Shown: piece by piece, positions 1 to 64,000 of the stretch
Numbering within the stretch: the stretch's first letter is position 1
How the letters are laid out: each line of letters opens with the position of its first letter
Assembly: GCA_009379825.1 (NCBI GenBank)
Contig: WHTA01000005.1
Span: 62,001 to 126,000 of the forward strand
Source of the DNA: Streptosporangiales bacterium
GTDB taxonomy: Bacteria; Actinomycetota; Actinomycetes; Streptosporangiales; WHST01
Direction: 5' to 3'
DNA: 64,000 nt
The notes under the pieces: model-generated
The model's database searches: none
The model's input: the letters and a program-made list of their open reading frames with translations, nothing else
What the model was told of the DNA's origin: nothing
Made by a program: the position numbers and the translations under genes

Positions 1-225
1 GGCGACGTCGGCGCCGACATCTTCCTGCGCGAGGTGCAGGGCGTCTGGCCGGAGGTACACCCGTTCGTCGACGCCAAGGCGGCGCAGGGCGCGCAGCTGC
101 TCGAGCTGCCCACGGAACCCGGCCGGCTGGCGAAGCTGGTCGACCGCGCGGACTTCCCACGGTTGGTCTGCGCGTGCGTACGGGTGACGTTCGCGAAGGA
201 CGCGGCGGAGGTCAAGGCCGCGTGA
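1..225 (+). CDS. HhH-GPD endonuclease III-like protein, C-terminal part
   Basis: The window opens inside this gene; 74 codons remain before the TGA. The visible start, GDVGADIFLREVQGVWPEV, matches the end of the helix-hairpin-helix region of small actinobacterial endonuclease III-like base-excision repair proteins (PGIGPVGADIFLREVQ-type motif). The catalytic Lys/Asp part and any start codon lie upstream of the window. The remaining tail (LLELPTEPGRLAKLVDRADFPRLV) is also typical of that group. The call rests on motif memory alone, so the family is likely but the precise substrate is unknown. It is followed after 19 bp by a small acidic gene on the same strand. Confidence 0.7.
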   Translation, partial: GDVGADIFLREVQGVWPEVHPFVDAKAAQGAQLLELPTEPGRLAKLVDRADFPRLVCACVRVTFAKDAAEVKAA

Positions 226-244
226 GACGAAGGAAGGAGACCCG

Positions 245-478
245 ATGACCAGCCCTGACGACCGTCGCGTCGAGGTTCCGCTCGAGGAGGAGACGGACGT
301 ACCGCAGGACGAGTCCGACGCGCTCGTCACCGACGAGCTCCTCCCGGAGGAACGCTTGACCGAGTTCGAGCCCCCGGACGAGCCGTCCACCCCGACGGCG
401 TCCGGCCACACCGGCGCCGACGAACGCACGGACGAACCCATCGACGAACGACTCGACCAGGAACAGCACAGCACCTAG
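245..478 (+). CDS. Small acidic hypothetical protein
   Basis: This is a 77-residue protein, rich in Glu and Asp (for example EVPLEEETDVPQDESDAL), with no cysteine, no membrane segment and no signal peptide. It is probably intrinsically disordered. The ATG is preceded by a good ribosome site (GGAAGGAGA at about 232-240). Its TAG stop sits in the same CTAG tetranucleotide as the stop of the convergent nrfD-like gene, so the two coding regions overlap by 4 bp. I do not recognise a family with confidence; similar acidic proteins are common in actinomycetes. It may be co-transcribed with the repair gene upstream. Confidence 0.6.
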   Translation: MTSPDDRRVEVPLEEETDVPQDESDALVTDELLPEERLTEFEPPDEPSTPTASGHTGADERTDEPIDERLDQEQHST

Positions 479-1356
479 GTCGTTTGCGTCAGCCGGTCGC
501 GTTGTGGGGTGACGACGTACTTCGGGTCCCGGGTCGACCGGATGCCGGCGTCGAAGACGCCGAAGCGGGTGCATAGGCCGGCCGCGAGGTACGCGGCGCC
601 GGCCAGGCCGGTGGCGACCCGGCTCCGGCGGCCGGCGGCCGACAGGCCGGCGCCCGCGATGGTCAGGCCGGTGGCGGCGCGGAGCAGCCGCCGTGCCCGG
701 CCGGTGCGGTACGGCTCACCGGCGAGGCCGTGCGCGCGCTCCAGTAGCCCCGAGGCGACCAGCTCTATCCCCGCCCCGAGCCAACCCATCCGACGGGCCG
801 GCTCGTGCTCCGCCCGGCCGCCGCACAGCAGCCCCGCACCCGCGGCCGAGGTCAACGCGCTCCCGGCGAACACGAACGGCAGCTCGCGGTACGCCGAATG
901 CCAGGCGGGCACGGCAGTGTCGGCCAGCAGCACGGCGGTGTACGTGCACATGGCCGGGCCGAGCACCCCCGCGCCGATCCCCGCTGGCCGAGCCCATCTC
1001 GCCCGGCCGGCGAACTCCGCGGCCGCAGCGGCGGTCGCCAGCCCGCCGAACGGGGCGAGGATCCACGAGCCGACGGACAGCGGCGAGGTCGGCTTGAACA
1101 CCCGCAGCATGTAGAGGAACCGCGCCGGCCGGCCGAGGTCGTGGATCAACGCGCCGACGCTCGACACGGCCGCGCCCGCGGCGACCGCCCGGTAGGTCCG
1201 GCACAGACCCGCGCGCCCGGTCAGGTCGCACAGCGCCGCCGCGCCCGCGCTGGCGCCGGCCAACCCACCGAGGAACAGGTACCCGGGCACGTCGGGCACC
1301 CGCCACGCCGGCTCCTTCAGTACGGGGCGCCCGTAGTACGACCGGTTCTCGCTCAT
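475..1356 (-). CDS. nrfD: Formate dehydrogenase membrane anchor, NrfD/PsrC-like
   Basis: A 293-residue polytopic membrane protein of the NrfD/polysulfide-reductase type, with about eight hydrophobic segments (for example VPGYLFLGGLAGASAGAA near the N-terminus). It most likely anchors the formate dehydrogenase catalytic and iron-sulfur subunits and passes electrons to menaquinone. The signature NrfD residues GALIHDLGRP and SPLSVGSWIL are present. I chose the ATG at 1356, preceded by AGGAGGC, over an upstream in-frame GTG. The start overlaps the end of the fdhB-like gene by 4 bp (ATGA), so translation is coupled. It is the third and last gene of the minus-strand formate dehydrogenase operon. 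Confidence 0.88.
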   Translation of the reverse strand: MSENRSYYGRPVLKEPAWRVPDVPGYLFLGGLAGASAGAAALCDLTGRAGLCRTYRAVAAGAAVSSVGALIHDLGRPARFLYMLRVFKPTSPLSVGSWILAPFGGLATAAAAAEFAGRARWARPAGIGAGVLGPAMCTYTAVLLADTAVPAWHSAYRELPFVFAGSALTSAAGAGLLCGGRAEHEPARRMGWLGAGIELVASGLLERAHGLAGEPYRTGRARRLLRAATGLTIAGAGLSAAGRRSRVATGLAGAAYLAAGLCTRFGVFDAGIRSTRDPKYVVTPQRDRLTQTT

Positions 1357-2261
1357 CGCCGCCTCCTGGTGAACGCGAGCGCGATCCCCGCGGCGACGGA
1401 CACCGCGGCGGCGGCCGCGTGCTTCCACATCGCCGGGAGGTCGCGGGTGGTCACCACCGGGTCGGGCGGCAGGCCGTACACCTCGGGCTCGTCGAGCAGC
1501 AGGAAGAACGCGCCTGCACCACCCACCCCGTCGCCCGGGTCACGGCCGTAGAGCCTGGCGCCCGTTGCGCCCTCGCCCCGTACGGCGGCCAGCCGGCGGT
1601 CCGCGCGGTCACGGAGCTCGTCCAGCTCACCGAACTGGATCGAGTCGGTCGGGCAGGCCTTCGCACAGGCCGGTTCGAGGCCGTCGCCGAGCCGGTCGTA
1701 GCAGAGCGTGCACTTGAACGCCCGGCCGTCGGTCTCGCGGCGTTCGATGACGCCGTACGGGCAGGCGGGTACGCAGTAGCCGCAACCGTTGCAGATGTCC
1801 TCCTGCACGACCACCGTGCCGAACTCGGTACGGAACAGCGAACCGGTCGGGCAGACGTCCAGGCACGCGGCATGGGTGCAGTGCTTGCACACGTCACTGG
1901 ACATCAGCCAACGCACGGCCGTGTCACCGTCGCCGGCCGGCTGCTCCGGCATGCCCACGGACGGCATGCCGAGGTCCACGGTCGCCACCTCGTCGGCCAC
2001 CGGCACCCGCTGTTCGACGAACGCGACGTGCCGCCAGCTGTCCGCGCCGAGCCCACCGGTGTTGTCGAACGACTGCCCGAGCAGGTCGAGCCCGGTCGAC
2101 GGCACCTCGTTCCACTCCTTGCACGCCACCTCGCACGCCTTGCAGCCGATGCAGACCGAGGTGTCGGTGAAGAACCCCATCCGCGGCGGGTGGTCCGGGT
2201 AGCCGGCGTCACCCGCAGGGTCGGCGAGCGGGCCGTACAGTCGGTCGCGCAGGTTGGTCAC
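1353..2261 (-). CDS. fdhB: Formate dehydrogenase iron-sulfur subunit
   Basis: A 302-residue electron-transfer subunit with four ferredoxin-type cysteine clusters. In order these are CIGCKACEVACKEWN (about residues 37-51), CKHCTHAACLDVCPTG, CNGCGYCVPACPYG and CTLCYDRL...ACAKACPTD. Together they would bind four [4Fe-4S] centres, as in FdnH/FdoH. The C-terminus has one hydrophobic helix followed by RRRR, consistent with a single membrane anchor contacting the NrfD subunit. The ATG overlaps the catalytic subunit's stop by 4 bp. Its role is to carry electrons from the molybdenum/tungsten subunit to the membrane subunit. Confidence 0.93.
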   Translation of the reverse strand: MTNLRDRLYGPLADPAGDAGYPDHPPRMGFFTDTSVCIGCKACEVACKEWNEVPSTGLDLLGQSFDNTGGLGADSWRHVAFVEQRVPVADEVATVDLGMPSVGMPEQPAGDGDTAVRWLMSSDVCKHCTHAACLDVCPTGSLFRTEFGTVVVQEDICNGCGYCVPACPYGVIERRETDGRAFKCTLCYDRLGDGLEPACAKACPTDSIQFGELDELRDRADRRLAAVRGEGATGARLYGRDPGDGVGGAGAFFLLLDEPEVYGLPPDPVVTTRDLPAMWKHAAAAAVSVAAGIALAFTRRRR

Positions 2262-5200
2262 GCGGCTGGTCCTCCCCTCGGCTCGTCGATACCGGCGCGG
2301 CGCCGGTACGCCTCCACCAGCTCCCGCAGCTGCGCACCGCCTGGCCGGCGGCCGGGACGGATGTCACAGGTCGCCGCCTTCGCCTCCTGGATGTGCACGT
2401 TCGGGTCGAGCAACACGGCGAGCAGGTCGTTCGCCGAGTCACCGGTGGACAGGCCGTTCCCGCCCCAGTGGTACGGCACCCCGATCTGGTGCACCACCTG
2501 GTCGCCGATGCGCAGCGGCCGGAGCCTGTCGGTGACCAGCACGCGCGCCTCGACCACCGCGCGTGCGGTGATCAGGACGGCCCAGCCGCAGTGCGTCAAC
2601 CCACGCTCTCGCGCGAGCGCGGGCGAGACCTCGCAGAAGAACTCGGGTTGCAGCTCGGCGAGGTACGGCAGCGTGCGGCTCATCCCGCCGGCGGTGTGGT
2701 GTTCGGTGAGGCGGTAGGTCGTGAACACGAACGGGTAGACCGCACCGTCGACGTCGTGGTGGCGGTTACCCGGGTGCAGGTACGCCTCCGCCGTCGGGTT
2801 GGTGCGCTGGCCGTACAACAGGTTGTCGACGGGTGACTCGACCGGCTCGTAGTGCGTGGGCAACGGGCCATCGACGAGACCCGCAGGCGCGTGCAGCCAC
2901 GCCAGCCCGTCGGTCTGCATGACGAACGGGTCGGTCCCTGCGATGGCGTCCTCGGCGCGCGCCCCTTCTGGTGGCCGGTAGTCCGGCGGCTTGGTCGCCT
3001 CGAAGTCGGGGACGTCCTCGCCGACCCACCGGCGTGCGCCGGTGTCCCACCACACGTACCGCTTCCGTTCGCTCCACGGCCGTCCCTGCGGGTCGGCGGA
3101 GGCCCGGTTGTAGAGGATGCGCCTGTTGGCGGGCCAGGCCCACCCCCACTCGGGCGCGACCCGGCTCTGTTCCGTCCTTGGCCGGCGCCTGTCCGCCTGG
3201 TTGACGCCGTCGGCGTAGACCCCGCAGTAGATCCAGACGCCGCAGCTGGTCGAGCCGTCGTCGCGCAGCTGGGTGTACGCCGAGAGGTGACCGTCGGGCC
3301 CGTACCCGTTGATCTCGGCGAGCACGGCCTCGGCGCTGGGTTCCTCGTACGCGCCTGCTGTGGGGTAGTCCCAGGTGAGGTCCTGCAGCGGACGGTCGCG
3401 CTCGTCCGCGGAGTCGGCGACCTTCTCCTTCAGCCGCCGGCCCAGGTGGTAGTAGAACCACAGGTCGCTGCGCACCTCCCCGGGTGGGTCGGTCGCCTGC
3501 CTGTGCCACTGCAGCAGCCGCTGCGTGTTGGTGAACGTGCCGGCCTTCTCGGTGTGTGCCGCGGCCGGCAGGAAGAAGACCTCGGTGCCGATGTCCTCCG
3601 CCCGCATCTCGCCGATGGTGACCTCGGGGCCGTCGCGCCAAAACGTCGCGCTCTCGACCAACGACAGGTCGCGTACGACGAGCCAGTCGAGGTTGGCCAG
3701 TCCCAGCCGCTGCAGTCGGCCGTTGGCGGAGCCGACCGCCGGGTTCTCACCGACCAGGAAGTACCCCTTCACCTTGCCGGCGATCTGGTCGAGCACTGTG
3801 CGGTACGTCCCGTGGTTGCCGTTGATCCTGGGCAGGTAGTCGAAGCAGTAGTCGTTGTCGGCGGTGGCCGCGTCACCCCACCACGCCTTCAGCAGACTGA
3901 CCGTGTAGGCCCGCATGTTGCCCCAGAAACCGGTCGTACCCGCATCGGCGGCTACGAAGCCGTCCAGGTCGACGTGGTGGTGCGCGTGCGGCATGGGGAT
4001 GTACCCGGGCAGCAGGTCGAACAGTGTCGGGACGTCGGTGGAGCCCTGGATGCTCGCGTGCCCGCGCAATGCGAGGATGCCGCCTCCCGGCCGGCCGATG
4101 TTGCCGAGCAACGCCTGCAGGATCGACGCGCACCTGATGTACTGCACACCGACCGTGTGCTGGGTCCAGCCGACGGAGTAGCACCACGCCGTCGTGCGTT
4201 CCCTGCCTGAGTTGCTGGTGACCGCCTCCGCGACGGCATGGAAGTCCGTGGCGGGAATGCCGCAGACCCGCTCGACCAGCTCTGGCGTGTATCTGGCGAA
4301 GTGCCGCTTCAACACCTGGTACACACACCGTGGGTGTTGCAGCGTCTCGTCGATGCGGGGTTTGCTGCCGACGGTGGCGCCGCCGCTGCCGTACCTCTGC
4401 CCGCTGGCGGCCGCCTTTATCGCCCGGCCGCCGTGCTCGACGCCGACCTGGCCGGCGTTCTCCGACCACTGGTCGCGCTGTCCTGCGGCCGGGTGGACGT
4501 CCGCCGCCTCGTACTCCCACGACGTGGTGTCGTAGTGCCGGCTCTCGGGGTCGTAGCCGGAGAACAGCCCGTCCAGGTCCTCGGTGTCCACGAAGTCCTC
4601 GCGCAGGATCGCCCCGGCGTTGGTGTACGCGACCACGTAGTCACGGAAGTCGAGCTCGTGGGTGAGCACGTAGTTGATCAGGCCGCCGAGGAAGGCGATG
4701 TCCGTACCGGCCCGTAGCGGGACGTACTGGTCGGCCACCGCGCTCGTCCGGGTGAACCGCGGGTCGACGTGGATGACCTTCGCGCCGTGCGCCTTCGCCT
4801 CCATCACCCACTGGAACCCGACCGGGTGACACTCGGCCATGTTCGAGCCCTGGATCACGATGCAGTCGGAGGCGGCGAGATCCTGCTGGAACGTGGTGGC
4901 ACCGCCCCGCCCGAAGCTGGTCCCCAGACCGGGGACCGTGGCGGAGTGTCATATCCGCGCCTGGTTCTCCACCTGCACAGCTCCCATCGCGGTGTAGAGC
5001 TTCTTCATCAGGTAGTTCTCTTCGTTGTCCAAGGTGGCGCCGCCCAGGCTCGCGATGCCCATGGTCCTGCGTACGGGACGGCCGTCCTCGTCGACGTCCT
5101 GCCAGGACTCGCGGCGGGTGGTGAGCACCCGGTCGGCGATCATCTCCATCGCCTGCGACAGCGGGAGCTGCTCCCACTCGGTGCCGTGCGGGCGCCGGTA

Positions 5201-5512
5201 GAGCACCGTCCCGGCGCGGCCGGCGTGGGTGACGAGCTGCTTGCTGGCGGCGCCCTTCGGGCACAACCGGCCGCGGGAGATCGGCGAGTCTGGGTCGCCT
5301 TCGATCTGGGTGACCGCGCCGTCCTTGACGTACACGCGCTGGCCGCAGCCGACCGCGCAGTACGGGCAGACCGACTGCACCACCTGGTCGGCCGCCGCCG
5401 TGCGCGCACGGCGTTGCGTACGGGACCTGGCCGCCTCGCCACGCGCCAGCCGGTCGGACCCGCTGAGCTGGCGGAATGCCGGCCACGCACCCAGCCAGCG
5501 CCGCAGGCCCAT
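2258..5512 (-). CDS. fdhA: Selenocysteine-containing formate dehydrogenase catalytic subunit
   Basis: A 1084-residue molybdopterin (bis-PGD) formate dehydrogenase, provided the in-frame TGA at 4949-4951 is read as selenocysteine, residue 188. The N-terminal part carries the [4Fe-4S] motif CPYCAVGC...GRLCPKG and ends ENQARI. The next codons give U-HSATVPGLG, exactly where FdnG/FdoG proteins have ARVUHGPTVASL. The reading frame then continues through the whole MopB and molydopterin-binding domains (SNMAECHPVGFQW, RRILYNRASADPQG, GIPYHWGG). A SECIS hairpin follows the UGA. No twin-arginine signal is obvious, unlike enteric FdnG. It is the first gene of the operon; the ATG is preceded by GGGGAGGAG. 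An automated caller would split it into a 187-residue piece and a separate large ORF. Confidence 0.95.
4919..4951 (-). promoter_or_regulatory. Bacterial SECIS element with UGA-Sec codon
   Basis: On the minus strand the UGA (4951-4949) is followed by 11 nt and then a perfect 7-bp stem, GGUCCCC (4937-4931) with GGGGACC (4925-4919). The stem closes a GGUCU loop (4930-4926). From memory, the E. coli fdhF SECIS has a loop containing GGUCU and the same 11-nt offset, and that loop is the SelB contact. This makes recoding to selenocysteine the straightforward reading. The selA, selB, selC and selD genes must lie outside the window; I found no tRNA-Sec here. Confidence 0.92.
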
Positions 5513-5580
5513 GACGCGCTCCTCCCCGTGGGGTACTCCTCCTCCCTACCCCATCAGGGCGAGCGTTATGCCCGCAACGG

Positions 5581-6738
5581 TCACGCCGGGCTACTGAGCC
5601 GGAACGAGCCGACGCTGCGGCTACCGCTGAACCGGCCGCTGCCCAGGGCGTTGGTGTACACGCCCTCGACACTCTCGGCGACCCGGTCCCAGGAGTAGCA
5701 GACGGACGCGCGGTCCGCGGCGGCGATGCCGTACGCGCGGCGGCGCGGCGGGTCGTGCAGCAGCTGGTGGATGGTCGCCCCCATCTGCTCGGCCTCGGCG
5801 GCGACGAGCCGGCCGGTCACCTTGTCCACGACGATCTCGTCGCGACCGCCTGCGCTCGTCGCGAGCACGGCGGTCCCGCAGGCCATCGCCTCGACACAGC
5901 CGGCGATGCTGGCATCGGTCGTCGGCGTGCTCACCACGAGGTCCGCGGACTGGAAGAGCCGGGCGAGCTCCGCTGGCGGCGGGTCGTCGACGACCTCGAC
6001 CCGGTCGGCGACGTCGAGCTCGGCGGCCAGGTCCCTGCGCTGGTCACTGGCGCTGTCACCCTCGGGGTAGTCGACGATCAACAGCTCGGCGTCCGGCACC
6101 GAGCGCAGCGACCGGATCAACAGATCGCTACCGTGCCCGTCGGCGGTGCCGTCCGGGCACACCAGCCGCAACTGGCCGTCGTGTTCGACCCGCGAGCCGT
6201 CCGGCACGAAGAGCTGGTCGTCCACGCCGTACGGGACCACGGAGATGTCCCCTCTGGCTACCCCGCGCCTGGCCAGCACGTCGGCCTGGGCGCGGCTGGC
6301 CACCACGGCCCGCTCGGCGCGTTGCCCGAGGGCGGCCGCGAGCCGCTGCACCTGGCCGTCCAGGTGCGAGCCTTCGGTGTCGCGGTAGTCCTGGACGAAG
6401 GCGACGTCGTCCCGCTCGGCGGCCACGGTGGCCAGGCCGGCGGTCCACGACGAAGCGTGCGCCAGGTCGGGCGCCTCCTGCTGCCACCGCCGCCGCAAAC
6501 CCGCGGCGTAGCGGGCCGGCATGTCGTCGTCCTCGGTACCGACGTCCACGTACTCGACGCGAACACCGCGTGCGCTGCCGGCCGTCGACGAGTCGTCGTC
6601 GGACGGTACGTAGACCGTTACGTCGTGGCCGCGTTCCACCAGCCGGCTCGCCAGCGGTACTACCTGCGACTGCGTGCCGGTTGGTTGGTACGTACGCTCA
6701 GGGGGCAGTGTTTGCCCGGTCACCATCGCGATATGCAT
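5581..6738 (-). CDS. Glycosyltransferase family 4-like protein
   Basis: A 385-residue GT-B fold glycosyltransferase. The N-terminus MHIAMVTGQTLPPERTYQPT with SRLVERGHDVTVYVP is the typical acceptor-domain start of GT4 enzymes. The C-terminal nucleotide-sugar domain has ADLVVSTPTTDASIAGCVEAMACG and AVLATSAGGRDEIV, the usual C-terminal binding region. The first acidic residue of the E-x7-E motif is not obvious (ASIAG stands where EPFG is normal), so activity or donor may differ. There is no signal peptide, so it is probably cytoplasmic or membrane-peripheral. It lies 68 bp downstream (in minus-strand order) of its own upstream region and is followed by fdhA; co-transcription with the formate dehydrogenase operon is possible. 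Acceptor and donor cannot be told. Confidence 0.8.
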   Translation of the reverse strand: MHIAMVTGQTLPPERTYQPTGTQSQVVPLASRLVERGHDVTVYVPSDDDSSTAGSARGVRVEYVDVGTEDDDMPARYAAGLRRRWQQEAPDLAHASSWTAGLATVAAERDDVAFVQDYRDTEGSHLDGQVQRLAAALGQRAERAVVASRAQADVLARRGVARGDISVVPYGVDDQLFVPDGSRVEHDGQLRLVCPDGTADGHGSDLLIRSLRSVPDAELLIVDYPEGDSASDQRRDLAAELDVADRVEVVDDPPPAELARLFQSADLVVSTPTTDASIAGCVEAMACGTAVLATSAGGRDEIVVDKVTGRLVAAEAEQMGATIHQLLHDPPRRRAYGIAAADRASVCYSWDRVAESVEGVYTNALGSGRFSGSRSVGSFRLSSPA

Positions 6739-7004
6739 AGCTTCACCTCAGTGAGGCATACCAAACGGGTGAGGACGAGGACCCTCGAGAGAATGTGCGT
6801 CGCATCGTGCACCAAGCCCACCCGTTTGATCGGGAAATGCGAGGCGCGCTGCTTGACCTTCGCACGAGAGGGCCTGTTCTCGACCGCTCTCCACCTTCAC
6901 TGTAGGCACCACCACCCCGTCTCCTCAAGCCCGGCTGCCTGCTTTGACCCAAGCTTGACGTTTGTGCCGGCTATAGTCATTGCCTGGACGGAGAGGTAGG
7001 TCCC
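6739..7004. other. Intergenic region between divergent glycosyltransferase and GAF-ANTAR genes
   Basis: This 266-bp divergent promoter region contains no convincing ORF. It holds a 10-bp inverted repeat, CAAACGGGTG at 6762-6771 and CACCCGTTTG at 6819-6828, and a short palindrome CCTCAGTGAGG close to the glycosyltransferase start. A TATAGT sequence lies about 30 bp before the GAF-ANTAR start as a possible -10 box, but the nearest TTGACG is only 11 bp upstream of it, so I do not claim a promoter. Confidence 0.5.
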
Positions 7005-7724
7005 GTGTTGTCCGAAGAGCACGATCTCGCGCGGTGGTTCGCCGCCGCTGCCCGACATCTCAGGGCAACCCAAGGTACGGGGACTACCGTCGCGGAGATC
7101 TGTGACCTGGCCGTCGCAGTCGTCGCCGGCTGCACGTCCGCGTCCGTCACCGAGGCGCACCACGATAGGGGCATGCTGCTCGCCGCGACCGACGAGACCG
7201 CGAAGGCGCTGCACAATGTGCAGTACGAGCTGCGCGAAGGGCCGGACCTGGAACAGATCTGGCAGGAGCGGATCGTCTGGTGCGACGACTTCGCGGACGA
7301 GCGCCGCTGGCCCAGGTTCGCCGCGCACGCGGTCGAGAACGGCGTGCACAGCATGGTCGCGATTCAGCTGTTCACCCAGGACGACACCCTGGGGTCGCTG
7401 AACCTGTTCGCCGCCCAGCCCGGCGCGTTCGACGAGGTCACCCGTGAGGTCGCACAGATCTTCGCCTCCCACGCTGCGGTCGCCCTGGCCACAGCGAACG
7501 AGCAGGCGCAGCTCTCCGAGGCCCTGCACACCAGGCAGCGCATCGGCCAGGCGACCGGCATTCTCGCCGAGCGGCACGGTCTCACGACCGAACAGGCGTT
7601 CACGCTGCTCGCCCAGTCGTCGCAGAACCACAACATCAAGGTGCGCGACCTGGCCAAGCGGATCGTCGCCGCCGAGGACGCCGCCCGTGGGAGTGCTCGA
7701 CAACGGACGGTCACGACGGGGTAG
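7005..7724 (+). CDS. GAF and ANTAR domain transcription antitermination regulator
   Basis: A 239-residue protein with an N-terminal GAF sensory domain (about residues 20-160) and a C-terminal ANTAR RNA-binding domain (about 170-230, TRQRIGQATGILAERHGLTTEQAFTLL...IKVRDLAKRIV). ANTAR proteins bind paired hexaloop hairpins in leader RNAs and prevent termination; the GAF domain would supply a ligand or redox input. I see no paired-hexaloop target next to it. The GTG start follows GGAGAGGTAGG. It stands alone, divergent from the glycosyltransferase. This architecture is very common in actinomycetes and gives no specific substrate. Confidence 0.88.
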   Translation: MLSEEHDLARWFAAAARHLRATQGTGTTVAEICDLAVAVVAGCTSASVTEAHHDRGMLLAATDETAKALHNVQYELREGPDLEQIWQERIVWCDDFADERRWPRFAAHAVENGVHSMVAIQLFTQDDTLGSLNLFAAQPGAFDEVTREVAQIFASHAAVALATANEQAQLSEALHTRQRIGQATGILAERHGLTTEQAFTLLAQSSQNHNIKVRDLAKRIVAAEDAARGSARQRTVTTG

Positions 7725-7808
7725 TTCTGGTACCCGAGGAGCAACGACCCGGCAACGCCTAGCGACGCACGCCGCCGGGCAGCCGATGCCGTGAGGTGGT
7801 GAGCAGAC

Positions 7809-8435
7809 GTGCGATTCGACGACCGCAGGGACGCCGGCCGGCAGCTGGCAACGCACGTGGCGGCGGCGAGACCCGCGGACCCGCTGGTACTCGGGCTGCC
7901 GCGCGGAGGCGTACCGGTCGCAGCAGAGGTCGCTGCCGCGCTCGACGCGCCGCTGGACGTCTTCGTCGTGCGGAAGGTCGGCGCTCCCGGTCATCGGGAG
8001 CTCGGTATCGGGGCCGTCGCCGAGGGCACCGACGACCTCGTCGTCTCCGACACCGCGGCAACCGTCGGCGCGACCCGCGACGAGGTCACCGAGCTGGCCG
8101 CGGCCGAACGGGTGGAGCTGGAGAGGCAGTGTCAGCGGTACCGCGGTGACCGGCAACTGCCCGACGTCACACGGCACGACGTCGTGCTCGTCGACGACGG
8201 GCTCGCGACCGGGGTGACCGCGGAAGCCGCCCTGCGCGCACTGCGTACCCGAGGGGCGCGCCGGCTCCTGCTTGGCGCACCGGTGTGCGCGCAGGAGACG
8301 GCGGACCGCCTGACGGCGCTGGCCGACCAGGTCGTGTGCGTGCTGTCGCGGGTCGACTTCCTCTCGGTGGGCGCGTGGTACCAGGACTTCCGCCAGGTCG
8401 ACGACGCCGAGGTACTTGCCGCCCTCGGCCGCTGA
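7809..8435 (+). CDS. Phosphoribosyltransferase-family protein
   Basis: A 208-residue type I phosphoribosyltransferase domain. The PRPP loop VVLVDDGLATGVTAEAA (about residues 128-144) is intact, and the N-terminal LVLGLPRGGVPVAAEVA is the region seen in stand-alone actinobacterial PRT proteins. Some of those are fused to dienelactone-hydrolase-like domains. A small alpha/beta hydrolase of that kind lies nearby at 10587-11261. The GTG start is preceded by GTGAGCAGAC, a modest ribosome site. The substrate is not predictable; many members of this group have no demonstrated transferase activity. Confidence 0.85.
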   Translation: MRFDDRRDAGRQLATHVAAARPADPLVLGLPRGGVPVAAEVAAALDAPLDVFVVRKVGAPGHRELGIGAVAEGTDDLVVSDTAATVGATRDEVTELAAAERVELERQCQRYRGDRQLPDVTRHDVVLVDDGLATGVTAEAALRALRTRGARRLLLGAPVCAQETADRLTALADQVVCVLSRVDFLSVGAWYQDFRQVDDAEVLAALGR

Positions 8436-8448
8436 CCGGACACGGGTG

Positions 8449-8592
8449 CTACCCGAAGATGCTCACGCCTCCGGGACCGACAAGCAGCCCGACCACGATC
8501 AGCACGATTCCCCAGATCAGCTGCTTGCGGATGATGGCGAAGACGCCGCCGACCACTAACAGCGCAGCGATGATCCACAGCAGAGTTGCCAT
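8449..8592 (-). CDS. GPGG-motif small membrane protein
   Basis: A 47-residue protein made of two hydrophobic segments (MATLLWIIAALLVVGGVFAI and LIWGIVLIVVGLLVG) followed by GPGGVSIFG, the signature of the small GPGG-motif membrane proteins of actinobacteria. I chose the ATG at 8592, which has GAGGAG upstream; an in-frame extension starting at 8637 adds a hydrophilic stretch and is unlikely. It is convergent with the phosphoribosyltransferase gene, 13 bp apart. Function unknown; probably a minor inner-membrane protein. Confidence 0.8.
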   Translation of the reverse strand: MATLLWIIAALLVVGGVFAIIRKQLIWGIVLIVVGLLVGPGGVSIFG

Positions 8593-8709
8593 GCCAAACT
8601 CCTCGTCTCGTGATTCGTGGACGCTGTGCACGTCCACTGCCGGTCTCCCTACCCACAGCGGATGGCGCTACCCATGAATGCCTGTGCTCACGCCGGGTAG
8701 GTGCACCGC

Positions 8710-10564
8710 ATGCTTGCTACTCGCCAACGCAGCCAGTTCCTCGCCGAGCTCGGCCAGCAGCTGCGGGTCGACGCGGTGCACTGCGCGGCGACGGCGGGGT
8801 CGGGGCATCCCACCTCGTCGATGTCGGCCGCCGACCTCGGCGCCGTGCTGCTCGCGCACCTGCGGTACGACGTCAGCGCGCCCGACGACCCACGCAACGA
8901 CGCGTTGCTCTTCTCCAAGGGGCATGCCTCGCCGTTGCTTTACGCCATGTATCGGGCGATGGGCGCGATCTCCGCCGACGAGCTCGGCAGCTACCGCCAG
9001 CTGGACAGCCGGCTGGAGGGACACCCGACGCCGCGGCTGCCGTTCGTACCGGCGGCGACCGGGTCGCTCGGCCAGGGGCTCCCGATCGGTGTCGGCATCG
9101 CGATCGCCGGCCGGCAGCTGAGCGACGACCCGTTCCGGGTCTGGGTGCTGTGCGGCGACAGCGAGCTCGCCGAAGGCTCCACCTGGGAGGCGGCCGAGCA
9201 CGCCGGGCACGCCGGCCTGGCCAACCTGGTCGCGATCGTGGACGTGAACAGGCTCGGCCAGCGCGGGCCTACCAGGCTCGGTTGGGACACCGCCGCGTAC
9301 GCCAGCCGGTTCGCCGCCTTCGGCTGGCACACGGTGGAGGTCGACGGGCACGACACCGCCGAGATCGACCGCGCGTACACGGATGCCGAGGACAGCAAAC
9401 GTCCGACGGCGATCCTCGCCCGAACCCTGAAGGGCAAGGGCGTGGCGGCTGTGGAAGACCACGAGGGCATGCACGGCAAGCCGCTGAACGACGCCGACGG
9501 CGCGATCGAGGAGCTCGGCGGCGTGCGGCACCTGGACCTTGCGGTCAGCCCGCCGGCAGGTTCCCGGCCAGGGCCGAACGGCACGCTCCCGGCCGGCGCC
9601 GACATCCAGGTGCCCCGGTACGACACCGGCAGTGCGACGGCCACCAGGACGGCGTTCGGCCACGCGCTGGCCGAGGTCGGCTCCGCACGACCGGACGTCG
9701 TCACGCTCGACGGCGAGGTGAGCGACTCGACCCGCACCAGCTTCTTCGCCGAGGCGTTCCCCGACCGGTTCATCGAGTGCTACATCGCCGAGCAGCAGCT
9801 GGTCGCGGCCGCCGTGGGAATGCAGACGCGCGGCTGGACACCGTACGTCGCCACGTTCGCCGCGTTCCTGACCCGCGCGTACGACTTCGTGCGGATGGCC
9901 GCGATCGGCTCGGCAGACATCCGGCTCGTCGGCTCGCACGCGGGCGTGGAGATACGGGCCGGACGGCCCGTCGCAGATGGGCCTGGAGGACCTCGCCTGC
10001 TTCCGTGCCGTGCACGGCAGCACCGTGCTGTACCCGTGCGACGCCAACCAGGCGGGCAAGCTGACCGCGGCGATGGCGGACGTGGCGGGCATCAGCTACC
10101 TCCGCACGACACGCGGCGACACTCCGGTCATCTACCACCCGGACGAGGACTTCCCCGTCGGCGGCAGCAAGGTGCTGCGGTCCTCCGCCGGCGACCGGGC
10201 CACCATCGTGGCCGCGGGTGTCACCGTGCACGAGGCCCTCGCCGCGGCAGAGGAGCTCCGTGCCGAGGGCACGGCCGTGCGCGTGGTCGACCTCTACTCG
10301 ATCAAGCCGGTGGACGTGCCGACCCTCCGCGAGGCGGCGGCGAGCACCGGCTGTCTGGTCACCGTGGAGGACCACTGGCCGGCCGGCGGGCTCGGCGGCG
10401 CCGTGCTCGACGCTCTCGCCGTCGCCGACGAGAGGCCGCGGGTGGTGAAGCTCGCGGTGCAGGGGATGCCGGGCTCGGCACGCCCGGCGGAACAGCTCAG
10501 CCGTGCGGGGATCGACGCGAAGGCGATCGCCGACGCGGTACGACGGGCCGCCGCACCAGCGTAG
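8710..10564 (+). CDS. tkt: Transketolase, interrupted by a one-base frameshift
   Basis: A single-chain transketolase of about 617 residues once one extra base near 9954 is removed. Thiamine-diphosphate motif GDSELAEGSTWEAA...NLVAIVDVN is present, as are the early GHPTSSMSAADLG and FSKGHASPLLYAMYRA. The frame reads to GSHAGVEI; removing one base restores GPDGPSQMGLEDLACFRAVHG, the conserved pyrimidine-domain sequence, and the C-terminal domain is then complete. A translated caller would give an N-terminal piece with a nonsense tail plus a C-terminal ORF starting at 9977. I prefer the ATG at 8710 (GGTAGG upstream) over GTG at 8701. The short form resembles mammalian or archaeal-type transketolases; it may be a catabolic paralogue. 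The frameshift may be a sequencing error. Confidence 0.85.
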
Positions 10565-10586
10565 CCTGGCAGGAGACCAGCAGACC

Positions 10587-11261
10587 ATGAGTTCCGGCGG
10601 GTCACCAATGTTCGTCGACGAGAACGTCCAGATCGACCTCGGCGCAGCCGTCCTCGAGGCCGATCTCGCCATCCCGTCCGAGGCCATCGGCGTCGTCGTC
10701 TTCGTGCATGGCAGCGGCAGCGACAGACAGAGCCCGCGCAACCGGCAGGTCGCGGAGACGCTGTTGCGCGACAGCCTCGGCACGGCCCTGGTGGACCTGC
10801 TCACCGCCGAGGAGGACGAGCTGGACCGGGTCACCAGACAGGTGCGGTTCGACATCCCGCTGCTCGCCGAACGCACCACGGCCATCGTGGACTGGTTGAC
10901 CGCGGAACCCCGCACCGCCGACGAACCCGTCGGGCTGTTCGGTGCGAGCACCGGCGCGGCGGCCGCGCTGATCGCGGCCGCCAACCGGCCCGACGCGGTG
11001 CGCGCCGTCGTCTCCCGCGGCGGCCGGGTGGACCTCGCGGAGGCCGCCCTGCCGCAGGTGGTGGCACCCACCCTGCTGGTCGTCGGCGAGCACGACGCAC
11101 CCGTCCTGGAGATCAACCAGCGGCTGCAACCGCAGATCGCGACCAGCAGGCTGGACGTGGTGCCGGGCGCGACCCACCTGTTCGAGGAGCCGGGTGCGCT
11201 CGACCAGGTGGCCGAAGCTGCCGGGGCGTGGTTCGCGCGCCACCTCCCCGGCCACCGATGA
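10587..11261 (+). CDS. Alpha/beta hydrolase, dienelactone hydrolase-like
   Basis: A 224-residue alpha/beta hydrolase. The oxyanion region VVFVHGSGSDRQSPRNRQVAE, nucleophile elbow GLFGASTGAAAAL (Ser), acid region VVGEHDAP and a final GATHLFEEPGAL (His) give a complete catalytic triad. Proteins like this are often annotated as dienelactone hydrolase family and are sometimes fused to phosphoribosyltransferases; a PRT gene lies 2 kb upstream. The ATG at 10587 has AGGAGA 10 bp upstream and lies 22 bp after the transketolase stop, so co-transcription is likely. The substrate is unknown. Confidence 0.82.
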   Translation: MSSGGSPMFVDENVQIDLGAAVLEADLAIPSEAIGVVVFVHGSGSDRQSPRNRQVAETLLRDSLGTALVDLLTAEEDELDRVTRQVRFDIPLLAERTTAIVDWLTAEPRTADEPVGLFGASTGAAAALIAAANRPDAVRAVVSRGGRVDLAEAALPQVVAPTLLVVGEHDAPVLEINQRLQPQIATSRLDVVPGATHLFEEPGALDQVAEAAGAWFARHLPGHR

Positions 11262-11299
11262 GCGATCTATGCTGGTAGGAGACGCTGCGGAGGTCGGTC

Positions 11300-11830
11300 G
11301 TGAGCTATCCGACGCGTCGGCCACAGGCCACGCGCGAGCAGGCACAGGAGCTGGAGTGGTTCCGGTGGCTGGCGGACGCGGTGGCCGTGCTGCACTTCAG
11401 CTACCTGGGCTACGTGGTCGTCGGCGGCTACCTAGCGTGCTGGCTGCGGAAGACGTTCCCGCTGCACGCGCTTGCGGTGGCCTGGGCGCTGGCGGTGGTC
11501 GGCACGCCGTTGAACTGTCCGCTCACCTCGCTGCAGAACGCACTGCTCGTCAGGGGTGGCGAGCCGTCCCTGCCCGGGACCTTCCAGCAGACCTACCTGC
11601 ACGAGTTCTATCCCGCACGGTTCCAGTCCGCCGTGTACGTCATGGCGGCGCTCCTGGTGGCAGCATCGTGGGCGATCCTCGCCAGGACCGCCGCCAGCCG
11701 GTCGCCGCGCAGGTTGGCCGCGGTCGCACGGCTGCTGTGCGATCGCGCCCATACCCAGGCGGCGCTCCCGCCCGGCCGGGAGCGGGCCGCCGCCGGTCGG
11801 CATCGGCCGCACGGTGTGGCCAGACCGTGA
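11300..11830 (+). CDS. DUF2784 membrane protein
   Basis: A 176-residue membrane protein with three to four hydrophobic segments. The sequence AVLHFSYLGYVVVGGYLACWL followed by H..VAWA..VVGTPLNCPLTSLQNALL and TYLHEFYP matches the DUF2784 family (LHF, CPLT and YP motifs). The C-terminal 40 residues are basic and low in complexity. The GTG start at 11300 has GGAGG upstream. Its function is unknown; the family is small and integral to the membrane. It converges on the LacI gene. Confidence 0.8.
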   Translation: MSYPTRRPQATREQAQELEWFRWLADAVAVLHFSYLGYVVVGGYLACWLRKTFPLHALAVAWALAVVGTPLNCPLTSLQNALLVRGGEPSLPGTFQQTYLHEFYPARFQSAVYVMAALLVAASWAILARTAASRSPRRLAAVARLLCDRAHTQAALPPGRERAAAGRHRPHGVARP

Positions 11831-11842
11831 GCCGGCGTGCCG

Positions 11843-12886
11843 TCACCTGGTGGTGGAGGCGCGGACCTTCAGGGTGGGCGTGAAGACCCGCGGCGGTGGC
11901 TGGTCGTGGCCGTCGAGGCGGTCCACGAGGAGCGCGACGGCGGCGCGGGCGATCCGCTCCGGGTGCAGCTCGAGCGCGGTGATCTGCGGGTCGTGGCCGC
12001 GCGCGACCTCGCTGTCGGAGAGCGCCACCAGCATGACGTCGCCCGGCGTCGCCAGGCCGTGCCTGCGGGCGGCCGCCGCAGCGCCGGCGGCGAACCGGCC
12101 GGACGAACCGATGATCGCGTCCGGACGCTGACCCGCGCGCAGCAGCTCGTCGACCGCCTCGTCGGCGCCAGGTGCCCCGGTGCCCTCGAACAACGGCACG
12201 ACGGTGCCGACGTGCGGACGGTCGCGCAGCCACGCCTCGAAGCCGAGCCTGCTGCCCCTGTTCCAGGCGTTGTCGTCGGTGCCGACGAGCAGCACGACGT
12301 CCCGCGCGCCCGCGGCGTCCAGGTGGTCGAGCACCTCGGCGATCGCGCCGGTGTCGTCCCTGCCCACCCACCAGCCCAGCTCCGGGTGGTCGGGGTCGGG
12401 ATCGGCGCTGACCAGCGGCAGGCCGCGGCCGATCAGCTCGCCGAGCAGCCGGTCGGAGCCGCTCGGCGACACCAGAATGCAGCCGTCCATCGGCAGCCGC
12501 CTGGCCTCCGGGCCGAGCGGGTCGGGGATGTGCAGCAGGCCGAGTCCGCGGTCCAGGGCGGCGGTCGCGGCGGCACCGGCGAGCCGCTGGTGGTACTCGG
12601 TGCCCATCAGCGAGCCGTGTACCGCGTCGCGCGGCCGGAACACCAGGCCGAGGATGCCGAGCCGGCCGGTGCGCAGCGACCTGGCGGCCTCGTTCGCACG
12701 GTAACCGAGCCGGTCCACCGCCGCGGCCACCTTGGCGCGGGTGGCAGGTGCGACGACGCGGCGGCCGGACAGCGCGTGCGACACCGTGGTGGCCGAGACG
12801 CCGGCCGCCTCCGCGACGTCGCGGATCGTCACTGTGCGGTTGCTCGCAGTCCCGGTCTCCTCGGCCACGGGACGAGTATCGCGCAC
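11843..12886 (-). CDS. LacI-family transcriptional regulator
   Basis: A 347-residue LacI regulator. The DNA-binding helix is TIRDVAEAAGVSATTVSHALSGRRVV with hinge YRANEAARSLRTGR; the rest is a periplasmic-binding-like sensor domain (ILGLVF...DGCILV...LPLVSADPDP). GTG at 12886 or 12868 could both serve as start. It diverges from the MHS symporter/gamma-glutamyltransferase operon, and a near-perfect 16-bp palindrome with a central CG, the LacI hallmark, lies between them at 12923-12938. It is therefore the likely repressor of that operon. The effector may be a sugar or an amino-acid derivative taken up by the symporter. Confidence 0.92.
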   Translation of the reverse strand: MRDTRPVAEETGTASNRTVTIRDVAEAAGVSATTVSHALSGRRVVAPATRAKVAAAVDRLGYRANEAARSLRTGRLGILGLVFRPRDAVHGSLMGTEYHQRLAGAAATAALDRGLGLLHIPDPLGPEARRLPMDGCILVSPSGSDRLLGELIGRGLPLVSADPDPDHPELGWWVGRDDTGAIAEVLDHLDAAGARDVVLLVGTDDNAWNRGSRLGFEAWLRDRPHVGTVVPLFEGTGAPGADEAVDELLRAGQRPDAIIGSSGRFAAGAAAAARRHGLATPGDVMLVALSDSEVARGHDPQITALELHPERIARAAVALLVDRLDGHDQPPPRVFTPTLKVRASTTR

Positions 12887-12892
12887 CGGGGT

Positions 12893-12938
12893 TTGCCGCG
12901 GGGTCAGCCTGTTCTATGGTGATGCAAATCGATTTGTA
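12893..12938 (+). promoter_or_regulatory. Promoter and LacI-type operator of the MHS/ggt operon
   Basis: A candidate -35 TTTGCC (12893-12898), a 16-bp spacer and -10 TATGGT (12915-12920) are followed directly by TGCAAATCGATTTGTA (12923-12938). This is a 16-bp palindrome with one mismatched pair and a central CG. The operator would cover the transcription start, a simple repression geometry. The LacI gene lies immediately to the left. Confidence 0.65.
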
Positions 12939-12960
12939 AGCCAGGGCAGAAAGGCTGTCG

Positions 12961-14298
12961 ATGACCACCGGACGCCACCGCCAGCTGCGGCGCGTCGCCG
13001 CGTCGAGCATGGTCGGCACCACCATCGAGTGGTATGACTTCTTCCTCTTCGGCCTGTGCGCCGCGCTCGTCTTCCCCGGCGTGTTCTTCCCCGCCGGCAA
13101 CGAGCAGGCGGCCACGCTCGGTTCGTTCGCCACGTTCGGCGTAGCGTTCCTCGCCCGCCCGCTCGGCGCCGCGGTGTTCGGGCACTTCGGCGACCGGCTG
13201 GGCCGCAAGACCTCGCTGATCGCGACGCTGCTGCTGATGGGCATCGCCACGTTCTGCATCGGCCTTGTGCCCAGCTACGACACCATCGGCATCGCCGCCC
13301 CGTTCCTGCTCGCCGTGCTGCGCATCTGCCAGGGCTTCGCGCTCGGCGGGGAGTGGGGCGGCGCGGCCCTGCTCGCCGTCGAGCACGCACCGAAGGGCCG
13401 GCGCGGCTTCTACGGCGTGTTCAGCCAGCTCGGCAACCCGCTCGGCTACTTCGCCGCCAACGGGGTGCTGCAGGTCATCGTGTTCGCGGTGTCCGAGGAG
13501 GCGTTCCTCGCCTGGGGCTGGCGGATCGGCTTCCTGTTCAGCGGCGTGCTCGTGCTCGTCGGCCTCTACATGCGGCTGAACGTCACCGACGCCGCGGTCT
13601 TCAAGCAGGCCAAGGAGTCCGACGACACCGCCAAGCCACGCGTCCCGCTCGTCGCGCTGGTGCGCGACCACTGGCGGGTGCTAGCCGCCAGCGTGCTGCT
13701 GCAGGCGTCGTTCTCGCTCGGCGCGTACGGCCTGATCACCTACTTCGGCAGCTACGCGCAGACCGAACTCAAGGTGCCGAGCAGCTGGGTGCTCATCGCC
13801 GGCATGGTCGGCGCCCTCGCGTCGATGCCGGCGTACGTGGTGTTCTCCCGGCTGTCCGACCGCATCGGCCGACGACCAGTGTACGCGATCGGCATCTGCT
13901 CCTGGCTGGTGATGGCGTACCCGTTCTACGCGCTCGTCCGTACCGGCACGCTGTGGGGCCTCGTGCTGGCCAGCGTGATCGCCTGGACCCTCGGCCACGC
14001 CGGCACGTACGCGGTGCAGTCGAGCTTCCTCGCCGAGCTCTTCCCCACCAGGATCAGGTACACCGGTGTGGCGATGAGCTACCAGCTGTCGTCGGTCCTG
14101 TGGAGCGCGCCGACGGGGTTCGTGGCCGCCTGGCTGTTCGCCACGACCGGCACGGTGTACTCGGTCTCGACGCTCGTCGCGGCGAGTGCGGTGCTCTCGC
14201 TGCTCGCGCTCCCGATGCTCAAGGAAACCAAGGAGCGCGGCCTCGGCGACGAGGGCGAAGAAGTCACGGACACCGAGACCGCGGAGGCCACCCGATGA
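12961..14298 (+). CDS. MHS-family MFS metabolite:H+ symporter
   Basis: A 445-residue, twelve-helix major facilitator of the metabolite:H+ symporter family (citrate, shikimate, proline/betaine type). It begins with the usual ASSMVGTTIEWYDFFLFG and has the loop 2-3 motif GHFGDRLGRKTSL and RICQGFALGGEWGGAALL. It should import a carboxylate or zwitterion across the inner membrane. Its stop overlaps the start of the gamma-glutamyltransferase gene (ATGA), so the two products are probably made together and the symporter may import either substrate or product of that enzyme. Transcription is expected to be controlled by the LacI protein through the upstream operator. Confidence 0.9.
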   Translation: MTTGRHRQLRRVAASSMVGTTIEWYDFFLFGLCAALVFPGVFFPAGNEQAATLGSFATFGVAFLARPLGAAVFGHFGDRLGRKTSLIATLLLMGIATFCIGLVPSYDTIGIAAPFLLAVLRICQGFALGGEWGGAALLAVEHAPKGRRGFYGVFSQLGNPLGYFAANGVLQVIVFAVSEEAFLAWGWRIGFLFSGVLVLVGLYMRLNVTDAAVFKQAKESDDTAKPRVPLVALVRDHWRVLAASVLLQASFSLGAYGLITYFGSYAQTELKVPSSWVLIAGMVGALASMPAYVVFSRLSDRIGRRPVYAIGICSWLVMAYPFYALVRTGTLWGLVLASVIAWTLGHAGTYAVQSSFLAELFPTRIRYTGVAMSYQLSSVLWSAPTGFVAAWLFATTGTVYSVSTLVAASAVLSLLALPMLKETKERGLGDEGEEVTDTETAEATR

Positions 14299-16070
14299 CC
14301 AGCTCGTCCACGCAGCACATCACCCGCACGCCCGCGCGCGGTCACCGCGGCGCCGTCGCCGCCGCACGCCAGGTCAGCGTGGACGCCGGGCTGGCCATGC
14401 TGGAAGCGGGCGGCACGGCGGTCGACGCCGCCGTCGCGGCCGGGCTGGTCGCCGGCGTGGTCGAACCGATGGAGACCACGCTCGCCGGCTCCGGCTTCCT
14501 CGTCGTCGCCGAAGGCGACGGCACGGCGCACAGCGTGGAGTTCGGCCCGCGCGCGCCGGCCGCCGCCCGACCGGACATGTACGAGGTCGACGAGGGCGCC
14601 GCGGCCGACCGCGGCCTCGGGGTGTCCACGGTCGTCGGCGACGCGAACGTCACGGGCGCGCTGGCCGCCGGCATCCCAGGCACCATCGCAGGTCTGCTCG
14701 CCGCACACGATCGGTTCGGCCGGCTGGACCGGCAGACGGTGCTGGCACCCGCCGTCCGGGCCGCGTACGACGGTTTCCCCGCCGACGAGTACTACCTGGT
14801 CGACGCGGTCGACAACCTCGCCGCGCTACGCCGTGACCCTGGCGCACGCGAGGTGTTCCTCGCCGGCGGCGACCCGTTCCCCGTGCCGCACCTGGGCACC
14901 GCGACGCTCGGCACCACCCGGCTTGTGCGCCAACCGGCGCTCGGCCGCATCCTGGAGATCGTCGCCGACCGCGGCCATGACGGCTTCTACGCGGGCGAAG
15001 TGGCGGCCGACCTGGTGTCGACGGTCCGCGAGCTGGGCGGCCGGTGGACCGAGGCGGACCTGGCCGGCCGACAGGTGAGCATCGGCACCCCGCTGCGACT
15101 CACCTTCCGCGACGTCGACGTGTGGGCGCCGGTCGCACCGTCGGGTGGGCTCACCGAGCTGCAGCTGCTGAACGTCTGGCAGGCGTTGCTGCCGGAACGC
15201 GACGGCCGGTCGGTCGACGACCCGCAGCGGCTGCGGCAGCTCGCGGAGGCCAGCTGGCACTGCTTCGCCGACAGGTACCACTGGCTCGGCGACCCCAACT
15301 TCGTGCCGGTTCCGTCCACCGAGCTGCTCGGCGACCCGTACGCCGCGGAGCTCGCCGAGCTGGTGCGTACCGGCGCCGCGCCGCCGGTCTCGACACCGGC
15401 GGAGGGCTTCCCTTGGCAGGTGTTCGCGCGCCGTGCCGTGCACGACCCGTGGCGGCACGGCGGACGCGAGGGGCCGACCTGGCAACCGGGCGGCGCGACC
15501 ACGCCGACGGCCGGCACGACGCACGTCTCCGCGATCGACGGCGACGGCATGACCGTGTCGCTCACCCACACGGCCGCGAACCACTTCGGCGCCAAGGTGG
15601 TGTGCCAACGTACGGGCCTGCTGCTCGACGCCGCCATGGGATGGTTCAACGCGTACCCGGACGCCGCGAACAGCATCGCCGGCGGCGCGCGGCCGCTGGC
15701 GAACATGGGCCCGGTCGTCCTCACCAGGAACGGCCGACCGACCGCGGCGGTCGGCGCGCCCGGCGGCCGTCGCATCGTGGACGCCGTCGTGCAGCTGGTA
15801 CAGGGCATCGTCGACCGGTCGCTGTCGGCGGGCGACGTCGTGCTCGAACCCCGCATCGACGCGAGCGGCAGCGCGGCGCTCGTCTCGGAACGCCTCGGCG
15901 CCGCCGCGGAGGCGATGGCCGCGGCCGGCCTGCCGGTCAAGGTGGTGCAGGAACAGCACAGCCCGTACGGCTACGAGCTCGGCCGGCCGGTCGTGGTGAC
16001 CCGCGACGCGGACGCCGGCCTGACCGCAAGCACCGACCCGATCGCGAGGGGTGCCGCGGGCGCGCTCTGA
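14295..16070 (+). CDS. ggt: Gamma-glutamyltransferase family protein
   Basis: A 591-residue Ntn-hydrolase of the gamma-glutamyltranspeptidase family. These proenzymes cleave themselves before a Thr that becomes the nucleophile; here the site is GTTHVSAIDGDGMTVSLT (about residue 411 onward). The N-terminal half has VDAAVAAGLVAGVVEPMETTLAGSGFLVV and the C-terminal half GGARPLANMGPVVL and AVGAPGGRRIVDAVVQ, all family hallmarks. No signal peptide is seen, so it may act in the cytoplasm, unlike secreted GGTs. Cephalosporin-acylase-like and oxamate-amidohydrolase-like members share this fold, so the substrate is open. The ATG overlaps the symporter stop. Confidence 0.88.
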   Translation: MTSSSTQHITRTPARGHRGAVAAARQVSVDAGLAMLEAGGTAVDAAVAAGLVAGVVEPMETTLAGSGFLVVAEGDGTAHSVEFGPRAPAAARPDMYEVDEGAAADRGLGVSTVVGDANVTGALAAGIPGTIAGLLAAHDRFGRLDRQTVLAPAVRAAYDGFPADEYYLVDAVDNLAALRRDPGAREVFLAGGDPFPVPHLGTATLGTTRLVRQPALGRILEIVADRGHDGFYAGEVAADLVSTVRELGGRWTEADLAGRQVSIGTPLRLTFRDVDVWAPVAPSGGLTELQLLNVWQALLPERDGRSVDDPQRLRQLAEASWHCFADRYHWLGDPNFVPVPSTELLGDPYAAELAELVRTGAAPPVSTPAEGFPWQVFARRAVHDPWRHGGREGPTWQPGGATTPTAGTTHVSAIDGDGMTVSLTHTAANHFGAKVVCQRTGLLLDAAMGWFNAYPDAANSIAGGARPLANMGPVVLTRNGRPTAAVGAPGGRRIVDAVVQLVQGIVDRSLSAGDVVLEPRIDASGSAALVSERLGAAAEAMAAAGLPVKVVQEQHSPYGYELGRPVVVTRDADAGLTASTDPIARGAAGAL

Positions 16071-16126
16071 CGGCTACGGCATGACGGTCTGACTGATAGC
16101 CTGCCGGGGTTCGGAAGGTGGGCGGC

Positions 16127-16768
16127 ATGAGCGTGACGTTGCAGACCACGAGCACGCGGGACGCGCTCGTCGCCGAGATCCGCAAGCACATCCTTGGCGG
16201 CACCTTCGCACCCGGGCAGCCGTTGGTGGAGATCTCGCTGGCCACCATGTTCGGCGTGGCACGCCCTACGGTGCGGTCCGCGCTGCAGGTGTTGGTGAGC
16301 CGCCACCTCGCGCAACCGTCGCAGGGCCGTTCGCTCGTCGTACCGGTGCTGACCGAGGACGACGTGCGCGACCTGTTCCTCGTCCGCAAGCCACTCGAGC
16401 TGGCGGCCGTGCAGCGCATCGTCGACGAGCGGTTGGACCTCGACGCCGCCGAGCGGCAGCTGGTCGCGTTCGAGTCGCTCGCCGCGGACGCGAGCTGGGC
16501 CGAGCGGGTGGAGGCACACACGGCGTTCCACAACGCGCTCGTCGGGTGCGCGCGCAGCCCCCGGCTGGACCGCGTCTACCCGCCGCTGCAGGAGGAGATG
16601 CAGCTGTGCCTCGCCCAGCTGCAGTCCGACTACCCGGGCGCGCAGGACCTGGCCGCCGAGCACCGCACGTTGTTCCGGCGGATCGCGTCGCGCGACCTCG
16701 GCCGCGCACAGCGCGCGATGCAGGCGCACCTCGACCGTGCCGTAAGGAACTTCGCCGCCAAGAAGTAG
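16127..16768 (+). CDS. GntR-family regulator, FCD subfamily
   Basis: A 213-residue regulator with an N-terminal winged helix (ALVAEIRKHILGGTFAPGQPLVEISLATMFGVARPTVRSAL...) and a C-terminal all-helical FCD ligand domain (about residues 75-205, RKPLELAAVQRI...VEAHTAFHNALV). I chose the ATG at 16127, with GGAAGG 8 bp upstream, over the GTG at 16118. It is convergent with the haloacid dehalogenase gene, and its likely targets are the neighbouring dehalogenase/aminotransferase genes or the ggt operon. The effector is probably a small organic acid. Confidence 0.9.
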   Translation: MSVTLQTTSTRDALVAEIRKHILGGTFAPGQPLVEISLATMFGVARPTVRSALQVLVSRHLAQPSQGRSLVVPVLTEDDVRDLFLVRKPLELAAVQRIVDERLDLDAAERQLVAFESLAADASWAERVEAHTAFHNALVGCARSPRLDRVYPPLQEEMQLCLAQLQSDYPGAQDLAAEHRTLFRRIASRDLGRAQRAMQAHLDRAVRNFAAKK

Positions 16769-16780
16769 CGGCGGCTGGCA

Positions 16781-17482
16781 TCAGCTGTGCAGCGCGGCTT
16801 CGGCGAAGGCGGCCATCGACGGGTACTCCCAGTCCGGGGTGACCGATGCGCGCGGGTCGGGGGTCGCGCCCCAGCCAGGCCGGTCGTGCCTGCGGTTGAT
16901 CCACACGCCGGGCAGGCCCGCGGCCCTGCCGGGCACGTGGTCGTGGAAGAGGCTCTGCGCCACGTGCAACAGCCGCAGCCGGCTGTCGTCCGCGTACTGC
17001 TTCAGTACGTCGAAGTTCCGCTGTGCCGGCTTGTAGCTGCCCACGTCCTGGGCGGTGATCACGTGGTCGAACTCGACGTCGAGCCGCTTCCTGCTTCCCT
17101 CGAAGCTCTGCCGGTCGACGTTCGACAGGATGATCAGCTTGAACCGCTCGCCCAACGCCGCCAACGCATCGTGCGAGTCGTCGAACGCGGGCCAGTCGGG
17201 CACCGAGGCGCCCAGCCGCTCGGCGTCCTCGTCGGACACCGGGTAGCCGAGCTTCTCGCCGGTGGCGCGGAACGCGCCGGCCAGCACGACCGGGTAGAGC
17301 GTCGCCGGCCGCTCCCTGGCGACGCGCGCCTCCTCCTCCGCGTACGCGACGAGCGCCTGTTCGTCGGTGATCCCCGAATCGAACTGCCGCGCCCACGGCC
17401 CGACCACCGCGGCGATACCCGTCTCCCAGTCGATCAGCGTGCCGTAGCAGTCGAAGCTGAGCGCGTCGTACTCGTCGAACAT
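16781..17482 (-). CDS. HAD hydrolase, 2-haloacid dehalogenase-like (type II)
   Basis: A 233-residue haloacid dehalogenase superfamily enzyme. It begins MFDEYDALSFDCYGTLIDWE, which places the nucleophile Asp in the type II haloacid dehalogenase DCYGTL motif. It continues with ILSNVDRQSF (motif II, Ser/Asn) and ITAQDVGSYKPAQRNF (motif III Lys). Members of this branch include true L-2-haloacid dehalogenases and phosphatases; no residue seen here decides between them. The ATG at 17482 is 13 bp after the stop of the aminotransferase gene, so the two form one minus-strand unit. Confidence 0.88.
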   Translation of the reverse strand: MFDEYDALSFDCYGTLIDWETGIAAVVGPWARQFDSGITDEQALVAYAEEEARVARERPATLYPVVLAGAFRATGEKLGYPVSDEDAERLGASVPDWPAFDDSHDALAALGERFKLIILSNVDRQSFEGSRKRLDVEFDHVITAQDVGSYKPAQRNFDVLKQYADDSRLRLLHVAQSLFHDHVPGRAAGLPGVWINRRHDRPGWGATPDPRASVTPDWEYPSMAAFAEAALHS

Positions 17483-17495
17483 AACGGTTATACTG

Positions 17496-18752
17496 TCATA
17501 CAGAGACCTGGTTCGCCACTGAGCCGAGGATGCCGCGCAGCTGCTCCAGCGACCCGGCGATCCACGGCAGCCGCACCGGGTCGTCGGACGCCAGCGCGGC
17601 CCACCGCTTCTCTGTGTCGCCGTACAGCAGGCTGGTGGCGACGCGGAACCGCAACGCGTCAGGAGCGTCGCCGAAGCTCTCCCCCGGCAACACGGCGAGG
17701 CCGTGCTCGTCCAGCAGGTACCTGCCGAGGTCGGCGCCTGAGCGCACGCCCTGCCGGTCCAGCCCGGGACGGACGGCCTCGAGGTCCGGATAGAGGTAGA
17801 AGGCAGCATCCGGCGTACGCAGCGTCGCACCCGCGGCCGCGAAGGTCTCCGCGACGGCGGCGGCAACGGCACCGTGCAACCGGCGCGCCCGCGTCACGTG
17901 CTCGACGACCTCCGCGGGCTCGTCGAGCGCGTACACCGCGACGTTCTCCATCGGGCTGGCGATGCACGACCACAGCTCGGACGCGACGCCGAGCATGGTG
18001 TCGCGCCACCGGGCAGCTTCCGCGGTGTCAGGCAACCGGGCGAACCCGATGCGCCAACCGCCGAGCGCCAGGTTCTTGCTGAGCCCGCCGGTCACGATGG
18101 TGCGCTGCGGCAGGTAGCTCGCCGGGCTGGCTACTGCGCCGCCGTCGTGCACGAGGTCGCGGTAGATCTCGTCGGAGAGCACGACCAGGCCCTCGCGCTC
18201 GGCGATCGCACACACCTCGCGCACCGCGTGCTCGGGAGCCAGGGTGCCGGTCGGGTTGTCGGGCAGCGTGACCACGAGCAGCCGCGGGTCGGCGCCGGCC
18301 GCGCGCGCGTCCCGTACGACGGCCACGAGCCGGTCGGGATCGGGCACCCCACCGTAGCCGTCGGCCACCGGCACGCCGATCACCTTCCTGCCAGCGAGCG
18401 CCGCCTGTGCCGCGTACGTGACCCACGAAGGCACCGGTAGCACCACGTCGCCGCCGACCGCGGCGAGCACCGCGTACAGCAGCGGCTTGCTGCCGGGTGC
18501 GAGCAGCACCTGGTCGGGTCCTGTGGGCAGGCCGCGACGGCTCCAGTAGCCCGCGGCCGCCTGCCGCGCCGCCGCCGATCCCGCGACCGGCGCGTAACCG
18601 TTGGCGGCCACCGCCTCGTGCAGCCGGTCCGCGAGCGCAGGGTGGACGGGCAGGCCGGCTTCCCCGAAGCCGAGGTGGAGCACCTTGCGGCCGGCGTCGC
18701 GGTAGGCCGCCACCCGCTCGTTGATCTCCAGGGTTGCCGAGTGTGCGACCAC
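17496..18752 (-). CDS. Class I/II aminotransferase (PLP)
   Basis: A 418-residue fold-type I aminotransferase. The conserved core is present: YAPVAGSAAARQAAAGYW, LVVTLPDNPTGTLAP (N-P-x-G), LVVLSDEIYRDL (Asp binding PLP N1) and IVTGGLSKNLALGGWRIGF (Schiff-base Lys). The start is GTG at 18752, six bases after AGGAGGAG. It diverges from an RpiR-type regulator with an 89-bp gap that contains a TGCAA-N6-TTGCA repeat. It is followed by the HAD hydrolase. The amino donor is unknown; aspartate, aromatic or branched-chain substrates are all possible. Confidence 0.9.
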   Translation of the reverse strand: MVAHSATLEINERVAAYRDAGRKVLHLGFGEAGLPVHPALADRLHEAVAANGYAPVAGSAAARQAAAGYWSRRGLPTGPDQVLLAPGSKPLLYAVLAAVGGDVVLPVPSWVTYAAQAALAGRKVIGVPVADGYGGVPDPDRLVAVVRDARAAGADPRLLVVTLPDNPTGTLAPEHAVREVCAIAEREGLVVLSDEIYRDLVHDGGAVASPASYLPQRTIVTGGLSKNLALGGWRIGFARLPDTAEAARWRDTMLGVASELWSCIASPMENVAVYALDEPAEVVEHVTRARRLHGAVAAAVAETFAAAGATLRTPDAAFYLYPDLEAVRPGLDRQGVRSGADLGRYLLDEHGLAVLPGESFGDAPDALRFRVATSLLYGDTEKRWAALASDDPVRLPWIAGSLEQLRGILGSVANQVSV

Positions 18753-18778
18753 GTCTCCTCCTCGCGCCGGCGGCGGGA

Positions 18779-18794
18779 TGCAAATAGACTTGCA
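18779..18794. promoter_or_regulatory. Candidate operator between aminotransferase and RpiR genes
   Basis: TGCAAATAGACTTGCA is an inverted repeat TGCAA-N6-TTGCA in the divergent promoter region. A second, weaker dyad GACAT-N6-ATGTC follows at 18805-18820. The position suits control of both divergent genes by the RpiR protein. Binding is an inference. Confidence 0.45.
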
Positions 18795-18841
18795 AACAAC
18801 GCTAGACATGCAAAGATGTCGCGGTCAAGGAGAGGAGCGGC

Positions 18842-19717
18842 ATGACCGCACCACCGGAGACGTTCGACGAGCTGGTCGGCGAGCTCCAGCACCGACTGCC
18901 GTCGCTGTCCCCCGCGCACCGGCGGCTCGCGCAGCGGATCATGGCCGACCCCGAGGCCGTCGCGTTCATGACCATCTCCGAGCTGGCGGCGGACGCCGGT
19001 GTCAACGAGGCGACGGTGGTGCGCTTCGCCGGCAGTCTCGGCCTGAAGGGCTACCCGGGAGTCGCTCACCTCTGCCGACTGCGGCTGCGCGAACAGGCCC
19101 AGCTGCTGCACCGCTACGACACCATGGAGAGCGACGGTGAGGAGCTACTGCAGCGCGCCACCATGGCCGACCAGGCGAACATCGCCCGCACCGTCTCCCG
19201 CATCGAGCCGGCGACCTGGGACGCGGCCGTCGCGGCGCTCAGCGAGGCGCCACGGGTGCACGTGATGGGCCTACGCAAGTGCCACGCACCCGCGTACCTC
19301 CTCGGCTACCTGCTCCGGATGGTGCGCGAGGACGTCGAGACGGTCACCGTAGGGGCGGGCACCCTCGCCGACGACCTCCGCCGGGTACGGGCCGGCGACT
19401 GCTTCGTCGCGCTCGCGATCCACAGGTACAGCACGGAGACCGTACGCGCCGCAGGCTGGGCGCAACGCCGCGGCGCCCACGGCATCGCGCTCACCGACAA
19501 CCCCGGCTCACCGCTGGCACTCACCGCGGACGAGGTCTTCTACGTCGACGTGTCGGGGCCGTCCGTACTGCGATCGGTGACCGCGTTCACGTCGCTGACG
19601 CAGGCGTTGGCCGGCGGCGTCGCGCAGGCGCTCGGCCACCAGGCGCGCGAGACGCTACTCGACGAGGAGGCGCTGCTGCGCGACTTCCACGCCTACACCG
19701 ACGAGGCCGGCGGCTGA
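18842..19717 (+). CDS. MurR/RpiR-family transcriptional regulator
   Basis: A 291-residue regulator. The N-terminal HTH_6 domain (about residues 10-85, LAQRIMADPEAVAFMTISELAADAGVNEATVVRFAGSLGLKGYP) is followed by a SIS phosphosugar-binding domain (about 125-260, RVHVMGLRKCHAPAYLLGYLL...IALTDNPGSPLALTADEV). GGAGAGGAGCGG stands just before the ATG. It diverges from the aminotransferase/HAD pair and is its probable regulator. SIS domains in RpiR proteins usually bind phosphorylated sugars, though many actinobacterial relatives govern amino-acid catabolism. Confidence 0.9.
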   Translation: MTAPPETFDELVGELQHRLPSLSPAHRRLAQRIMADPEAVAFMTISELAADAGVNEATVVRFAGSLGLKGYPGVAHLCRLRLREQAQLLHRYDTMESDGEELLQRATMADQANIARTVSRIEPATWDAAVAALSEAPRVHVMGLRKCHAPAYLLGYLLRMVREDVETVTVGAGTLADDLRRVRAGDCFVALAIHRYSTETVRAAGWAQRRGAHGIALTDNPGSPLALTADEVFYVDVSGPSVLRSVTAFTSLTQALAGGVAQALGHQARETLLDEEALLRDFHAYTDEAGG

Positions 19718-19729
19718 CGACGCGACGGG

Positions 19730-20552
19730 TCAGGGTCGCCTGGCGACGCCGCAGTACAGCCACCGGCCGCTGTCGTCGTCGGCCTCGACCGGGTCCTCGC
19801 ATCCCCACAGCCCGAGGAACGTGACCTTGGGCTCTGCCCCCTCGTACGGCGGCACGATCTCCAGGTCGGCGAAGTACATCTCCACCTGGTCCCTGGACCT
19901 GAGGTAGATGCTCTCGTTGGTGTTCTTGTAGACGCCGAAGAGCCCGCGTAGCGCCGCCGGCGGCTGCTTGTCCGCCGTCACGTGGCTGAGCGCGAGGTAG
20001 CTGTCAGGCGCACACGTCTCCATGTACGTCGCGACCGCGCCGAGCGGGTCACGCTGGTCGGAGACGAAGTGCAGCACGGCGGTGCTGAGCACGGCGACCG
20101 GCTGCCCGAAGTCGATCAGGTCGCGCGTCTTCTGGTGCCCGAGCACGTCGTCCGGCTTGCACGCGTCGGCGTGGATGTACTCAGTGTTCACCGAACCCGC
20201 CACGAGCTCCTGGCCGCGGTCGACCGCACGGGGGTCGTCGTCGACGTACACCACCCCGCGCGTCCCTGTTGATGCGCTGCACGACCTCGTGCGTGTTGTT
20301 CTGGGTGGGCAACCCGGCGCCGAGGTCGAGGAACTGCCGGATGCCCTGCTCGGCGAGCCAGCGAGTGGCGCGCTGGTGGAACGCCCGGTTGGCGCCCGCG
20401 ATGATCTCGGCTTCCGGCACCGCGGTACGCAGCTGGGTGGCCGCCGCACGCTCGGCGTCGGTGTGCTTCGACCCGGCGAGGTACACGTCGTAGATCCCGG
20501 CCGCGGTGGGCTTGGCGGCCTCCTGACCAGAAAGCTGCTCGGTCTCCGCCAT
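19730..20552 (-). CDS. SAM-dependent methyltransferase (Methyltransf_19), frameshifted
   Basis: A protein of about 273 residues of the actinomycete-specific S-adenosyl methyltransferase family (PF04672 type). The N-terminus AAGIYDVYLAGSKHTDAERAAA and GANRAFHQRATRWLAEQGIRQFLDLGAGLPTQ are typical. After INRDAR the frame must drop one base of a four-C run at 20254-20257 (plus-strand sense) to continue VVYVDDDPRAV, HADACKPDDV and AVLSTAVLHFVSD. The lesion is a one-base homopolymer length change, so a sequencing error is plausible. ATG at 20552. The family is abundant in Streptomyces and relatives and its physiological substrate is not known. It is convergent with the RpiR gene. Confidence 0.85.
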
Positions 20553-20645
20553 CCCACTCCGATGGTCGAGCGTGCCAGGTCGTCGTCCCCGCCGAGCAGG
20601 CCCGAGTTTAGTCGACCGCGCCGCTCGGCACACCCTGGCCCGACG

Positions 20646-21071
20646 TCACTTCCGGTCGCCCGCGACCGTGTCGAGGACGAAACCGAGACCCATGCCGAGC
20701 AGCCAGGTGTCCTTCGCCAGCGCGATGCCGTCCGGTGTGGGACGCAGGCTCCCTTCCTGCCGCATCCCCGGCGTACGCAGGTACAGACCGAACAGCCCAC
20801 CGGCGAACGCCGCCAGCCCGGCACCCGCGACCGCGGTGGGCACGACAGGGAGCAGCAGCACCGTGCCGAGCGTGATCTCGCCGGCCGAGACCAACCGGGT
20901 GAACGTCTGTGCGTCGAGGTTCTTCACGAACGGGTACGTCCCGCTGGCCATGCCGTGCAGGTGCTCCGCGGTCTCGGCATCCGCCGAGCGCTTGGACAGA
21001 CCCGAGTTCAGGATGAACGCGCCGGCCGCAGTGCGACCGGGCAGGTCACGCAGCATCGTCTTCCAACGCAT
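20646..21071 (-). CDS. DoxX-like membrane protein
   Basis: A 141-residue protein with three to four hydrophobic helices (VSAGEITLGTVLLLPVVPTAVAGAGLAAFAGGLFGLYL and the C-terminal DTWLLGMGLGFVLDTV). The arrangement GAFILNSGLSK ... AGEITLGTVLL ... GLYLRTPGMR resembles DoxX/DUF417-type small membrane proteins. The ATG lies at 21071. Function unknown; some relatives are linked to redox balance. It stands upstream, on the minus strand, of the methyltransferase, with a 93-bp gap. Confidence 0.65.
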   Translation of the reverse strand: MRWKTMLRDLPGRTAAGAFILNSGLSKRSADAETAEHLHGMASGTYPFVKNLDAQTFTRLVSAGEITLGTVLLLPVVPTAVAGAGLAAFAGGLFGLYLRTPGMRQEGSLRPTPDGIALAKDTWLLGMGLGFVLDTVAGDRK

Positions 21072-21163
21072 GAAACCCCCTGAGCGAATTGGGAAGACAC
21101 CACCCTACGACCGCAACCACGCTCCTACCCGCCTGCACGTCCCATTCCGCGGGTCGGCATCCA

Positions 21164-21192
21164 TTGACATGGAACAGTGATCCAATTAACTT
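21164..21192 (+). promoter_or_regulatory. Candidate sigma-70-type promoter of the amidohydrolase operon
   Basis: A consensus -35 TTGACA (21164-21169), a 17-bp spacer and TAACTT (21187-21192) form a good promoter about 90 bp upstream of the amidohydrolase ATG. The stretch after it is unusually AT-rich for this window and contains the palindrome TCTATAGA and two copies of TCCAATT. This 212-bp gap (21072-21283) contains no other gene. Confidence 0.55.
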
Positions 21193-21283
21193 CCCTCTAT
21201 AGAATCTAGCTCCAATTTCGTGGGCTCGTCGAGCTAACCCGACCGGGCAGTTTCGGACCCGCCAACGACGTCGAAGGGAACCG

Positions 21284-22495
21284 ATGACCACATCCCCGGA
21301 GCTCCGCCGCGCGGAAGCGATGATCCTGAAGACCGAGCCACGCCGCGGACTGCTCGCCAACGCCGCCAAGGAGGCGAAGGCGCGCGGGCTCTACGACATC
21401 CCCATCGTGGACGTGGACTGCCACATCATCGAGACGATGAACATGGCCGAGCTCATCCCGTTCATCAAGAACCCGGCGATCAAGCACCTGTACTCGAAGG
21501 TGCCGAGCATGGCCAACATGGACCTCGCCGGCAGCTACGGTGACCGCGACGCCGGCGGCCGGATCTTCCGTGACACGCCGATCCCGGGCACCCGCGGCGC
21601 ACCGTCGGTCGAGGGCCTGCTCGACGACATGCGGGTGATCGGCATCGACTACGCGTCGATCTTCCCCACCCCGATGCTCGCGCTCGGCGAGCACCCGGAC
21701 ATCGAGGTGGAGGTCGCGGTCGCGCAGGCATACAACCGGTGGCTCGTGGAGAACTACCTCGGGCACGACCCCAGGGTCAAAGCACTGCTCTACCTCCCGT
21801 TCAACGACCCGGAAGCGTCGTACCAGGAAGTCGTCGAGCTCGGCGACAAACCAGGCGTCGTCGGGTTCATGGTGACGAGCGTGCGCAAGACGCCGATCTA
21901 CCACAACAGCTACATGAAGACGTACGCGGCGCTGCAGGAACGCGGCCTGCCCATCGGGTTCCACAGCGGACCGAACTGGCACGCCGCCAGCGCCAGCGCA
22001 CAGCTCAACCGGTTCATGTCGGTGCATGCGCTGGACTTCCCGCTCTACAACATCCTGCACCTGTTCAACGTCGTCGTGAACGGGCTCCCCGAACGGTTCC
22101 CCAGGCTCAAGTGGGTCTTCTTCGAGGCCGGCATCTTCTGGCTCGCCTTCGCGATCCAACGGCTCGACCACGAGTTCCTCATGCGGCCCTCCGAGGCACC
22201 ACTGCTGAAGCGCCGGCCGAGCGAGTACATCAAGGAGATGTTCTTCGCGACGCAGCCGCTGGAGTACCCGGAGAAGATGGAGTACCTCGAGATGGTGTTC
22301 GACATGGTCGACGGGGAGTCCCAGCTGCTCTACGCGTCGGACTACCCGCACTGGGACTTCGACCTGCCGAGCCGGATCTACGACCTGCCGTTCCTCAGCG
22401 ACCAGGGGCGCAAACAGGTCCTCGGCGAGAACGCCATGCGGCTGTTCGACCTGCCCCAGCCGGCCATGCTCGACGTTGCCGAGGTGGAGTCATGA
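21284..22495 (+). CDS. Amidohydrolase-family metal-dependent hydrolase
   Basis: A 403-residue amidohydrolase_2 protein. Metal-site features are IPIVDVDCHIIE near residue 45, GLPIGFHSGPNWH in the middle and LLYASDYPHWDFD near the end, as in ACMSD/2-amino-3-carboxymuconate-6-semialdehyde decarboxylase-like enzymes. Members decarboxylate or hydrolyse ring-cleavage products and salicylate-like acids. The ATG has GAAGGGAACCG upstream. The stop overlaps the start of the Rieske gene (ATGA). Its coupling to a Rieske ferredoxin, a small orphan protein and an MHS transporter indicates one pathway, probably for an aromatic or heterocyclic acid. Confidence 0.88.
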   Translation: MTTSPELRRAEAMILKTEPRRGLLANAAKEAKARGLYDIPIVDVDCHIIETMNMAELIPFIKNPAIKHLYSKVPSMANMDLAGSYGDRDAGGRIFRDTPIPGTRGAPSVEGLLDDMRVIGIDYASIFPTPMLALGEHPDIEVEVAVAQAYNRWLVENYLGHDPRVKALLYLPFNDPEASYQEVVELGDKPGVVGFMVTSVRKTPIYHNSYMKTYAALQERGLPIGFHSGPNWHAASASAQLNRFMSVHALDFPLYNILHLFNVVVNGLPERFPRLKWVFFEAGIFWLAFAIQRLDHEFLMRPSEAPLLKRRPSEYIKEMFFATQPLEYPEKMEYLEMVFDMVDGESQLLYASDYPHWDFDLPSRIYDLPFLSDQGRKQVLGENAMRLFDLPQPAMLDVAEVES

Positions 22496-22890
22496 CCCAG
22501 GAGCACGTGACCGCGAGAGTGCCCACCGAGTACCACGTCTGCGCCGCAGACGACGTCGCCGAGCGCGACCGGGTGCTCATCGACGCGGGCGGCGTCGAGA
22601 TCGGCATCTTCAAGGTGAAGGGCAAGTTCTACGCGTACGAGAACCGGTGCGTACACCAAGGCGGTCCGGTGTGCCGAGGCGACGTACTCGGGCGTTGGGA
22701 GGAGCACCTCGACGAGGGCGGCCAGGTCGTCGGCGCCGACTTCTCCACCGAGCACATCGACATCGCGTGTCCCTGGCACGGCTGGGAGTACGACGTCGAA
22801 ACGGGGAAGAACATCGCGGATCCCCGGTTCCGACTGCGCTCGTTCGACGTCGTGGTACGCGACGGCGACATCTTCATCACCATCCCTTAG
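22492..22890 (+). CDS. Rieske [2Fe-2S] ferredoxin-like protein
   Basis: A 132-residue single Rieske domain. The two ligand motifs are CVHQGG (about residues 49-54) and CPWHGWEYD (about 89-97), so all four Cys/His ligands are present. The spacing between the boxes is 37 residues, about twenty more than in ordinary Rieske ferredoxins; the insert reads GRWEEHLDEGGQVVGADFS. A further cysteine (PVCRG) lies between the boxes. No oxygenase large subunit is in the operon. It may pass electrons to an oxygenase elsewhere or work directly with the amidohydrolase. It is translationally coupled to that gene. Confidence 0.88.
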   Translation: MTQEHVTARVPTEYHVCAADDVAERDRVLIDAGGVEIGIFKVKGKFYAYENRCVHQGGPVCRGDVLGRWEEHLDEGGQVVGADFSTEHIDIACPWHGWEYDVETGKNIADPRFRLRSFDVVVRDGDIFITIP

Positions 22891-22904
22891 CGAGGACGGC
22901 ATCC

Positions 22905-23147
22905 ATGAGCACCCCACTGCCGGCCGATGTCGAGCAGCTCAGCGACGAGGAGCTCAGGGCACTGCTCGAGCTCGTCATAAAGGTCTACTCACAGCGCGTC
23001 CAGGCACTCGTGGACGACGGAGAACCACCGTTCCCGCCGCTGCGCGCGGAGGGGTACGCAACCGCGACCGACGTCATGGTCGCGGTGCGGAACATGCTGA
23101 AGGTGTTCGAGATAGCACCGTTCGAGCTGAGCATGCTGCGCTACTGA
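22905..23147 (+). CDS. Small hypothetical protein in amidohydrolase/Rieske operon
   Basis: An 80-residue soluble, mostly helical protein (SDEELRALLELVIKVYSQRVQALVDDG and DVMVAVRNMLKVFEIAPFELSML). There are no cysteines and no membrane segment. I recognise no family. The ATG at 22905 is preceded by GCGAGGACGGC and lies 14 bp after the Rieske stop, so it belongs to the operon. Size and helical content suggest an accessory subunit or assembly factor for its neighbours, which is an inference from context only. Confidence 0.7.
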   Translation: MSTPLPADVEQLSDEELRALLELVIKVYSQRVQALVDDGEPPFPPLRAEGYATATDVMVAVRNMLKVFEIAPFELSMLRY

Positions 23148-23207
23148 CTTTGCGGTAACCCACTTCCCGTCGCGGGGCCAACGGCGGCCGATCAGCGAGG
23201 AGCGATG

Positions 23208-24529
23208 ATGGCAGAACGGGCGACTTCCCAGCCTGGCGTGAGCGACGATGCGTACCCCGCGCCTCGCGAGGCCCGCCGCGCCGGGATCGCAGCCTTCATC
23301 GGCACCACCATCGAGTACTACGACTTCTACATCTACAGCTCGGCTTCCGCGCTGGTGCTCGGGAAGATCTTCTTCTCCGGAGCACCACCGGCCATCGGCA
23401 CGCTCGCGGCCTTCGCCACCTTCTGGACCGGCTTCCTCACCCGGCCGTTGGGCGCCGTGATCTTCGGCCACTTCGGCGACCGCTACGGACGCAAGACCGC
23501 GCTGATCGTCACGTTGACCCTGATGGGTCTCTCGACATGCGGCATCGGCGCGTTGCCAGGTACGTACAGATCGGTGTCGCCGCACCGGTCCTGCTCATCC
23601 TGCTGCGGATGATCCAGGGCGTCGCGATCGGCGGCGAGTGGGGCGGCGCCGTACTCATCGCGACGGAGTACGCGCCACCGCGTAAGAAGTTGCTCTACGG
23701 CGCGTTCGCCCAACAGGGTTCCCCCGCGGGGAACCTGCTCGCGACGGCCGCGTTCCTGCTCATGGCCCAGCTCCCGGACGCGGCATTCGAGTCGTGGGGT
23801 TGGCGAGTGCCGTTCCTCGCGTCCGCGGTGCTGGTCGCCGTCGGCCTCTTCATCCGGCTGCGACTCGCCGAGACCCCAGAGATGCGGAAGGTCATCGAAC
23901 GCAGGGAGGTGTCCAGGCTCCCGATCAAGGACGTGCTCCTGAGCCACCCGGTTCTCGTGCTGCTCGGCGTCGGCGCGGTCACCGCAGGGATCTCCATCAC
24001 CTACGTGAAGACGACGTTCGCGCTCTCGTGGGCGACCACGGAGCTGTCCTTCGACCGCTCTGCGTTCCTCACCATCATCTCGATCGCGCTGATCGCCCAG
24101 GTGATCGTGCAGCCGTTCGGCGCCGTGATCGCCAGCCGGATCGACATCAAGCGCGCGATCGCCTGGATCCTGCTGCCCGAGGTCGTCCTGCTGCCGCTGA
24201 TGTTCGTACTGATCGGGACGAACTCGTTCTGGCTGGCCATGCTGGGCATGGTGCTCGCGACGTTCCCGCACGCGATGTACTACGCCGCACTGGCCGGAAT
24301 CCTCGCCAAGGTGTTCCCCGCCGCCGTCCGTTACACCGGCATGTCGTTGTGCTACACCCTCTGCACGACCCTGTTCGCAGGCACCGCACCCATGGTGTCG
24401 CAGTTCCTACTGAGCAGCACAGGCACAGTGTGGTCCGTAGTAGCACTGGGACTCGCCTACGTCGCCATCACCCTCGTATCGGTAATGCCCCTCCTGACCA
24501 GAACGCACCAGAACACCACACCCGCGTAG
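23208..24529 (+). CDS. MHS-family MFS symporter, frameshifted
   Basis: A protein of about 440 residues. The N-terminal part (IAAFIGTTIEYYDFYIYSSAS, GHFGDRYGRKTALIVTLTLMG) and the C-terminal part (LLILLRMIQGVAIGGEWGGAVLIATEYAP onward to twelve helices) are both classical MHS sequence but lie in different frames. Adding one base between 23558 and 23561 joins ALP to YVQIGVAAP, the usual sequence. The ATG at 23208 fits GAGGAG best. It lies 60 bp after the 80-residue gene, so it probably imports the substrate of the amidohydrolase/Rieske enzymes. The lesion is a single base and may be an error. Confidence 0.85.
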
Positions 24530-24554
24530 CTCCATCGGCGGCCGGAGTCGGGTC

Positions 24555-24614
24555 TTGACCATCTCGGCGAAGCGCGTATACGGTCGCCGTTATGCGCATT
24601 AGTTATGCGCATAA
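24555..24614 (+). promoter_or_regulatory. Promoter with tandem LacI-type operators
   Basis: -35 TTGACC (24555-24560), 16-bp spacer, -10 TATACG (24577-24582). Transcription should start near 24589. Two 12-bp palindromes follow, TTATGCGCATTA (24590-24601, one mismatch) and TTATGCGCATAA (24603-24614, perfect), both centred on CG, with 13 bp between centres. They would let the LacI protein encoded just downstream repress its own operon. They also rule out the upstream ATG at 24592 as the likely start. Confidence 0.7.
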
Positions 24615-24627
24615 CTCTGAGGTGATC

Positions 24628-25743
24628 ATGGACGCGGAACAGCCACGGGAGCCGGAGCAGCGGCAACGGGCGCGAGCACGGCAGGCCGACATCGCGCGCG
24701 CTGCCGGTGTGTCGCAGGCGACCGTCTCACTCGTGCTGAGCGACGGCGAGGCCGCCGCACGGCGAGTGGCGGAACCGACGCGACGGCGCGTGCTCGAGGT
24801 CGCCGAGCAGCTCGGCTACTCGGTCAATCCGGCCGCGCGCAGCCTCGCCGGCGGACGCAACCGGCTGCTCGGCGTCTACACGTTCGAGGCCGTCTTCCCT
24901 TCCAGGGACCGCGACTTCTACAACCCGTTCCTCGTCACCATCGAGCAGGAGGCCGAGCGCGCGGCCTACGATCTCCTGCTCTTCACCAGTGCCACACTGC
25001 CCGACCAGCGGCGCAGCATCTATGCCGGCGGCGTCAACCGACTCGCCCTCGCCGACGGCTGCATCCTGCTCGGCCGCAGGGAGAACCAGGCCGAGGTAGC
25101 CCGGCTGGCCAGGGAGGGCTTCCCGTTCGTCTACGTCGGGCGCCGGGAGATCCCCGACTGCGAGTTCTCGTACGTGGCCGCCGACTACGCCGCAGTCACC
25201 GCGCAGGTCGCGGCACACCTCGTCGAGCTCGGACACCGCAACATCGCCTACCTCGGCGCGTACCAGCCCAAGACGCCGGACCACGACCGTGCCACCGGCT
25301 GGCAGGCGGCTGTCGAGGACGCCGGCATCGGCGACACCACACAGCTACTGCGGCTCGGCAAGCGCCGCGAGATCGAGCCGGTGATCGCGCAGCTGGTCGA
25401 AGACGGCTGCACGGCACTCGTCCTGGAGGACCCGGAGTCGGCACAGCGGTACCTGGACACGGTCGCCGAGCTCGGCCTCGACGTGCCCGGCGACATCTCC
25501 GTAGCAGTGCTCGGCGACGTACCGACCGTCAGCGGCACGAGCAACTGGACCGGTTTCCGCATCCCCAGGGAGGAGATGGCCAGGCAGGCCGTGCGGCTAC
25601 TGCTCGACGCCATCGACACACCGGCCGCGCAACCGGCGAACGTCACCGTGCCCTGTTCGTTCACCGCGGGCACGACGGTCGGCAAGGTGCCGCGCGCCAC
25701 CGGCACCCGTACGCGCAGGACGACACGAGGACGGAGCCGATGA
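24628..25743 (+). CDS. LacI-family regulator, first gene of the FAD/ABC operon
   Basis: A 371-residue LacI regulator: HTH RQADIARAAGVSQATVSLVLSDGEAAARR, hinge VNPAARSLAGGRNRLLGVY, and a sugar-binding-like sensor domain (NPFLVTIEQEAERAAYDLLLF, DGCILLGRRENQ, GTSNWTGFRIPREEMARQAV). I place the start at 24628 (GAGGTGATC upstream); the in-frame ATG at 24592 lies inside the operators. The stop overlaps the start of the first FAD oxidoreductase (ATGA). It is thus the leading cistron of its own operon, with autoregulation through the tandem palindromes. Confidence 0.92.
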   Translation: MDAEQPREPEQRQRARARQADIARAAGVSQATVSLVLSDGEAAARRVAEPTRRRVLEVAEQLGYSVNPAARSLAGGRNRLLGVYTFEAVFPSRDRDFYNPFLVTIEQEAERAAYDLLLFTSATLPDQRRSIYAGGVNRLALADGCILLGRRENQAEVARLAREGFPFVYVGRREIPDCEFSYVAADYAAVTAQVAAHLVELGHRNIAYLGAYQPKTPDHDRATGWQAAVEDAGIGDTTQLLRLGKRREIEPVIAQLVEDGCTALVLEDPESAQRYLDTVAELGLDVPGDISVAVLGDVPTVSGTSNWTGFRIPREEMARQAVRLLLDAIDTPAAQPANVTVPCSFTAGTTVGKVPRATGTRTRRTTRGRSR

Positions 25744-27350
25744 CGTTGGAGGAAGTGGACATCGCCGTGATCGGCGGCGGCCTGGGCGGGGTGGCCGCCG
25801 CGCTTGCTGCGCTCCGGCAGGGGTGGACAGTACTGCTGTCAGAAGAGACGGAGTGGCTCGGTGGCCAGCTGACGGCACAGGCCGTACCGCCCGACGAGCA
25901 CCCGTGGATCGAGCAGTTCGGGTGCACGAAGTCGTATCGAGCGCTGCGCGACGGCATCAGGGCGTACTACCGCAGCTGGTATCCGCTCACCGCCGAGGCG
26001 TACAACGATCGCTGGCTCAACCCCGGCGCGGGACGGGTGAGCAAGCTGTGCCACGAACCCCGGGTCGGGCTCGCGGTGATCGAAGCCATGCTCGCGCCGT
26101 ACCGGGCGACCGGACGGCTTCGGGTCCGCACCGGCTGTCGGCCGGTCGCCGCCGACGTGGACGGCGATCGCGTGCGGTCCGTCCTGTTGCGCGACGCCGC
26201 AGGCGACACCGCCGAGGTGACCGCAGGTTACGTGCTCGACGCGACGGAGACCGGCGAGCTGTTGCCGCTCACCGGCACCGAGTACGTCACCGGGTTCGAG
26301 GCCGCGGCGGAGACCAGTGAGCCACATGGCGCGGCGCAGGCGCAACCACTGAACATGCAGGCGGTCTCGGTGTGCCTGGTAGTCGACCACCGCGCGGGTG
26401 AGGACCACACGATCGACCGGCCGGCGAACTACGCCTTCTGGCGTGACTACCAGCCGAGCTACTGGCCGGACCGACTGCTCAGCTGGACGGCGCCCGATCC
26501 ACGCACCCTCGAGCCGGTCACCCGTCAGTTCCTGCCCAATCCGGACGACCGCAGCGCACACATGTTCGCCGACCAGAGCAAGGATGCCGGCGACAAGGAA
26601 CTGTGGACCTTCCGCAGGATCGCCGCGCGACGCACCTTCACCGAAGGTTTCCTCGCCAGCGACACATGCCTCGTCAACTGGCCGATGATCGACTACCTCG
26701 CAGGCCCGATCTTCGAGGTCGACGATGCCGAAGCAGCCAGGCACGTGGCAGGCGCCCGCGAGCTGAGCCTCTCGATGCTGTACTGGATGCAGACCGAGGC
26801 GCCACGTGCCGACGGTGGCACAGGGTTCCCCGGCCTACGGCCACGCGGCGACCTGATCGGCACCACCGACGGGCTGGCATTGGCGCCGTACGTCAGGGAG
26901 TCCAGGCGCATCCGTGCCAAGTACACGGTCGTCGAGCAGGACCTCTCACTGACCGTACGCGGTAACCACGGTGCGGTCAGGTACGAGGACTCGGTCGGCG
27001 TAGGCAGCTACCGAATCGACCTGCACCCGTCCACCGGCGGCGACAACTACATCGACGTGGCCGGCTCACCGTTCGAGATCCCGTTGCGGTCGCTGGTGCC
27101 CGTGCGGATGCGGAACCTGCTGCCCGCGGCGAAGAACATCGGCACCACCCACATCACCAACGGGTGCTACCGCCTACACCCCGTCGAGTGGAACATCGGC
27201 GAGGTCGCCGGCACGCTCGCCGCGTTCTGCCTGAGCGACGGACACACACCTGAGGAAGTGGCCGACAAACCCGAGGTGTTCGCGGAGCTGCAGCGCCTGC
27301 TGCACCACGTCGGCGTAGAGACCCGATGGCCGGAGATCGAAGGCTACTGA
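25740..27350 (+). CDS. FAD-dependent oxidoreductase (FAD_oxidored type)
   Basis: A 536-residue flavoprotein with an N-terminal dinucleotide motif DIAVIGGGLGGVAAALAALRQGW and the SEETEWLGGQLTAQAVPPDEH segment of the PF12831 group. Near the C-terminus, FEIPLRSLVPVRMRNLLPAAKNIGTTHITNG is also characteristic. Start ATG overlaps the LacI stop. The operon then has a second flavoprotein of the same broad group and a peptide-type ABC importer. Members of this group are poorly characterised; many sit in carbohydrate or glycoside catabolic clusters. The substrate is unknown and is presumably what the ABC system brings in. Confidence 0.87.
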   Translation: MTLEEVDIAVIGGGLGGVAAALAALRQGWTVLLSEETEWLGGQLTAQAVPPDEHPWIEQFGCTKSYRALRDGIRAYYRSWYPLTAEAYNDRWLNPGAGRVSKLCHEPRVGLAVIEAMLAPYRATGRLRVRTGCRPVAADVDGDRVRSVLLRDAAGDTAEVTAGYVLDATETGELLPLTGTEYVTGFEAAAETSEPHGAAQAQPLNMQAVSVCLVVDHRAGEDHTIDRPANYAFWRDYQPSYWPDRLLSWTAPDPRTLEPVTRQFLPNPDDRSAHMFADQSKDAGDKELWTFRRIAARRTFTEGFLASDTCLVNWPMIDYLAGPIFEVDDAEAARHVAGARELSLSMLYWMQTEAPRADGGTGFPGLRPRGDLIGTTDGLALAPYVRESRRIRAKYTVVEQDLSLTVRGNHGAVRYEDSVGVGSYRIDLHPSTGGDNYIDVAGSPFEIPLRSLVPVRMRNLLPAAKNIGTTHITNGCYRLHPVEWNIGEVAGTLAAFCLSDGHTPEEVADKPEVFAELQRLLHHVGVETRWPEIEGY

Positions 27351-27382
27351 TCTCGCGAAACACAATGAAGTGAGGCGAACCC

Positions 27383-28798
27383 ATGACTGACGATGTCGAG
27401 CTGCGGATCAGCGCTCCGGTACGGGCGAGGACCGACGTCCTCGTCGTCGGCGCCGGCCCTGCCGGCCTCGCCGCGGCCATCGCGAGCGCTCGGCAGGGTG
27501 CCAGGACAATGCTGGTCGAGCGGTACGGATACGTCGGAGGCAACCTGACCGCAGGGCTCGTCGGCCCGTGCATGACGTCGTACAGCCTGGACGGTAGCCA
27601 GCAACTCATCAAGGGCATCTTCGAGGAACTGGTGCTGCGGATGGAGGCCGAGGACGCGGCCATCCACCCGTCGCGGATCCCCGGCGGCAGCCCCTACTCG
27701 GGTTTCATCAGCTTCGGCCACGAGAAGGTCACCCCGTTCGACCCGGAGGCGGTGAAGGCCATCGGGGCGGAGATGTGCCTGGAAGCCGGCGTCGAGCTGC
27801 TGTTGCACACCTCGGTCGTGCAGGCGAGGACCGCAGGCGGCCGGGTGACTGGCGTCGTCGTCGCGAGCAAGTCCGGGCTCGAGGTGCTCGAAGCAGACGT
27901 CGTCGTCGACTGCTCCGCGGATGCCGACGTAGCCGCGACGGCGGGCGCCGAGATTCTCCAGGGCCGCGACGAGGACGGCCTCACCCAACCGATGACGCTC
28001 TTCTTCCGGATCGGTAACGTCGACGACGCCGTCGTCGAGGAGTACGTCGCCGCACATCCGGACGACATCCGCCCGTTCGCATCGATCGTCGCGGAGGCCA
28101 CGAAGACAGGCGAGTTCACCGTGCCCCGTCGCGGCATCGGCATCTACAAGACACTGCGCTCGGGCGTATGGCGGGTGAATACCACCCGCGTGCACCGGGT
28201 CGACGCGACCGACGTCGGTGACCTCACCCGAGCCGAGATCGAGGGACGCAGGCAGGTGACCAGCCTGATGGCGTTCTTCCGGCGCCGGCTGCCCGGTTTC
28301 GCCGACTGCGTACTGCTCGACACCGCGGCCACCATCGGGGTACGTGAGTCACGCCGCATCCGCGGCGAGTACACGTTGACCCTCGACGACCTGGCTACCG
28401 GCCGCGAGTTCGACGACGTGATCGGGCTGTGCGGGTATCCGGTCGACATCCACAGTCCGACAGGTAGCGGTGGCGGGGTCGACGACAGCGCAGCCACCGC
28501 GGGTGCGTACCAGATCCCATACCGCTCGCTGGTGCCGACGCATCCGGAGCAGCTACTCGTCGCCGGCCGGTGTGTGTCGGCGACGCACGAGGCACTCGGC
28601 GCGATCCGGGTGATGCCACCGGCGTTCGCCATGGGCCAGGCCGCGGGCACGGCCGCCGCACTTGCCGTACGTGACGGCGTGCCGCCGCGTGCCGTCGACG
28701 TGGCAGCGCTCCAGCGCCAGTTGCTCGACGACGCCGCCTACCTCGGACCGCGGTACGAGACGGTCACGGCACACGAAGGCCGCAGCGGGGAGGGCTGA
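27383..28798 (+). CDS. Second FAD-dependent oxidoreductase of the operon
   Basis: A 471-residue flavoprotein beginning VRARTDVLVVGAGPAGLAAAIASARQGARTMLVERYGYVGGNLT, the GxGxxG plus GGN/T signature of the FAD_oxidored family. The C-terminal IPYRSLVPTHPEQLLVAGRCVSATHEA and AIRVMPPAFAMGQAAGTAAALA are standard for this family. It follows the first flavoprotein after 32 bp, with GAAGTGAGG upstream of the ATG. Shared end motifs suggest the two arose from one ancestor but they are far diverged, so they probably act on successive intermediates. It lies 3 bp from the permease gene. Confidence 0.88.
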   Translation: MTDDVELRISAPVRARTDVLVVGAGPAGLAAAIASARQGARTMLVERYGYVGGNLTAGLVGPCMTSYSLDGSQQLIKGIFEELVLRMEAEDAAIHPSRIPGGSPYSGFISFGHEKVTPFDPEAVKAIGAEMCLEAGVELLLHTSVVQARTAGGRVTGVVVASKSGLEVLEADVVVDCSADADVAATAGAEILQGRDEDGLTQPMTLFFRIGNVDDAVVEEYVAAHPDDIRPFASIVAEATKTGEFTVPRRGIGIYKTLRSGVWRVNTTRVHRVDATDVGDLTRAEIEGRRQVTSLMAFFRRRLPGFADCVLLDTAATIGVRESRRIRGEYTLTLDDLATGREFDDVIGLCGYPVDIHSPTGSGGGVDDSAATAGAYQIPYRSLVPTHPEQLLVAGRCVSATHEALGAIRVMPPAFAMGQAAGTAAALAVRDGVPPRAVDVAALQRQLLDDAAYLGPRYETVTAHEGRSGEG

Positions 28799-28801
28799 CC
28801 G

Positions 28802-29731
28802 ATGGCCGGCTACCTGGCTCGCAGAGTGGCGCAGTCGGTGCTGGTGATCTGGGGGGCGCTCACCATCGTCTTCGTCGTCGTACGCGTAATACCCGGCGAT
28901 CCCGCCGCGCTACTGCTCGGACCGACGGCGACACGCGAGCAACTCGCGAGGACGCGCGAGAGTTTCGGCCTGGACCGGCCATTGCCCGAGCAGTACTTCT
29001 CGTACCTGCTCGACGTGCTCCGCCTCGACTTCGGCGAGTCGGTGCGGCTCGGCGGGCCGGCCATGGCCGAGGTGTTGCAGCGGCTGCCGGCCACTCTGTC
29101 GCTCGCCTTCGCGGCGCTGGCGTTGACCGTCGCCGTCAGCTTCCCCCTCGGCGTGCTCGCCGCACGCCGGCCGCACAACGTCGGCGGCAGGCTGATCTCC
29201 GTGTTCTCCCTCGCCGGCCAGGGCATGCCCCAGTTCTGGGTAGGGATCATGCTGATCCTCCTGCTCTCCGCGACACTGCGCTGGCTGCCGGCGTCCGGTT
29301 TCACGTCATTGGCGGGTCTGATCATGCCGGCGACGGCGCTCGCACTGCCGTTCATCGGTTGGCTCATCCGGTCCGTGCGCAGCGGGGTCATCGACGAGCT
29401 CGGCAAGGACTACGTCCGCACCGCCAACGCCAAAGGCCTCCTCGACGGCACAGTGTTCTACGGCCATGTGCTCCGTAACACGCTCGTGCCCATCACCACG
29501 GTCGTCGGCCTGCTGCTCGGCATCTTCATCGGCAACGCGGTGATCGTCGAGGTCGTCTTCGCGTGGCCCGGCGTAGGCCGGCTGCTCGTCGATGCCATCA
29601 CCTACCGCGACTACTCCGTCGTGCAAGCCGCCGTCGCGGTGATCACCGTCGTCTACGTGTTGCTCAACCTGGCCGTCGATGTGCTCTACACGTACCTCGA
29701 TCCGCGAGTGCGCTTCCAGGAAGGCAGGTGA
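28802..29731 (+). CDS. Peptide-type ABC transporter permease (DppB family)
   Basis: A 309-residue inner-membrane permease. It opens MAGYLARRVAQSVLVIWGALTIVFVVVRVIPGDPAALLLG, the standard DppB/OppB N-terminus, and has the EAA loop GKDYVRTANAKGLLDGTVFYGHVLRNTLVPI and the closing FAWPGVGRLLVDAITYRDY motif. Six membrane segments. It forms the channel with the second permease downstream. The ATG is 3 bp after the stop of the flavoprotein gene. This transporter class carries peptides, nickel, glycosides and other solutes, so the family name does not fix the substrate. Confidence 0.93.
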   Translation: MAGYLARRVAQSVLVIWGALTIVFVVVRVIPGDPAALLLGPTATREQLARTRESFGLDRPLPEQYFSYLLDVLRLDFGESVRLGGPAMAEVLQRLPATLSLAFAALALTVAVSFPLGVLAARRPHNVGGRLISVFSLAGQGMPQFWVGIMLILLLSATLRWLPASGFTSLAGLIMPATALALPFIGWLIRSVRSGVIDELGKDYVRTANAKGLLDGTVFYGHVLRNTLVPITTVVGLLLGIFIGNAVIVEVVFAWPGVGRLLVDAITYRDYSVVQAAVAVITVVYVLLNLAVDVLYTYLDPRVRFQEGR

Positions 29732-29735
29732 CCAC

Positions 29736-30605
29736 GTGGCAACGCTCTCCCGCCCTACCGGCATGCAGTTGACACTACGGCGAGTCCCGCTGCGCGTCGC
29801 GCTGCCGGGCGCCGTCGTCGCGTTGTACGTCATCGCCGCGACACTCGGACCGATCGTCCGCCCGTACGAGGCGTCGCAGACCAACGTCGTCGACCGGCTG
29901 CTGCCCCCGGGGGCCACACTCGCCAACGGCAGCACCGCATGGTTCGGCACCGACCAAGTCGGCCGCGACCTCCTCGCGCAGGTGCTCGCCGGTGCGCGGG
30001 TGTCGCTCGTCGTGGCAGCTGCCACGATCGTGTTGGGCGGCGCACTCGGACTGTTGCTCGGCCTGCTCTCCGGCTACTTCGGGCGCTGGATCGACAGCAT
30101 CATCATGCGGCTCGGTGACATCCAGCTCGCGTTCCCCAGCATCCTACTGGCGATCCTGATCGCCGGTGTGCTCGGCCCCAGCGTCGTGAACGTCATCCTG
30201 ACGCTTGCGATCACCCGCTGGGTGATATTCGCCCGTGTGGTACGTGCATCCGCGCTCGTCGCGAAACGAAGGGAATCCGTCGACGGCGCCAAGGTACTCG
30301 GCGTCTCGACCGGTCGGATCCTGTGGCGCTACATCCTCCCCGACGTGCTCGGCCCGCTGCTCGTGGTGGCCACCGTGCAGGTCGGCCTGATGATCATCGC
30401 GGAGGCGTCGCTGAGCTTCCTCGGCCTGGGCGTGCCTACGTCGCAGGCCTCGTGGGGCTCCACCATCGCCGCCGGCCGCGACTACCTCGACACCGCTTGG
30501 TGGATCGCTGCGGTCCCCGGCCTGGCGATGGCCCTGCTCGTGGTCTGCGTCGGCGTGCTCGGCGACGCACTGCGGCACCGCACCGATCCGACCGTCGATC
30601 TCTAG
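29736..30605 (+). CDS. Peptide-type ABC transporter permease (DppC family)
   Basis: A 289-residue permease with the DppC layout: a first helix PLRVALPGAVVALYVIAATLGPIV, the periplasmic stretch ANGSTAWFGTDQVGRDLLAQVLAGARVSL, then five helices and the EAA loop ESVDGAKVLGVSTGRILWRYILPDVLGPLLV. It ends with SFLGLGVPTSQASWGSTIAAGRDYL. I chose GTG at 29736, preceded by GGAAGGCAGG; the ATG at 29763 would remove only cytoplasmic residues. It pairs with the preceding DppB-type permease. Confidence 0.92.
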   Translation: MATLSRPTGMQLTLRRVPLRVALPGAVVALYVIAATLGPIVRPYEASQTNVVDRLLPPGATLANGSTAWFGTDQVGRDLLAQVLAGARVSLVVAAATIVLGGALGLLLGLLSGYFGRWIDSIIMRLGDIQLAFPSILLAILIAGVLGPSVVNVILTLAITRWVIFARVVRASALVAKRRESVDGAKVLGVSTGRILWRYILPDVLGPLLVVATVQVGLMIIAEASLSFLGLGVPTSQASWGSTIAAGRDYLDTAWWIAAVPGLAMALLVVCVGVLGDALRHRTDPTVDL

Positions 30606-30626
30606 CCTCCGGAAGGGACACCCGCA

Positions 30627-32162
30627 ATGTCACCAAACAGCTTCAGCCGCCGCGACTTCCTGCGCACCACCGCGTTCTCCGTCGGTGGACTCACCGTGCT
30701 CGGCCTCACCGGCTGCGGCATGACGGAGGAGTCGGACGTCAGCGGTGCCGGCGCAAGCACACTGACGGCTGCGTTCATCCGACCGATCATCTCGCTCGAT
30801 CCGCACGGACCGAGCGATGTAGACGAGGGCACGCTGCTCGCCTGCAGACACATCTTCGACACGCTCGTACGCCGCGACGGCAAGAAGCTGGTACCGAACG
30901 TGGCAAGCAAGTGGAGTCAGCCGAACCCCACGACCTGGGTGTTCGAGCTCCGCGACGACGTCATGTTCCACGACGGCAACAAGCTCACCGCAGAAGACGT
31001 CAAGGCATCGCTGGAGCGCGTCGCCGGCTCGGACACCCCGCAGGCAGAGCTCTGGGCAACGCTGAAGGACGTCACCACGGAAGGTCCGCACAAGTTGCGG
31101 ATCACGACCGAGCGGCCACTGGGCACCATGCTGGCCAGCCTGACACTGCTCTTCGTCGCGCCGGCGGACAAGCTCGGCGAGAAGGGCTTCTTCGACAAGC
31201 CCATCGGCAGCGGCCCGTTCCGTGTCGACTCCTACACCGCGTCGGACCACCTGAACCTGTCGGCCGCGAAGAAGTACTGGGGTACCGGCTCGAAGCTGAA
31301 GAAGCTGAAGCTGCCGTTCATCCCGGAGAACTCCACGAGGCTCACCTCGCTGAAGAGCGGCGAGGTGGACCTCACCTGGACCATCCCGCCGGACCAGATG
31401 GAGAGCATGAAGGGCTCGGTCGATCTCGACATCAGCAGCGTGCCGAGTTTCGTGTACTACTTCAACTGGTTCAACTGCGGCCGGAAACCCTTTACCGACA
31501 AGCGGGTTCGCCAGGCGATGTGGCACGCACTCGATGTGCGGAAGATCGTCAACAGCCTGTTCAAGGACACCGCCGACGTGATTAAGGCGCCGATCCCTTC
31601 CACAGTATTCGGCTACGCAGAACAGCAGCCGTACGAGTACGACCCGGCGAAGGCGAAGCAGCTACTCGCCGACGCGGGCTACCCGAACGGCTTCTCGACC
31701 AGCCTGATGTGGCCGCGCAACATGTCACCGGAGATCAAGTCGCTCGCGGAGTCGTTCACGACCTACTGGAAGAAGATCGGGGTGAAGGTGAAGCTCGAGG
31801 AGCTCGAACAGGCAGCATGGCTGAAGCGGCTCCTGGACCTCGACTGGGACATGGACCTCCAGACGAACGGTGTCACCACCGGCGACGCCGACTACACGCT
31901 CGGCCGGTTGTACACGACTGATGCCAACCGGCTCGGCTACTCCAACAAGGAGCTCGACGACATCCTGCACTCCGCCAGGAGCGCGACCGACCAACAGGAA
32001 CGCAAGGCCCTGTACCGCAAGGCATGCAAGATCCTGTGGGAGGACGCCCCTGGCATCTACCCGGTACAGCTGAACTCGACCTACGGCATGCGTACGGGCA
32101 TCAAGGGCTTCGAGCCTTCACCGGACAACCAGCCGGTCCTCACCCGGGTCAGCAAGGGCTGA
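30627..32162 (+). CDS. ABC transporter substrate-binding lipoprotein (family 5)
   Basis: A 511-residue extracellular solute-binding protein of family 5. The N-terminus has a twin-arginine signal SRRDFLRTTAF and a lipobox ending in Cys30 (GLTGC), so it is exported folded and lipid-anchored. The mature protein has WVFELRDDVMFHDGNKLTAEDVKASLERV and KPFTDKRVRQAMWHALDVRKIV, both hallmark segments. It supplies the substrate specificity of the importer. Tat export with a lipobox is common in actinobacterial binding proteins. Confidence 0.93.
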   Translation: MSPNSFSRRDFLRTTAFSVGGLTVLGLTGCGMTEESDVSGAGASTLTAAFIRPIISLDPHGPSDVDEGTLLACRHIFDTLVRRDGKKLVPNVASKWSQPNPTTWVFELRDDVMFHDGNKLTAEDVKASLERVAGSDTPQAELWATLKDVTTEGPHKLRITTERPLGTMLASLTLLFVAPADKLGEKGFFDKPIGSGPFRVDSYTASDHLNLSAAKKYWGTGSKLKKLKLPFIPENSTRLTSLKSGEVDLTWTIPPDQMESMKGSVDLDISSVPSFVYYFNWFNCGRKPFTDKRVRQAMWHALDVRKIVNSLFKDTADVIKAPIPSTVFGYAEQQPYEYDPAKAKQLLADAGYPNGFSTSLMWPRNMSPEIKSLAESFTTYWKKIGVKVKLEELEQAAWLKRLLDLDWDMDLQTNGVTTGDADYTLGRLYTTDANRLGYSNKELDDILHSARSATDQQERKALYRKACKILWEDAPGIYPVQLNSTYGMRTGIKGFEPSPDNQPVLTRVSKG

Positions 32163-32164
32163 CG

Positions 32165-33220
32165 ATGAACGCACCGGGTACTCAGCTCCGCGGCGGCGAC
32201 GCGAACCTGCTCACCGTCAGGGACCTGGCCGTCGACTTCACGACGGGGCGTGGCCCGCTGCGCGCGGTCGACGGTGTCTCCTTCGACGTGTCCCGCGGCC
32301 AGACAGTGGCTCTGGTCGGTGAGTCCGGCAGCGGGAAGAGCACCACGGGCCTGGCCGTCATGGGCCTGCTCCCCCGCACCAAGAGCACCGTCGCGGACGG
32401 CACGGTCTCGTTCCTCGGCAACGACATCACGGCGGCGCACGACAAGGTGATGCGCGACCTCAGGGGCGCACACGTGTCCATGGTGTTCCAGGACCCGTTG
32501 AGCGCACTCAACCCGGTGCTGACGATCGGCAAGCAGCTGCGGGAGATGTTCACCCGCCACAGGGGAATGTCCAGCCGCCAGGCCAGAGAAGCCGCCATCG
32601 AGCTGTTGCACAGAGTCCGGATGCCCGACCCGGAACGCCGGTACCGGCAGTACCCGCAGCAGTTCTCCGGCGGGATGCGACAACGCGTCGTCATCGCCAT
32701 GGCGCTCGCACTCGAGCCGGAGCTGATCATCGCGGACGAGCCCACGACGGCGCTCGACGTCACGGTGCAGGCGAGGATCATGGCACTGTTGCGCCACCTC
32801 ACCGCCGAGCAGGGCTCGGGACTCCTACTCGTCACCCACGACCTCGCCGTGGTCGCAGAGAGCGCGGACCAGATCTACGTGATGTACGCCGGCCGGGTCA
32901 TGGAGAGCGGGCCCATCCGACCCGTCTACACGCGGCCGGCGAACCCGTACACCGTCGGCCTGCTCGCCTCAGCCCCGACGCTCTCGGCGGTGGACCGGCC
33001 GCTGCACCCGATCCCCGGCAAACCGCCTGACCCGACGGAGCGGCCGGTCGGCTGTGCATTCCATCCGCGCTGTCCACTCGCGACCGCGAGGTGTCGTGAG
33101 GAACAGCCGCCGTTGCGCGAGATCGCACCGGGACGGCTCAGCGCCTGTCACTTCGCGGAGGAGGTGCATGCAGGTGGCCACGACCAATCCCTCGCCACCA
33201 GAGCTGCTGCGAGTCAGTGA
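32165..33220 (+). CDS. ABC transporter ATP-binding protein (DppD family)
   Basis: A 351-residue ATPase. Walker A GESGSGKSTTG, signature FSGGMRQRVVIAMALA and Walker B LIIADEPTTALD are all intact; the C-terminal oligopeptide-transporter extension contains CAFHPRCPLATARC, a cluster-forming region in this family. The ATG at 32165 lies 2 bp beyond the binding-protein stop. Its end overlaps the start of the second ATPase by about 50 bp, which is unusual but common in dpp/opp operons. Confidence 0.93.
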   Translation: MNAPGTQLRGGDANLLTVRDLAVDFTTGRGPLRAVDGVSFDVSRGQTVALVGESGSGKSTTGLAVMGLLPRTKSTVADGTVSFLGNDITAAHDKVMRDLRGAHVSMVFQDPLSALNPVLTIGKQLREMFTRHRGMSSRQAREAAIELLHRVRMPDPERRYRQYPQQFSGGMRQRVVIAMALALEPELIIADEPTTALDVTVQARIMALLRHLTAEQGSGLLLVTHDLAVVAESADQIYVMYAGRVMESGPIRPVYTRPANPYTVGLLASAPTLSAVDRPLHPIPGKPPDPTERPVGCAFHPRCPLATARCREEQPPLREIAPGRLSACHFAEEVHAGGHDQSLATRAAASQ

Positions 33221-34202
33221 CCTGGTCACCACCTTCCAGCTCAGGCGGGGCCTGTCCGGACGTGGCAGCCGGGTCGTGCACGCGGTCTCCGGCGTATCGT
33301 TCAGCGTCGCCGCGGGCGAGACGTTCGGACTGGTCGGTGAGTCGGGTTGCGGCAAATCCACGGTCGCACGCACCATCGTCGGCCTGGAACGGCCGAGCTC
33401 CGGCACCGTCGTGGTCGACGGACAGGACGTGCACGACGCCTCCAGGGCGTCGGTGCGCGCGGCCAAGCGCGCGGTCCAGATGGTCTTCCAGGATCCCTAC
33501 TCGTCGTTGAACCCGCGGATGACCGTCCGACAACTGTTGACCGAAGCGTGGCTGGTGCACTCGGGCATCGTGCCGCGCGGCGAGTGGGACACGGAGGTGC
33601 ACCGACTGCTCGACCTGGTCGGGCTGCCGGCCGAGTCGGCCGACCGCTACCCGGCGCAGTTCTCCGGCGGCCAGCTGCAACGCATCAGCATCGCGCGCGC
33701 CCTTGCCGTACGACCACGCCTGCTGATCGCGGACGAGGCGGTCTCGGCGCTCGACGTGTCCATCCAGGCACAGGTGCTGAACCTGCTGGCCGAGCTACAG
33801 CGCGAGCTCGGCCTCGCCCTGGTGTTCATCTCCCACGACCTGTCAGTCGTGCGGCATCTCTGCCAACGGGTGGCGGTCATGTACCTGGGCAAGCTCGTGG
33901 AGATCGGCGAGGTCGAGCAGATCTACCGCGAACCGACGCACCCGTACACCCAGACGCTGATCAACGCCGTACCCGACCTCTACCCGTGGCAGGTGACTCG
34001 GACGCCGACCCCCACGACCGACGACGACATCCCCTCTCCCACCGACCCGCCGTCCGGCTGCCGGTTCCGCACTCGCTGCTGGAAGGCGACGCAACGCTGC
34101 GCCGAAGAGGAACCGGCCCTCGATGATCGCGGCCTCTCGCACCCGTCCGCCTGCCACTTCGCCTCACTGCCAGAGCTCACCGACACCCTGGAGAACAGAT
34201 GA
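33168..34202 (+). CDS. ABC transporter ATP-binding protein (DppF family)
   Basis: A 344-residue ATPase with Walker A GESGCGKSTVA, signature FSGGQLQRISIARALA, Walker B LLIADEAVSALD and the C-terminal CRFRTRCWKATQRC extension. Two starts are possible, ATG at 33168 and GTG at 33174; GGAGGAGG lies just upstream, and its spacing slightly favours the GTG. The gene overlaps the 3' end of the DppD-type gene in another frame and itself overlaps the SDR gene start (ATGA). It completes a five-part importer. Confidence 0.92.
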   Translation: MQVATTNPSPPELLRVSDLVTTFQLRRGLSGRGSRVVHAVSGVSFSVAAGETFGLVGESGCGKSTVARTIVGLERPSSGTVVVDGQDVHDASRASVRAAKRAVQMVFQDPYSSLNPRMTVRQLLTEAWLVHSGIVPRGEWDTEVHRLLDLVGLPAESADRYPAQFSGGQLQRISIARALAVRPRLLIADEAVSALDVSIQAQVLNLLAELQRELGLALVFISHDLSVVRHLCQRVAVMYLGKLVEIGEVEQIYREPTHPYTQTLINAVPDLYPWQVTRTPTPTTDDDIPSPTDPPSGCRFRTRCWKATQRCAEEEPALDDRGLSHPSACHFASLPELTDTLENR

Positions 34203-35005
34203 ACCAGCCCGTCGCCGTCGCACCGAGCAGTTGGGACTGCTTCGCTCCCGACACCTTCGCGGACCAGGTCACGCTGGTCACGGGTGCCGCAGGCGGCATG
34301 GGGCGAGAGGTGGCACGTGCCTTCCACCAGCTCGGCGCACATGTCTGGTTGAGCGACCTGGACGGTGCCGCCCTGGAAACGACGGCGAAGGAGCTCCGCA
34401 CGCCGGCTGGTCCCGAACTGGCCGTCTTCCCCGCCGACGTCGCGGACCCGTCGGCCGTTGCCGAGCTCTACCGCAGGATCGACGAGCGGCACGGACGGAT
34501 CGACAACGTCGTATCGTGCGCCGCTGTGATCACGGCTGCGGCCGCGCTGGAGATGAGCACTGAGCACTGGGACCGGGTGTTGCGGATCAACCTGATCGGC
34601 ACGTTCTCCGTGCTCCAGGAAGCCGTGCGCCGGATGACGGCGCGAGGCACCGGTCAGATCGTCGCCGTCGCGTCCGACGCCGGCAAGAGAGGCGGTGGTG
34701 GCCTGGTCGCGGACGCCGCCTACGCGGCATCCAAGGCCGGGGTCCTCTCCGTGGTGAAGTCGCTGGCGAGGGAGTTCGCCGGCACCGGTGTCAGGATCAA
34801 CGCTCTCACTCCGGGCCCGACGGACACCCCCATGCACGGCAGCCTCAGCGACGCGCTCAAGGAACGGATCGCCGCCGGGCTGCCGATCGGGCGGATGGGC
34901 CACCCCAAGGACATGGCAGCAGCAATCGCCTTCCTCTGCTCACCCGCGGCCGCTTTCATATACGGCGCATCGCTGAACGTCGACGGCGGCGCGATGTTCG
35001 AGTGA
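34199..35005 (+). CDS. Short-chain dehydrogenase/reductase
   Basis: A 268-residue classical SDR. NAD(P)-binding TGAAGGMGREVA, the N-S-Y-K tetrad (active Tyr/Lys in YAASKAGVLSVVKSL) and the ending YGASLNVDGGAMFE are present. The Asp after the second strand (WLSDLDG) favours NAD. The ATG overlaps the DppF-type gene's stop, so it is the last cistron of the LacI/FAD/ABC operon. It probably oxidises a hydroxyl group of the imported compound or of a product of the flavoproteins. Confidence 0.9.
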   Translation: MNQPVAVAPSSWDCFAPDTFADQVTLVTGAAGGMGREVARAFHQLGAHVWLSDLDGAALETTAKELRTPAGPELAVFPADVADPSAVAELYRRIDERHGRIDNVVSCAAVITAAAALEMSTEHWDRVLRINLIGTFSVLQEAVRRMTARGTGQIVAVASDAGKRGGGGLVADAAYAASKAGVLSVVKSLAREFAGTGVRINALTPGPTDTPMHGSLSDALKERIAAGLPIGRMGHPKDMAAAIAFLCSPAAAFIYGASLNVDGGAMFE

Positions 35006-35037
35006 CGTTAGCATCGCCGGGAACGTGAGGTGGTGTG

Positions 35038-35534
35038 ATGGACGGACGAGTGGCGTTGCGGGCGTTCCTCGATGGGGACGTGGACTTCCTGGAGCGGCTC
35101 TGCACGGACCCGGATGCGTTGGGCGCGTTCGAGTGGGCCGGCTTCGTCGATCCGAAGAGGCGGCGCAGGCGGTGGGAACGGGACGGCTACATCAGCTACG
35201 AGTCACCGCGCTCGCCGTAGTCGTCGACGGGGAGGTTGCGGGCATGGTTTCGTGGCGTCCGCAGGACCGGGTCGGCCCCGGTGGCGTCTGCTACGAGATC
35301 GGCGTCGCCCTGCTGCCCGAGTACCGCGGCTGCGGGCTCGGCGCCGAGACGCACCGCGTACTCGTCGACCACCTCTTCAGGTTCACCGCCGCGCACCGGC
35401 TGGAGGCCAGCGTGGAGGCCGGCAACACCGCGGAGGAGCGGACGTTGGAGAAGCTCGGCTTCCGTCGCGAGGGCGTCCTGCGCGAGATCGGCTGGCGCGA
35501 CGGCGTCATCTACGGCCTGCTGCGACCGAGCTGA
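35038..35534 (+). CDS. GNAT-family acetyltransferase, frameshifted
   Basis: A protein of about 165 residues. The N-terminal half (VALRAFLDGDVDFLERLCTDPDALGAFEW...ERDGYISYES) and the C-terminal half (ALAVVVDGEVAGMVSWRP, then ALLPEYRGCGLGAETHRVLVDHLF with the acetyl-CoA loop, and EKLGFRREGVLRE) are both GNAT sequence in different frames. Adding one base near 35204 (TC|ACC) joins them. ATG at 35038, GAGGTGG upstream. It may acetylate a small amine or a protein N-terminus (RimJ/RimL-like). The lesion is one base and could be an error. Confidence 0.8.
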
Positions 35535-35554
35535 CGGTGACCGCGGCGAGCCGG

Positions 35555-36127
35555 TCAGCCGGCGGCAGAGCGCAGCCAGGCGAGCACCTGCTGGGCGTGC
35601 TCGTTCGGCGGGAAGACCGGGTAGAAGGTGTGCTCGATGTTGCCGTCGCGGACGATCAGGGTGAGCCGCTTGTAAAGCGTCATGCCGTCGGCGGTGAACG
35701 TCGGCAGGCGCAGCTCCGTAGCCAGCCGGAGCTCAGGATCCGCCAGCACGTCGAACGGCAGCCGGAGCCGGCCGGCGAGCTCGCGTTGGTAGCCGGTGTC
35801 CTGACTGGAGACGCCGAACACCTGCCCGGCCCCGACCTCGCGCAGGTCGGCGTGGTGGTCGCGGAAGTCGCACGCCTCGGTGGTGCAGCCACGCGCACCG
35901 GGGATCGCATCCCAACCCGCCGGCAGGTCGGTGCCAGGCCGGCCGGTCATGGGATAGACGTAGAGCACCGTGCGGCCGGGGCCGAGGTCGTCGAGCGCGA
36001 CCTGCGTACCCGAGGTGCTCACGAGTGCGAGCTGCGGCAGCGGCAGCCCGCGAAGGTGGTCGGCCGCGCCGTCGTCGACCGGCCTGGGCAGGTCGTCCGG
36101 CAACGCAGTGAAGTTGGTGTCGCCCAT
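35555..36127 (-). CDS. Peroxiredoxin-like (AhpC/TSA, redoxin) protein
   Basis: A 190-residue thioredoxin-fold protein. DDLGPGRTVLYVYPMTGRPGTDLPAGWDAIPGARGCTTEACDFRDHHADL has the peroxidatic-type region, with Cys residues at GC and AC, and VFGVSSQDTGYQRELAGRLRLPFDVLAD follows as in peroxiredoxins. It would reduce peroxides. The ATG at 36127 has GGAGAGGACC upstream. It is divergent from the VOC gene, separated by 65 bp. Confidence 0.82.
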   Translation of the reverse strand: MGDTNFTALPDDLPRPVDDGAADHLRGLPLPQLALVSTSGTQVALDDLGPGRTVLYVYPMTGRPGTDLPAGWDAIPGARGCTTEACDFRDHHADLREVGAGQVFGVSSQDTGYQRELAGRLRLPFDVLADPELRLATELRLPTFTADGMTLYKRLTLIVRDGNIEHTFYPVFPPNEHAQQVLAWLRSAAG

Positions 36128-36192
36128 GGCGGTCCTCTCCGTGGTCGCGCACGACCACGCTAACCCCTTCCGCACGCTGACAAGGAGCGGCA

Positions 36193-36573
36193 ATGCGTAT
36201 CGATCGGTTGGACCACCTCGTGCTCACGGTCGCGGACCTCGACGCCACCATCGACTTCTACACCAGGGTGCTGGGCATGGAAGCAGCGTCGTTCGGGGAC
36301 AGCCGGCAGGCGCTGCACTTCGGGCGCAGCAAGATCAACCTCCACCAGGCCGGCCGCGAGTTCACCCCCAAGGCGGCGCAGCCGACGCCCGGCAGCGCCG
36401 ATCTGTGCTTCGTCGTGGCACAGCCGATCCCCGAGGTCGCGGCCGACCTCCGCGCCGCAGGCGTGGCGATCGAGGAGGGCCCGGTGGCACGTACCGGCGC
36501 ACAGGGTCCGATCACCAGCGTCTACCTGCGCGACCCTGACAGGAACCTGATCGAGCTCTGCAACTACGACTGA
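36193..36573 (+). CDS. VOC-family (glyoxalase/dioxygenase fold) protein
   Basis: A 126-residue VOC protein. It begins MRIDRLDHLVLTVADLDATIDFYTRVLGM and ends ITSVYLRDPDRNLIELCNY, with the paired beta-alpha-beta units of the fold. Metal-ligand positions (His8 and Glu near the C-terminus) are present. The substrate cannot be assigned; glyoxalase, fosfomycin-resistance-like and ring-cleavage members all look similar at this size. It diverges from the peroxiredoxin gene. Confidence 0.85.
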   Translation: MRIDRLDHLVLTVADLDATIDFYTRVLGMEAASFGDSRQALHFGRSKINLHQAGREFTPKAAQPTPGSADLCFVVAQPIPEVAADLRAAGVAIEEGPVARTGAQGPITSVYLRDPDRNLIELCNYD

Positions 36574-36596
36574 CCGGCGCCGGGTACGGTGAGCGG

Positions 36597-37010
36597 ATGG
36601 TCCAGCTGCGGGTGGAAGCTGCGGACCGCCACCGCGGGCTGTTCGTGCTCGCCGTCGGCGGCCTGCTCGTCGGTGCGGCCATGGCGGTGTTCGGGCTGCC
36701 GCCGCTCGACCTGCACGGGCCGCTGCACAACCTCTTCGGCATCATGGACCCGCTCTGCGGCGGCACCCGCGGCGTCTACTCCGCGATGCGCGGCGACGTG
36801 GCGAGCGCCTGGGCGTACAACCCGGCCAGCATCCCGCTCGTCCTGGGCGCGCTGACCCTGGTCGTCAGGCATGTCGCCGGGTGGCTCACCGGACGCTGGC
36901 TGACCGTGCGGTTGCGTCCACGTTGGCTGGTCGTCACCGTAGCGGTGGTGCTGGTGGTGGCACTCGGGGTGAACCAGCAGCTCCACGCCGACCTGCTGAT
37001 GCGGCCCTGA
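36597..37010 (+). CDS. DUF2752 membrane protein
   Basis: A 137-residue protein with three hydrophobic helices. The sequence HNLFGIMDPLCGGTRGVYSAMRGDVASAWAYNPASIPL is the DUF2752 core (CPxCGxTR-like segment, then a region rich in N and P). Function unknown. The ATG is 24 bp after the VOC stop. Its 3' end approaches the convergent aconitase small-subunit gene, 11 bp away. Confidence 0.8.
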   Translation: MVQLRVEAADRHRGLFVLAVGGLLVGAAMAVFGLPPLDLHGPLHNLFGIMDPLCGGTRGVYSAMRGDVASAWAYNPASIPLVLGALTLVVRHVAGWLTGRWLTVRLRPRWLVVTVAVVLVVALGVNQQLHADLLMRP

Positions 37011-37021
37011 GCGCCGTACGG

Positions 37022-37414
37022 TCAGTCGACCCGGCGCCGGGTGCCGGCGGCCTCGAGGTAGCCGGCGTCGAGGTCGAGGACGAGCTCGTCGCCGGCTGCG
37101 ATGCCGGTGGTGTCGCACTCGGCGACGGGCAGGCCACTGTTGATCGCGTTGCGGAAGAAGATGCGGGCGAACGGCTGCGCCACCACCGCGGCGACGCCGC
37201 ATGCGCTGAGCACCCGCGGCGCGGTCTCGCGCGACGAGCCGCAGCCGAAGTTCCTGCCGGCGACGACGAGGTCGCCCGGCCGCACCCGGTCGACGAAGTC
37301 GGGGTCGATGTCCTCGAACGTGTGCCTGGCCATGGTCGCGATGTCCAGTGCGGACGCCTTGTGCTGGGCGGCGATGATGACGTCGGTGTTCACGTCGTCG
37401 CCGAACCTGTGCAC
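37022..37414 (-). CDS. Aconitase/isopropylmalate isomerase-type small subunit
   Basis: A 130-residue swivel domain. VHRFGDDVNTDVIIAA, AGRNFGCGSSRETAPRVL (the loop that contacts substrate) and FRNAINSGLPVAE are all LeuD/homoaconitase/DmdB features. It is shorter than usual (about 160-200 residues): the final stretch ending LPPF...GGL is absent, and the stop comes just short of the convergent DUF2752 gene. GTG start. It follows the large-subunit gene after 14 bp and pairs with it. The natural substrate may be a branched or tri-carboxylate rather than isopropylmalate, given the neighbours. Confidence 0.85.
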   Translation of the reverse strand: MHRFGDDVNTDVIIAAQHKASALDIATMARHTFEDIDPDFVDRVRPGDLVVAGRNFGCGSSRETAPRVLSACGVAAVVAQPFARIFFRNAINSGLPVAECDTTGIAAGDELVLDLDAGYLEAAGTRRRVD

Positions 37415-37428
37415 CCGGCCGCTGGCCC

Positions 37429-38652
37429 TTAGGCAGCCACCTCCCGCGGGTCGACGATCTCGCCCGCGATCGCGGCTGCCATCACGGTCGCCGGCGATGT
37501 CAGGCAGATGGACGCGTTGCGGTTGCCCGTACGGCCGACGAAGTTGCGCGGCGCGCTGGTGATCATGTTCTCGCCGTCGCCAGGCACGCCGAACGCGGAG
37601 GCGCCCGTACAGCCACTGCAGCCCGGCGTCCCCCAGACCGCGCCCGCGGACACGAACTCCTCGACCAGTCCCCCGCGCAGCGCGTCGAAGTACGTGTTGC
37701 GCGACGCCGGCGCGACGAACAGCCGCACGCCTGGGGCGAGTCGGTTGCCGCGCAACAGCTCGGCCGCGGCGCGTAGGTCCTCCAGCTGACCGTTCGCGCT
37801 CGTGCCAATGGTCGCCTGGCTGATCGGCGTGCCGGCGACGGCGCTCACCGGCTGGACGTCGTCCGGCCGCGGCGGCAGCGCCACCTGCGGCACGAGGGCG
37901 GCCACGTCGATCTCGTGCACGGCGGCGAACTCGGCGTCGTCGTCGGAGGTGTGCGCCGGGCGCGGGTGGTGTCGTCGACGCCGACCAGACCGAACTTCGC
38001 GCCCATCTCGAAGGCCATGTTCGTCATGGTCATCCGCGCCTGCACAGACAGCGCGGCCAGTGTACTCGACCGCCTGGTACGTCGCGCCGTCCGCGCCCAG
38101 CTCGCCGAGCACGGCGAGCACGATGTCCTTCGCGTACACCCCGCGCTGCGGTTCGCCGGCGAGGACGATCCGGCGGGTCGGCGGCACCTTGAACCAGAGC
38201 TTGCCCAGCATCATGGCGACGGCCAGGTCGGTGGAGCCGACACCGGTGGCGAGCAGCCCGAACGCGCCGGCGGTGCAGGTGTGCGAGTCGGAGCCGACGA
38301 CGATCCGGCCCGGCATCGCGTGTCCCTCCTCCGGCAGCACCTGGTGCGAGATGCCGCGGCCGATGTCGTACAGCCACACCCCTTGGTCGCGCGCGAAGCT
38401 GCGCATCTCGTTGTGCAGCTCGGATACGGCGGTGGTGTGCACGTTCGGTGCGTGGTCCAGGAACAGCGCGACCCTGCTGGGGTCGAAGACGCGGTCGCCA
38501 CCGAGCTCGCGGAACGTCTGCGTCGGCTGCGCCCGGTTGCCGTCGTGGGAGAACACGAAGTCGACGGGCGAGACCACGATGTCGCCGGCGCGCGCGTCGT
38601 GGCCGGTGTGCTCGGTGAAGATCTTCTCGACGAGTGTCCGCCCCACGGTCAA
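37429..38652 (-). CDS. Aconitase/isopropylmalate isomerase-type large subunit, with two compensating frameshifts
   Basis: A 407-residue LeuC/homoaconitase/DmdA-type subunit. MTVGRTLVEKIF, DHAPNVHTT, VVGSDSHTCTAGAFG (cluster Cys) and GTPGCSGCTGA (two cluster Cys) are present, so the [4Fe-4S] site is complete. In the middle the frame gives nonsense (CAGADDHDEHGLRDGRE) while the +1 frame gives ALSVQARMTMTNMAFEMGAK and VDDTTRA. An extra base near 38055 and a missing base near 37957 restore the normal sequence. It starts with TTG at 38652, overlapping the flavoprotein stop (TTGA). Confidence 0.85.
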   Translation of the reverse strand: MTVGRTLVEKIFTEHTGHDARAGDIVVSPVDFVFSHDGNRAQPTQTFRELGGDRVFDPSRVALFLDHAPNVHTTAVSELHNEMRSFARDQGVWLYDIGRGISHQVLPEEGHAMPGRIVVGSDSHTCTAGAFGLLATGVGSTDLAVAMMLGKLWFKVPPTRRIVLAGEPQRGVYAKDIVLAVLGELGADGATYQAVEYTGRAVCAGADDHDEHGLRDGREVRSGRRRRHHPRPAHTSDDDAEFAAVHEIDVAALVPQVALPPRPDDVQPVSAVAGTPISQATIGTSANGQLEDLRAAAELLRGNRLAPGVRLFVAPASRNTYFDALRGGLVEEFVSAGAVWGTPGCSGCTGASAFGVPGDGENMITSAPRNFVGRTGNRNASICLTSPATVMAAAIAGEIVDPREVAA

Positions 38653-40145
38653 CCGGCGGCGTGCTGGCCGGCGAGGCGGCCGAAGACCGCGCCCGCGGTG
38701 AGACCGGAGCCACCGGGGTAGTTACCGGAGAACAGCCCACCGACGAGCTCGCCGGCGGCGAACAGGCCGGGGATCGGCGCACCACCGGCGTCGAGCACCT
38801 GCGCGCGCTCGTCCACGTGCACGCCGCCGAAGGTGAACGTGATGCCGCAGGCAACGGCGAACCCGTAGTACGGCGGTGTGTCGATCGGCGTGGCCCAGTT
38901 CGACTTCGGCGGGTCGACCGCGGCGCTCTTGCCGTCCTTGACGGCCGGGTCGAACGGACGCGGGTCGGCGGCGGCGTTGAACGCCTCGACGGTGGCGGCC
39001 AGCCCGTCCGGGTCGATGTCCAGCGCCTTGGCGAGGTCGACGACGGTGTCCGCCTGCGCACCGGTGATGGGCGAGCTGTCGTACTCCAGGGTGCGCAGGA
39101 TGGGACGGGTCTTCGCGTCGAAGATCTGCACGGCCCTGCCGTCCGGCTGGGCGAGTATCTCCTTGCCGTACTTGGCGTAGGTGAAGTTGCGGTAGTCCGC
39201 GCCCTCGTCCACGAACCGCTCGCCGCGGTTGTTGACCACGATGCCGATCGGGTAGCTCTGCCGGGTGAGCTGGTTGGTGAGCACCCGTTCGCCGCCGCCG
39301 GGCGGTGCGCCGGCGTCCCACTGCACGCTGTGGCAGCTGCCCCAGTCGCCGTGCCGGTCCGCGCCCGCGACGATCGCGTACTCCAGCACCTCGCCGGTGT
39401 TGTGTGGGCTGCCACGTACGATGGCGCGTTCCCAGCCGGGGCCGAGGTGTTGCGCACGCAGCGTCGGGTTCGCCTCGAAGCCGCCCGCGGCGAGCACCAC
39501 CGCGCCGGCATGCACCGTGTACTCGCCGTCGGCGTCCCGGCAACGGACGCCGACGACCCGTCCGGCCTCGGTCACCAAGCCGGTGGCCGCGGTGCCGTAA
39601 CGGATCTCGACGCCGGAAGCGCGCGCGGCGGCGGTGTGTTGCTGCATCAGCCCCTTGCCACCGCCGACGACGCCGAGGACAAGGCCACCGAAGAACTGGT
39701 ACCTGCCGTCGACCACGTACGTCTGCCGCTCGTGGATCAGCCGGAAGCGCAACCCGACGTCGTGCAGCCAGCGCACGGTCTCCGTGCTGCGCCCGACGAG
39801 CACGTCGGCCATCGCCGGGTCGCAGCGGCCTTCGGTGATCCTGTCCAGGTCGGCACGGAACGTCGCCTTCGGGTACGGCGGGACGTCGGCGTCCGGCAGC
39901 AGCGCCTTCGACTCGGCGTCGAGCAGCGGCACCAGGTCGTCGACGCTGTCGAAGCCGACCCGGAACGCGCCTGCCGTGTAGTACGAGTTGCCGCCGGCCT
40001 CGTCCTCGGGCGCCTTCTCCAGCACGAGGACCCTGGCGCCGCCCGCGCGTGCCGCGTGCGCTGCGCTGAACGCCGCGTTGCCCGCACCGACGACCAGCAC
40101 GTCGACCGTGTCGTCCCGCCTCGCTGGCGATCCTGCACCTGCCAC
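38649..40145 (-). CDS. tcuA: TcuA-like FAD-dependent dehydrogenase
   Basis: A 498-residue flavoprotein of the fumarate reductase/tricarballylate dehydrogenase type. VDVLVVGAGNAAFSAAHAARAGGARVLVLEK binds FAD; AGGNSYYTAGAFRVGFDSV, GAVVLAAGGFEANPTLRAQHLG and the end YPGGSGLTAGAVFGRLAG match TcuA/FrdA-like enzymes. TcuA oxidises tricarballylate to cis-aconitate, the substrate of aconitase, and here the gene is directly coupled to aconitase-type subunits. I place the start at GTG 40145, behind GTGGAGGCG; ATG at 40196 falls in the operator. A similar gene lies at 45825. Confidence 0.85.
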   Translation of the reverse strand: MAGAGSPARRDDTVDVLVVGAGNAAFSAAHAARAGGARVLVLEKAPEDEAGGNSYYTAGAFRVGFDSVDDLVPLLDAESKALLPDADVPPYPKATFRADLDRITEGRCDPAMADVLVGRSTETVRWLHDVGLRFRLIHERQTYVVDGRYQFFGGLVLGVVGGGKGLMQQHTAAARASGVEIRYGTAATGLVTEAGRVVGVRCRDADGEYTVHAGAVVLAAGGFEANPTLRAQHLGPGWERAIVRGSPHNTGEVLEYAIVAGADRHGDWGSCHSVQWDAGAPPGGGERVLTNQLTRQSYPIGIVVNNRGERFVDEGADYRNFTYAKYGKEILAQPDGRAVQIFDAKTRPILRTLEYDSSPITGAQADTVVDLAKALDIDPDGLAATVEAFNAAADPRPFDPAVKDGKSAAVDPPKSNWATPIDTPPYYGFAVACGITFTFGGVHVDERAQVLDAGGAPIPGLFAAGELVGGLFSGNYPGGSGLTAGAVFGRLAGQHAAG

Positions 40146-40190
40146 CTGCGCCTCCACCCTTTTGCCGGTAGACTCAATACTGAATACTAG

Positions 40191-40200
40191 TTGCATGCAA
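40191..40200. promoter_or_regulatory. Candidate GntR operator TTGCATGCAA (site 1)
   Basis: A perfect 10-bp palindrome 46 bp upstream of the TcuA-like start and 58 bp upstream of the divergent GntR-FCD gene. A near copy, TTGCATGCAT, lies at the head of the second operon (50175-50184). The TTG-N4-CAA form is compatible with GntR-FCD operators. The identity of the binding protein is inferred from position. Confidence 0.55.
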
Positions 40201-40258
40201 TCACGTTTGGCGAGCGGTTCGAGACGTCCCCTCCGGACGAACGACTAGGGTCAGGACC

Positions 40259-40996
40259 ATGAAGACTGCGCGCGACGGTCGGGCCGACGCGGCGGGCACC
40301 GCCCCCGGGTCGGACGGCCCGCGGGTGCTGCGTGCCTACCTCGGCGAAGGGCCGCTGCGCGGGCGCACCACCGAGGCCGTGACCGAAGCGCTGCGAGAGG
40401 CGATCCTCGACGGCGCGATCGCCGCCTCCACCTGGCTGCGCGAGGACGAGCTGGCCGCCGTGTTCGAGGTGAGCCGCACACCCGTGCGCGAGGCGCTGCG
40501 GCTGCTCGCGGACGAGGGCCTGGTGGTGAAGACGGCGAACCAGGGCGCGGTCGTGGCGCAGATGTCGGTCGAGGACGTGCTCGCGCTCTACGTCGTGCGC
40601 GAGAACCTGGAGGGCCTCGCGGCGCGCCTGGCGGCGACCAGGCAGCCGGCCGGCCTGGCCGACCGACTGGACGCCATCAACGAACAGCTGGCGCGGGACG
40701 CGGAGATCGGCGACCTCGCCACCATGGTGCGTCGGAACCTCGAGTTCCACCGGGAGATCAGGCTCGCCACGGACAACGGATACCTGGACCGTTTCCTCGG
40801 CCAGGTCGAGCACGCCGTCCGCCGGCTGCCGTCGTCGACGCTGGCCCAACCGGAGCGCAGGAAGGCCGCATTGGACGAGCACCGGGCGATCATCGCGGCG
40901 ATCCGCGCAGGCGACCGCGACGCGGCCGCGAACGCCGCCCAGCTGCACCTGCGCAACGCACGCGCGAGCCGGATCGCGGACCTCATCGGCGACTGA
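40259..40996 (+). CDS. GntR-family regulator, FCD subfamily
   Basis: A 245-residue regulator. Winged helix (TTEAVTEALREAILDGAIAASTWLREDELAAVFEVSRTPVREALRLLADEGLV, about residues 38-92), then the FCD domain with its metal/ligand His/Asp positions (EFHREIRLAT, HRAIIAAIRAGDRDAAANAAQLH). It diverges from the TcuA/aconitase operon and stands next to the end of the larger operon. It is the obvious local regulator of both, through TTGCATGCAA/T boxes. Its effector is probably a carboxylic acid of the pathway. Confidence 0.92.
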   Translation: MKTARDGRADAAGTAPGSDGPRVLRAYLGEGPLRGRTTEAVTEALREAILDGAIAASTWLREDELAAVFEVSRTPVREALRLLADEGLVVKTANQGAVVAQMSVEDVLALYVVRENLEGLAARLAATRQPAGLADRLDAINEQLARDAEIGDLATMVRRNLEFHREIRLATDNGYLDRFLGQVEHAVRRLPSSTLAQPERRKAALDEHRAIIAAIRAGDRDAAANAAQLHLRNARASRIADLIGD

Positions 40997-41009
40997 CACC
41001 TGCTGTACG

Positions 41010-42041
41010 TCAGGGCAGCAGCGGCCGCAGGTCGGTGATGATCGACTCCAGGTGTTCCGTGGTGTCGTTGATCGGCGTGAACAGGTACCCGTCGATGCGT
41101 TCCAGCGACGCCGTCTGCACGCGGATGCGCTCCGCGATCTCCTCCGGCGTGCCGATCAGGTACGTCGCGCGCGCATCGTCGTAGTCACCGGGGAAGTACC
41201 TGGCGAGTACCGCCTCGCAGGCGCGGCGCTCGGCGTCGTCGCGGACGATGGCGATCCAGTGCGCGTAGACGATGTCGATCTCGTCCGGCTTCCTGCCGGC
41301 GTCCGTCGCCGCGGCCGCGACGATGTTCCAGCCCTGCGCCAGCTGTGCCGGGTCAAGCTGGCGCTTGTGGCCCGCCGAGTAGGTCAACGGCACCCAGCCG
41401 TCCGCGACCCGGCCGACCCGCTGCAATGCACGGTGCTGCGCGTCGCTCATCCGGCCGGACCAGGTCACCGCGTCGTCCGGCGCGAAGGAGCCCAGCCACA
41501 CCGGCGGGCCCGGCCGCTGCACCGGGCGGGGCAGCACGCAGACGTCGTCGAGCTGCCACCACTGCCCGTCCGCGGTCACCGACTCGCCGGTCCACAGCTG
41601 GCGGACCAGCTCGATGCCCTCTTCCATCTGCGCACCGCGGCGGCGCCGGTCGACGCCGAACATGCGCAGCTCGGGGTCGCTCCATCCGGAGCCCGCGCCG
41701 AACACGTAACGCCCGCCGGACAACACGTCCAGGCTCGCGGTGAGCTTCGCCAGCACCGCGGGATGCCGGAACGGCACGACGGCGACCAGTGTCGCCAACC
41801 GCAGCCGGGACGTACGCGCCGCGACCGCGGACAACATCAGGAACGGGTCGACCATGGTGCCGCCGTACACCGGCAGCCCGGTGCTGCCGCGGGCCGCGGC
41901 GAGCAGTCGGTCGAGGACGAACAGCATGTCGTAGCCGAGGTGTTCCGCCTGCACCGCCCACTCGACGGCGGCTTGCGTCTCGGCCACGGTGTCGTCGGTC
42001 AACCAGGTCGGCGGTCGTACACCGAGGAACGGTTCAGGCAC
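41010..42041 (-). CDS. LLM-class flavin/F420-dependent oxidoreductase
   Basis: A 343-residue luciferase-like TIM-barrel protein. AEHLGYDMLFVLDRLLAAARG, RLRLATLVAVVPFRHPAVLAKLTASLDVLSGGRYVFGAGSGWSDPELRMFGVDRRRRG is the classical core of this class. Whether it uses FMN with a reductase or F420 cannot be told; actinomycetes make F420. It is the last gene of the long minus-strand operon and lies 10 bp after the PrpF-like gene. It may oxidise an early intermediate or serve a side reaction. Confidence 0.88.
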   Translation of the reverse strand: MPEPFLGVRPPTWLTDDTVAETQAAVEWAVQAEHLGYDMLFVLDRLLAAARGSTGLPVYGGTMVDPFLMLSAVAARTSRLRLATLVAVVPFRHPAVLAKLTASLDVLSGGRYVFGAGSGWSDPELRMFGVDRRRRGAQMEEGIELVRQLWTGESVTADGQWWQLDDVCVLPRPVQRPGPPVWLGSFAPDDAVTWSGRMSDAQHRALQRVGRVADGWVPLTYSAGHKRQLDPAQLAQGWNIVAAAATDAGRKPDEIDIVYAHWIAIVRDDAERRACEAVLARYFPGDYDDARATYLIGTPEEIAERIRVQTASLERIDGYLFTPINDTTEHLESIITDLRPLLP

Positions 42042-42050
42042 TGAAGCCTC

Positions 42051-43142
42051 CTAGCCGGGTAGGTGGACGGTGCCGGACATCAACCGGCGTGCGGTTCGTA
42101 CGGCACCTACAGAGCGCACTGTGCTGTCGGAGGCGACGTCGGCGAGCACGTCCACCACACCCTTCGGGTGCCGGATACGCACGGTCTCGTCCGCCACCGG
42201 GCGGGCTGTACCTGCTGCGACGGTGCCTGGCAACCGGACGGCGGCGCCGAGGCACAGGGCGGCGGTCATCGGCAGCGCGTGATGTACGGCGCCCATCGAC
42301 ACCCCCACCGCCGCGATGTCGTGGCCGTCGTCGACCGGTTCGCCGAGTAACACCAGCCGCGGGACGATGGCGGAACGCTCGGCCGCGTCCTGCGGGTCGT
42401 CGACCCGGCCGAGGGCGACGGCACATGCGCCGCGCATCCACTCCAGCCGGCGCAGCAGCTCGGGGTCACGGTTCAGCTCGGGTGGGGAGGCGTCCGCGAC
42501 GGTCACGCCGAGCGCCTTCGCGGGCACGAACGCCATCGGGTGCGCGACGTCGACGACGCTCACCTCCACGTCACCGTGCGGGCCGGGAACCACGGCCGTC
42601 GGCCCACCGGTCGGCAGGGCCGTGCCGAACACCGAACCGCCGGGGTCGAGATACCTGGTGACCACAGGCGCACCGGGCCTGGGCACGCCGGGGACGACGT
42701 GCTCGCCGTCGTATCTCGCGCGGCCGTCGCGCACCTGCACCTCCGCGGTGATCGCGACGCCGGTGTTGCCGTTGCGCAGTCGCACAGTGGTGACCGGCTC
42801 GACGGCCTCGACCAGGCCCTCGTCGATGGCGAACGGCCCGACGGCGGAGGTGAGGTTCCCGCAGTTGCCCGACCAGTCGACGACCGGCCGGTCCACGCCG
42901 ACCTGCGCGAACCAGTACGTCACGTCGTCGCCGTCGACACCGGGTTCGACGACGACCAGCTTGCTGGTGCTCGAGTACGTGCCGCCGAGCCCGTCGATCT
43001 GCATCGGGTCAGGGCTGCCCATGACGGCGAGCACGACCGCGTCGCGCTCCGGGCCGGCGGGCGGCACGTCGCGCGTGTGCACGAAGACGCCCTTGCTGGT
43101 CCCGCCGCGCATCAGCACCGCAGGCAACCCCGGTGGGTTCAT
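42051..43142 (-). CDS. prpF: PrpF-family isomerase/tautomerase
   Basis: A 363-residue protein of the PrpF family (diaminopimelate-epimerase fold). LPAVLMRGGTSKGVFVHTRDVP and PMQIDGLGGTYSSTSKLVVV with the later VDWSGNCGNLTSAVGPFAIDEG are the family signatures; Cys and Lys of the active site are in GNCGN and TSK. Known members isomerise 2-methylaconitate, 4-oxalomesaconate (GalD) and 3-methylitaconate (Mii). All move a double bond or proton in an unsaturated di- or tri-carboxylate. Its ATG overlaps the neighbouring dehydrogenase gene's stop. This gene gives the best clue that the pathway handles aconitate-like acids. Confidence 0.9.
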   Translation of the reverse strand: MNPPGLPAVLMRGGTSKGVFVHTRDVPPAGPERDAVVLAVMGSPDPMQIDGLGGTYSSTSKLVVVEPGVDGDDVTYWFAQVGVDRPVVDWSGNCGNLTSAVGPFAIDEGLVEAVEPVTTVRLRNGNTGVAITAEVQVRDGRARYDGEHVVPGVPRPGAPVVTRYLDPGGSVFGTALPTGGPTAVVPGPHGDVEVSVVDVAHPMAFVPAKALGVTVADASPPELNRDPELLRRLEWMRGACAVALGRVDDPQDAAERSAIVPRLVLLGEPVDDGHDIAAVGVSMGAVHHALPMTAALCLGAAVRLPGTVAAGTARPVADETVRIRHPKGVVDVLADVASDSTVRSVGAVRTARRLMSGTVHLPG

Positions 43143-44026
43143 TCGTCACCCGCCCAGCGTTGGTAGAGTCGCAGCAGCGCGACGATGTCGTCGTCGCCGA
43201 GCCCTTCGGCAAGCGCGAGCGCGTACATCTGTCTCGTGGTCGCCGCCGAGGGCGCGGGCACGCCGACCCGCTGGGCGAGCTCGAGCCCGAGCCCGAGGTC
43301 CTTCTCCCCCAGCCGCATGGTGAAGCCAGGACTGAAGTCGTCCGTGAGCGCCTTCGGGAAGCGCTTGGTGAAGTGGTGTGAGCGGCCACCGCTGACCGCG
43401 AGCACGTCGTAGAGGCGCTGCGGTTCCATGCCAGCCGCGACGCCGACGGCGAAAGCTTCCGCCGCCACGAGCACGTTGCCCATGGACATCAGGTTGTTGA
43501 CCAGCTTGACGATCTTCCCCGTGCCGACCGGGCCGGTGTGCGAGGCGGAGCCGATGTCGGCGAGCAACGGGCCTGCGTCGGCGAGGTCGCCGTCGTCCGC
43601 GCCGACGATGAGCGAGAGCGTGCCTTGCCTCGCCTCCACCGGACCGCCACTGACCGCGCAGTCGAGCACCCGCAGGCCAGCACTGGTCGCGGACGCTCCG
43701 ACCTCGCGCATCGTGTCGGGGTCGATGGTGCTCAGCTCGAGCACGTACGAGCCCGGCACCGCGCACGCCACCAGGCCTTGCTCCCCCAGCCACACCGACC
43801 GCACCACGGCCGCGTCCGGCAGGCTGGTGATGGTCACGCCCGCTTCCGCCACCGCATCGGCGAACACGTCGGTGACGCGTGCGCCGGCGTCTGCCGCGTG
43901 CTTGCGTGCCTCGGCGTCCGGGTCGTAGCCGACCACCTCGTGGCCGCGCTCCACGAGGTTCGCGACCACCGACCCGCCGATGTTGCCCAACCCGACGACG
44001 CACACCGGGTCCTGGATCTCTGCCAT
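43139..44026 (-). CDS. Beta-hydroxyacid dehydrogenase (3-hydroxyisobutyrate DH family), copy 1
   Basis: A 295-residue NAD(P)-dependent dehydrogenase. VCVVGLGNIGGSVVANLVERGHEVVGYD is the Rossmann loop; LDCAVSGGPVEARQGTLSLIVGAD and GTGKIVKLVNNLMSMGNVL (catalytic Lys) are characteristic. Asp of VVGYD at the end of the second strand suggests NAD. ATG at 44026 behind GGAGGTCG. A second, divergent copy lies at 44840. Family substrates include 3-hydroxyisobutyrate, tartronate semialdehyde and 2-(hydroxymethyl)glutarate. Confidence 0.9.
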   Translation of the reverse strand: MAEIQDPVCVVGLGNIGGSVVANLVERGHEVVGYDPDAEARKHAADAGARVTDVFADAVAEAGVTITSLPDAAVVRSVWLGEQGLVACAVPGSYVLELSTIDPDTMREVGASATSAGLRVLDCAVSGGPVEARQGTLSLIVGADDGDLADAGPLLADIGSASHTGPVGTGKIVKLVNNLMSMGNVLVAAEAFAVGVAAGMEPQRLYDVLAVSGGRSHHFTKRFPKALTDDFSPGFTMRLGEKDLGLGLELAQRVGVPAPSAATTRQMYALALAEGLGDDDIVALLRLYQRWAGDE

Positions 44027-44036
44027 CGTCGACCTC

Positions 44037-44822
44037 CTACGCGATCCGCACCGCGAGGCCATCGAGCCCGTCGACCTGGTCGTACCGCTTCAGCACGTCA
44101 GGGTCGTGCCCAGGCACGATCAGCTCCGACGAGCTCGCAAGCGCGTGCAGGGTGTCGAAGGTGTCGTACATGCCGGGCAGCGACATGAAGATGCCGAACG
44201 GGGCGTCGTTCTCCACGTTGCCGTACAGGTGCGTGGCGTCCGCGGCGAGCACGACTGTGCCGCGTTCGGTCTCCACGCTCACCACCTGCAGCCCGGCCGT
44301 GTGCCCGCCGACGTGATGCACCCGCACACCTGGCACCACCTCGTGCTCACCGTCGACGAACAGCATCCGCCCGTCGAGGCCGAACCGGACCAGGCGTTCC
44401 ATGTCGTCACGTTCGACCAGGCGCCGGAACTCCTTGCGCCACGCGTACTTCCCCGTCCAGAACGCCATCTCCTTCTCCTGTACGACGAAGCGTGCATCGC
44501 TGAACGCCTCGATGTCGCCGACGTGATCGTAGTGGAAGTGCGAAAGGATGACGTACGGCACCGAGTCGCACGCGGTGTCGAGCATCGCGAGCGCCTGTGA
44601 CGGCGACCGGAAGTGGTTGCGCTTGCGGCGTGCAGCGGTCTCCGCGGTGAACCCCGCGTCGACCACGACGTCCTGTGCGCCCGACCTGATCAGCCAGACG
44701 TAGTAGTCGAGCTGGCGTTGCTCGTCCCACGGATGTGCGGCGGAGCCGTGGAAGTACTCACCGCGTACGCCGTGCGTGTGCTCACCGAACTTGACCGCGT
44801 AGACCTCGTGCACGTTCGACAT
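44037..44822 (-). CDS. MBL-fold metallo-hydrolase (lactonase-like)
   Basis: A 261-residue metallo-beta-lactamase-fold enzyme. The HxHxDH motif is present as LSHFHYDHVGD, with further ligands GGHTAGLQVVSV, LAADATHLYGN and VPGHDPDVL. The arrangement resembles N-acyl-homoserine lactonases, but those occur in many catabolic operons as lactone, amide or thioester hydrolases. ATG at 44822 is preceded by GAGGAAG; a GTG at 44831 is an alternative. In the operon it would open a lactone or cleave an ester. Confidence 0.88.
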   Translation of the reverse strand: MSNVHEVYAVKFGEHTHGVRGEYFHGSAAHPWDEQRQLDYYVWLIRSGAQDVVVDAGFTAETAARRKRNHFRSPSQALAMLDTACDSVPYVILSHFHYDHVGDIEAFSDARFVVQEKEMAFWTGKYAWRKEFRRLVERDDMERLVRFGLDGRMLFVDGEHEVVPGVRVHHVGGHTAGLQVVSVETERGTVVLAADATHLYGNVENDAPFGIFMSLPGMYDTFDTLHALASSSELIVPGHDPDVLKRYDQVDGLDGLAVRIA

Positions 44823-44839
44823 CTGGATCACTTCCTCGG

Positions 44840-45715
44840 TTACTCGGCGTCGATGAGGCGGACGACGGCCGTGTGGTACGCGTCGGCGTGGCCCTGTTCG
44901 CAGAGCTCGTCGAGCAGCTGGTGCGCGAGCTCGCCCGCGGGCGCGCGTACCCCGACGTCCGCGGCCAGGTCGAGGGCGTAACCGACGTCCTTGCGCATGT
45001 ACCTTGCGGGGAACGCGCTCTCAGGGTGCAGGTCGGGCAGCAACGCCTTCTTGCCGTGATTCTCCAGCGTGAAGCTCGCGGCCGAGCCCTTGCCCAGTGC
45101 GTCGAACAGCTGCTCGTCGCCGACCAGACCGCTCCTGCGCGCGAGCGTGACCGCCTCGGCGAGCGCGACCACGGTCTCGAAGACGACCATGTTGTTCAGC
45201 AGCTTCACCAACGCACCCGCACCGACAGGACCGCAGTGCGTGACGTCGGTGGCGAAGCACCGCAGTAATGGTTCTACCCGCGCGAACACCTCGGCGTCCG
45301 CACCCACGGTGATGGCGAGCGTGCCCTCGACGGCGGCGTGCCTCGTGCGTGCGACCGGCGCATCGGCGAACGCGACGCCACGGCCGGCGAGCACCTCCGC
45401 GAGCCGCTGCACCAGCCGTACCGGCGACGTGCTCAGGTCCACGACCGTCTGGCCTTCCCTGCAGTGCCCGAGCACGTCGGTGACGACCGCTTCGACCTCG
45501 TCGCCGCCAGGCAGCGAGCAGAACACGATGTCGCTCGCGGCCACCAACTCGGCCGCTGACGACGCGTGCGTGCCGCCGGCGCGCTCCACTTCCGCGACAG
45601 CCGCAGTGTCGATGTCGTAGGCCGTCACCGGCTTGCCGCTGTGCCGCAGCAGGTTGTGGCACATCGGCGCACCCATCACGCCGAGGCCGATGAAGCCCAG
45701 TACGGTATCCGTCAT
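44840..45715 (-). CDS. Beta-hydroxyacid dehydrogenase (3-hydroxyisobutyrate DH family), copy 2
   Basis: A 291-residue enzyme with VLGFIGLGVMGAPMCHNLLRHSGKPVTAYD, FADAPVARTRHAAVEGTLAITVG and GAGALVKLLNNMVVFETVVALAE (Lys). It belongs to the same family as the 43139 gene but the two are clearly different in sequence, so they likely act on different intermediates. ATG at 45715 behind GGGAGGTCTCC. That ribosome site lies in one arm of an 11-bp inverted repeat in the upstream leader, a possible control on translation. Confidence 0.9.
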   Translation of the reverse strand: MTDTVLGFIGLGVMGAPMCHNLLRHSGKPVTAYDIDTAAVAEVERAGGTHASSAAELVAASDIVFCSLPGGDEVEAVVTDVLGHCREGQTVVDLSTSPVRLVQRLAEVLAGRGVAFADAPVARTRHAAVEGTLAITVGADAEVFARVEPLLRCFATDVTHCGPVGAGALVKLLNNMVVFETVVALAEAVTLARRSGLVGDEQLFDALGKGSAASFTLENHGKKALLPDLHPESAFPARYMRKDVGYALDLAADVGVRAPAGELAHQLLDELCEQGHADAYHTAVVRLIDAE

Positions 45716-45720
45716 GAGGA

Positions 45721-45807
45721 GACCTCCCGCGTGAGCATCGCAGCGAGAACATGACCGGACAGCGATGCGGCCACCGCAGATGAGCGAGGAGCGGAGCGCG
45801 GGAGGTC
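45721..45807 (-). promoter_or_regulatory. Inverted repeat that could mask the ribosome site of copy 2 dehydrogenase
   Basis: On the minus strand GACCTCCCGCG (45807-45797) is perfectly complementary to CGCGGGAGGTC (45731-45721), which contains the GGGAGG ribosome site of the gene starting at 45715. The arms are 11 bp, all GC but for two pairs, with 65 nt between. The leader between the TcuA-like stop (45825) and the start could thus fold to hide the ribosome site. Coincidence is possible because ribosome sites often meet CCTCC in GC-rich DNA. Confidence 0.45.
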
Positions 45808-45824
45808 GACGGGGTGCACTGTCA

Positions 45825-47327
45825 TTAGGCAGCCGCCTCACCCACCGCGGCCGCCGCGGCGTTCGCACCCGCGATGCGGCCGAACACCGCGCCACGGACG
45901 AGACCGGAGCCGCCGGGATAGTTGTGGTAGAAGAAGTCGCCGGCGATCTCGCCGGTGGCGTAGAGCCCGGGCATCGCGCGTCCCTCGGTGTCGAGCACGC
46001 GTGCGTCCGTGTCGATCTTCAGCCCACCGTACGTGAACGTGATGCCGCACGTCACCGGGTACACGACGAACGGCGGGTCCTCGATCCGCTGCGCCCAGTT
46101 CGACTTCGGTGGTTGTCCCACCGGCTCGGCCGCGACACCGTCGGACGTGAGCGGGTCGAACCGTTGCGCGGCGTCGGGCGCAACCGCGGCGTTGAACGCC
46201 TCGATCGTCTCGGCGAGCGCCTTCGCCGGCAGGTCGAGACACTCGGCCAGCTCGTCGAGGGTGTCGGCGACCACCGGCGTGCCGGTCTGGTACCGCGGTT
46301 CGAGCAGGTGTGCCGTCTTCTGGTCGAACACCTGGTACGCGACGCCCTCCGGCTGGGCGAGGATCGCGCTGCCGGTCTTCGCGTACGTCAGCCAGACGTG
46401 GTCCTCGCCCTCGTCCACGAACCGCACACCCCGGCGGTTCACCAACACCGCGTACGGGTACGAGTACCGGCTGAGCTTGTCGGTGAGGTCGAGGTCGCCG
46501 ACCGGCGGGTGGGCGGCGTCCTGCGGGCTGGCGTGGCAACCACCCCAGTGCCCGGCGGGCTGCGCACCGGTAAGCAGCGCCTGGGTCAGCATGGTGCCCA
46601 TGTTGAACCGCGACCCGCGTACCTTCACCAGGTCCCACCCTGGACCGAGGTAGCGCAGTCGCATCTCCGGGTTCGCCTCGAACCCACCGCTGGCGAGTAC
46701 GACGGTGCCGTGCACCTCGTCGTACCTGTCGTTGCGCCGGATCCGCACACCTTCGACCGTCGACCCACGGGTCACCAGCCCCACCGCGGGCGACGAGTAC
46801 CAGACCTCGATGCCGGCGCGTTCCACCGCCTCGAACAGCCGCTCCACCAGGCCGACACCCTCGCCACGGGCACGGATGGCACCACCCGGCGGCACGTCGT
46901 AGACGCGGTCGAGCTTGTCCAGGTCGAACAGCTTGTTCGCGGTCAGCTCCCACTCGACGCCGCGCTGCCGCATCCAGTCGACCGTCTCGTACGAGCGGTC
47001 GACGACCGTGTGTACGAGCGGCAGCGGCGGCCGTCCCGCGGAGGTGCTCAGCCAGTCCTCTATGTACTGCTCCCGCGGGTACGCCCCGACCGACACCTTG
47101 CCGAGGAACCGTTCGCTCGACTCGTGCAGCAACGGGCGGATCGAGTCGAGCCCGTCGTGCGCCGTGCGGAAGATGCCGCCGGAGAACCTGCTGTTCCCGC
47201 CGCGCTCCGCCTCGTCGGCGGCCTCGAGCACGATCACCTTCGCGCCCGCCTCGTGCGCGGCGAGTGCCGCGACCAGCGCGGCGTTGCCTGCTCCTACGAC
47301 GACGACGTCGGTCTCGGTGGTGGCCAA
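45825..47327 (-). CDS. tcuA: TcuA-like FAD-dependent dehydrogenase, second copy
   Basis: A 500-residue flavoprotein. TDVVVVGAGNAALVAALAAHEAGAKVIVLE, ERGGNSRFSGGIFRTAHDG (the GGNSR signature close to TcuA), GTVVLASGGFEANPEMRLRYLGPGWDLVK and YPGGSGLVRGAVFGRIAGANA are present. It is clearly homologous to the 38649 gene; both share SNWA..I..PP and CGITFTxGG. It lies 12 bp beyond the MHS symporter gene. The pairing of TcuA-type enzyme with an MHS transporter repeats the tcuABC layout of enterobacteria, but there is no TcuB-like iron-sulfur protein here. Confidence 0.87.
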   Translation of the reverse strand: MATTETDVVVVGAGNAALVAALAAHEAGAKVIVLEAADEAERGGNSRFSGGIFRTAHDGLDSIRPLLHESSERFLGKVSVGAYPREQYIEDWLSTSAGRPPLPLVHTVVDRSYETVDWMRQRGVEWELTANKLFDLDKLDRVYDVPPGGAIRARGEGVGLVERLFEAVERAGIEVWYSSPAVGLVTRGSTVEGVRIRRNDRYDEVHGTVVLASGGFEANPEMRLRYLGPGWDLVKVRGSRFNMGTMLTQALLTGAQPAGHWGGCHASPQDAAHPPVGDLDLTDKLSRYSYPYAVLVNRRGVRFVDEGEDHVWLTYAKTGSAILAQPEGVAYQVFDQKTAHLLEPRYQTGTPVVADTLDELAECLDLPAKALAETIEAFNAAVAPDAAQRFDPLTSDGVAAEPVGQPPKSNWAQRIEDPPFVVYPVTCGITFTYGGLKIDTDARVLDTEGRAMPGLYATGEIAGDFFYHNYPGGSGLVRGAVFGRIAGANAAAAAVGEAAA

Positions 47328-47339
47328 GTTGTCCTCCGG

Positions 47340-48650
47340 TTAGCCGTGGCTGGCGAGCTTCTTGTCCGGCTCGACGGCGTCGTCGAGTCGTAGCCGTGAG
47401 GTCTCGGGGGCGAGGTACGCGGCGAACGCGCTGACCAACGCGGCCACCGCCATGTACCCGGCGAACAGCCACGGTGTACCACCCGCGGCGGCGACGAGTG
47501 CGGTCGCGATGATCGGCAACGGCCCACCGAACAGCGCACCCGCGATCTGGTAGCCGAGCGACAGGCCGGTGTACCTGACCGCCGTCGGGAAGAGCTCGGA
47601 GAAGAAGCTCGCCTGCGTACCGTACACGGCGGAGTGGCCGATGCCGAGACACACCGCGATGCCGATGAACAGCAACACGGTCGACCCGAGGCTGGCGAGC
47701 CAGAAGAACGGGAACGCGCACAGCGCGAGGAACACCAACCCGACGATGTAGACCGGCCGGCGGCCGACCCGGTCGGAGAGGTGCGCGAACGCGGGCAGCG
47801 TGCACGTCTCGATCAACGCCGCGATGCTGACGGCCACGAGCACCGTGCTGTTCGGATAGCCGAGCTGCGTGGTCGCGTACGCCAGGATGAACGTCGCGAA
47901 CGTGTAGAAGTAGGTGTTCGGCGCGATGTGCGCGACGATCACGATGAGCACGCGACCCGGGTGGCGCCGCACGACGTCCACGACCGGCAGCCGCACCACG
48001 GCCTGCTGCCGCTTGGCGTCCTGGAACGCCGGGCTCTCCACGATCCGCATCCGGATCACCAGGCCGACGACGACGAGCACGAAGCTGAGCAGGAACGGGA
48101 TACGCCAACCCCAGGCGAGGAAGCTCGCTTCCGGCATGGTGTTGAACAGGTAGAACACCGCCGTGCCGAGCACGAGCCCGCCCGGCACGCCCATCTGCGG
48201 CCAGGCGGCGCCGAGGCCACGGCGGCCGGCCGGCGCGTGCTCGACGGCCATCACCACCGCACCGCCGTACTCACCGCCGACGGCGAGGCCCTGCAGGATC
48301 CGCAACGTCACCAGCAACAGCGGCGCCCACACGTCGATGCTGTCGTACGTGGGCAACACACCGACGAGCATCGTCGCGATGCCCATGCCCACGACGGTGA
48401 TGACGAGCATCGACTTGCGGCTCACCCGGTCGCCGAAGTGCCCGGCGAGCACACCGCCGATCGGCCTGGCGAGCCACCCGGTCGCGAACGTCGCGAACGA
48501 CAGCAGCGTGCCCGCGAGCGGGGAGAACGAGGGGAAGAACAGCTGGTTGAAGATCAGCGCGGCGGCCGTACCGTAGATGAAGAAATCGTACCACTCCACC
48601 GTCGTACCGACGAGGGTGGCGATCGCGACTCTGCGACTCTGCCGAGACAT
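47340..48650 (-). CDS. MHS-family MFS carboxylate symporter
   Basis: A 436-residue, twelve-helix symporter of the metabolite:H+ family. SRRVAIATLVGTTVEWYDFFIYGTAAAL, GHFGDRVSRKSMLVITVVGMG and LRILQGLAVGGEYGGAVVMAVEHAP are standard. TcuC, the tricarballylate transporter, belongs to this family, as do citrate and alpha-ketoglutarate permeases. Placed between the aldehyde dehydrogenase and TcuA-like genes, it is the expected entry route for the pathway acid. It is the third MHS gene in the window. Confidence 0.92.
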   Translation of the reverse strand: MSRQSRRVAIATLVGTTVEWYDFFIYGTAAALIFNQLFFPSFSPLAGTLLSFATFATGWLARPIGGVLAGHFGDRVSRKSMLVITVVGMGIATMLVGVLPTYDSIDVWAPLLLVTLRILQGLAVGGEYGGAVVMAVEHAPAGRRGLGAAWPQMGVPGGLVLGTAVFYLFNTMPEASFLAWGWRIPFLLSFVLVVVGLVIRMRIVESPAFQDAKRQQAVVRLPVVDVVRRHPGRVLIVIVAHIAPNTYFYTFATFILAYATTQLGYPNSTVLVAVSIAALIETCTLPAFAHLSDRVGRRPVYIVGLVFLALCAFPFFWLASLGSTVLLFIGIAVCLGIGHSAVYGTQASFFSELFPTAVRYTGLSLGYQIAGALFGGPLPIIATALVAAAGGTPWLFAGYMAVAALVSAFAAYLAPETSRLRLDDAVEPDKKLASHG

Positions 48651-48692
48651 CTCGAACCTCCGAGTTGCTTGGTCCCCCGGGATGGATTTGGC

Positions 48693-50153
<1,461 letters not shown>

Positions 50154-50174
50154 CGCGCCATCCCTTCGCGGGCA

Positions 50175-50212
50175 TTGCATGCATATTGCACCCAATCTCT
50201 GCGCCTTGTAAA
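50175..50212 (-). promoter_or_regulatory. Promoter and GntR operator (site 2) of the long operon
   Basis: On the minus strand -35 TTTACA (50212-50207), an 18-bp spacer and -10 CAATAT (50188-50183) are followed by the palindrome-like TTGCATGCAT (plus-strand sense, 50175-50184), which overlaps the -10 box and start point. The near-identical TTGCATGCAA stands at 40191. Placing over the start point suggests repression. Confidence 0.58.
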
Positions 50213-50250
50213 GGTCCGTACTGTCGGTACCGGCTGGCAGCGTGTTCGCG

Positions 50251-50610
50251 ATGACGACGGACGAGTGGTTGCGCAGCCACGGCGCACCGCACCAGGACCA
50301 GGCGCGCGAGCTGGCCGAGACCGTGCGGGCGGCCGCCGAGCTGCAGGAAGCGGTCAAGTGGGGGCGGCTGACGTTCACCGCCGCGGCCGACTGGCACCAC
50401 TGGGTGTGCGCGATCGCGGTCGCGAAGAACGGCGTCAGCCTGGTGTTCCACAAGGGCGTACTGCTCGCCGACCCGGCCGGCCTGTTGGTCGGCGACGGCC
50501 GGGACGTGCGCCGCGTCCCTTACCCGTCGGCGTCGGCACAACCGGACGCCGTGACGGCCCTCGTGCGCGAGGCCGTCGCACACCAGCGGGACATGCTCCC
50601 CGACGGCTGA
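50251..50610 (+). CDS. DUF1801-type small protein
   Basis: A 119-residue protein. ELAETVRAAAELQEAVKWGRLTFTAAADWHHWVCAIAVAKNGVSLVFHKGVLLADPAGLLVGDG has the K-W-G-x-x-x-F core of the DUF1801 (YdhG-like) fold. Role unknown. ATG at 50251 (50242 GTG possible). It diverges from the aldehyde dehydrogenase operon. Confidence 0.7.
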   Translation: MTTDEWLRSHGAPHQDQARELAETVRAAAELQEAVKWGRLTFTAAADWHHWVCAIAVAKNGVSLVFHKGVLLADPAGLLVGDGRDVRRVPYPSASAQPDAVTALVREAVAHQRDMLPDG

Positions 50611-50703
50611 CGTGGCGCACGTCACCGTTGACCGGATTCGTGCTGCCGCCATACGGTGCCAGCGACCCAGCCGGCCCGTCCTGCGTGATGAAGGAGACCG
50701 CCG

Positions 50704-51594
50704 ATGGCGATCGAATCCTGGCGGTGGGCCGAGGCGCAGTGGCGGCGTCCGGTAGAACGGGTACGAGCGGGCCGACGGCTCGTACCACCGACCTGGCCCG
50801 GTGACGCACGCGTCGCCGTGACGATCTCGTTCGACTCCGACCACGAGACGTCCGCTCTGCGAGACGGCATCACCCATCCTGGCCGGTTGTCCCAGGGCGA
50901 GTACGGCGCACGCGCCGCGGTCCCGCGGATCCTGCGGCTGCTCGACCGATACGGGGTCCCTGCGACGTTCTTCATGCCCGCGGTCGCCGCGCTGCTGCAT
51001 CCCGACGAGCCGCGCAGCTACGTCGAGAGCGGTCACGAGATCGGTGTGCACGGCTGGATCCACGAGCGCAACACCCTGCTCGACGCCGACGCCGAGCTCG
51101 ACCTCACGGCACGCAGCATCGACACGCTCGAGCGGCTCTCCGGTGCGCGTCCGGTCGGCATCCGTACGCCGTCGTGGGAGTTCAGCGAACACACGCTCGA
51201 CGTCATCAGGAAGCTCGGCTTCCGTTACGACTCCTCGCTGATGGGCGACGACGAGCCGTACGAGATAGTCGCCGACGGCGCCCCGACCGGCATCGTCGAA
51301 CTGCCGGTGGAGTGGATCCGCGACGATGCGCCGTGTCTGACGATGGACCGGTTCGGCGGTCTGCGGCCGTACACCGCACCACGCGAGCTCGGCAGGATCT
51401 GGCGCGACGAGTTCGACCAGGCACGGCAGGAGCGTGGTGTCTTCCAGCTCACGCTGCACCCGCACGTCATCGGGCATCGCTCACGCATCGTCGTGCTCGA
51501 CGAGCTGCTCGACCACATCACGAGCTTCGACGACGTCTGGCTGGCCACGCACGAGCAGGTCGTCGAGCAGGTCGCCGCGGAGCTCGGCACATAG
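50704..51594 (+). CDS. Polysaccharide deacetylase (NodB)-family protein
   Basis: A 296-residue protein with the NodB homology fold. VAVTISFDSDHET contains the metal-binding Asp pair, YGVPATFFMPAV the second motif, and GHEIGVHGWIHERN the His motif. The arrangement is typical of PuuE/allantoinase-like or peptidoglycan-deacetylase-like members. No signal peptide is visible, so it probably acts on a small cytoplasmic amide rather than on the wall. GTG and ATG starts near 50704 are possible; ATG is used. Its stop overlaps the remnant gene that follows. Confidence 0.85.
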   Translation: MAIESWRWAEAQWRRPVERVRAGRRLVPPTWPGDARVAVTISFDSDHETSALRDGITHPGRLSQGEYGARAAVPRILRLLDRYGVPATFFMPAVAALLHPDEPRSYVESGHEIGVHGWIHERNTLLDADAELDLTARSIDTLERLSGARPVGIRTPSWEFSEHTLDVIRKLGFRYDSSLMGDDEPYEIVADGAPTGIVELPVEWIRDDAPCLTMDRFGGLRPYTAPRELGRIWRDEFDQARQERGVFQLTLHPHVIGHRSRIVVLDELLDHITSFDDVWLATHEQVVEQVAAELGT

Positions 51595-52102
51595 TGGTGG
51601 CAGGACTGGGAGCGGTGCTGGTGCGCGCCGGCCATCCCGTCGGTGCAGAACGGCCTGCACGAGGCGGTACTCGCGGAGCACCTCGGGGTTGAACGCACGG
51701 TCGGCGCGTTCGTCGACTTCTTCGCCGACGTGGTCGAGCCGGGTGTGATCGCCGGTGGCGGCACCGGGGCGCTCGTGCTCGGCGAGCTCGACGGGCGCAC
51801 CTCGACGCGCATCGCGGAGCTTGCCCGCGACCTCGCCACCTGGGGACCGGTCGAGACGACGACAACGTGATGGGCTTCCTCTGGTCGAAGCTGGGCTTCG
51901 GCGCGATGCTCGCCGCGACGGCACTTGCCGACGCACCGATGGCCGAGCCGATCGACCGGCAGGAAGAACTCATCGCCATGGCCCACCGCGCCGATGTGCC
52001 CACGCCGTACCTCACGGCGCTGGCGCATGCGTTGCGGCGACTGGAGTCCGTCGAACTCGGCACGGCGGAGGACAACTCGTCCGGCTCGCCGAGGTGCGCT
52101 GA
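51594..52102 (+). pseudogene. Ketopantoate reductase-like (PanE/ApbA) remnant
   Basis: Pieces of a PanE/ApbA-type reductase. The start VVAGLGAVLVRAGHPV looks like a Rossmann N-terminus; it jumps directly to PSVQNGLHEAVLAEHLGVERTVGAFVDFFADVVEPGVIAGGGTGALVLGELDG, which in the family begins near residue 95, and the frame differs. A further one-base shift at about 51860 is needed to continue ETT-DNVMGFLWSKLGFGAMLAATALADAPMAEP. Missing middle sequence and two frame breaks mark it as decayed; it is not merely a sequence error. Downstream, the end is short. It follows the deacetylase directly. Confidence 0.75.
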
Positions 52103-52108
52103 GCCGGG

Positions 52109-53904
52109 TCAGCCCCGCGGGCGCAGCTCGAGCAGGTGGCGGCCGGCGCGGAGCTCGGTGACGCCGTGCAGGTGCAGCCCGGCACGCTCGGCGAGGGCGG
52201 CGTACTCGTCCAGGTCCCTGCCGCCACCGCCGAACCTCGCGTACATCTGCAGGTCGTACGCGAGGTCGTGGTCGTGGTCGTGCTCGCTCGGCAGCCGCTC
52301 AACGAGCAGGATGCGGCGGTCACCAGCCGCCTCCGCAACCCGGGTGAGGATGGCGACCGCCTCGGCGTCCGGCCAGTCGTGCAACACCTGGGCGAGTACG
52401 TAGACGTCGCCGTCGGGCGGCAGCGGCTCGAAGAAGCTCTGCGGCACCACCCGTACCCGGTCGGCGAGCCCGCGCTCGCCGAGCGAGTGGCGCGCGCGTT
52501 CCGCGGTCGTGGGCAGCTCGACGAGCGTTCCGCGGGTGCCCGGGTGCGCGTCGAGCACGACTGCGAGGAACGTCCCTGTGCCGCCGCCGACGTCCACCAT
52601 GTGCTCCTCGCCGGTGAGCGCGAACGCCTCGACAGAACGCGCCGACCACAGCGCGGACTCCTGCCCCTGTGCGTGGTCGAACGTGCTGCCGAGCTTGTCG
52701 TCGCTGCCGAGCCGGGCCCAGAACGCCCGTCCGGTCGCGTGCTCGTAGCCGGACCCGCCGGTGCGCAGCGAGTGCAGCAAGCCAGGCCAGCAGTCGTCGA
52801 TGCGCGCGTAACCACTGCGGTGGTCGTAGCGTTCGTGCACGTGGTCCTCGACGAGCACGGACCCGAGCGCCGTGAGCCCGACGGTGTCGTCCGCGCCGAG
52901 GGTGAACAGCTTCTCGTGGGCGAGCACGCGGAGCAGCTTGCGGATGCCGCGGGCCTGGGTGCCCGTTGCCGCGGCGAGCGCGGTGACCGTGGTGTGCCCG
53001 TCGATCACGTGCTCCGCGAGGTCGAGGGTGAGCGCCGCGCGCGCCGCGTAAGGAACGGCGAGGTCGACGGCGTCCTGCAGGCGGTGCAGCTCCTCGGCCG
53101 CCTGCAGCTGGGAGTGCCCGGCCCGCCAGTAACCGGCGACGTCGACGCAGCGGCGTGCGACCTGCTGGTCGCGCTTGAACCAGCGCCTGACGGGACGCAG
53201 CATGCCCGCTTCGCCTGCTGCCAGGCGTAGACCTGGCCGTCCCGCCACGGCGCGGACCGCACCGCGTCCATCAGCGCGTCGGGGCCCGCGGTGTCCCTGT
53301 GCACCCAGGTGAGGTGCAGGTCGGCGCGGTGGTCGAGGGTCTGCTCCTCGCTCGCGGAAGCCACCGACACGACGGCGGTCACCGGCGTGCCCGAGGGCAG
53401 CTCCTCGATGCGGCGGGCGATGGCCGGCAGCGCCGTCTCGTCGCCGACCAGGAAGTACCAGTCGATCCCTGGCGGCAACACCGTCGTGCCGCGCGGACCG
53501 GCGACGAGCGCGCGGTCGCCGGGCTTCACTCGGTCCGCCCACTCGGCCGCGAGACCGCCGACGTGCCGGACGAAGTCGAGCTCCAACCGACGTGCCGTGG
53601 CGTCGTGCCGCCGCGGGGTGTAGTCGCGGGCCCGTCCGATCGTCTCCGGCAGCCAGTCGAGGAAGCCGTCGTTCTGGGCCGGCGCGACGACGGTGGGGGC
53701 GTCCGGGCCGAGCACGACGACCTTGACGTGGTCGTCGGCGTTCTCCGTGACGAACGGCCCGATCTGGTAGCCGTTGTTGCGGAAGGCGCCGAGCTGGTCG
53801 CCGGTCAGCACCACGCGCCGCATCAGCGGCGTCACGTCGTACGCGTCGAGCACCTCCAGGTCGCGGATGACGATCGGGTACGGCTTGTGCTCGCGGCCAC
53901 TCAC
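52109..53904 (-). CDS. Siderophore-interacting protein fused to an O-methyltransferase, frameshifted
   Basis: A predicted 598-residue fusion. Residues about 1-260 are a siderophore-interacting FAD-binding reductase (VTPLMRRVVLTGDQL, DYTPRRHDATARRLELDFVRH, WADRVKPGDRALVAGPRG, WYFLVGDETALPAIARRIEELP, APWRDGQVYAW). After a missing base near 53219 the frame continues AGEAGMLRPVRRWFKRDQQ and VDVAGYWRAGHSQ, the normal SIP end, without a stop. It runs on into a dimerisation domain and a catalytic O-methyltransferase domain (MVDVGGGTGTFLAVVLDAHPGTRGTLVELPTTAE, LAQVLHDWPDAEAVAILTRV). GTG start after GAGGAGG. A palindromic iron box lies 15 bp upstream. Function: ferric-siderophore reduction coupled to a methylation step, by inference. 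Confidence 0.8.
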
Positions 53905-53918
53905 TACGGCCTCCTCTC

Positions 53919-53960
53919 GACTCAGAACCTAGTTAGGCTAGCCTAACTAGGTTCTGAGTC
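53919..53960 (-). promoter_or_regulatory. Perfect 42-bp palindrome containing an iron (DtxR/DmdR) box
   Basis: The 21-bp left arm beginning GACTCAGAACC (53919-53939) is perfectly repeated in reverse complement at 53940-53960. The core TTAGGCTAGCCTAA (53933-53946) matches the iron box TTAGGTTAGGCTAACCTAA at its palindromic centre. It sits just upstream of the SIP fusion gene and spans the AraC gene's stop codon. Role: iron-dependent repression; the outer arms may also be an AraC terminator, although no T-run follows. Confidence 0.8.
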
Positions 53961-54756
53961 GGTAGCGGCCGGGTGGCACACCGATCGCGCGGGTGAACTG
54001 GCGGGTGAGGTGTGCCTGGTCGTAGAACCCGGTCCTGGCCGCGACATCGGCGATCGGGTGACCCGCGTCGAGCAGGGTCTTTGCGCGACGGATCCGGATG
54101 TGGGTCTGGTACGCGTGCGGTGTCATGCCGACGGCACTACGGAACGCCCGACAGAAGTGGTACGCGCTTAAGCCGACCTGGCGAGCCACCGCTTGCAGGG
54201 TGACGGAGTCTGCGGCGTGTTCGTCGAGGTACTCCCTGCCGGCGCGGATCGCGGCCGGCTCGCGGCCGGGTTCCCGCAGCTCGGGTCCTGGCCTCGCATA
54301 CCGGCTGGTGAGCAGCGCGAGGGTCGCGGTCAGCGTCTGCTCGCGCTGCAGCCTGCTCGACCGCGGTGACTCCGCGAGCCGGTGGAAGCGACGCAGTCCC
54401 CGGACGATCTCCGGGTCGCGTACGAGGTCGTCGCCGAAGTGCGGCAGCTGCCCGGCCGCGAAGCCCCGCAGCAGGGCAGGGTCGAGGTAGACGGCACGGT
54501 AGCTCCAGGACTGTTCTCCAGGCGGCCCGCCGGCGTGTGCTTCCTCCGGGTTGAGCACGAGCACGTCACCGGGTGCGAGCACGTGCCTGTCGCCGCGGTA
54601 CGTGGGCGTAGCCACGCCGCGTTCGGTGAGCGCGACGAAGAACTCCTCGTGCGCGTGCGGGCGGAAGGCGAACTCCGTGATGGTGGCACGCAGGAGCTCG
54701 ACCCCGCCAAGATCGTCGGCACGCCAGATCCGCGTGACGCCGGCCGCTGTCGACAC
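53947..54756 (-). CDS. AraC-family transcriptional regulator
   Basis: A 269-residue regulator with an N-terminal cupin-type sensing domain (ITEFAFRPHAHEEFFVALTERGV, DVLVLNPEEAHAG) and two C-terminal helix-turn-helix units (ADSVTLQAVARQVGLSAYHFCRAFRSAVGMTPHAYQTHIRI, IADVAARTGFYDQAHLTRQFTRAIGVPPGRYR). It lies upstream of the SIP fusion on the minus strand and 26 bp from the divergent PLP decarboxylase gene. Probable targets are the decarboxylase and the fusion gene. Confidence 0.9.
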   Translation of the reverse strand: MSTAAGVTRIWRADDLGGVELLRATITEFAFRPHAHEEFFVALTERGVATPTYRGDRHVLAPGDVLVLNPEEAHAGGPPGEQSWSYRAVYLDPALLRGFAAGQLPHFGDDLVRDPEIVRGLRRFHRLAESPRSSRLQREQTLTATLALLTSRYARPGPELREPGREPAAIRAGREYLDEHAADSVTLQAVARQVGLSAYHFCRAFRSAVGMTPHAYQTHIRIRRAKTLLDAGHPIADVAARTGFYDQAHLTRQFTRAIGVPPGRYRLRT

Positions 54757-54782
54757 CCGACCAGTGTAGAGCGAGCAATTCC

Positions 54783-56202
54783 GTGCAAGACCACGAATTC
54801 CGCGTCGCCGTAGCGTCGACGACCGTGGACGAGCTGCTCACCCGCACCAAGGAGCTGGCGACCGGTTGGCTCGACTCGCTGGCGGACCGGCCGGTCGGCG
54901 AGACGGCGAGCGTGGACGCGCTGCGGACGAGACTCGGCGGTCCGCTGCAGCGCGAGCCCGTCGACCCGCTGCGGGTGGTGGAGGAGCTGGCCGACGGCGC
55001 AGAACCGGGTCTGCTCGCCATCCCGTCCGGACGCTATTTCGGGTTCGTCATCGGCGGCACGCTGCCGGCCGCCGTCGCCGCCGACTGGCTGACCACGGTG
55101 TGGGACCAGTGCCCCGGCCTGTACGCCTGCGGTCCCGCAGCCAGCGTGGCGGAAGAGGTCGCGGGCGGATGGCTGCGTGACCTGCTCGGCCTGCCCGGGC
55201 ATGCCTCGTTCGCACTCGTCACCGGCACCCAGGAAGCCCACCTGACCTGTCTGGCCGCGGCCCGGCACCACCTGTTGCGCGCAGCGGGCTGGGACGTCGA
55301 GGAGCAGGGACTGCACGGGGCGCCACCGGTACGCGTGCTGATGGGAGCCCGACGGCACGCCAGCATCGACCGCGCCCTGCGCTGGCTGGGCATCGGGCGG
55401 GCGGCGTGGCGGAGCGTCCCTGTCGACGGCGCGCGGATGGACGTCGCCGGCCTCCGTCGCGAGCTCGCCGCCGCCGACACCGCGACGATCGTCTGCGCCC
55501 AGGCCGGCGAGGTCAACACCGGCGCCGTCGACGATCTGGACGCCGTCGCGGACGCGGCGCGCGACGCCGGGGCGTGGGCTGCACGTCGACGGAGCCTTCG
55601 GCCTGTGGGCGGTCGCCAGCCCCGCCCACCGGCACCTCGTCGCCGGAGCGGACCGGGCCGACTCCTGGTCGGTGGACACGCACAAGTGGCTCAACGTCCC
55701 TTACGACTCCGGTCTCGCCTACTGCGCGCACCCGGACGCGCACCGCGCCGCGATGAGCGTCACGGCGGACTACCTCGTCCTGGGTGGACCAGACCGACCG
55801 CGCGATCCCCTCGACTGGACGCCCGCGTTCTCCCGCCGTGCCCGCGGATTCGCGCTCTACGCCGCACTCCGGTCGCTCGGCCGCGACGGCGTGGCGGAGC
55901 TGGTGGCACGCAGCTGTGCCCACGCCCGCGCCTTCGCCGACGGCCTCACAGCGATCCCCGGCTGCCAGCTGCTCGACGACGTCGTGCTCAACCAGGTGCT
56001 GTTCCGGTTCGGCGACGACGACACCACCGGGCGCATCCTGCGGCAGGTCGTCGACAGCGGCGAGGCATGGCTGAGCCCGACGACCTTCGAGGGGCGCGCG
56101 GCGATCCGGCTGTCGGTGTCCAGCTGGCGCACCACGGACGACGACGTCATGCGCACCCTGCGCGCCTTCCGTACCGCCGCCAGTGGTGGCGGCTCGCGCT
56201 AA
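54783..56202 (+). CDS. PLP-dependent decarboxylase (AADC/Group II type), frameshifted
   Basis: A protein of about 472 residues of the group II pyridoxal-phosphate decarboxylases. YFGFVIGGTLPAAVAADWL, TGTQEAHLTCLAAARH, VCAQAGEVNTGAVDDL and, after removing one G of a GGG run at 55576-55578, AWLHVDGAFGLWAV, SVDTHKWLNVPYDSG (Schiff-base Lys, about residue 301) and NQVLFRFGDDD. The GTG start at 54783 has no strong ribosome site. It is divergent from the AraC gene. Substrate likely an aromatic or aliphatic amino acid; a siderophore- or amine-related role would fit its neighbour. The single-base lesion may be an error. Confidence 0.85.
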
Positions 56203-56954
56203 GCGGCACGCAGGCCGACGGTGCACCACAGGCCGGATGCGGTCTGCTCGTGGTGGTCGACGACGAAGCCGGCCGCGGCGAGCTGGTCGGTGACCCACTG
56301 CGGCGCGAGGCGGAGCTTCGGATAGCTGCTCTTCGTGACGTGCCAGCCGTCGCCGGCACGGGTGTAGACGATGTCGTGGACCTCGACGGTGTCGTCGCCG
56401 GCGAAGTCGAGGAAGCAGAGCATGATCTTGTCCGCCGTGCTGCGCACGGGGATGGCGCGGTCGGCTCCGTACAGCGGGTGGGTCAGGTCGCGGTAGGTCA
56501 GCACGAGAGCGCCTCCCGGCCGCAGCGCCCGCGCCGTGTGGTCGAACAGCGTGGTGACCGCCGCGTGGGACGGCAGGTGCGGCAGCGTGTCGCCCATGCA
56601 CACGGCGACGTGCAGCGTCTCCGGGTCGATCTCGGCAACGGCGGTGGTCGCGTCCCCGTGTACGGTCTGCACACCGGCACGACCGGTGGCGTACGCGCGC
56701 AGCTCGGCGAGCAGCGCCTCGTCGGTGTCCACGGCGAACACCGGGGCGTAGCCCAGGTCCGCGAGCGCGAGCGTCTGCGCGCCCGAGCCACATCCGAGAT
56801 CCACTGCGGGACCCGGTTCGGCGGCACGCCCGCCGAGCACGGACTCCAGCAGGGCGCGCTGCCGCTGCGCGGCCTGTTCGATGTCACCACCGAGCATCCA
56901 GGTGTAGTTCGCCGCGAGCAGCTGCTGGTAGTGCTTCTCTACCCTGCTGGTCAT
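56199..56954 (-). CDS. Class I SAM-dependent methyltransferase
   Basis: A 251-residue methyltransferase. AVDLGCGSGAQTLALADLGYAPVFAVDTDEALL binds SAM; GDATTAVAEIDPETLHVAVCMGDTLPHL and GGALVLTYRDLTHPL follow as usual. The ATG at 56954 is used. It converges with the PLP decarboxylase gene, sharing 4 bp at the ends. Target molecule unknown. Confidence 0.87.
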   Translation of the reverse strand: MTSRVEKHYQQLLAANYTWMLGGDIEQAAQRQRALLESVLGGRAAEPGPAVDLGCGSGAQTLALADLGYAPVFAVDTDEALLAELRAYATGRAGVQTVHGDATTAVAEIDPETLHVAVCMGDTLPHLPSHAAVTTLFDHTARALRPGGALVLTYRDLTHPLYGADRAIPVRSTADKIMLCFLDFAGDDTVEVHDIVYTRAGDGWHVTKSSYPKLRLAPQWVTDQLAAAGFVVDHHEQTASGLWCTVGLRAA

Positions 56955-56988
56955 GTCCGACTCCCTCAGCACTGCTACCCCCGAAGCG

Positions 56989-57792
56989 TCACGCGAACCG
57001 CGCACCGAGGCCGCCGTCGATCGCCCAGTCCGCGCCGGTGACGTAGGAGGCGGCAGGTGAAGCCAGGAAGCATACGACCTCGGCCACCTCCGTCGGAGTG
57101 GCGAAGCGGCCGAGTGGTTGCGCCTGCAAGGCCGCTGCCTCAGCTTTCCCGTCCGAGTCCTGGGCGAAGTACTCGTCGACGAGCGCGGTGCGGACGTAGC
57201 CGGGACTGACCGCGTTCACCCTGACGTCGTACTTCGCGACTTCCAACGACAGGCTACGGGTGAAGCCGACCAGACCCGACTTCGCCGCCGCGTAGGGGAA
57301 CATCCCGCTGATGGTCAGTGACGCGTGCAGCGACGCGATGTTGACGATGGAGCCACGGCGGGCCGCGATCATGCCGGGCAGCACGTGCTTTGCGCAGATC
57401 CACGGCGCCTTGAGGTCCACTGCGAACACGTCGTCCCAGCTCTGCTCGGTCATCTGCACCGGATCGGCGTAGACGTTGCGTCCCGCGTTGTTGACCAAGA
57501 CCGTCACCGGGCCGAGCCCGCTCGCGATCTCGGCGGTGCTCGCCGCGACCGCCGCCTCGTCGGTGACGTCGAGCTCGCGGAACCACAGCCCCTCGCCCGC
57601 CGCCCCGAGGTCCTCGACCAGTTGCGCCCCTGTGTCGGAGTCCATATCGGCCGCCACCACACGGGCGTCCTCGCGCAGCGCCACCTCCACGATGGCGCGG
57701 CCGATGCCGCGGGCGCCCCCGGTCACCACGACGACCTCGCCGGCGAGCCGGCCCTGCCGGCGATCACCAGTGCTTGTCTGCATGTCACTCAT
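56989..57792 (-). CDS. Short-chain dehydrogenase/reductase of the sugar-acid operon
   Basis: A 267-residue classical SDR: TGGARGIGRAIV, VLVNNAGRNVY, SIVNIASLHAS, YAAAKSGLVGFTRSLSLEVAKYDVRVNAVSPGYV (catalytic Tyr/Lys) and the end SYVTGADWAIDGGLGARFA. The VVAADMD segment favours NAD. The ATG at 57792 overlaps the stop of the DapA-family gene. In this operon it may oxidise galactose (or another sugar) to the lactone, or a 2-keto-3-deoxy acid. It is the last of the minus-strand set. Confidence 0.9.
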   Translation of the reverse strand: MSDMQTSTGDRRQGRLAGEVVVVTGGARGIGRAIVEVALREDARVVAADMDSDTGAQLVEDLGAAGEGLWFRELDVTDEAAVAASTAEIASGLGPVTVLVNNAGRNVYADPVQMTEQSWDDVFAVDLKAPWICAKHVLPGMIAARRGSIVNIASLHASLTISGMFPYAAAKSGLVGFTRSLSLEVAKYDVRVNAVSPGYVRTALVDEYFAQDSDGKAEAAALQAQPLGRFATPTEVAEVVCFLASPAASYVTGADWAIDGGLGARFA

Positions 57793-58733
57793 CTGTCGAC
57801 CACCGGAAGCATCGCGGAGAACTCTGAACAGAAGTCGTCTACCATCACGCGCTCGGCACGGTCCAGTGTTCGCGCCGGAGCGCGGCAGTGTTCGTCGTCG
57901 ACGAGCCCTCGACGCACGGCGATCAGCTTCTCTGCCGCCACGATCAACTGGACGTCCTGCATCCAGTAGGAGAGGTACGGCAGCATCCGGGTGTGCAGTC
58001 GGCTCGCATCCTCCCTGTGCCCGTCGTGCCAGAGGCGCCACACGGCGAGGTAAAGCTCGGTGAAGGAGCAGCCCGGCTGCACCCCTATGGCGCCGCGCCG
58101 TAGGGCATCGGGCATCTGTACGCCGCCATAACCCACGAACGCGGGAAGCGGCGGTGTGCCCTCCCCAAGCGCGGCGATGGTCCGCCCGGGAGGCTGCGAC
58201 TCCACCTTCACGGCGGCGAGATTCTGGTGCCGCGCGGCGAGGGCGGTTATCTCCGCCACCGGCAACGTGGTCCCTGTCTGCAGCGGCGCATACTGCAGGA
58301 TGACGGCCGCCGGGGCGACAGCGGCCAGCACGGCCTCGACGTGCGCGACCACGGCAGGCGCCGAAGGACCCAGCTGATGTGGCGGCAACACGTTGAAGGT
58401 GCCCACGCCGGCCTCGGCGAGAGCAGTGGCTCGACGCACGGCGTGGTACGTCGCGTGCTCGGCGATGGACACGATCGGCGTGACGTCGCTGCGTGCCGCG
58501 GTCCGCTCAAGCAGCAACCGGACGAGAACGTCCCGTTCCTCGTCGGACAGGGTGAGGACCTCGGACGCGAAGCCGGGGAACATGACGGACCCGACACCCA
58601 GCGAGAGCACGTGGTCGACGACGCGTACGAAACCGGCCTCGTCGAGGCTGCCGTCGGCGGCGAACGGGGTGAGCAGCACGGGGCTGATCCCCGTCGGTAT
58701 GTCCGTGCCGAAGACGGGCGCGGTGGACGTCAC
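57789..58733 (-). CDS. DHDPS/KDG aldolase-family (DapA) protein
   Basis: A 314-residue class I aldolase-fold protein. GISPVLLTPFAADGSLDEAGFVRVVDHVLSLGV and the Schiff-base Lys in NLAAVKVESQPPG are seen, with Tyr in ILQYAPLQTG. Members include dihydrodipicolinate synthase, 2-keto-3-deoxy sugar acid aldolases and dehydratases. Because it overlaps an IlvD/Edd-type dehydratase gene (ATGA on both sides), a 2-keto-3-deoxy sugar acid aldolase or dehydratase is the best reading; lysine synthesis is unlikely here. Confidence 0.88.
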   Translation of the reverse strand: MTSTAPVFGTDIPTGISPVLLTPFAADGSLDEAGFVRVVDHVLSLGVGSVMFPGFASEVLTLSDEERDVLVRLLLERTAARSDVTPIVSIAEHATYHAVRRATALAEAGVGTFNVLPPHQLGPSAPAVVAHVEAVLAAVAPAAVILQYAPLQTGTTLPVAEITALAARHQNLAAVKVESQPPGRTIAALGEGTPPLPAFVGYGGVQMPDALRRGAIGVQPGCSFTELYLAVWRLWHDGHREDASRLHTRMLPYLSYWMQDVQLIVAAEKLIAVRRGLVDDEHCRAPARTLDRAERVMVDDFCSEFSAMLPVVDR

Positions 58734-60472
58734 AGCGGCGCCCGCGGTACCTCGGCACCGCTACCGCCGACAAGGAAGTCCAGGTCGGCTCCCTCGTCGG
58801 CCTGCAGCACGTGGTCGACGTACAGCTTCACCCAGCCACGTTCTTGCGCCGGCTTCATCGGTGTCCACGACTGTCGTCTCCGTTCCAGCTCGGCGTCGTC
58901 GACTTCCAGGTCGAGCCGCCGGGAAGGCACGTCGAGGACGACCGTGTCGCCGTCACGTACAAGCGCCAGCGGGCCGCCGTTCGCCGCCTCGGGTGCGACG
59001 TGCAGGATCACCGTGCCGTACGAGGTTCCGCTCATCCTGGCGTCCGAGATACGCACCATGTCGGTGACTCCTGACTCGAGCAGCCGTAACGGGATCGGCA
59101 GGTTGCCGATCTCCGGCATGCCAGGGTAGCCGCGTGGACCGCAGTTGCGGACGATGAGCACCGTGCTCGCGTCGATGTCGAACTCGGGGTCTTCGGCCGC
59201 CCGCAGGTAGCTCGCCATGTCGTCGAAGACGGCAGCGGTACCGCGATGCCTGAGCAGCTCGGGGTTTGCGGCCGACTGCTTGATCACCGCGCCCTGCGGG
59301 CACAGGTTCCCGCGAAGCACCGCGGTACCCGTGTCGGGCAACCCGACCGCGTCGTCGAGACTGCGGATGACGTCGCCGCGATGACGCGGCGCATGCCGCA
59401 CGTTCTCCTCGACAGATGTGCCGTCGACGGTCAACGCGTCGGTGTGCAGCATCGGCAGCAGCTCCCGCAGCAGCGCGGGCATGCCACCGGCATCGTCGAA
59501 CTCGGCCATCAGGAAGCGGCCGCTCGGCTTCAGGTCGACGAGCAGTGGAATCTGGCGAGCCAGCTGGTCGAAGTCGTCCAGGCTCAGGTCCACGCCGACG
59601 CGACCTGCGACGGCGATCAGGTGCAGGACGGCGTTGGTCGAGCCACCGATCGCGGCGTTGACCCGCACCGCGTTCTCGAACGCCTTCCGGGTCAACACCT
59701 CCGACGGCCGTGGCCCTTCCGTGGCCATCTGCACCGCCCGGCCTCCCGCGCGTTCGGCGAGCTGGAGCCGCCTGCTGTCGACCGCTTGGATCGTGGCGCC
59801 ACCGCTCATCTGCAGACCGAGAGCCTCGGTCAGGCAGGCCATGGTCGACGCCGTTCCCATCGTCATGCAATGGCCCGCACTGCGGTGGAGGCAGGACTCG
59901 GCCTCTGCGTACTCCGCTGCCGTCATGCGGCCGGCGCGGACGTCCTCGCTGAACCGCCAGAGATCCGTGCCACTGCCGATCGGCTGTCCTCGGAAGGAGC
60001 CGGAGATCATCGGACCGCCGGTCACGACGATGGCCGGGAGGTCGACACTTGCCGCACCCATGAGCTGCGCGGGAACCGTCTTGTCACACCCGCCGAGCAG
60101 CACAACGGCATCGACGGGGTTGGCTCGCAGGGTCTCTTCGACCTCCATGCTCATCAGGTTGCGGTAGAGCATGGTCGTCGGACGCATGAGTGGCTCACCC
60201 AACGACATGGTCGGGAACTCGAGCGGGACCCCGCCCGCTGCGCTCACGCCACGCCGCACTGCGTCCGCGATGGTTCCCAGGTGTCTGTTGCACGGAGTCA
60301 GGTCCGACCAGCTGTTGGCGATGCCGACGACCGGACGGCCGTCGAACGCCTCGTCCGTCAAGCCGGCGGCTCGCAGGTGCGACCGTGCGACGAACCCGTT
60401 CTTGCCGCGGTCGCCGAACCACACCTGGCTACGCAACGACGAGCTGACATTCGACTTGGCACCGTCCCGCAT
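58730..60472 (-). CDS. IlvD/Edd-family sugar-acid dehydratase
   Basis: A 580-residue [Fe-S] dehydratase. IANSWSDLTPCNRHLGTIADAVRRGV, LLGGCDKTVPAQLMGAASVDLP and HRSAGHCMTMGTASTMACLTEALG give the cluster Cys residues; GPRGYPGMPEIGNLPIP and ISDARMSGTSYGTVILHVAPEA are typical of the dihydroxy-acid and sugar-acid dehydratases. Its position with a DapA-type aldolase and a glycosidase suggests galactonate, xylonate or fuconate dehydration rather than branched-chain amino-acid synthesis. ATG at 60472. Confidence 0.9.
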   Translation of the reverse strand: MRDGAKSNVSSSLRSQVWFGDRGKNGFVARSHLRAAGLTDEAFDGRPVVGIANSWSDLTPCNRHLGTIADAVRRGVSAAGGVPLEFPTMSLGEPLMRPTTMLYRNLMSMEVEETLRANPVDAVVLLGGCDKTVPAQLMGAASVDLPAIVVTGGPMISGSFRGQPIGSGTDLWRFSEDVRAGRMTAAEYAEAESCLHRSAGHCMTMGTASTMACLTEALGLQMSGGATIQAVDSRRLQLAERAGGRAVQMATEGPRPSEVLTRKAFENAVRVNAAIGGSTNAVLHLIAVAGRVGVDLSLDDFDQLARQIPLLVDLKPSGRFLMAEFDDAGGMPALLRELLPMLHTDALTVDGTSVEENVRHAPRHRGDVIRSLDDAVGLPDTGTAVLRGNLCPQGAVIKQSAANPELLRHRGTAAVFDDMASYLRAAEDPEFDIDASTVLIVRNCGPRGYPGMPEIGNLPIPLRLLESGVTDMVRISDARMSGTSYGTVILHVAPEAANGGPLALVRDGDTVVLDVPSRRLDLEVDDAELERRRQSWTPMKPAQERGWVKLYVDHVLQADEGADLDFLVGGSGAEVPRAPL

Positions 60473-60491
60473 GGTTGGTCCTCCTGACACG

Positions 60492-61934
60492 TCAGCTCGG
60501 TTCCGAGATGGTCGACGCCGCTGGCGGGTCGCGGAACAGGCTGGTGTCCAGCGGAACTCGAGCGGGATCGAACGGTGTGGTCCGCGCGGGCACCAACAGC
60601 TCCCGCGTGGTCTCCAGGCCCCAGTCGTCCAACTGGTCGAGGCCGTCGCTGCTGATCCGTACGGCGCCGTAGCGCCGCACGACGTCCGCCCAGCGCTCCC
60701 GTCCCTCGATCGCCGGCCGGGCAACGAGGCAGTCGGGGTCGTTGATCCAGAACCTTCCCTGGGCGAAGGCACGACCGACGGTCGAGACGACCGCGGCCTG
60801 CGTCGCCGGGCTGGACAGCTCACCCGCCGGCGGATACCAGTGCACCGCCACGTCGGTGCCGACCCGCATCGTGTCCACCAGGCCGACCGAGGGAAACATG
60901 GGTGCGCCGCAACCCTGGATCAGGGCGTCGTCGCCGACACAGTTCCGGATGAGCTCCAACGCCGAGCGATACGCGGTGATGCCGTCGACATCTGCGTACC
61001 GCACGCCTTCGATGGCGCCCGCGTACATGAAATCCACCATGAAGTAGGTGGCGCCGTACCGCGCATACGTGGTGAACACCGTACGGAGGTACTCCGCCGC
61101 CGCCGGGTGCGTGGAGTCGAGCACATAGCAGTCCTGGCCCCAGTTGTGCTGGGCGACGACCGGCTGCCCGCTCTCGCCACGCACGAGCCAGGACGGGTGC
61201 TCCGCGAACGTGCGGCTGTTCTCCCCGACGAGCAGCGGGGCGGTCCAGATACCTGCGCGTCGCCCTTCGTCCAGGACCCTGCCCACCATCCCGTCGAGGG
61301 ACGTGAAGCCCTCCGAAGGCGCGAGCCAGTCACCTATGCCCGCCTGGAACGCATCGTCGAGGCGGACGATCTCCACCGGCAGGTCGAGTGCCCGCATCTG
61401 CCGCAGGTTCTCCACGAGGTCCTGCTCGGTGAACTCGGTGAAGTACTGATACCAGCTTGCCCACACCGGCGGGACCTGCCGCATCGCCGGCCGGCCCACT
61501 CGTTCGGTGTAGCGGTCGGCGAACCGTGCGAGTGTGCCGTAGAGACCGTCAGGACCGTCGTCGACGACGTGCTCGACGGAACCGTCGGCGTAGATGGCAA
61601 GCGAGTCGGCCTCACGCGCAGCGCGGACCGTCGGTACCTCCGCACGGCCGTCGCGGAGCGCGAAGACGTGCACGGGCTCGCCCGGCGCGGGTTCTACGGC
61701 CAGCAGCCCCTCACCCTGGAAACCCGTGCCAGGTGCGGTCTTCTCGCGGCGGTAGTACGAAGTCTGCAGTCGTTCCTCCGTCGGGCGTGCACCGACACCG
61801 GCTGACACCGGATACGTCGTGCTCGGCGACCAGGACTGCCAGCCGAACTCGTAGACCGAGCCCTCCCTGGGCTCGACCGGCACCTGTGCCACCGGCTCGA
61901 AGTCGGCAGCGTCGGCCGAAGCGTTCGCGTCCAC
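60492..61934 (-). CDS. GH36-like alpha-galactosidase
   Basis: A 480-residue glycosidase of the GH36/melibiase type. EFGWQSWSPSTTYP, VPPVWASWYQYFTEFTEQDLVENL, IVRLDDAFQAGIGDWL, AGIWTAPLLVGENSRTFAEHP, YFMVDFMYAGAIEG (candidate nucleophile Asp) and FWINDPDCLVAR follow the family order. There is no signal peptide, so it acts inside the cell on imported oligosaccharide. I place the start at GTG 61934 (GGGGGAGG upstream) instead of TTG at 61979, which lies in the sulfatase end. It lies 17 bp from the sulfatase stop. Confidence 0.82.
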   Translation of the reverse strand: MDANASADAADFEPVAQVPVEPREGSVYEFGWQSWSPSTTYPVSAGVGARPTEERLQTSYYRREKTAPGTGFQGEGLLAVEPAPGEPVHVFALRDGRAEVPTVRAAREADSLAIYADGSVEHVVDDGPDGLYGTLARFADRYTERVGRPAMRQVPPVWASWYQYFTEFTEQDLVENLRQMRALDLPVEIVRLDDAFQAGIGDWLAPSEGFTSLDGMVGRVLDEGRRAGIWTAPLLVGENSRTFAEHPSWLVRGESGQPVVAQHNWGQDCYVLDSTHPAAAEYLRTVFTTYARYGATYFMVDFMYAGAIEGVRYADVDGITAYRSALELIRNCVGDDALIQGCGAPMFPSVGLVDTMRVGTDVAVHWYPPAGELSSPATQAAVVSTVGRAFAQGRFWINDPDCLVARPAIEGRERWADVVRRYGAVRISSDGLDQLDDWGLETTRELLVPARTTPFDPARVPLDTSLFRDPPAASTISEPS

Positions 61935-61951
61935 GGATTCCTCCCCCTGCG

Positions 61952-63508
61952 CTATGAGAAAGCGCCTCGCGGTTGCCAAGAACGGTCGCTGCGCATTCGA
62001 TACCGGTTCAGCTGCTGCATCAGCTTGCTCACCAGCTCCGCATTCGCACCGCCGGCGGCCAGGTTGTGGTACTCCGCAGGGTCGTTCACGAGGTCGTACA
62101 GCTCGATCTCGTCGCGCCCCTCGACGGGGAACGAGTGCACGCTGAGGCGGTACCTGTCGGTGATCCAGCTGTTGACGTACAACCCCTGCTCGACCCGGTG
62201 GTCGACCAGCACTCCCTCACGAGCAGCGCCGTCACCGGTCCAGCAGCCGAGCTGGTCGATGCCCTGCATCATCCGGTGCGGCTCCAGGCCGGCAGCTCGC
62301 ATGAAGGTGGTCGGCACGTCCACCAGGCTCTGCAGTGCCTGGCTCTCGCGGCCGGCGGGCACCTGCCCGGGCCAGCGCACGAGGAAAGGGACCCGGACGG
62401 CGCCGTCGTAGTGACTCGCACCCTTGGACCACAGCCAGTGGTCACCCATGTAGTCACCATGGTCGGACGTGTACACGACGACCGTGTCGTCCGCGATACC
62501 GAGGGCGTCGAGCGTGTCCAGGATGCGGCCGAGGTGCCGGTCGAGCAGGCTCTGCATGCCGAGGTACGTACGCCACATCTCGTCTTCTTCGTGGGTGCGT
62601 TCTTCCCGGCCGGTGAAGCCGCCCTGCTGGCAGGGAATGCCGACGCCCGCGTTCTCCTGCCAGTTCATGTCGTCCTGGCGGCCGTCCAGCGTCGCTCGAT
62701 ACACGGTGGGCTTGTCGACCCACTCGTCCCACCGTCTGGACGGCTCCGGCAGCTCGACGTCGTCATGCAGCCGATGCCACGGGGAGGGTGCGCGGAACGG
62801 CAGATGCGGGTCAGGGAAGTTCACGGCGAGGTAGAACGGCTGGTCGGGGTGGTTCGTCGCGCAGTCCTCCAGGTAGGAGATCGCCTCGTCGGCCACCCAG
62901 GTGCTGCTGTGGTACTCCTCGGGGAGCTCCCACTCGCCCACGGCGTCGGCGCCGTGTTCCTTCCGCTGCATGGCGTCTGCCGGGTCCGCCCGGAAGTACG
63001 GCGGCCGCGGCTCGATCCCGTTCTCGTGCAGCCACAACCCATAGTGCATCGAGTAGGCATGCGGTTCGTCGACGTGCCCGTTCGAGATCTTCGCGTGCTG
63101 GAAGCCGTACCAAGGCCCGGTCCAGCGCCGGAAGTGGTCCCAGTCGCGCGACTGCGGCAGCGCCTCGACGCTGCCCTTCCTGAGGACGCTACGGAAGTGG
63201 CTCTTCCCCACGATGGCGGTGCGGTAGTCGGCTCGCTCCGCAAGCAACGCCGGCAGCGAGAGCACGTCGTCGGGCACGTCGGTGCCGATGCTCCAGGCGC
63301 CGTGTCGACTCGGGTACTGGCCACTGAGCAACGTCGCGCGGGTGGGCGTGCACACCGGAGTGGCGGTGTAGGCGCGCCGGAACGCCGTCCCTTCGCGGCA
63401 CAGCCGGTCCAACGCAGGAGTCTGCACCGGTATCCGGCCGAAGGCGCCCACCATGTCGGCCCGCTGCTGGTCGGAAACGACGAGAACCAGGTTCGGCGGC
63501 CGGCTCAT
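61952..63508 (-). CDS. Sulfatase, type I (formylglycine)
   Basis: A 518-residue S1-type sulfatase. Metal-binding VVSDQQRADMVG starts the protein; the maturation motif is CTPTR at residues 53-57 (TATPVCTPTRATLLSG), whose Cys becomes formylglycine. VVYTSDHGDYMGDHWLWSKGASHYDGAVRVPFLVRWPG contains the second metal site and Lys. No signal peptide; it likely acts on intracellular sulfated sugar. A sulfatase-maturing enzyme gene is needed elsewhere. First gene of the minus-strand operon, ATG 63508. Confidence 0.92.
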   Translation of the reverse strand: MSRPPNLVLVVSDQQRADMVGAFGRIPVQTPALDRLCREGTAFRRAYTATPVCTPTRATLLSGQYPSRHGAWSIGTDVPDDVLSLPALLAERADYRTAIVGKSHFRSVLRKGSVEALPQSRDWDHFRRWTGPWYGFQHAKISNGHVDEPHAYSMHYGLWLHENGIEPRPPYFRADPADAMQRKEHGADAVGEWELPEEYHSSTWVADEAISYLEDCATNHPDQPFYLAVNFPDPHLPFRAPSPWHRLHDDVELPEPSRRWDEWVDKPTVYRATLDGRQDDMNWQENAGVGIPCQQGGFTGREERTHEEDEMWRTYLGMQSLLDRHLGRILDTLDALGIADDTVVVYTSDHGDYMGDHWLWSKGASHYDGAVRVPFLVRWPGQVPAGRESQALQSLVDVPTTFMRAAGLEPHRMMQGIDQLGCWTGDGAAREGVLVDHRVEQGLYVNSWITDRYRLSVHSFPVEGRDEIELYDLVNDPAEYHNLAAGGANAELVSKLMQQLNRYRMRSDRSWQPRGAFS

Positions 63509-63563
63509 CCTCGACGACTCTCCTCACATCGACAACGGGGCGGCCGCCTCGCAGCGGCCATTG

Positions 63564-63592
63564 GCAGCTTAACAGCTTAGCTGCTAAGCTGC
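63564..63592. promoter_or_regulatory. 29-bp palindrome in the divergent sulfatase / sugar-binding-protein promoter
   Basis: The 29-bp segment begins GCAGCTTAACAGCT and is an inverted repeat with one mismatched pair and a single central base. It lies 56 bp before the sulfatase start and 79 bp before the binding-protein start, the place expected of a shared operator. No regulator gene is visible in this part of the window. Confidence 0.5.
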
Positions 63593-63670
63593 GCCCTTCG
63601 TCTTCACGACTTGCTGCGAAGACACCAACCAGCACAAACCCCTCGTCAGGCAGGGAAGGATGGGATCGCG

Positions 63671-64000
63671 GTGGCTGAGCGCAAGGACGCGACAGCAATC
63701 AGCCGGCGGAAGCTGTTGGGTATCGGGGCGGGGGCCGCCGGACTCTTGTTCCTCCCCAGCTGTGGCCGCGGTGGCGGCTCCGGCAACGGGACGTTGACCT
63801 TCCAGACCTTCGGCACTCCGGAGGCCGAGAAGGCTTTCCAGGCCACCATCGACAAGTACATGGCCAAGAACCCGGACGTCACGGTCAAGCTCGACCTCGT
63901 GCCCTTCCCGCAGCATTACCAGACGCTGGACACGCGACTCGCGGCCGGAGAGGGACCCGACCTCGTCCGGATCCAGTACCAGCAGATGGGGCACTACAGC
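63671..64000 (+). CDS. ABC sugar-binding lipoprotein, N-terminal part
   Basis: The gene runs off the window after 110 codons. It begins MAERKDATAISRRKLLGIGAG, a twin-arginine signal, and has a lipobox (LPSC, Cys32). The mature start GTLTFQTFGTPEAEKAFQATIDKYMAKNPDVTVKLDLVPFPQHYQTLDTRLAAGEGPDLVRIQ is a family 1 sugar-binding protein. The GTG at 63671 has GGAAGGA upstream. It is divergent from the sulfatase operon and likely starts the importer that feeds the pathway. Confidence 0.88.
   Translation, partial: MAERKDATAISRRKLLGIGAGAAGLLFLPSCGRGGGSGNGTLTFQTFGTPEAEKAFQATIDKYMAKNPDVTVKLDLVPFPQHYQTLDTRLAAGEGPDLVRIQYQQMGHYS

What the first reader, a model, noticed from the sequence alone, without database searches (positions are those of the whole stretch)
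21284..24529. Amidohydrolase - Rieske - orphan - MHS transporter operon
A single-domain Rieske protein is translationally coupled to a metal-dependent amidohydrolase/decarboxylase without an oxygenase. It is followed by an 80-residue protein I cannot place. The set looks like a complete but unusual degradation unit for an acidic ring compound.
Basis: partly seen in the sequence, partly recalled or inferred. Interest (0 to 1): 0.55.

Follow-up and report, generated by a model that had tools for sequence, protein, structure and literature searches.

The report
Small partner for "amidohydrolase" oxygenases
Three neighbouring genes look like a bacterial oxygen-using enzyme disguised as an amidohydrolase, its electron-carrier protein, and a small unnamed helper protein that keeps turning up beside such enzymes in many bacteria.

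Summary
The trio is real: amidohydrolase-fold protein A (21284-22495), single-domain Rieske protein R (22492-22890, ATGA overlap) and an 80-residue protein S (22905-23147). The claim "without an oxygenase" is wrong. By sequence, predicted fold and six conserved candidate metal ligands, A is an amidohydrolase-related dinuclear oxygenase (ARO), the family of AibH2 and SfbO, and R is its ferredoxin. New here is S. It matches no Pfam or NCBIfam family and no solved fold, yet sits with A and R in 47 of 82 ARO loci examined. All 26 S copies in 17 of 18 genomes chosen from those loci lie beside R and A. In an independent draw (289 genomes) all 15 new copies lie beside R; 14 are beside an ARO and one has an ARO 5.8 kb away. 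Gene order varies while linkage holds. The host genome has a second trio and four further ARO-Rieske loci without S. I read S as an accessory component of a subfamily of ARO monooxygenases, most likely acting where ferredoxin and hydroxylase meet; its mechanism and the substrate are unproven, and a fused S-A model gave no confident interface. The MHS transporter is one gene split by a frameshift.

The parts
21284..22495 (+). A: amidohydrolase-fold protein, predicted ARO hydroxylase (403 aa); candidate ligands D45, H47, H227, E281, D353, H356
   Evidence: PF04909; nearest solved chains are AROs; ligand columns
22492..22890 (+). R: single-domain Rieske [2Fe-2S] protein (132 aa), predicted electron donor; C53-x-H55 ... 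C93-x2-H96; start codon overlaps the stop of A (ATGA)
   Evidence: PF00355; motif; overlap read
22905..23147 (+). S: 80-aa protein of an unnamed family, predicted accessory component
   Evidence: model
23205..23612 (+). 5' part of an MHS-type MFS transporter, frameshifted near 23555-23565
23537..24529 (+). 3' part of the same transporter in another frame
21072..21283 (+). intergenic region upstream of A, presumed to hold the promoter; no sigma-70-like site found

Best explanation
The unit is a multicomponent monooxygenase of the ARO kind (amidohydrolase-related dinuclear oxygenase). A is the hydroxylase: a TIM barrel predicted to hold a two-metal site (Fe2 or Mn/Fe) that binds O2. R passes electrons to A from a reductase encoded elsewhere. 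The permease, if functional, brings in a small, probably anionic substrate, which A hydroxylates as the first catabolic step. S is a dedicated accessory protein of one ARO subfamily. I think it most likely binds A and/or the A-R complex and governs electron delivery or coupling, as effector proteins do in other multicomponent monooxygenases. Shown by sequence: the relatedness of A, the six conserved candidate ligands, the Rieske motif, and the tight linkage of S to R and A in changing gene orders. Inferred: the metals, O2 chemistry, electron flow, any binding by S, the substrate, and everything about what S does.
For: A: best solved-structure matches by sequence are 8sm7 (4e-46), AibH2 6m1w_B (4e-37) and SfbO 8sm6 (4e-37), while mononuclear decarboxylases score 1e-9 or worse. 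The fold search with the model of a close homologue ranks 8sm7, 8sm6, 8sm8 and AibH1H2 first. D45, H47, H227, E281, D353 and H356 show no substitution in 88 ARO rows; only truncated or frame-broken rows have gaps. The set has the make-up reported for SfbO, three carboxylates and three histidines (PMC10811679). R: Rieske motif intact. A small Rieske neighbour occurs for about 90% of AibH2-like proteins (PMC10401708 section 7). S: in 47 of 82 loci, always with R and A; 26 of 26 copies linked in 18 chosen genomes; 15 of 15 new copies beside R in a class-wide draw, 14 beside A and one with A 5.8 kb away. Four gene orders seen. S without R: 0 of 82; R without S: 23; neither: 12 (Fisher p 1e-5 ignoring kinship). 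On the tree S spans the base of an 80-row ARO clade.
Against: S is missing from 23 of 70 ARO loci that have a Rieske gene in the census, so many close AROs work without it. AibH1H2GF works with no such protein (PMC7782822, passages). The fused S-A model gave low confidence over S (pLDDT about 43-62 over residues 1-70) and pTM 0.76, so no interface is supported. No reductase gene lies in the unit. Residue differences between S+ and S- AROs follow a clade rather than S. Conservation of D353 and H356 is partly built in, because one search pattern was DYPHWDF.
Confidence: 0.7

Rival explanations
1. S is an assembly or metal-loading helper: it keeps A folded or soluble, or controls Fe/Mn loading, and takes no part in turnover.
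For: Linkage to A is as strong as to R; AROs can hold different metals (PMC10811679); the absence of S from many AROs fits a helper needed only by some.
Against: In the window S has no Cys or His, so it is unlikely to carry metal itself. S is never found without R in the census (0 of 82), which points to electron transfer or turnover rather than assembly of A alone.
Confidence: 0.25
2. S is a structural subunit of the hydroxylase, standing in for the catalytically silent AibH1 partner.
For: AibH2 needs a second barrel subunit (PMC7782822), while the window trio has one barrel plus S. The conserved F-E-L-x-x-W tail of the family looks like a docking segment.
Against: Some S loci have two barrels with full ligand sets flanking R-S (L133, L134). 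The fused S-A model shows no confident contact.
Confidence: 0.25
3. A is an ordinary mononuclear hydrolase or decarboxylase and R serves something else.
For: PF04909 contains such enzymes; Foldseek also lists decarboxylases lower down.
Against: All six dinuclear ligand positions are kept; AROs lead both the sequence and the fold lists. In the same genome an amidohydrolase without a Rieske neighbour lacks this ligand set (L147).
Confidence: 0.04
4. S is a passenger gene with no role in the system.
For: It is absent from many close AROs.
Against: Four gene orders with conserved linkage, presence in actinobacterial, proteobacterial and Chloroflexi records (record titles), and no unlinked copy among 41 checked.
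Confidence: 0.04

Closest known systems
AibH1H2GF, 2-aminoisobutyrate monooxygenase of Rhodococcus wratislaviensis (PMC7782822, PMC10401708)
   Same: PF04909 hydroxylase with a dinuclear site, adjacent single-domain Rieske protein and a permease gene in the cluster
   Different: Aib has two barrel subunits and a reductase gene in the cluster and no S in the gene table seen; the window unit has one barrel, S and no reductase
SfbO and the other candidate AROs 8SM7-8SM9, titled TruffO in the PDB (PMC10811679)
   Same: closest solved structures; same six ligand residues; Rieske neighbour
   Different: they fall outside the S-bearing clade; the paper text read here mentions no small third protein (parts 1 and 2 of 3 read; supplement and figures not seen)
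Bacterial multicomponent monooxygenases with effector proteins (MmoB/TmoD type, recalled)
   Same: working analogy: hydroxylase plus ferredoxin plus a small dedicated protein
   Different: the hydroxylase fold is a TIM barrel rather than a four-helix bundle (as PMC7782822 notes for Aib); no sequence or fold link of S to any solved chain was found

Membership tests
ARO (amidohydrolase-related dinuclear oxygenase) | PF04909 amidohydrolase fold | tested here: met
   E 4.5e-29; Foldseek on a homologue's model
ARO (amidohydrolase-related dinuclear oxygenase) | six dinuclear ligands (three carboxylates, three His) | tested here: met
   D45 H47 H227 E281 D353 H356 align with the same residues in five solved ARO chains; the first two are visible in only two of the five typed fragments. 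Naming them as the ligands is my inference from the make-up given in PMC10811679
ARO (amidohydrolase-related dinuclear oxygenase) | adjacent small Rieske protein with C-x-H ... C-x2-H | tested here: met
   22492-22890, C53/H55/C93/H96
ARO (amidohydrolase-related dinuclear oxygenase) | dinuclear Fe2 or Mn/Fe cofactor and O2-dependent C-H oxidation | not testable with these tools
   needs purified protein
AibH1H2GF-type system | paired barrel subunits H1 and H2 | tested here: not met
   one PF04909 gene in the window unit
AibH1H2GF-type system | ferredoxin reductase gene in the cluster | tested here: not met
   none among the ORFs of 21284-24529; flavoproteins at 25740-28798 are PF12831, not a 2Fe-2S reductase
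Rieske ring-hydroxylating dioxygenase system | large Rieske oxygenase alpha subunit beside the ferredoxin | tested here: not met
   no such domain among ten proteins of the region scanned
mononuclear PF04909 hydrolase/decarboxylase | no glutamate/DYPH-histidine pair for a second metal (recalled contrast) | tested here: not met
   both residues present; L147 of the same genome, without a Rieske neighbour, lacks the set
effector protein of multicomponent monooxygenases (MmoB/TmoD) | effector fold | tested here: inconclusive
   no Foldseek match at E 0.001 or better; best VIA Z 3.8 to unrelated chains
any named Pfam or NCBIfam family, for S | score above the curated cut-off | tested here: not met
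   window S: best Pfam hit 13.5 bits against a cut-off of 38.9, no NCBIfam hit. For the 44 family members the best E-values were 0.02 in Pfam and 0.0024 in NCBIfam, each family matched by at most two members; per-member cut-offs were not printed

The most novel reading that the evidence does not exclude
S is a coupling or effector protein for a widespread subfamily of TIM-barrel, Mn/Fe- or Fe2-dependent monooxygenases, so that the plan 'hydroxylase + Rieske ferredoxin + small effector' of bacterial multicomponent monooxygenases arose a second time on an unrelated hydroxylase fold.
Probability: 0.3. Interest if true: 0.75.

Novelty: new variant of a known kind. Interest (0 to 1): 0.5.

Why it matters
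AROs are a young class of oxygenases that can use manganese for C-H oxidation, and only a handful have known substrates or full electron chains. A conserved, unnamed third component gives a direct handle: it may be something that in-vitro work on this subfamily would otherwise leave out (PMC10811679 reports a KM of 83 mM for SfbO on a surrogate substrate, though SfbO itself lies outside the S clade). It also marks a subfamily that can be picked out of genomes where the hydroxylase is annotated simply as "amidohydrolase family protein" and S as "hypothetical protein".

Tried and rejected
Interface by prediction: S and A were predicted as one read-through chain from locus L051. S came out at low confidence (pLDDT about 43-62 over residues 1-70; pTM 0.76), so this neither supports nor excludes contact; 16 paired rows is shallow.

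Docking site from S+ versus S- AROs: seven columns differed, five of them within residues 285-304. The S+ members nested in the S- clade (L022, L028, L035) carry mostly the S- residues, and the S- rows outside it carry mostly the S+ residues, so this is a clade effect. Rejected.

Known family for S: Pfam, NCBIfam, PDB sequences by single sequence and by profile, Foldseek and VIA gave nothing usable. The list for S has one match at E 0.009 over 25 residues of a cytochrome c555 construct, which I take as coincidental. A missing fold match does not show a new fold.

Constant pathway partner: 112 neighbours of 30 S+ loci share no single family (most common: glyoxalase 6, then aldehyde dehydrogenase, TctC and FAA hydrolase 5 each of 112). 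No substrate follows.

Riboflavin catabolism (PMC12746152, passages) was opened because it names an amidohydrolase and a Rieske system; the passages seen concern a Rieske dioxygenase, not an ARO. Literature on S: searches gave no paper that I saw describing it (listings and abstract starts seen, except the papers named here); subscription papers, supplements and figures were not seen. The DitZ search listed only unrelated papers. Plasmid search with the window S found nothing. Promoter and terminator scan: none.

Full report
What is there. Window 21284-22495 encodes a 403-aa PF04909 protein (A). Its TGA overlaps the ATG of a 132-aa single-domain Rieske protein (R, 22492-22890). After 14 nt follows an 80-aa ORF (S, 22905-23147). 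The MHS transporter behind it is one gene split between two frames. ORF 23205-23612 and ORF 23537-24529 align to residues 2-102 and 99-418 of one intact MFS transporter. The window lies in contig 5 of a 6.15 Mb, 169-contig genome.

A is an oxygenase of the ARO kind, not a plain hydrolase. phmmer against solved structures puts 8sm7 (4.2e-46), AibH2 6m1w_B (3.9e-37) and SfbO 8sm6 (3.9e-37) first; gamma-resorcylate decarboxylase and its kin start at 1.3e-9 (profile search). Liu et al. 2024 (PMC10811679, parts 1 and 2 of 3 read) name the group AROs and describe a dinuclear site of three carboxylate and three histidine ligands in SfbO. They used adjacent small Rieske genes to find candidates. Powell et al. 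2023 (PMC10401708, outline, section 7 and passages) report 90% co-occurrence of a small Rieske protein and 40% of permeases among 555 AibH2-like proteins. In my alignment of 88 ARO rows plus five solved chains, D45, H47, H227, E281, D353 and H356 are never substituted: 86, 86, 88, 87, 87 and 87 of 88, the rest gaps in truncated or frame-broken rows. One search pattern (DYPHWDF) pre-selects part of this. The model of a close homologue's A (L051, read through from S) ranks ARO and AibH1H2 chains as the top 19 Foldseek rows, with human ACMSD next.

S is a conserved third component. A second trio lies in the same genome (order R-S-A; A 46%, R 40%, S 39% identical). With a three-sequence S profile, not iterated, S was found in 46 distinct loci outside the window (47 rows, one a duplicate record). 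The iterated profile gave the same set: with the window, 47 of 82 loci have S, all 47 with R and A; 23 have R without S and 12 have neither. Some of the 12 may be cut by contig ends, and many loci are MAGs. Order in the 47: R-S-A 42, R-A-S 3, A-R-S 2; S starts inside R in 21 of 44 R-S-A/A-R-S loci (start codons chosen by rule). A-S-R occurs in Aminobacter and in L107-L109.

Linkage test. An S profile of 44 sequences was run on 18 whole genomes reached through 20 loci of my choice: 26 matches in 17 genomes, all 26 with R and A within 1.5 kb. It was then run on 289 genomes drawn from the class of one of them: 11 genomes, 18 matches, 15 of them new. All 15 had R adjacent and 14 had A adjacent; the last has an ARO start 5.8 kb downstream, cut by the end of the fetched stretch. 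The tool scored at most 17 candidates per genome there. In the plasmid collection a Sinorhizobium S finds 8 records.

Phylogeny. In a quick ML tree of 90 rows (three truncated rows dropped: L059, L085, L109), the S-bearing AROs spread over an 80-row clade, including its deepest actinobacterial branches. A block of 15 Rhizobiales-type rows has R only, ten rows have neither, and the solved AROs fall outside. Branches are long and several forks are open, so "S is ancestral to the clade" is a likely reading, not a proof.

Own-genome control. Of nine relatives of A in this genome, eight were examined. Seven AROs with the full ligand set lie at six loci, each with a Rieske gene (C5, C2, C53, C19 with two AROs, C92, C12). 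Only the C5 and C2 loci have S. One relative (C4) lacks the set and has no Rieske neighbour. The ninth (C30) was not examined.

What S might do. S of the window is predicted as a small helical protein (mean pLDDT 87.4, pTM 0.69; helices 14-37, 54-67, 72-77) with no significant fold match. It has no Cys or His. In the family alignment F73 and L75 are invariant, and T55, L65, E74 and a Trp at position 78 nearly so (the window itself has Leu at 78). S never occurs without R in the census, while R occurs without S. I therefore favour a role at the R-A step (effector, docking or coupling) over a role on A alone, but the fused S-A prediction was uninformative and I ran no covariation test between S and its partners. 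A loading helper or structural subunit remains open.

Pathway. Neighbours differ widely: glyoxalase-type, aldehyde dehydrogenase, TctC, FAA hydrolase, ABC solute-binding and NMT1 proteins (112 neighbours of 30 loci). An Aminobacter locus joins A-S-R to a FAD aromatic hydroxylase, a LigB-type ring-cleavage enzyme, another amidohydrolase, CHA aldolase and 4-hydroxybenzoate 3-monooxygenase. A Neorhizobium locus has a TPP enzyme and tripartite tricarboxylate transporters. Small anionic substrates are plausible; an aromatic acid is supported for one relative only.

Verdict. Ordinary in its core (a known oxygenase class mistaken for a hydrolase), new in its third protein: an unnamed family tied to a subfamily of AROs. 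New variant of a known kind.

Noticed in passing
23205-24529: The MHS-type transporter gene is split by a frameshift near 23555-23565; the two parts align end to end with one intact homologue.
   Followed up: yes
L140-L146 (G000 contigs 5, 2, 53, 19, 92, 12): The host genome carries at least seven predicted AROs at six loci, each beside a Rieske gene; a large repertoire of this young enzyme class in one actinobacterium.
   Followed up: partly
L133 7670-10935; L134 6209-9527: Two AROs with full ligand sets flank a shared R-S pair, recalling the paired H1/H2 of Aib.
   Followed up: partly
L036, L037, L039, L041, L055, L061, L069, L073, L078, L079: AROs inside the S-bearing clade with neither R nor S nearby; in the tree these fall in several separate groups. 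L061 lies in the same genome (G307) as the R-S-A locus L062; whether such AROs borrow R and S from another locus is open.
   Followed up: no
24592-30605: Downstream lies a LacI-type regulator, two PF12831 FAD oxidoreductases and two ORFs that look like ABC-transporter permeases, apparently a separate operon (the ABC reading is mine).
   Followed up: no

Follow-up and report, generated by a model that had tools for sequence, protein, structure and literature searches.

A stretch of 64,000 nucleotides from a Streptosporangiales bacterium (contig WHTA01000005.1; hereafter the window) contains a gene in which a siderophore-interacting protein (SIP) appears to run into an O-methyltransferase, interrupted by a shift of reading frame. 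This raises the questions of whether the two parts truly belong to a single protein, whether the interruption is a feature of the organism or of the deposited sequence, and what a protein of this architecture would do. The features of the locus on which our argument draws are as follows.

52109-53904, minus strand: SIP-O-methyltransferase fusion gene, with a GTG start at 53904, a stop at 52109 and one single-base frameshift inside
53485-53853, minus strand: SIP FAD-binding domain PF08021 (FAD_binding_9; Pfam, residues 18-140 of P0001, frame 1)
53117-53463, minus strand: C-terminal SIP domain on the NAD(P)H side, PF04954, which the frameshift divides and which ends VDVAGYWRAG
53221-53222, minus strand: one-base deficit, TGG in the window against TGGG in intact orthologues
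52847-53062, minus strand: O-methyltransferase dimerisation domain PF08100 (Pfam, residues 57-128 of P0002, frame 2)
52175-52783, minus strand: O-methyltransferase catalytic domain PF00891 (Methyltransf_2; Pfam), nearest solved structure MmcR (3gwz)
52574-52594, minus strand: SAM-binding fingerprint DVGGGTG (DXGXGXG as defined in PMC8895007), placed by alignment
52373-52381, minus strand: catalytic HDW motif, its His the counterpart of the family's essential His (PigF His247-Asp248, PMC8895007)
53918-53961, no strand: perfect palindrome of 44 bp, its core iron-box-like (DtxR/IdeR type), some 14 bp ahead of the GTG start
53947-54756, minus strand: AraC-family gene (Pfam), directly upstream of the fusion on the same strand, a possible regulator

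Pfam matches cover both halves of the gene, distributed over two frames. Frame 1 (53904-53224, minus strand) carries PF08021 and the greater part of PF04954 (profile positions 2-83, at residues 148-227 of P0001), while frame 2 (53230-52109, minus strand) opens with the last 35 positions of PF04954 (profile 85-119, at residues 4-38 of P0002) and continues into a class-I O-methyltransferase, with PF08100 (27.6 bits; cut-off 25.6) and PF00891 (116 bits; cut-off 22.3). The initial annotation had read the SIP part as complete to its usual end, VDVAGYWRAG, and as continuing without a stop into a methyltransferase. Both readings are borne out, the first by the PF08021 and PF04954 matches and the second by frame 2, which stays open from the SIP C-terminus through to the stop at 52109. 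The best PDB match of the SIP half is 4yhb (E 4e-38), and the methyltransferase half aligns with MmcR over 301 residues (E 3e-55).

Comparison with known systems places each half within a familiar family. With SIPs (PF08021/PF04954; FscN of Thermobifida fusca, YqjH, ViuB; PDB 4yhb, 2gpj, 8c4l, 6geh) the fusion shares the two domains, running through to GYWRxG, as well as a siderophore-uptake gene context and iron-box-like sites; however, solved SIPs stand alone at about 250-275 aa (IrtA excepted), whereas the fusion has about 330 extra C-terminal residues, which constitute the O-methyltransferase. IrtA, the mycobactin importer (PDB 7wiu), likewise couples a SIP domain to another domain and serves iron-siderophore uptake, yet its partner is an ABC transporter half, and the match between the SIP half of the fusion and IrtA is weak (E 1e-7). 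The dimerisation domain, SAM fingerprint and HDW motif of the window fusion are shared with Methyltransf_2-type enzymes such as MmcR, DnrK and CalO6, but these stand alone, whereas here the O-methyltransferase sits behind a reductase. The enzymes that this half resembles add methyl groups to phenolic hydroxyls.

The SIP-O-methyltransferase fusion is real. A single ORF of 596-599 aa, 67-72% identical and aligned end to end, is present in three genomes of the genus Actinomadura: A. flavalba DSM 45200 (L053, the same sequence as G057), A. atramentaria DSM 43919 (L054) and G295 (L055), with intact fusions found in 3 of 65 genomes within the genus of G057. Given that these orthologues are single ORFs aligned over their whole length, the architecture is neither a chance arrangement nor an artefact of the frameshift, and the homologues are not confined to pairs of separate genes, which the initial annotation had named as a refutation. 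The two-domain SIP is complete in the intact orthologues and is split by the frameshift in the window copy (Pfam). Identity within the window clade is 72-80% for the SIP half but 57-61% for the methyltransferase half, which therefore evolves faster. An AlphaFold model of the A. flavalba protein, built without an alignment, was poor (mean pLDDT 40).

The orthologues also locate the interruption. Compared with all three, one G is missing from a TGGG run, the window reading TGGCAGCAGGC and the orthologues TGGGCGGCGGGC. A single-base shift in the SIP part had been recognised initially, but was placed at 53219, 2-3 bases from the actual deficit. Taken as deposited, the window sequence yields a frame 1 that ends after 299 aa, giving a truncated SIP and no fused protein. 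We consider the frameshift to be probably a sequencing error rather than the mark of a dead gene. A lesser but still serious possibility, and a matter separate from the function of the intact enzyme, is that the window gene has truly become a pseudogene and is being lost: the adjacent PLP decarboxylase gene carries a second one-base frameshift, and a congener (G001) keeps merely a methyltransferase relic of the fusion. However, each shift alters a single base within a G run, as is typical of sequence error, the window gene is without further damage over 1.8 kb, and rpoC and most nearby genes are intact. Moreover, third codon positions are still the most variable, and account for the largest difference between the window and its orthologues in both halves of the fusion, indicating that the gene was under selection until recently. 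There is no case for programmed frameshifting, as the orthologues have the full G run and no shift.

A role in ferric-siderophore handling, as initially suggested, is plausible and is backed by gene neighbourhoods as well as by iron-box matches. In A. flavalba and A. atramentaria, a Peripla_BP_2 gene (ferric-siderophore binding protein) lies directly upstream of the fusion, which starts 24 bp past the end of that gene or overlaps it, and FecCD genes are divergent; no NRPS turned up within some 9 kb of either fusion. The neighbours of more distant fusions include genes for binding proteins, FecCD, ABC_membrane (IrtAB-like) transporters, NRPS and carrier protein. Neither beside the window copy nor beside the G295 copy was a transporter or siderophore gene seen. 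In G001, which belongs to the same genus as the window, there is no intact fusion, and a 125-aa relic of the methyltransferase C-terminus (L052:9261-9638, minus strand; 62% identical over 86 residues) adjoins a set of ATPase, binding-protein and stand-alone SIP genes. This relic ties the fusion to iron uptake in the window genus and shows that the fusion can be lost.

Near the window copy, Pfam identifies a PLP-dependent decarboxylase gene (54783-56202, plus strand) and another methyltransferase gene. The one-base change in the decarboxylase gene lies in a G run near 55577, and its PF00282 match extends over two frames. AraC-type genes were also observed in distant-fusion loci (L061:11139-12746, L086:11431-12159, L060:14912-15640), that of L061 encoding a regulator of 535 aa with two HTH_18 stretches.

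Iron boxes were scored as matches to the 19-position DtxR consensus TTAGGTTAGSCTAACCTAA (PMC1382209). Almost all fusion loci contain a site with 14-18 of 19 matches, whereas 20 kb of randomised sequence gave no more than 11-13, with 17-18 matches at the A. flavalba and A. atramentaria loci; the exceptions are L055 (12) and L078 (13), at which no match exceeds the randomised level. In the window a score of 14 is attained twice, within the 44-bp palindrome, and a strict search (at most three mismatches) found no iron box in the window, such that its site is iron-box-like only. The palindrome itself, situated between the AraC stop and the SIP start and overlapping the AraC stop codon, has no loop and is the longest in the window, with a half-length of 22 compared to 10-14 in shuffles.

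Searches at the level of order, class and genus ruled out an architecture unique to the window genome. In the order sample, about 15 of 347 genomes (about 4%) encode a SIP-methyltransferase protein, 16 genomes giving a match, of which that in G237 spans the methyltransferase alone. The class sample added nine further genomes besides the window genome, from families f6, f19, f20 and f21, and the phylum sample one more (G383), and in most of the distant members tested Pfam confirmed a SIP domain together with the dimerisation and/or Methyltransf_2 domain. Several actinomycete families encode such full-length proteins, in siderophore-uptake or NRPS loci. We found no description of a SIP-methyltransferase fusion in the open-access literature searched, in agreement with the initial impression that the architecture had not been described, although this does not prove novelty; the architecture is not rare. 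Its component families are known, and the combination is already in public genomes, unremarked as far as we found. A paper on kasichelin was rejected as a match, since the methyltransferase there is separate and UbiG-type.

The fusions differ sharply in the state of their methyltransferase. In our alignment, the SAM motif (VDVGGGTG) and HDW are kept in all four members of the window clade and gone in all 22 distant fusions examined, which read, for example, VIHSGGAG with AFKTLPD, or AVVGDAAP with ALEGR, at the corresponding sites. In PigF, a member of the same enzyme family, the motif His is required and the DXGXGXG fingerprint binds the cofactor (PMC8895007). Given this pattern of motif retention and loss, together with the PigF data, members of the window clade are expected to be capable of methylation and the distant fusions to be incapable of it. 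That all fusions are active methyltransferases is ruled out by the same losses, and in the distant relatives the second domain is probably an inactive pseudo-methyltransferase. Widespread SIPs of about 600 aa with a methyltransferase-like C-terminus, but without SAM or catalytic motifs, were observed at L038-L048, L069-L077, L089 and L091, and proteins of this kind probably carry no annotation beyond SIP. The stand-alone protein RdmB (aclacinomycin 10-hydroxylase, PDB 1qzz) has a methyltransferase fold similar to that of the fusion and took on a non-methylating role. By analogy, the distant fusions may also have a non-methylating role, although they lack the SAM motif, unlike RdmB, which still binds SAM. 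If the degenerate relatives are functional, their second domain must mainly dimerise the protein or hold the siderophore.

Phylogenetic analysis places the methyltransferase halves of all fusions in one group apart from stand-alone enzymes (support 98/96). The SIP tree puts the window clade among stand-alone SIPs, yet a constraint uniting all fusions in one clade is not rejected (p-AU 0.256). The simplest reading of these trees would be one fusion event followed by loss of the methyltransferase motifs in most lineages, with two independent fusions also possible; the long branches of the degenerate domains weaken the inference of a single origin.

Reduction of ferric siderophores by SIPs takes place in the cytoplasm and draws on flavin and NAD(P)H (PMC11965169). 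The best overall explanation of the intact protein, which we favour tentatively and at slightly less than an even chance, is that it reduces ferric siderophores under iron control and that its second domain O-methylates a phenolate or catechol, probably on the siderophore. Under this explanation, iron limitation would cause a DtxR/IdeR-type repressor to leave the operator upstream of the fusion gene, and a ferric siderophore would be imported via a FecBCD-type ABC transporter. In the cytosol, the N-terminal SIP domain, with FAD and NAD(P)H, would reduce Fe(III) to Fe(II) and free the iron, after which the C-terminal SAM-dependent O-methyltransferase would transfer a methyl group to the oxygen of a phenolate or catechol, the freed siderophore being the likeliest acceptor, and so block the rebinding of iron or tag the siderophore for disposal or recycling. 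The reductase and O-methyltransferase activities and the dimerisation of the fusion are inferred from the respective families, whereas we can only guess that the siderophore accepts the methyl group, as the initial annotation had suggested, and what its methylation would be for. A general role in methylation is opposed by the degenerate state of this half in every one of the distant relatives examined, which means that fused proteins as a whole cannot depend on methylation. Further points against the favoured explanation are that neither the window copy nor the G295 copy adjoins transporter or siderophore genes, that the methyltransferase half diverges faster than the SIP half, and that the window gene carries a frameshift. 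A more far-reaching version, in which the enzyme removes iron and then caps the siderophore ligand by O-methylation, making the carrier single-use or marking it for recycling, and in which the same fusion gave rise to a broader actinomycete family whose methyltransferase is a dead part of the reductase that binds the siderophore or dimerises the protein, strikes us as rather doubtful.

The strongest competing account of function, unlikely in our judgement yet credible, holds that the methyltransferase part is mainly structural, dimerising the protein and/or binding an aromatic siderophore near the flavin, with catalysis dispensable. It would suit the distant fusions well, as these retain a fold-level match, and in most cases the dimerisation domain, despite the loss of both motifs, and the clustering of all fusion methyltransferase halves is in keeping with it. 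However, the window clade retains all of its motifs even though identity in this half has fallen to 57-61%, which would be difficult to account for if SAM were not used. Alternatively, the methyltransferase may serve biosynthesis or an unrelated phenolic metabolite, the fusion merely co-regulating it with iron uptake. The nearest solved relatives are indeed secondary-metabolite O-methyltransferases (MmcR, DnrK, CalO6), some distant fusions adjoin NRPS and carrier-protein genes, and the window copy has the decarboxylase and second methyltransferase genes close by. The A. flavalba and A. atramentaria orthologues, whose methyltransferase is intact, nevertheless lie in transport gene sets away from any NRPS over the same 9 kb or so, and we regard this alternative as improbable. 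Finally, two separate genes fused only in appearance, through an assembly or frame artefact, can be dismissed, for although the window frame is broken within the SIP part, the break falls inside that domain and not between the domains, and the three intact single ORFs come from independent genomes.

Only in a few cases is it known what becomes of a siderophore once its iron has been released inside the cell. A reductase covalently linked to a working methyltransferase, as in the siderophore-methylating explanation favoured here, would if true provide a direct and testable route by which the ligand is disabled or recycled. Furthermore, that one clade keeps an intact methyltransferase while a widespread family carries a dead one offers a natural experiment in the conversion of an enzyme domain into a scaffold or binding module.
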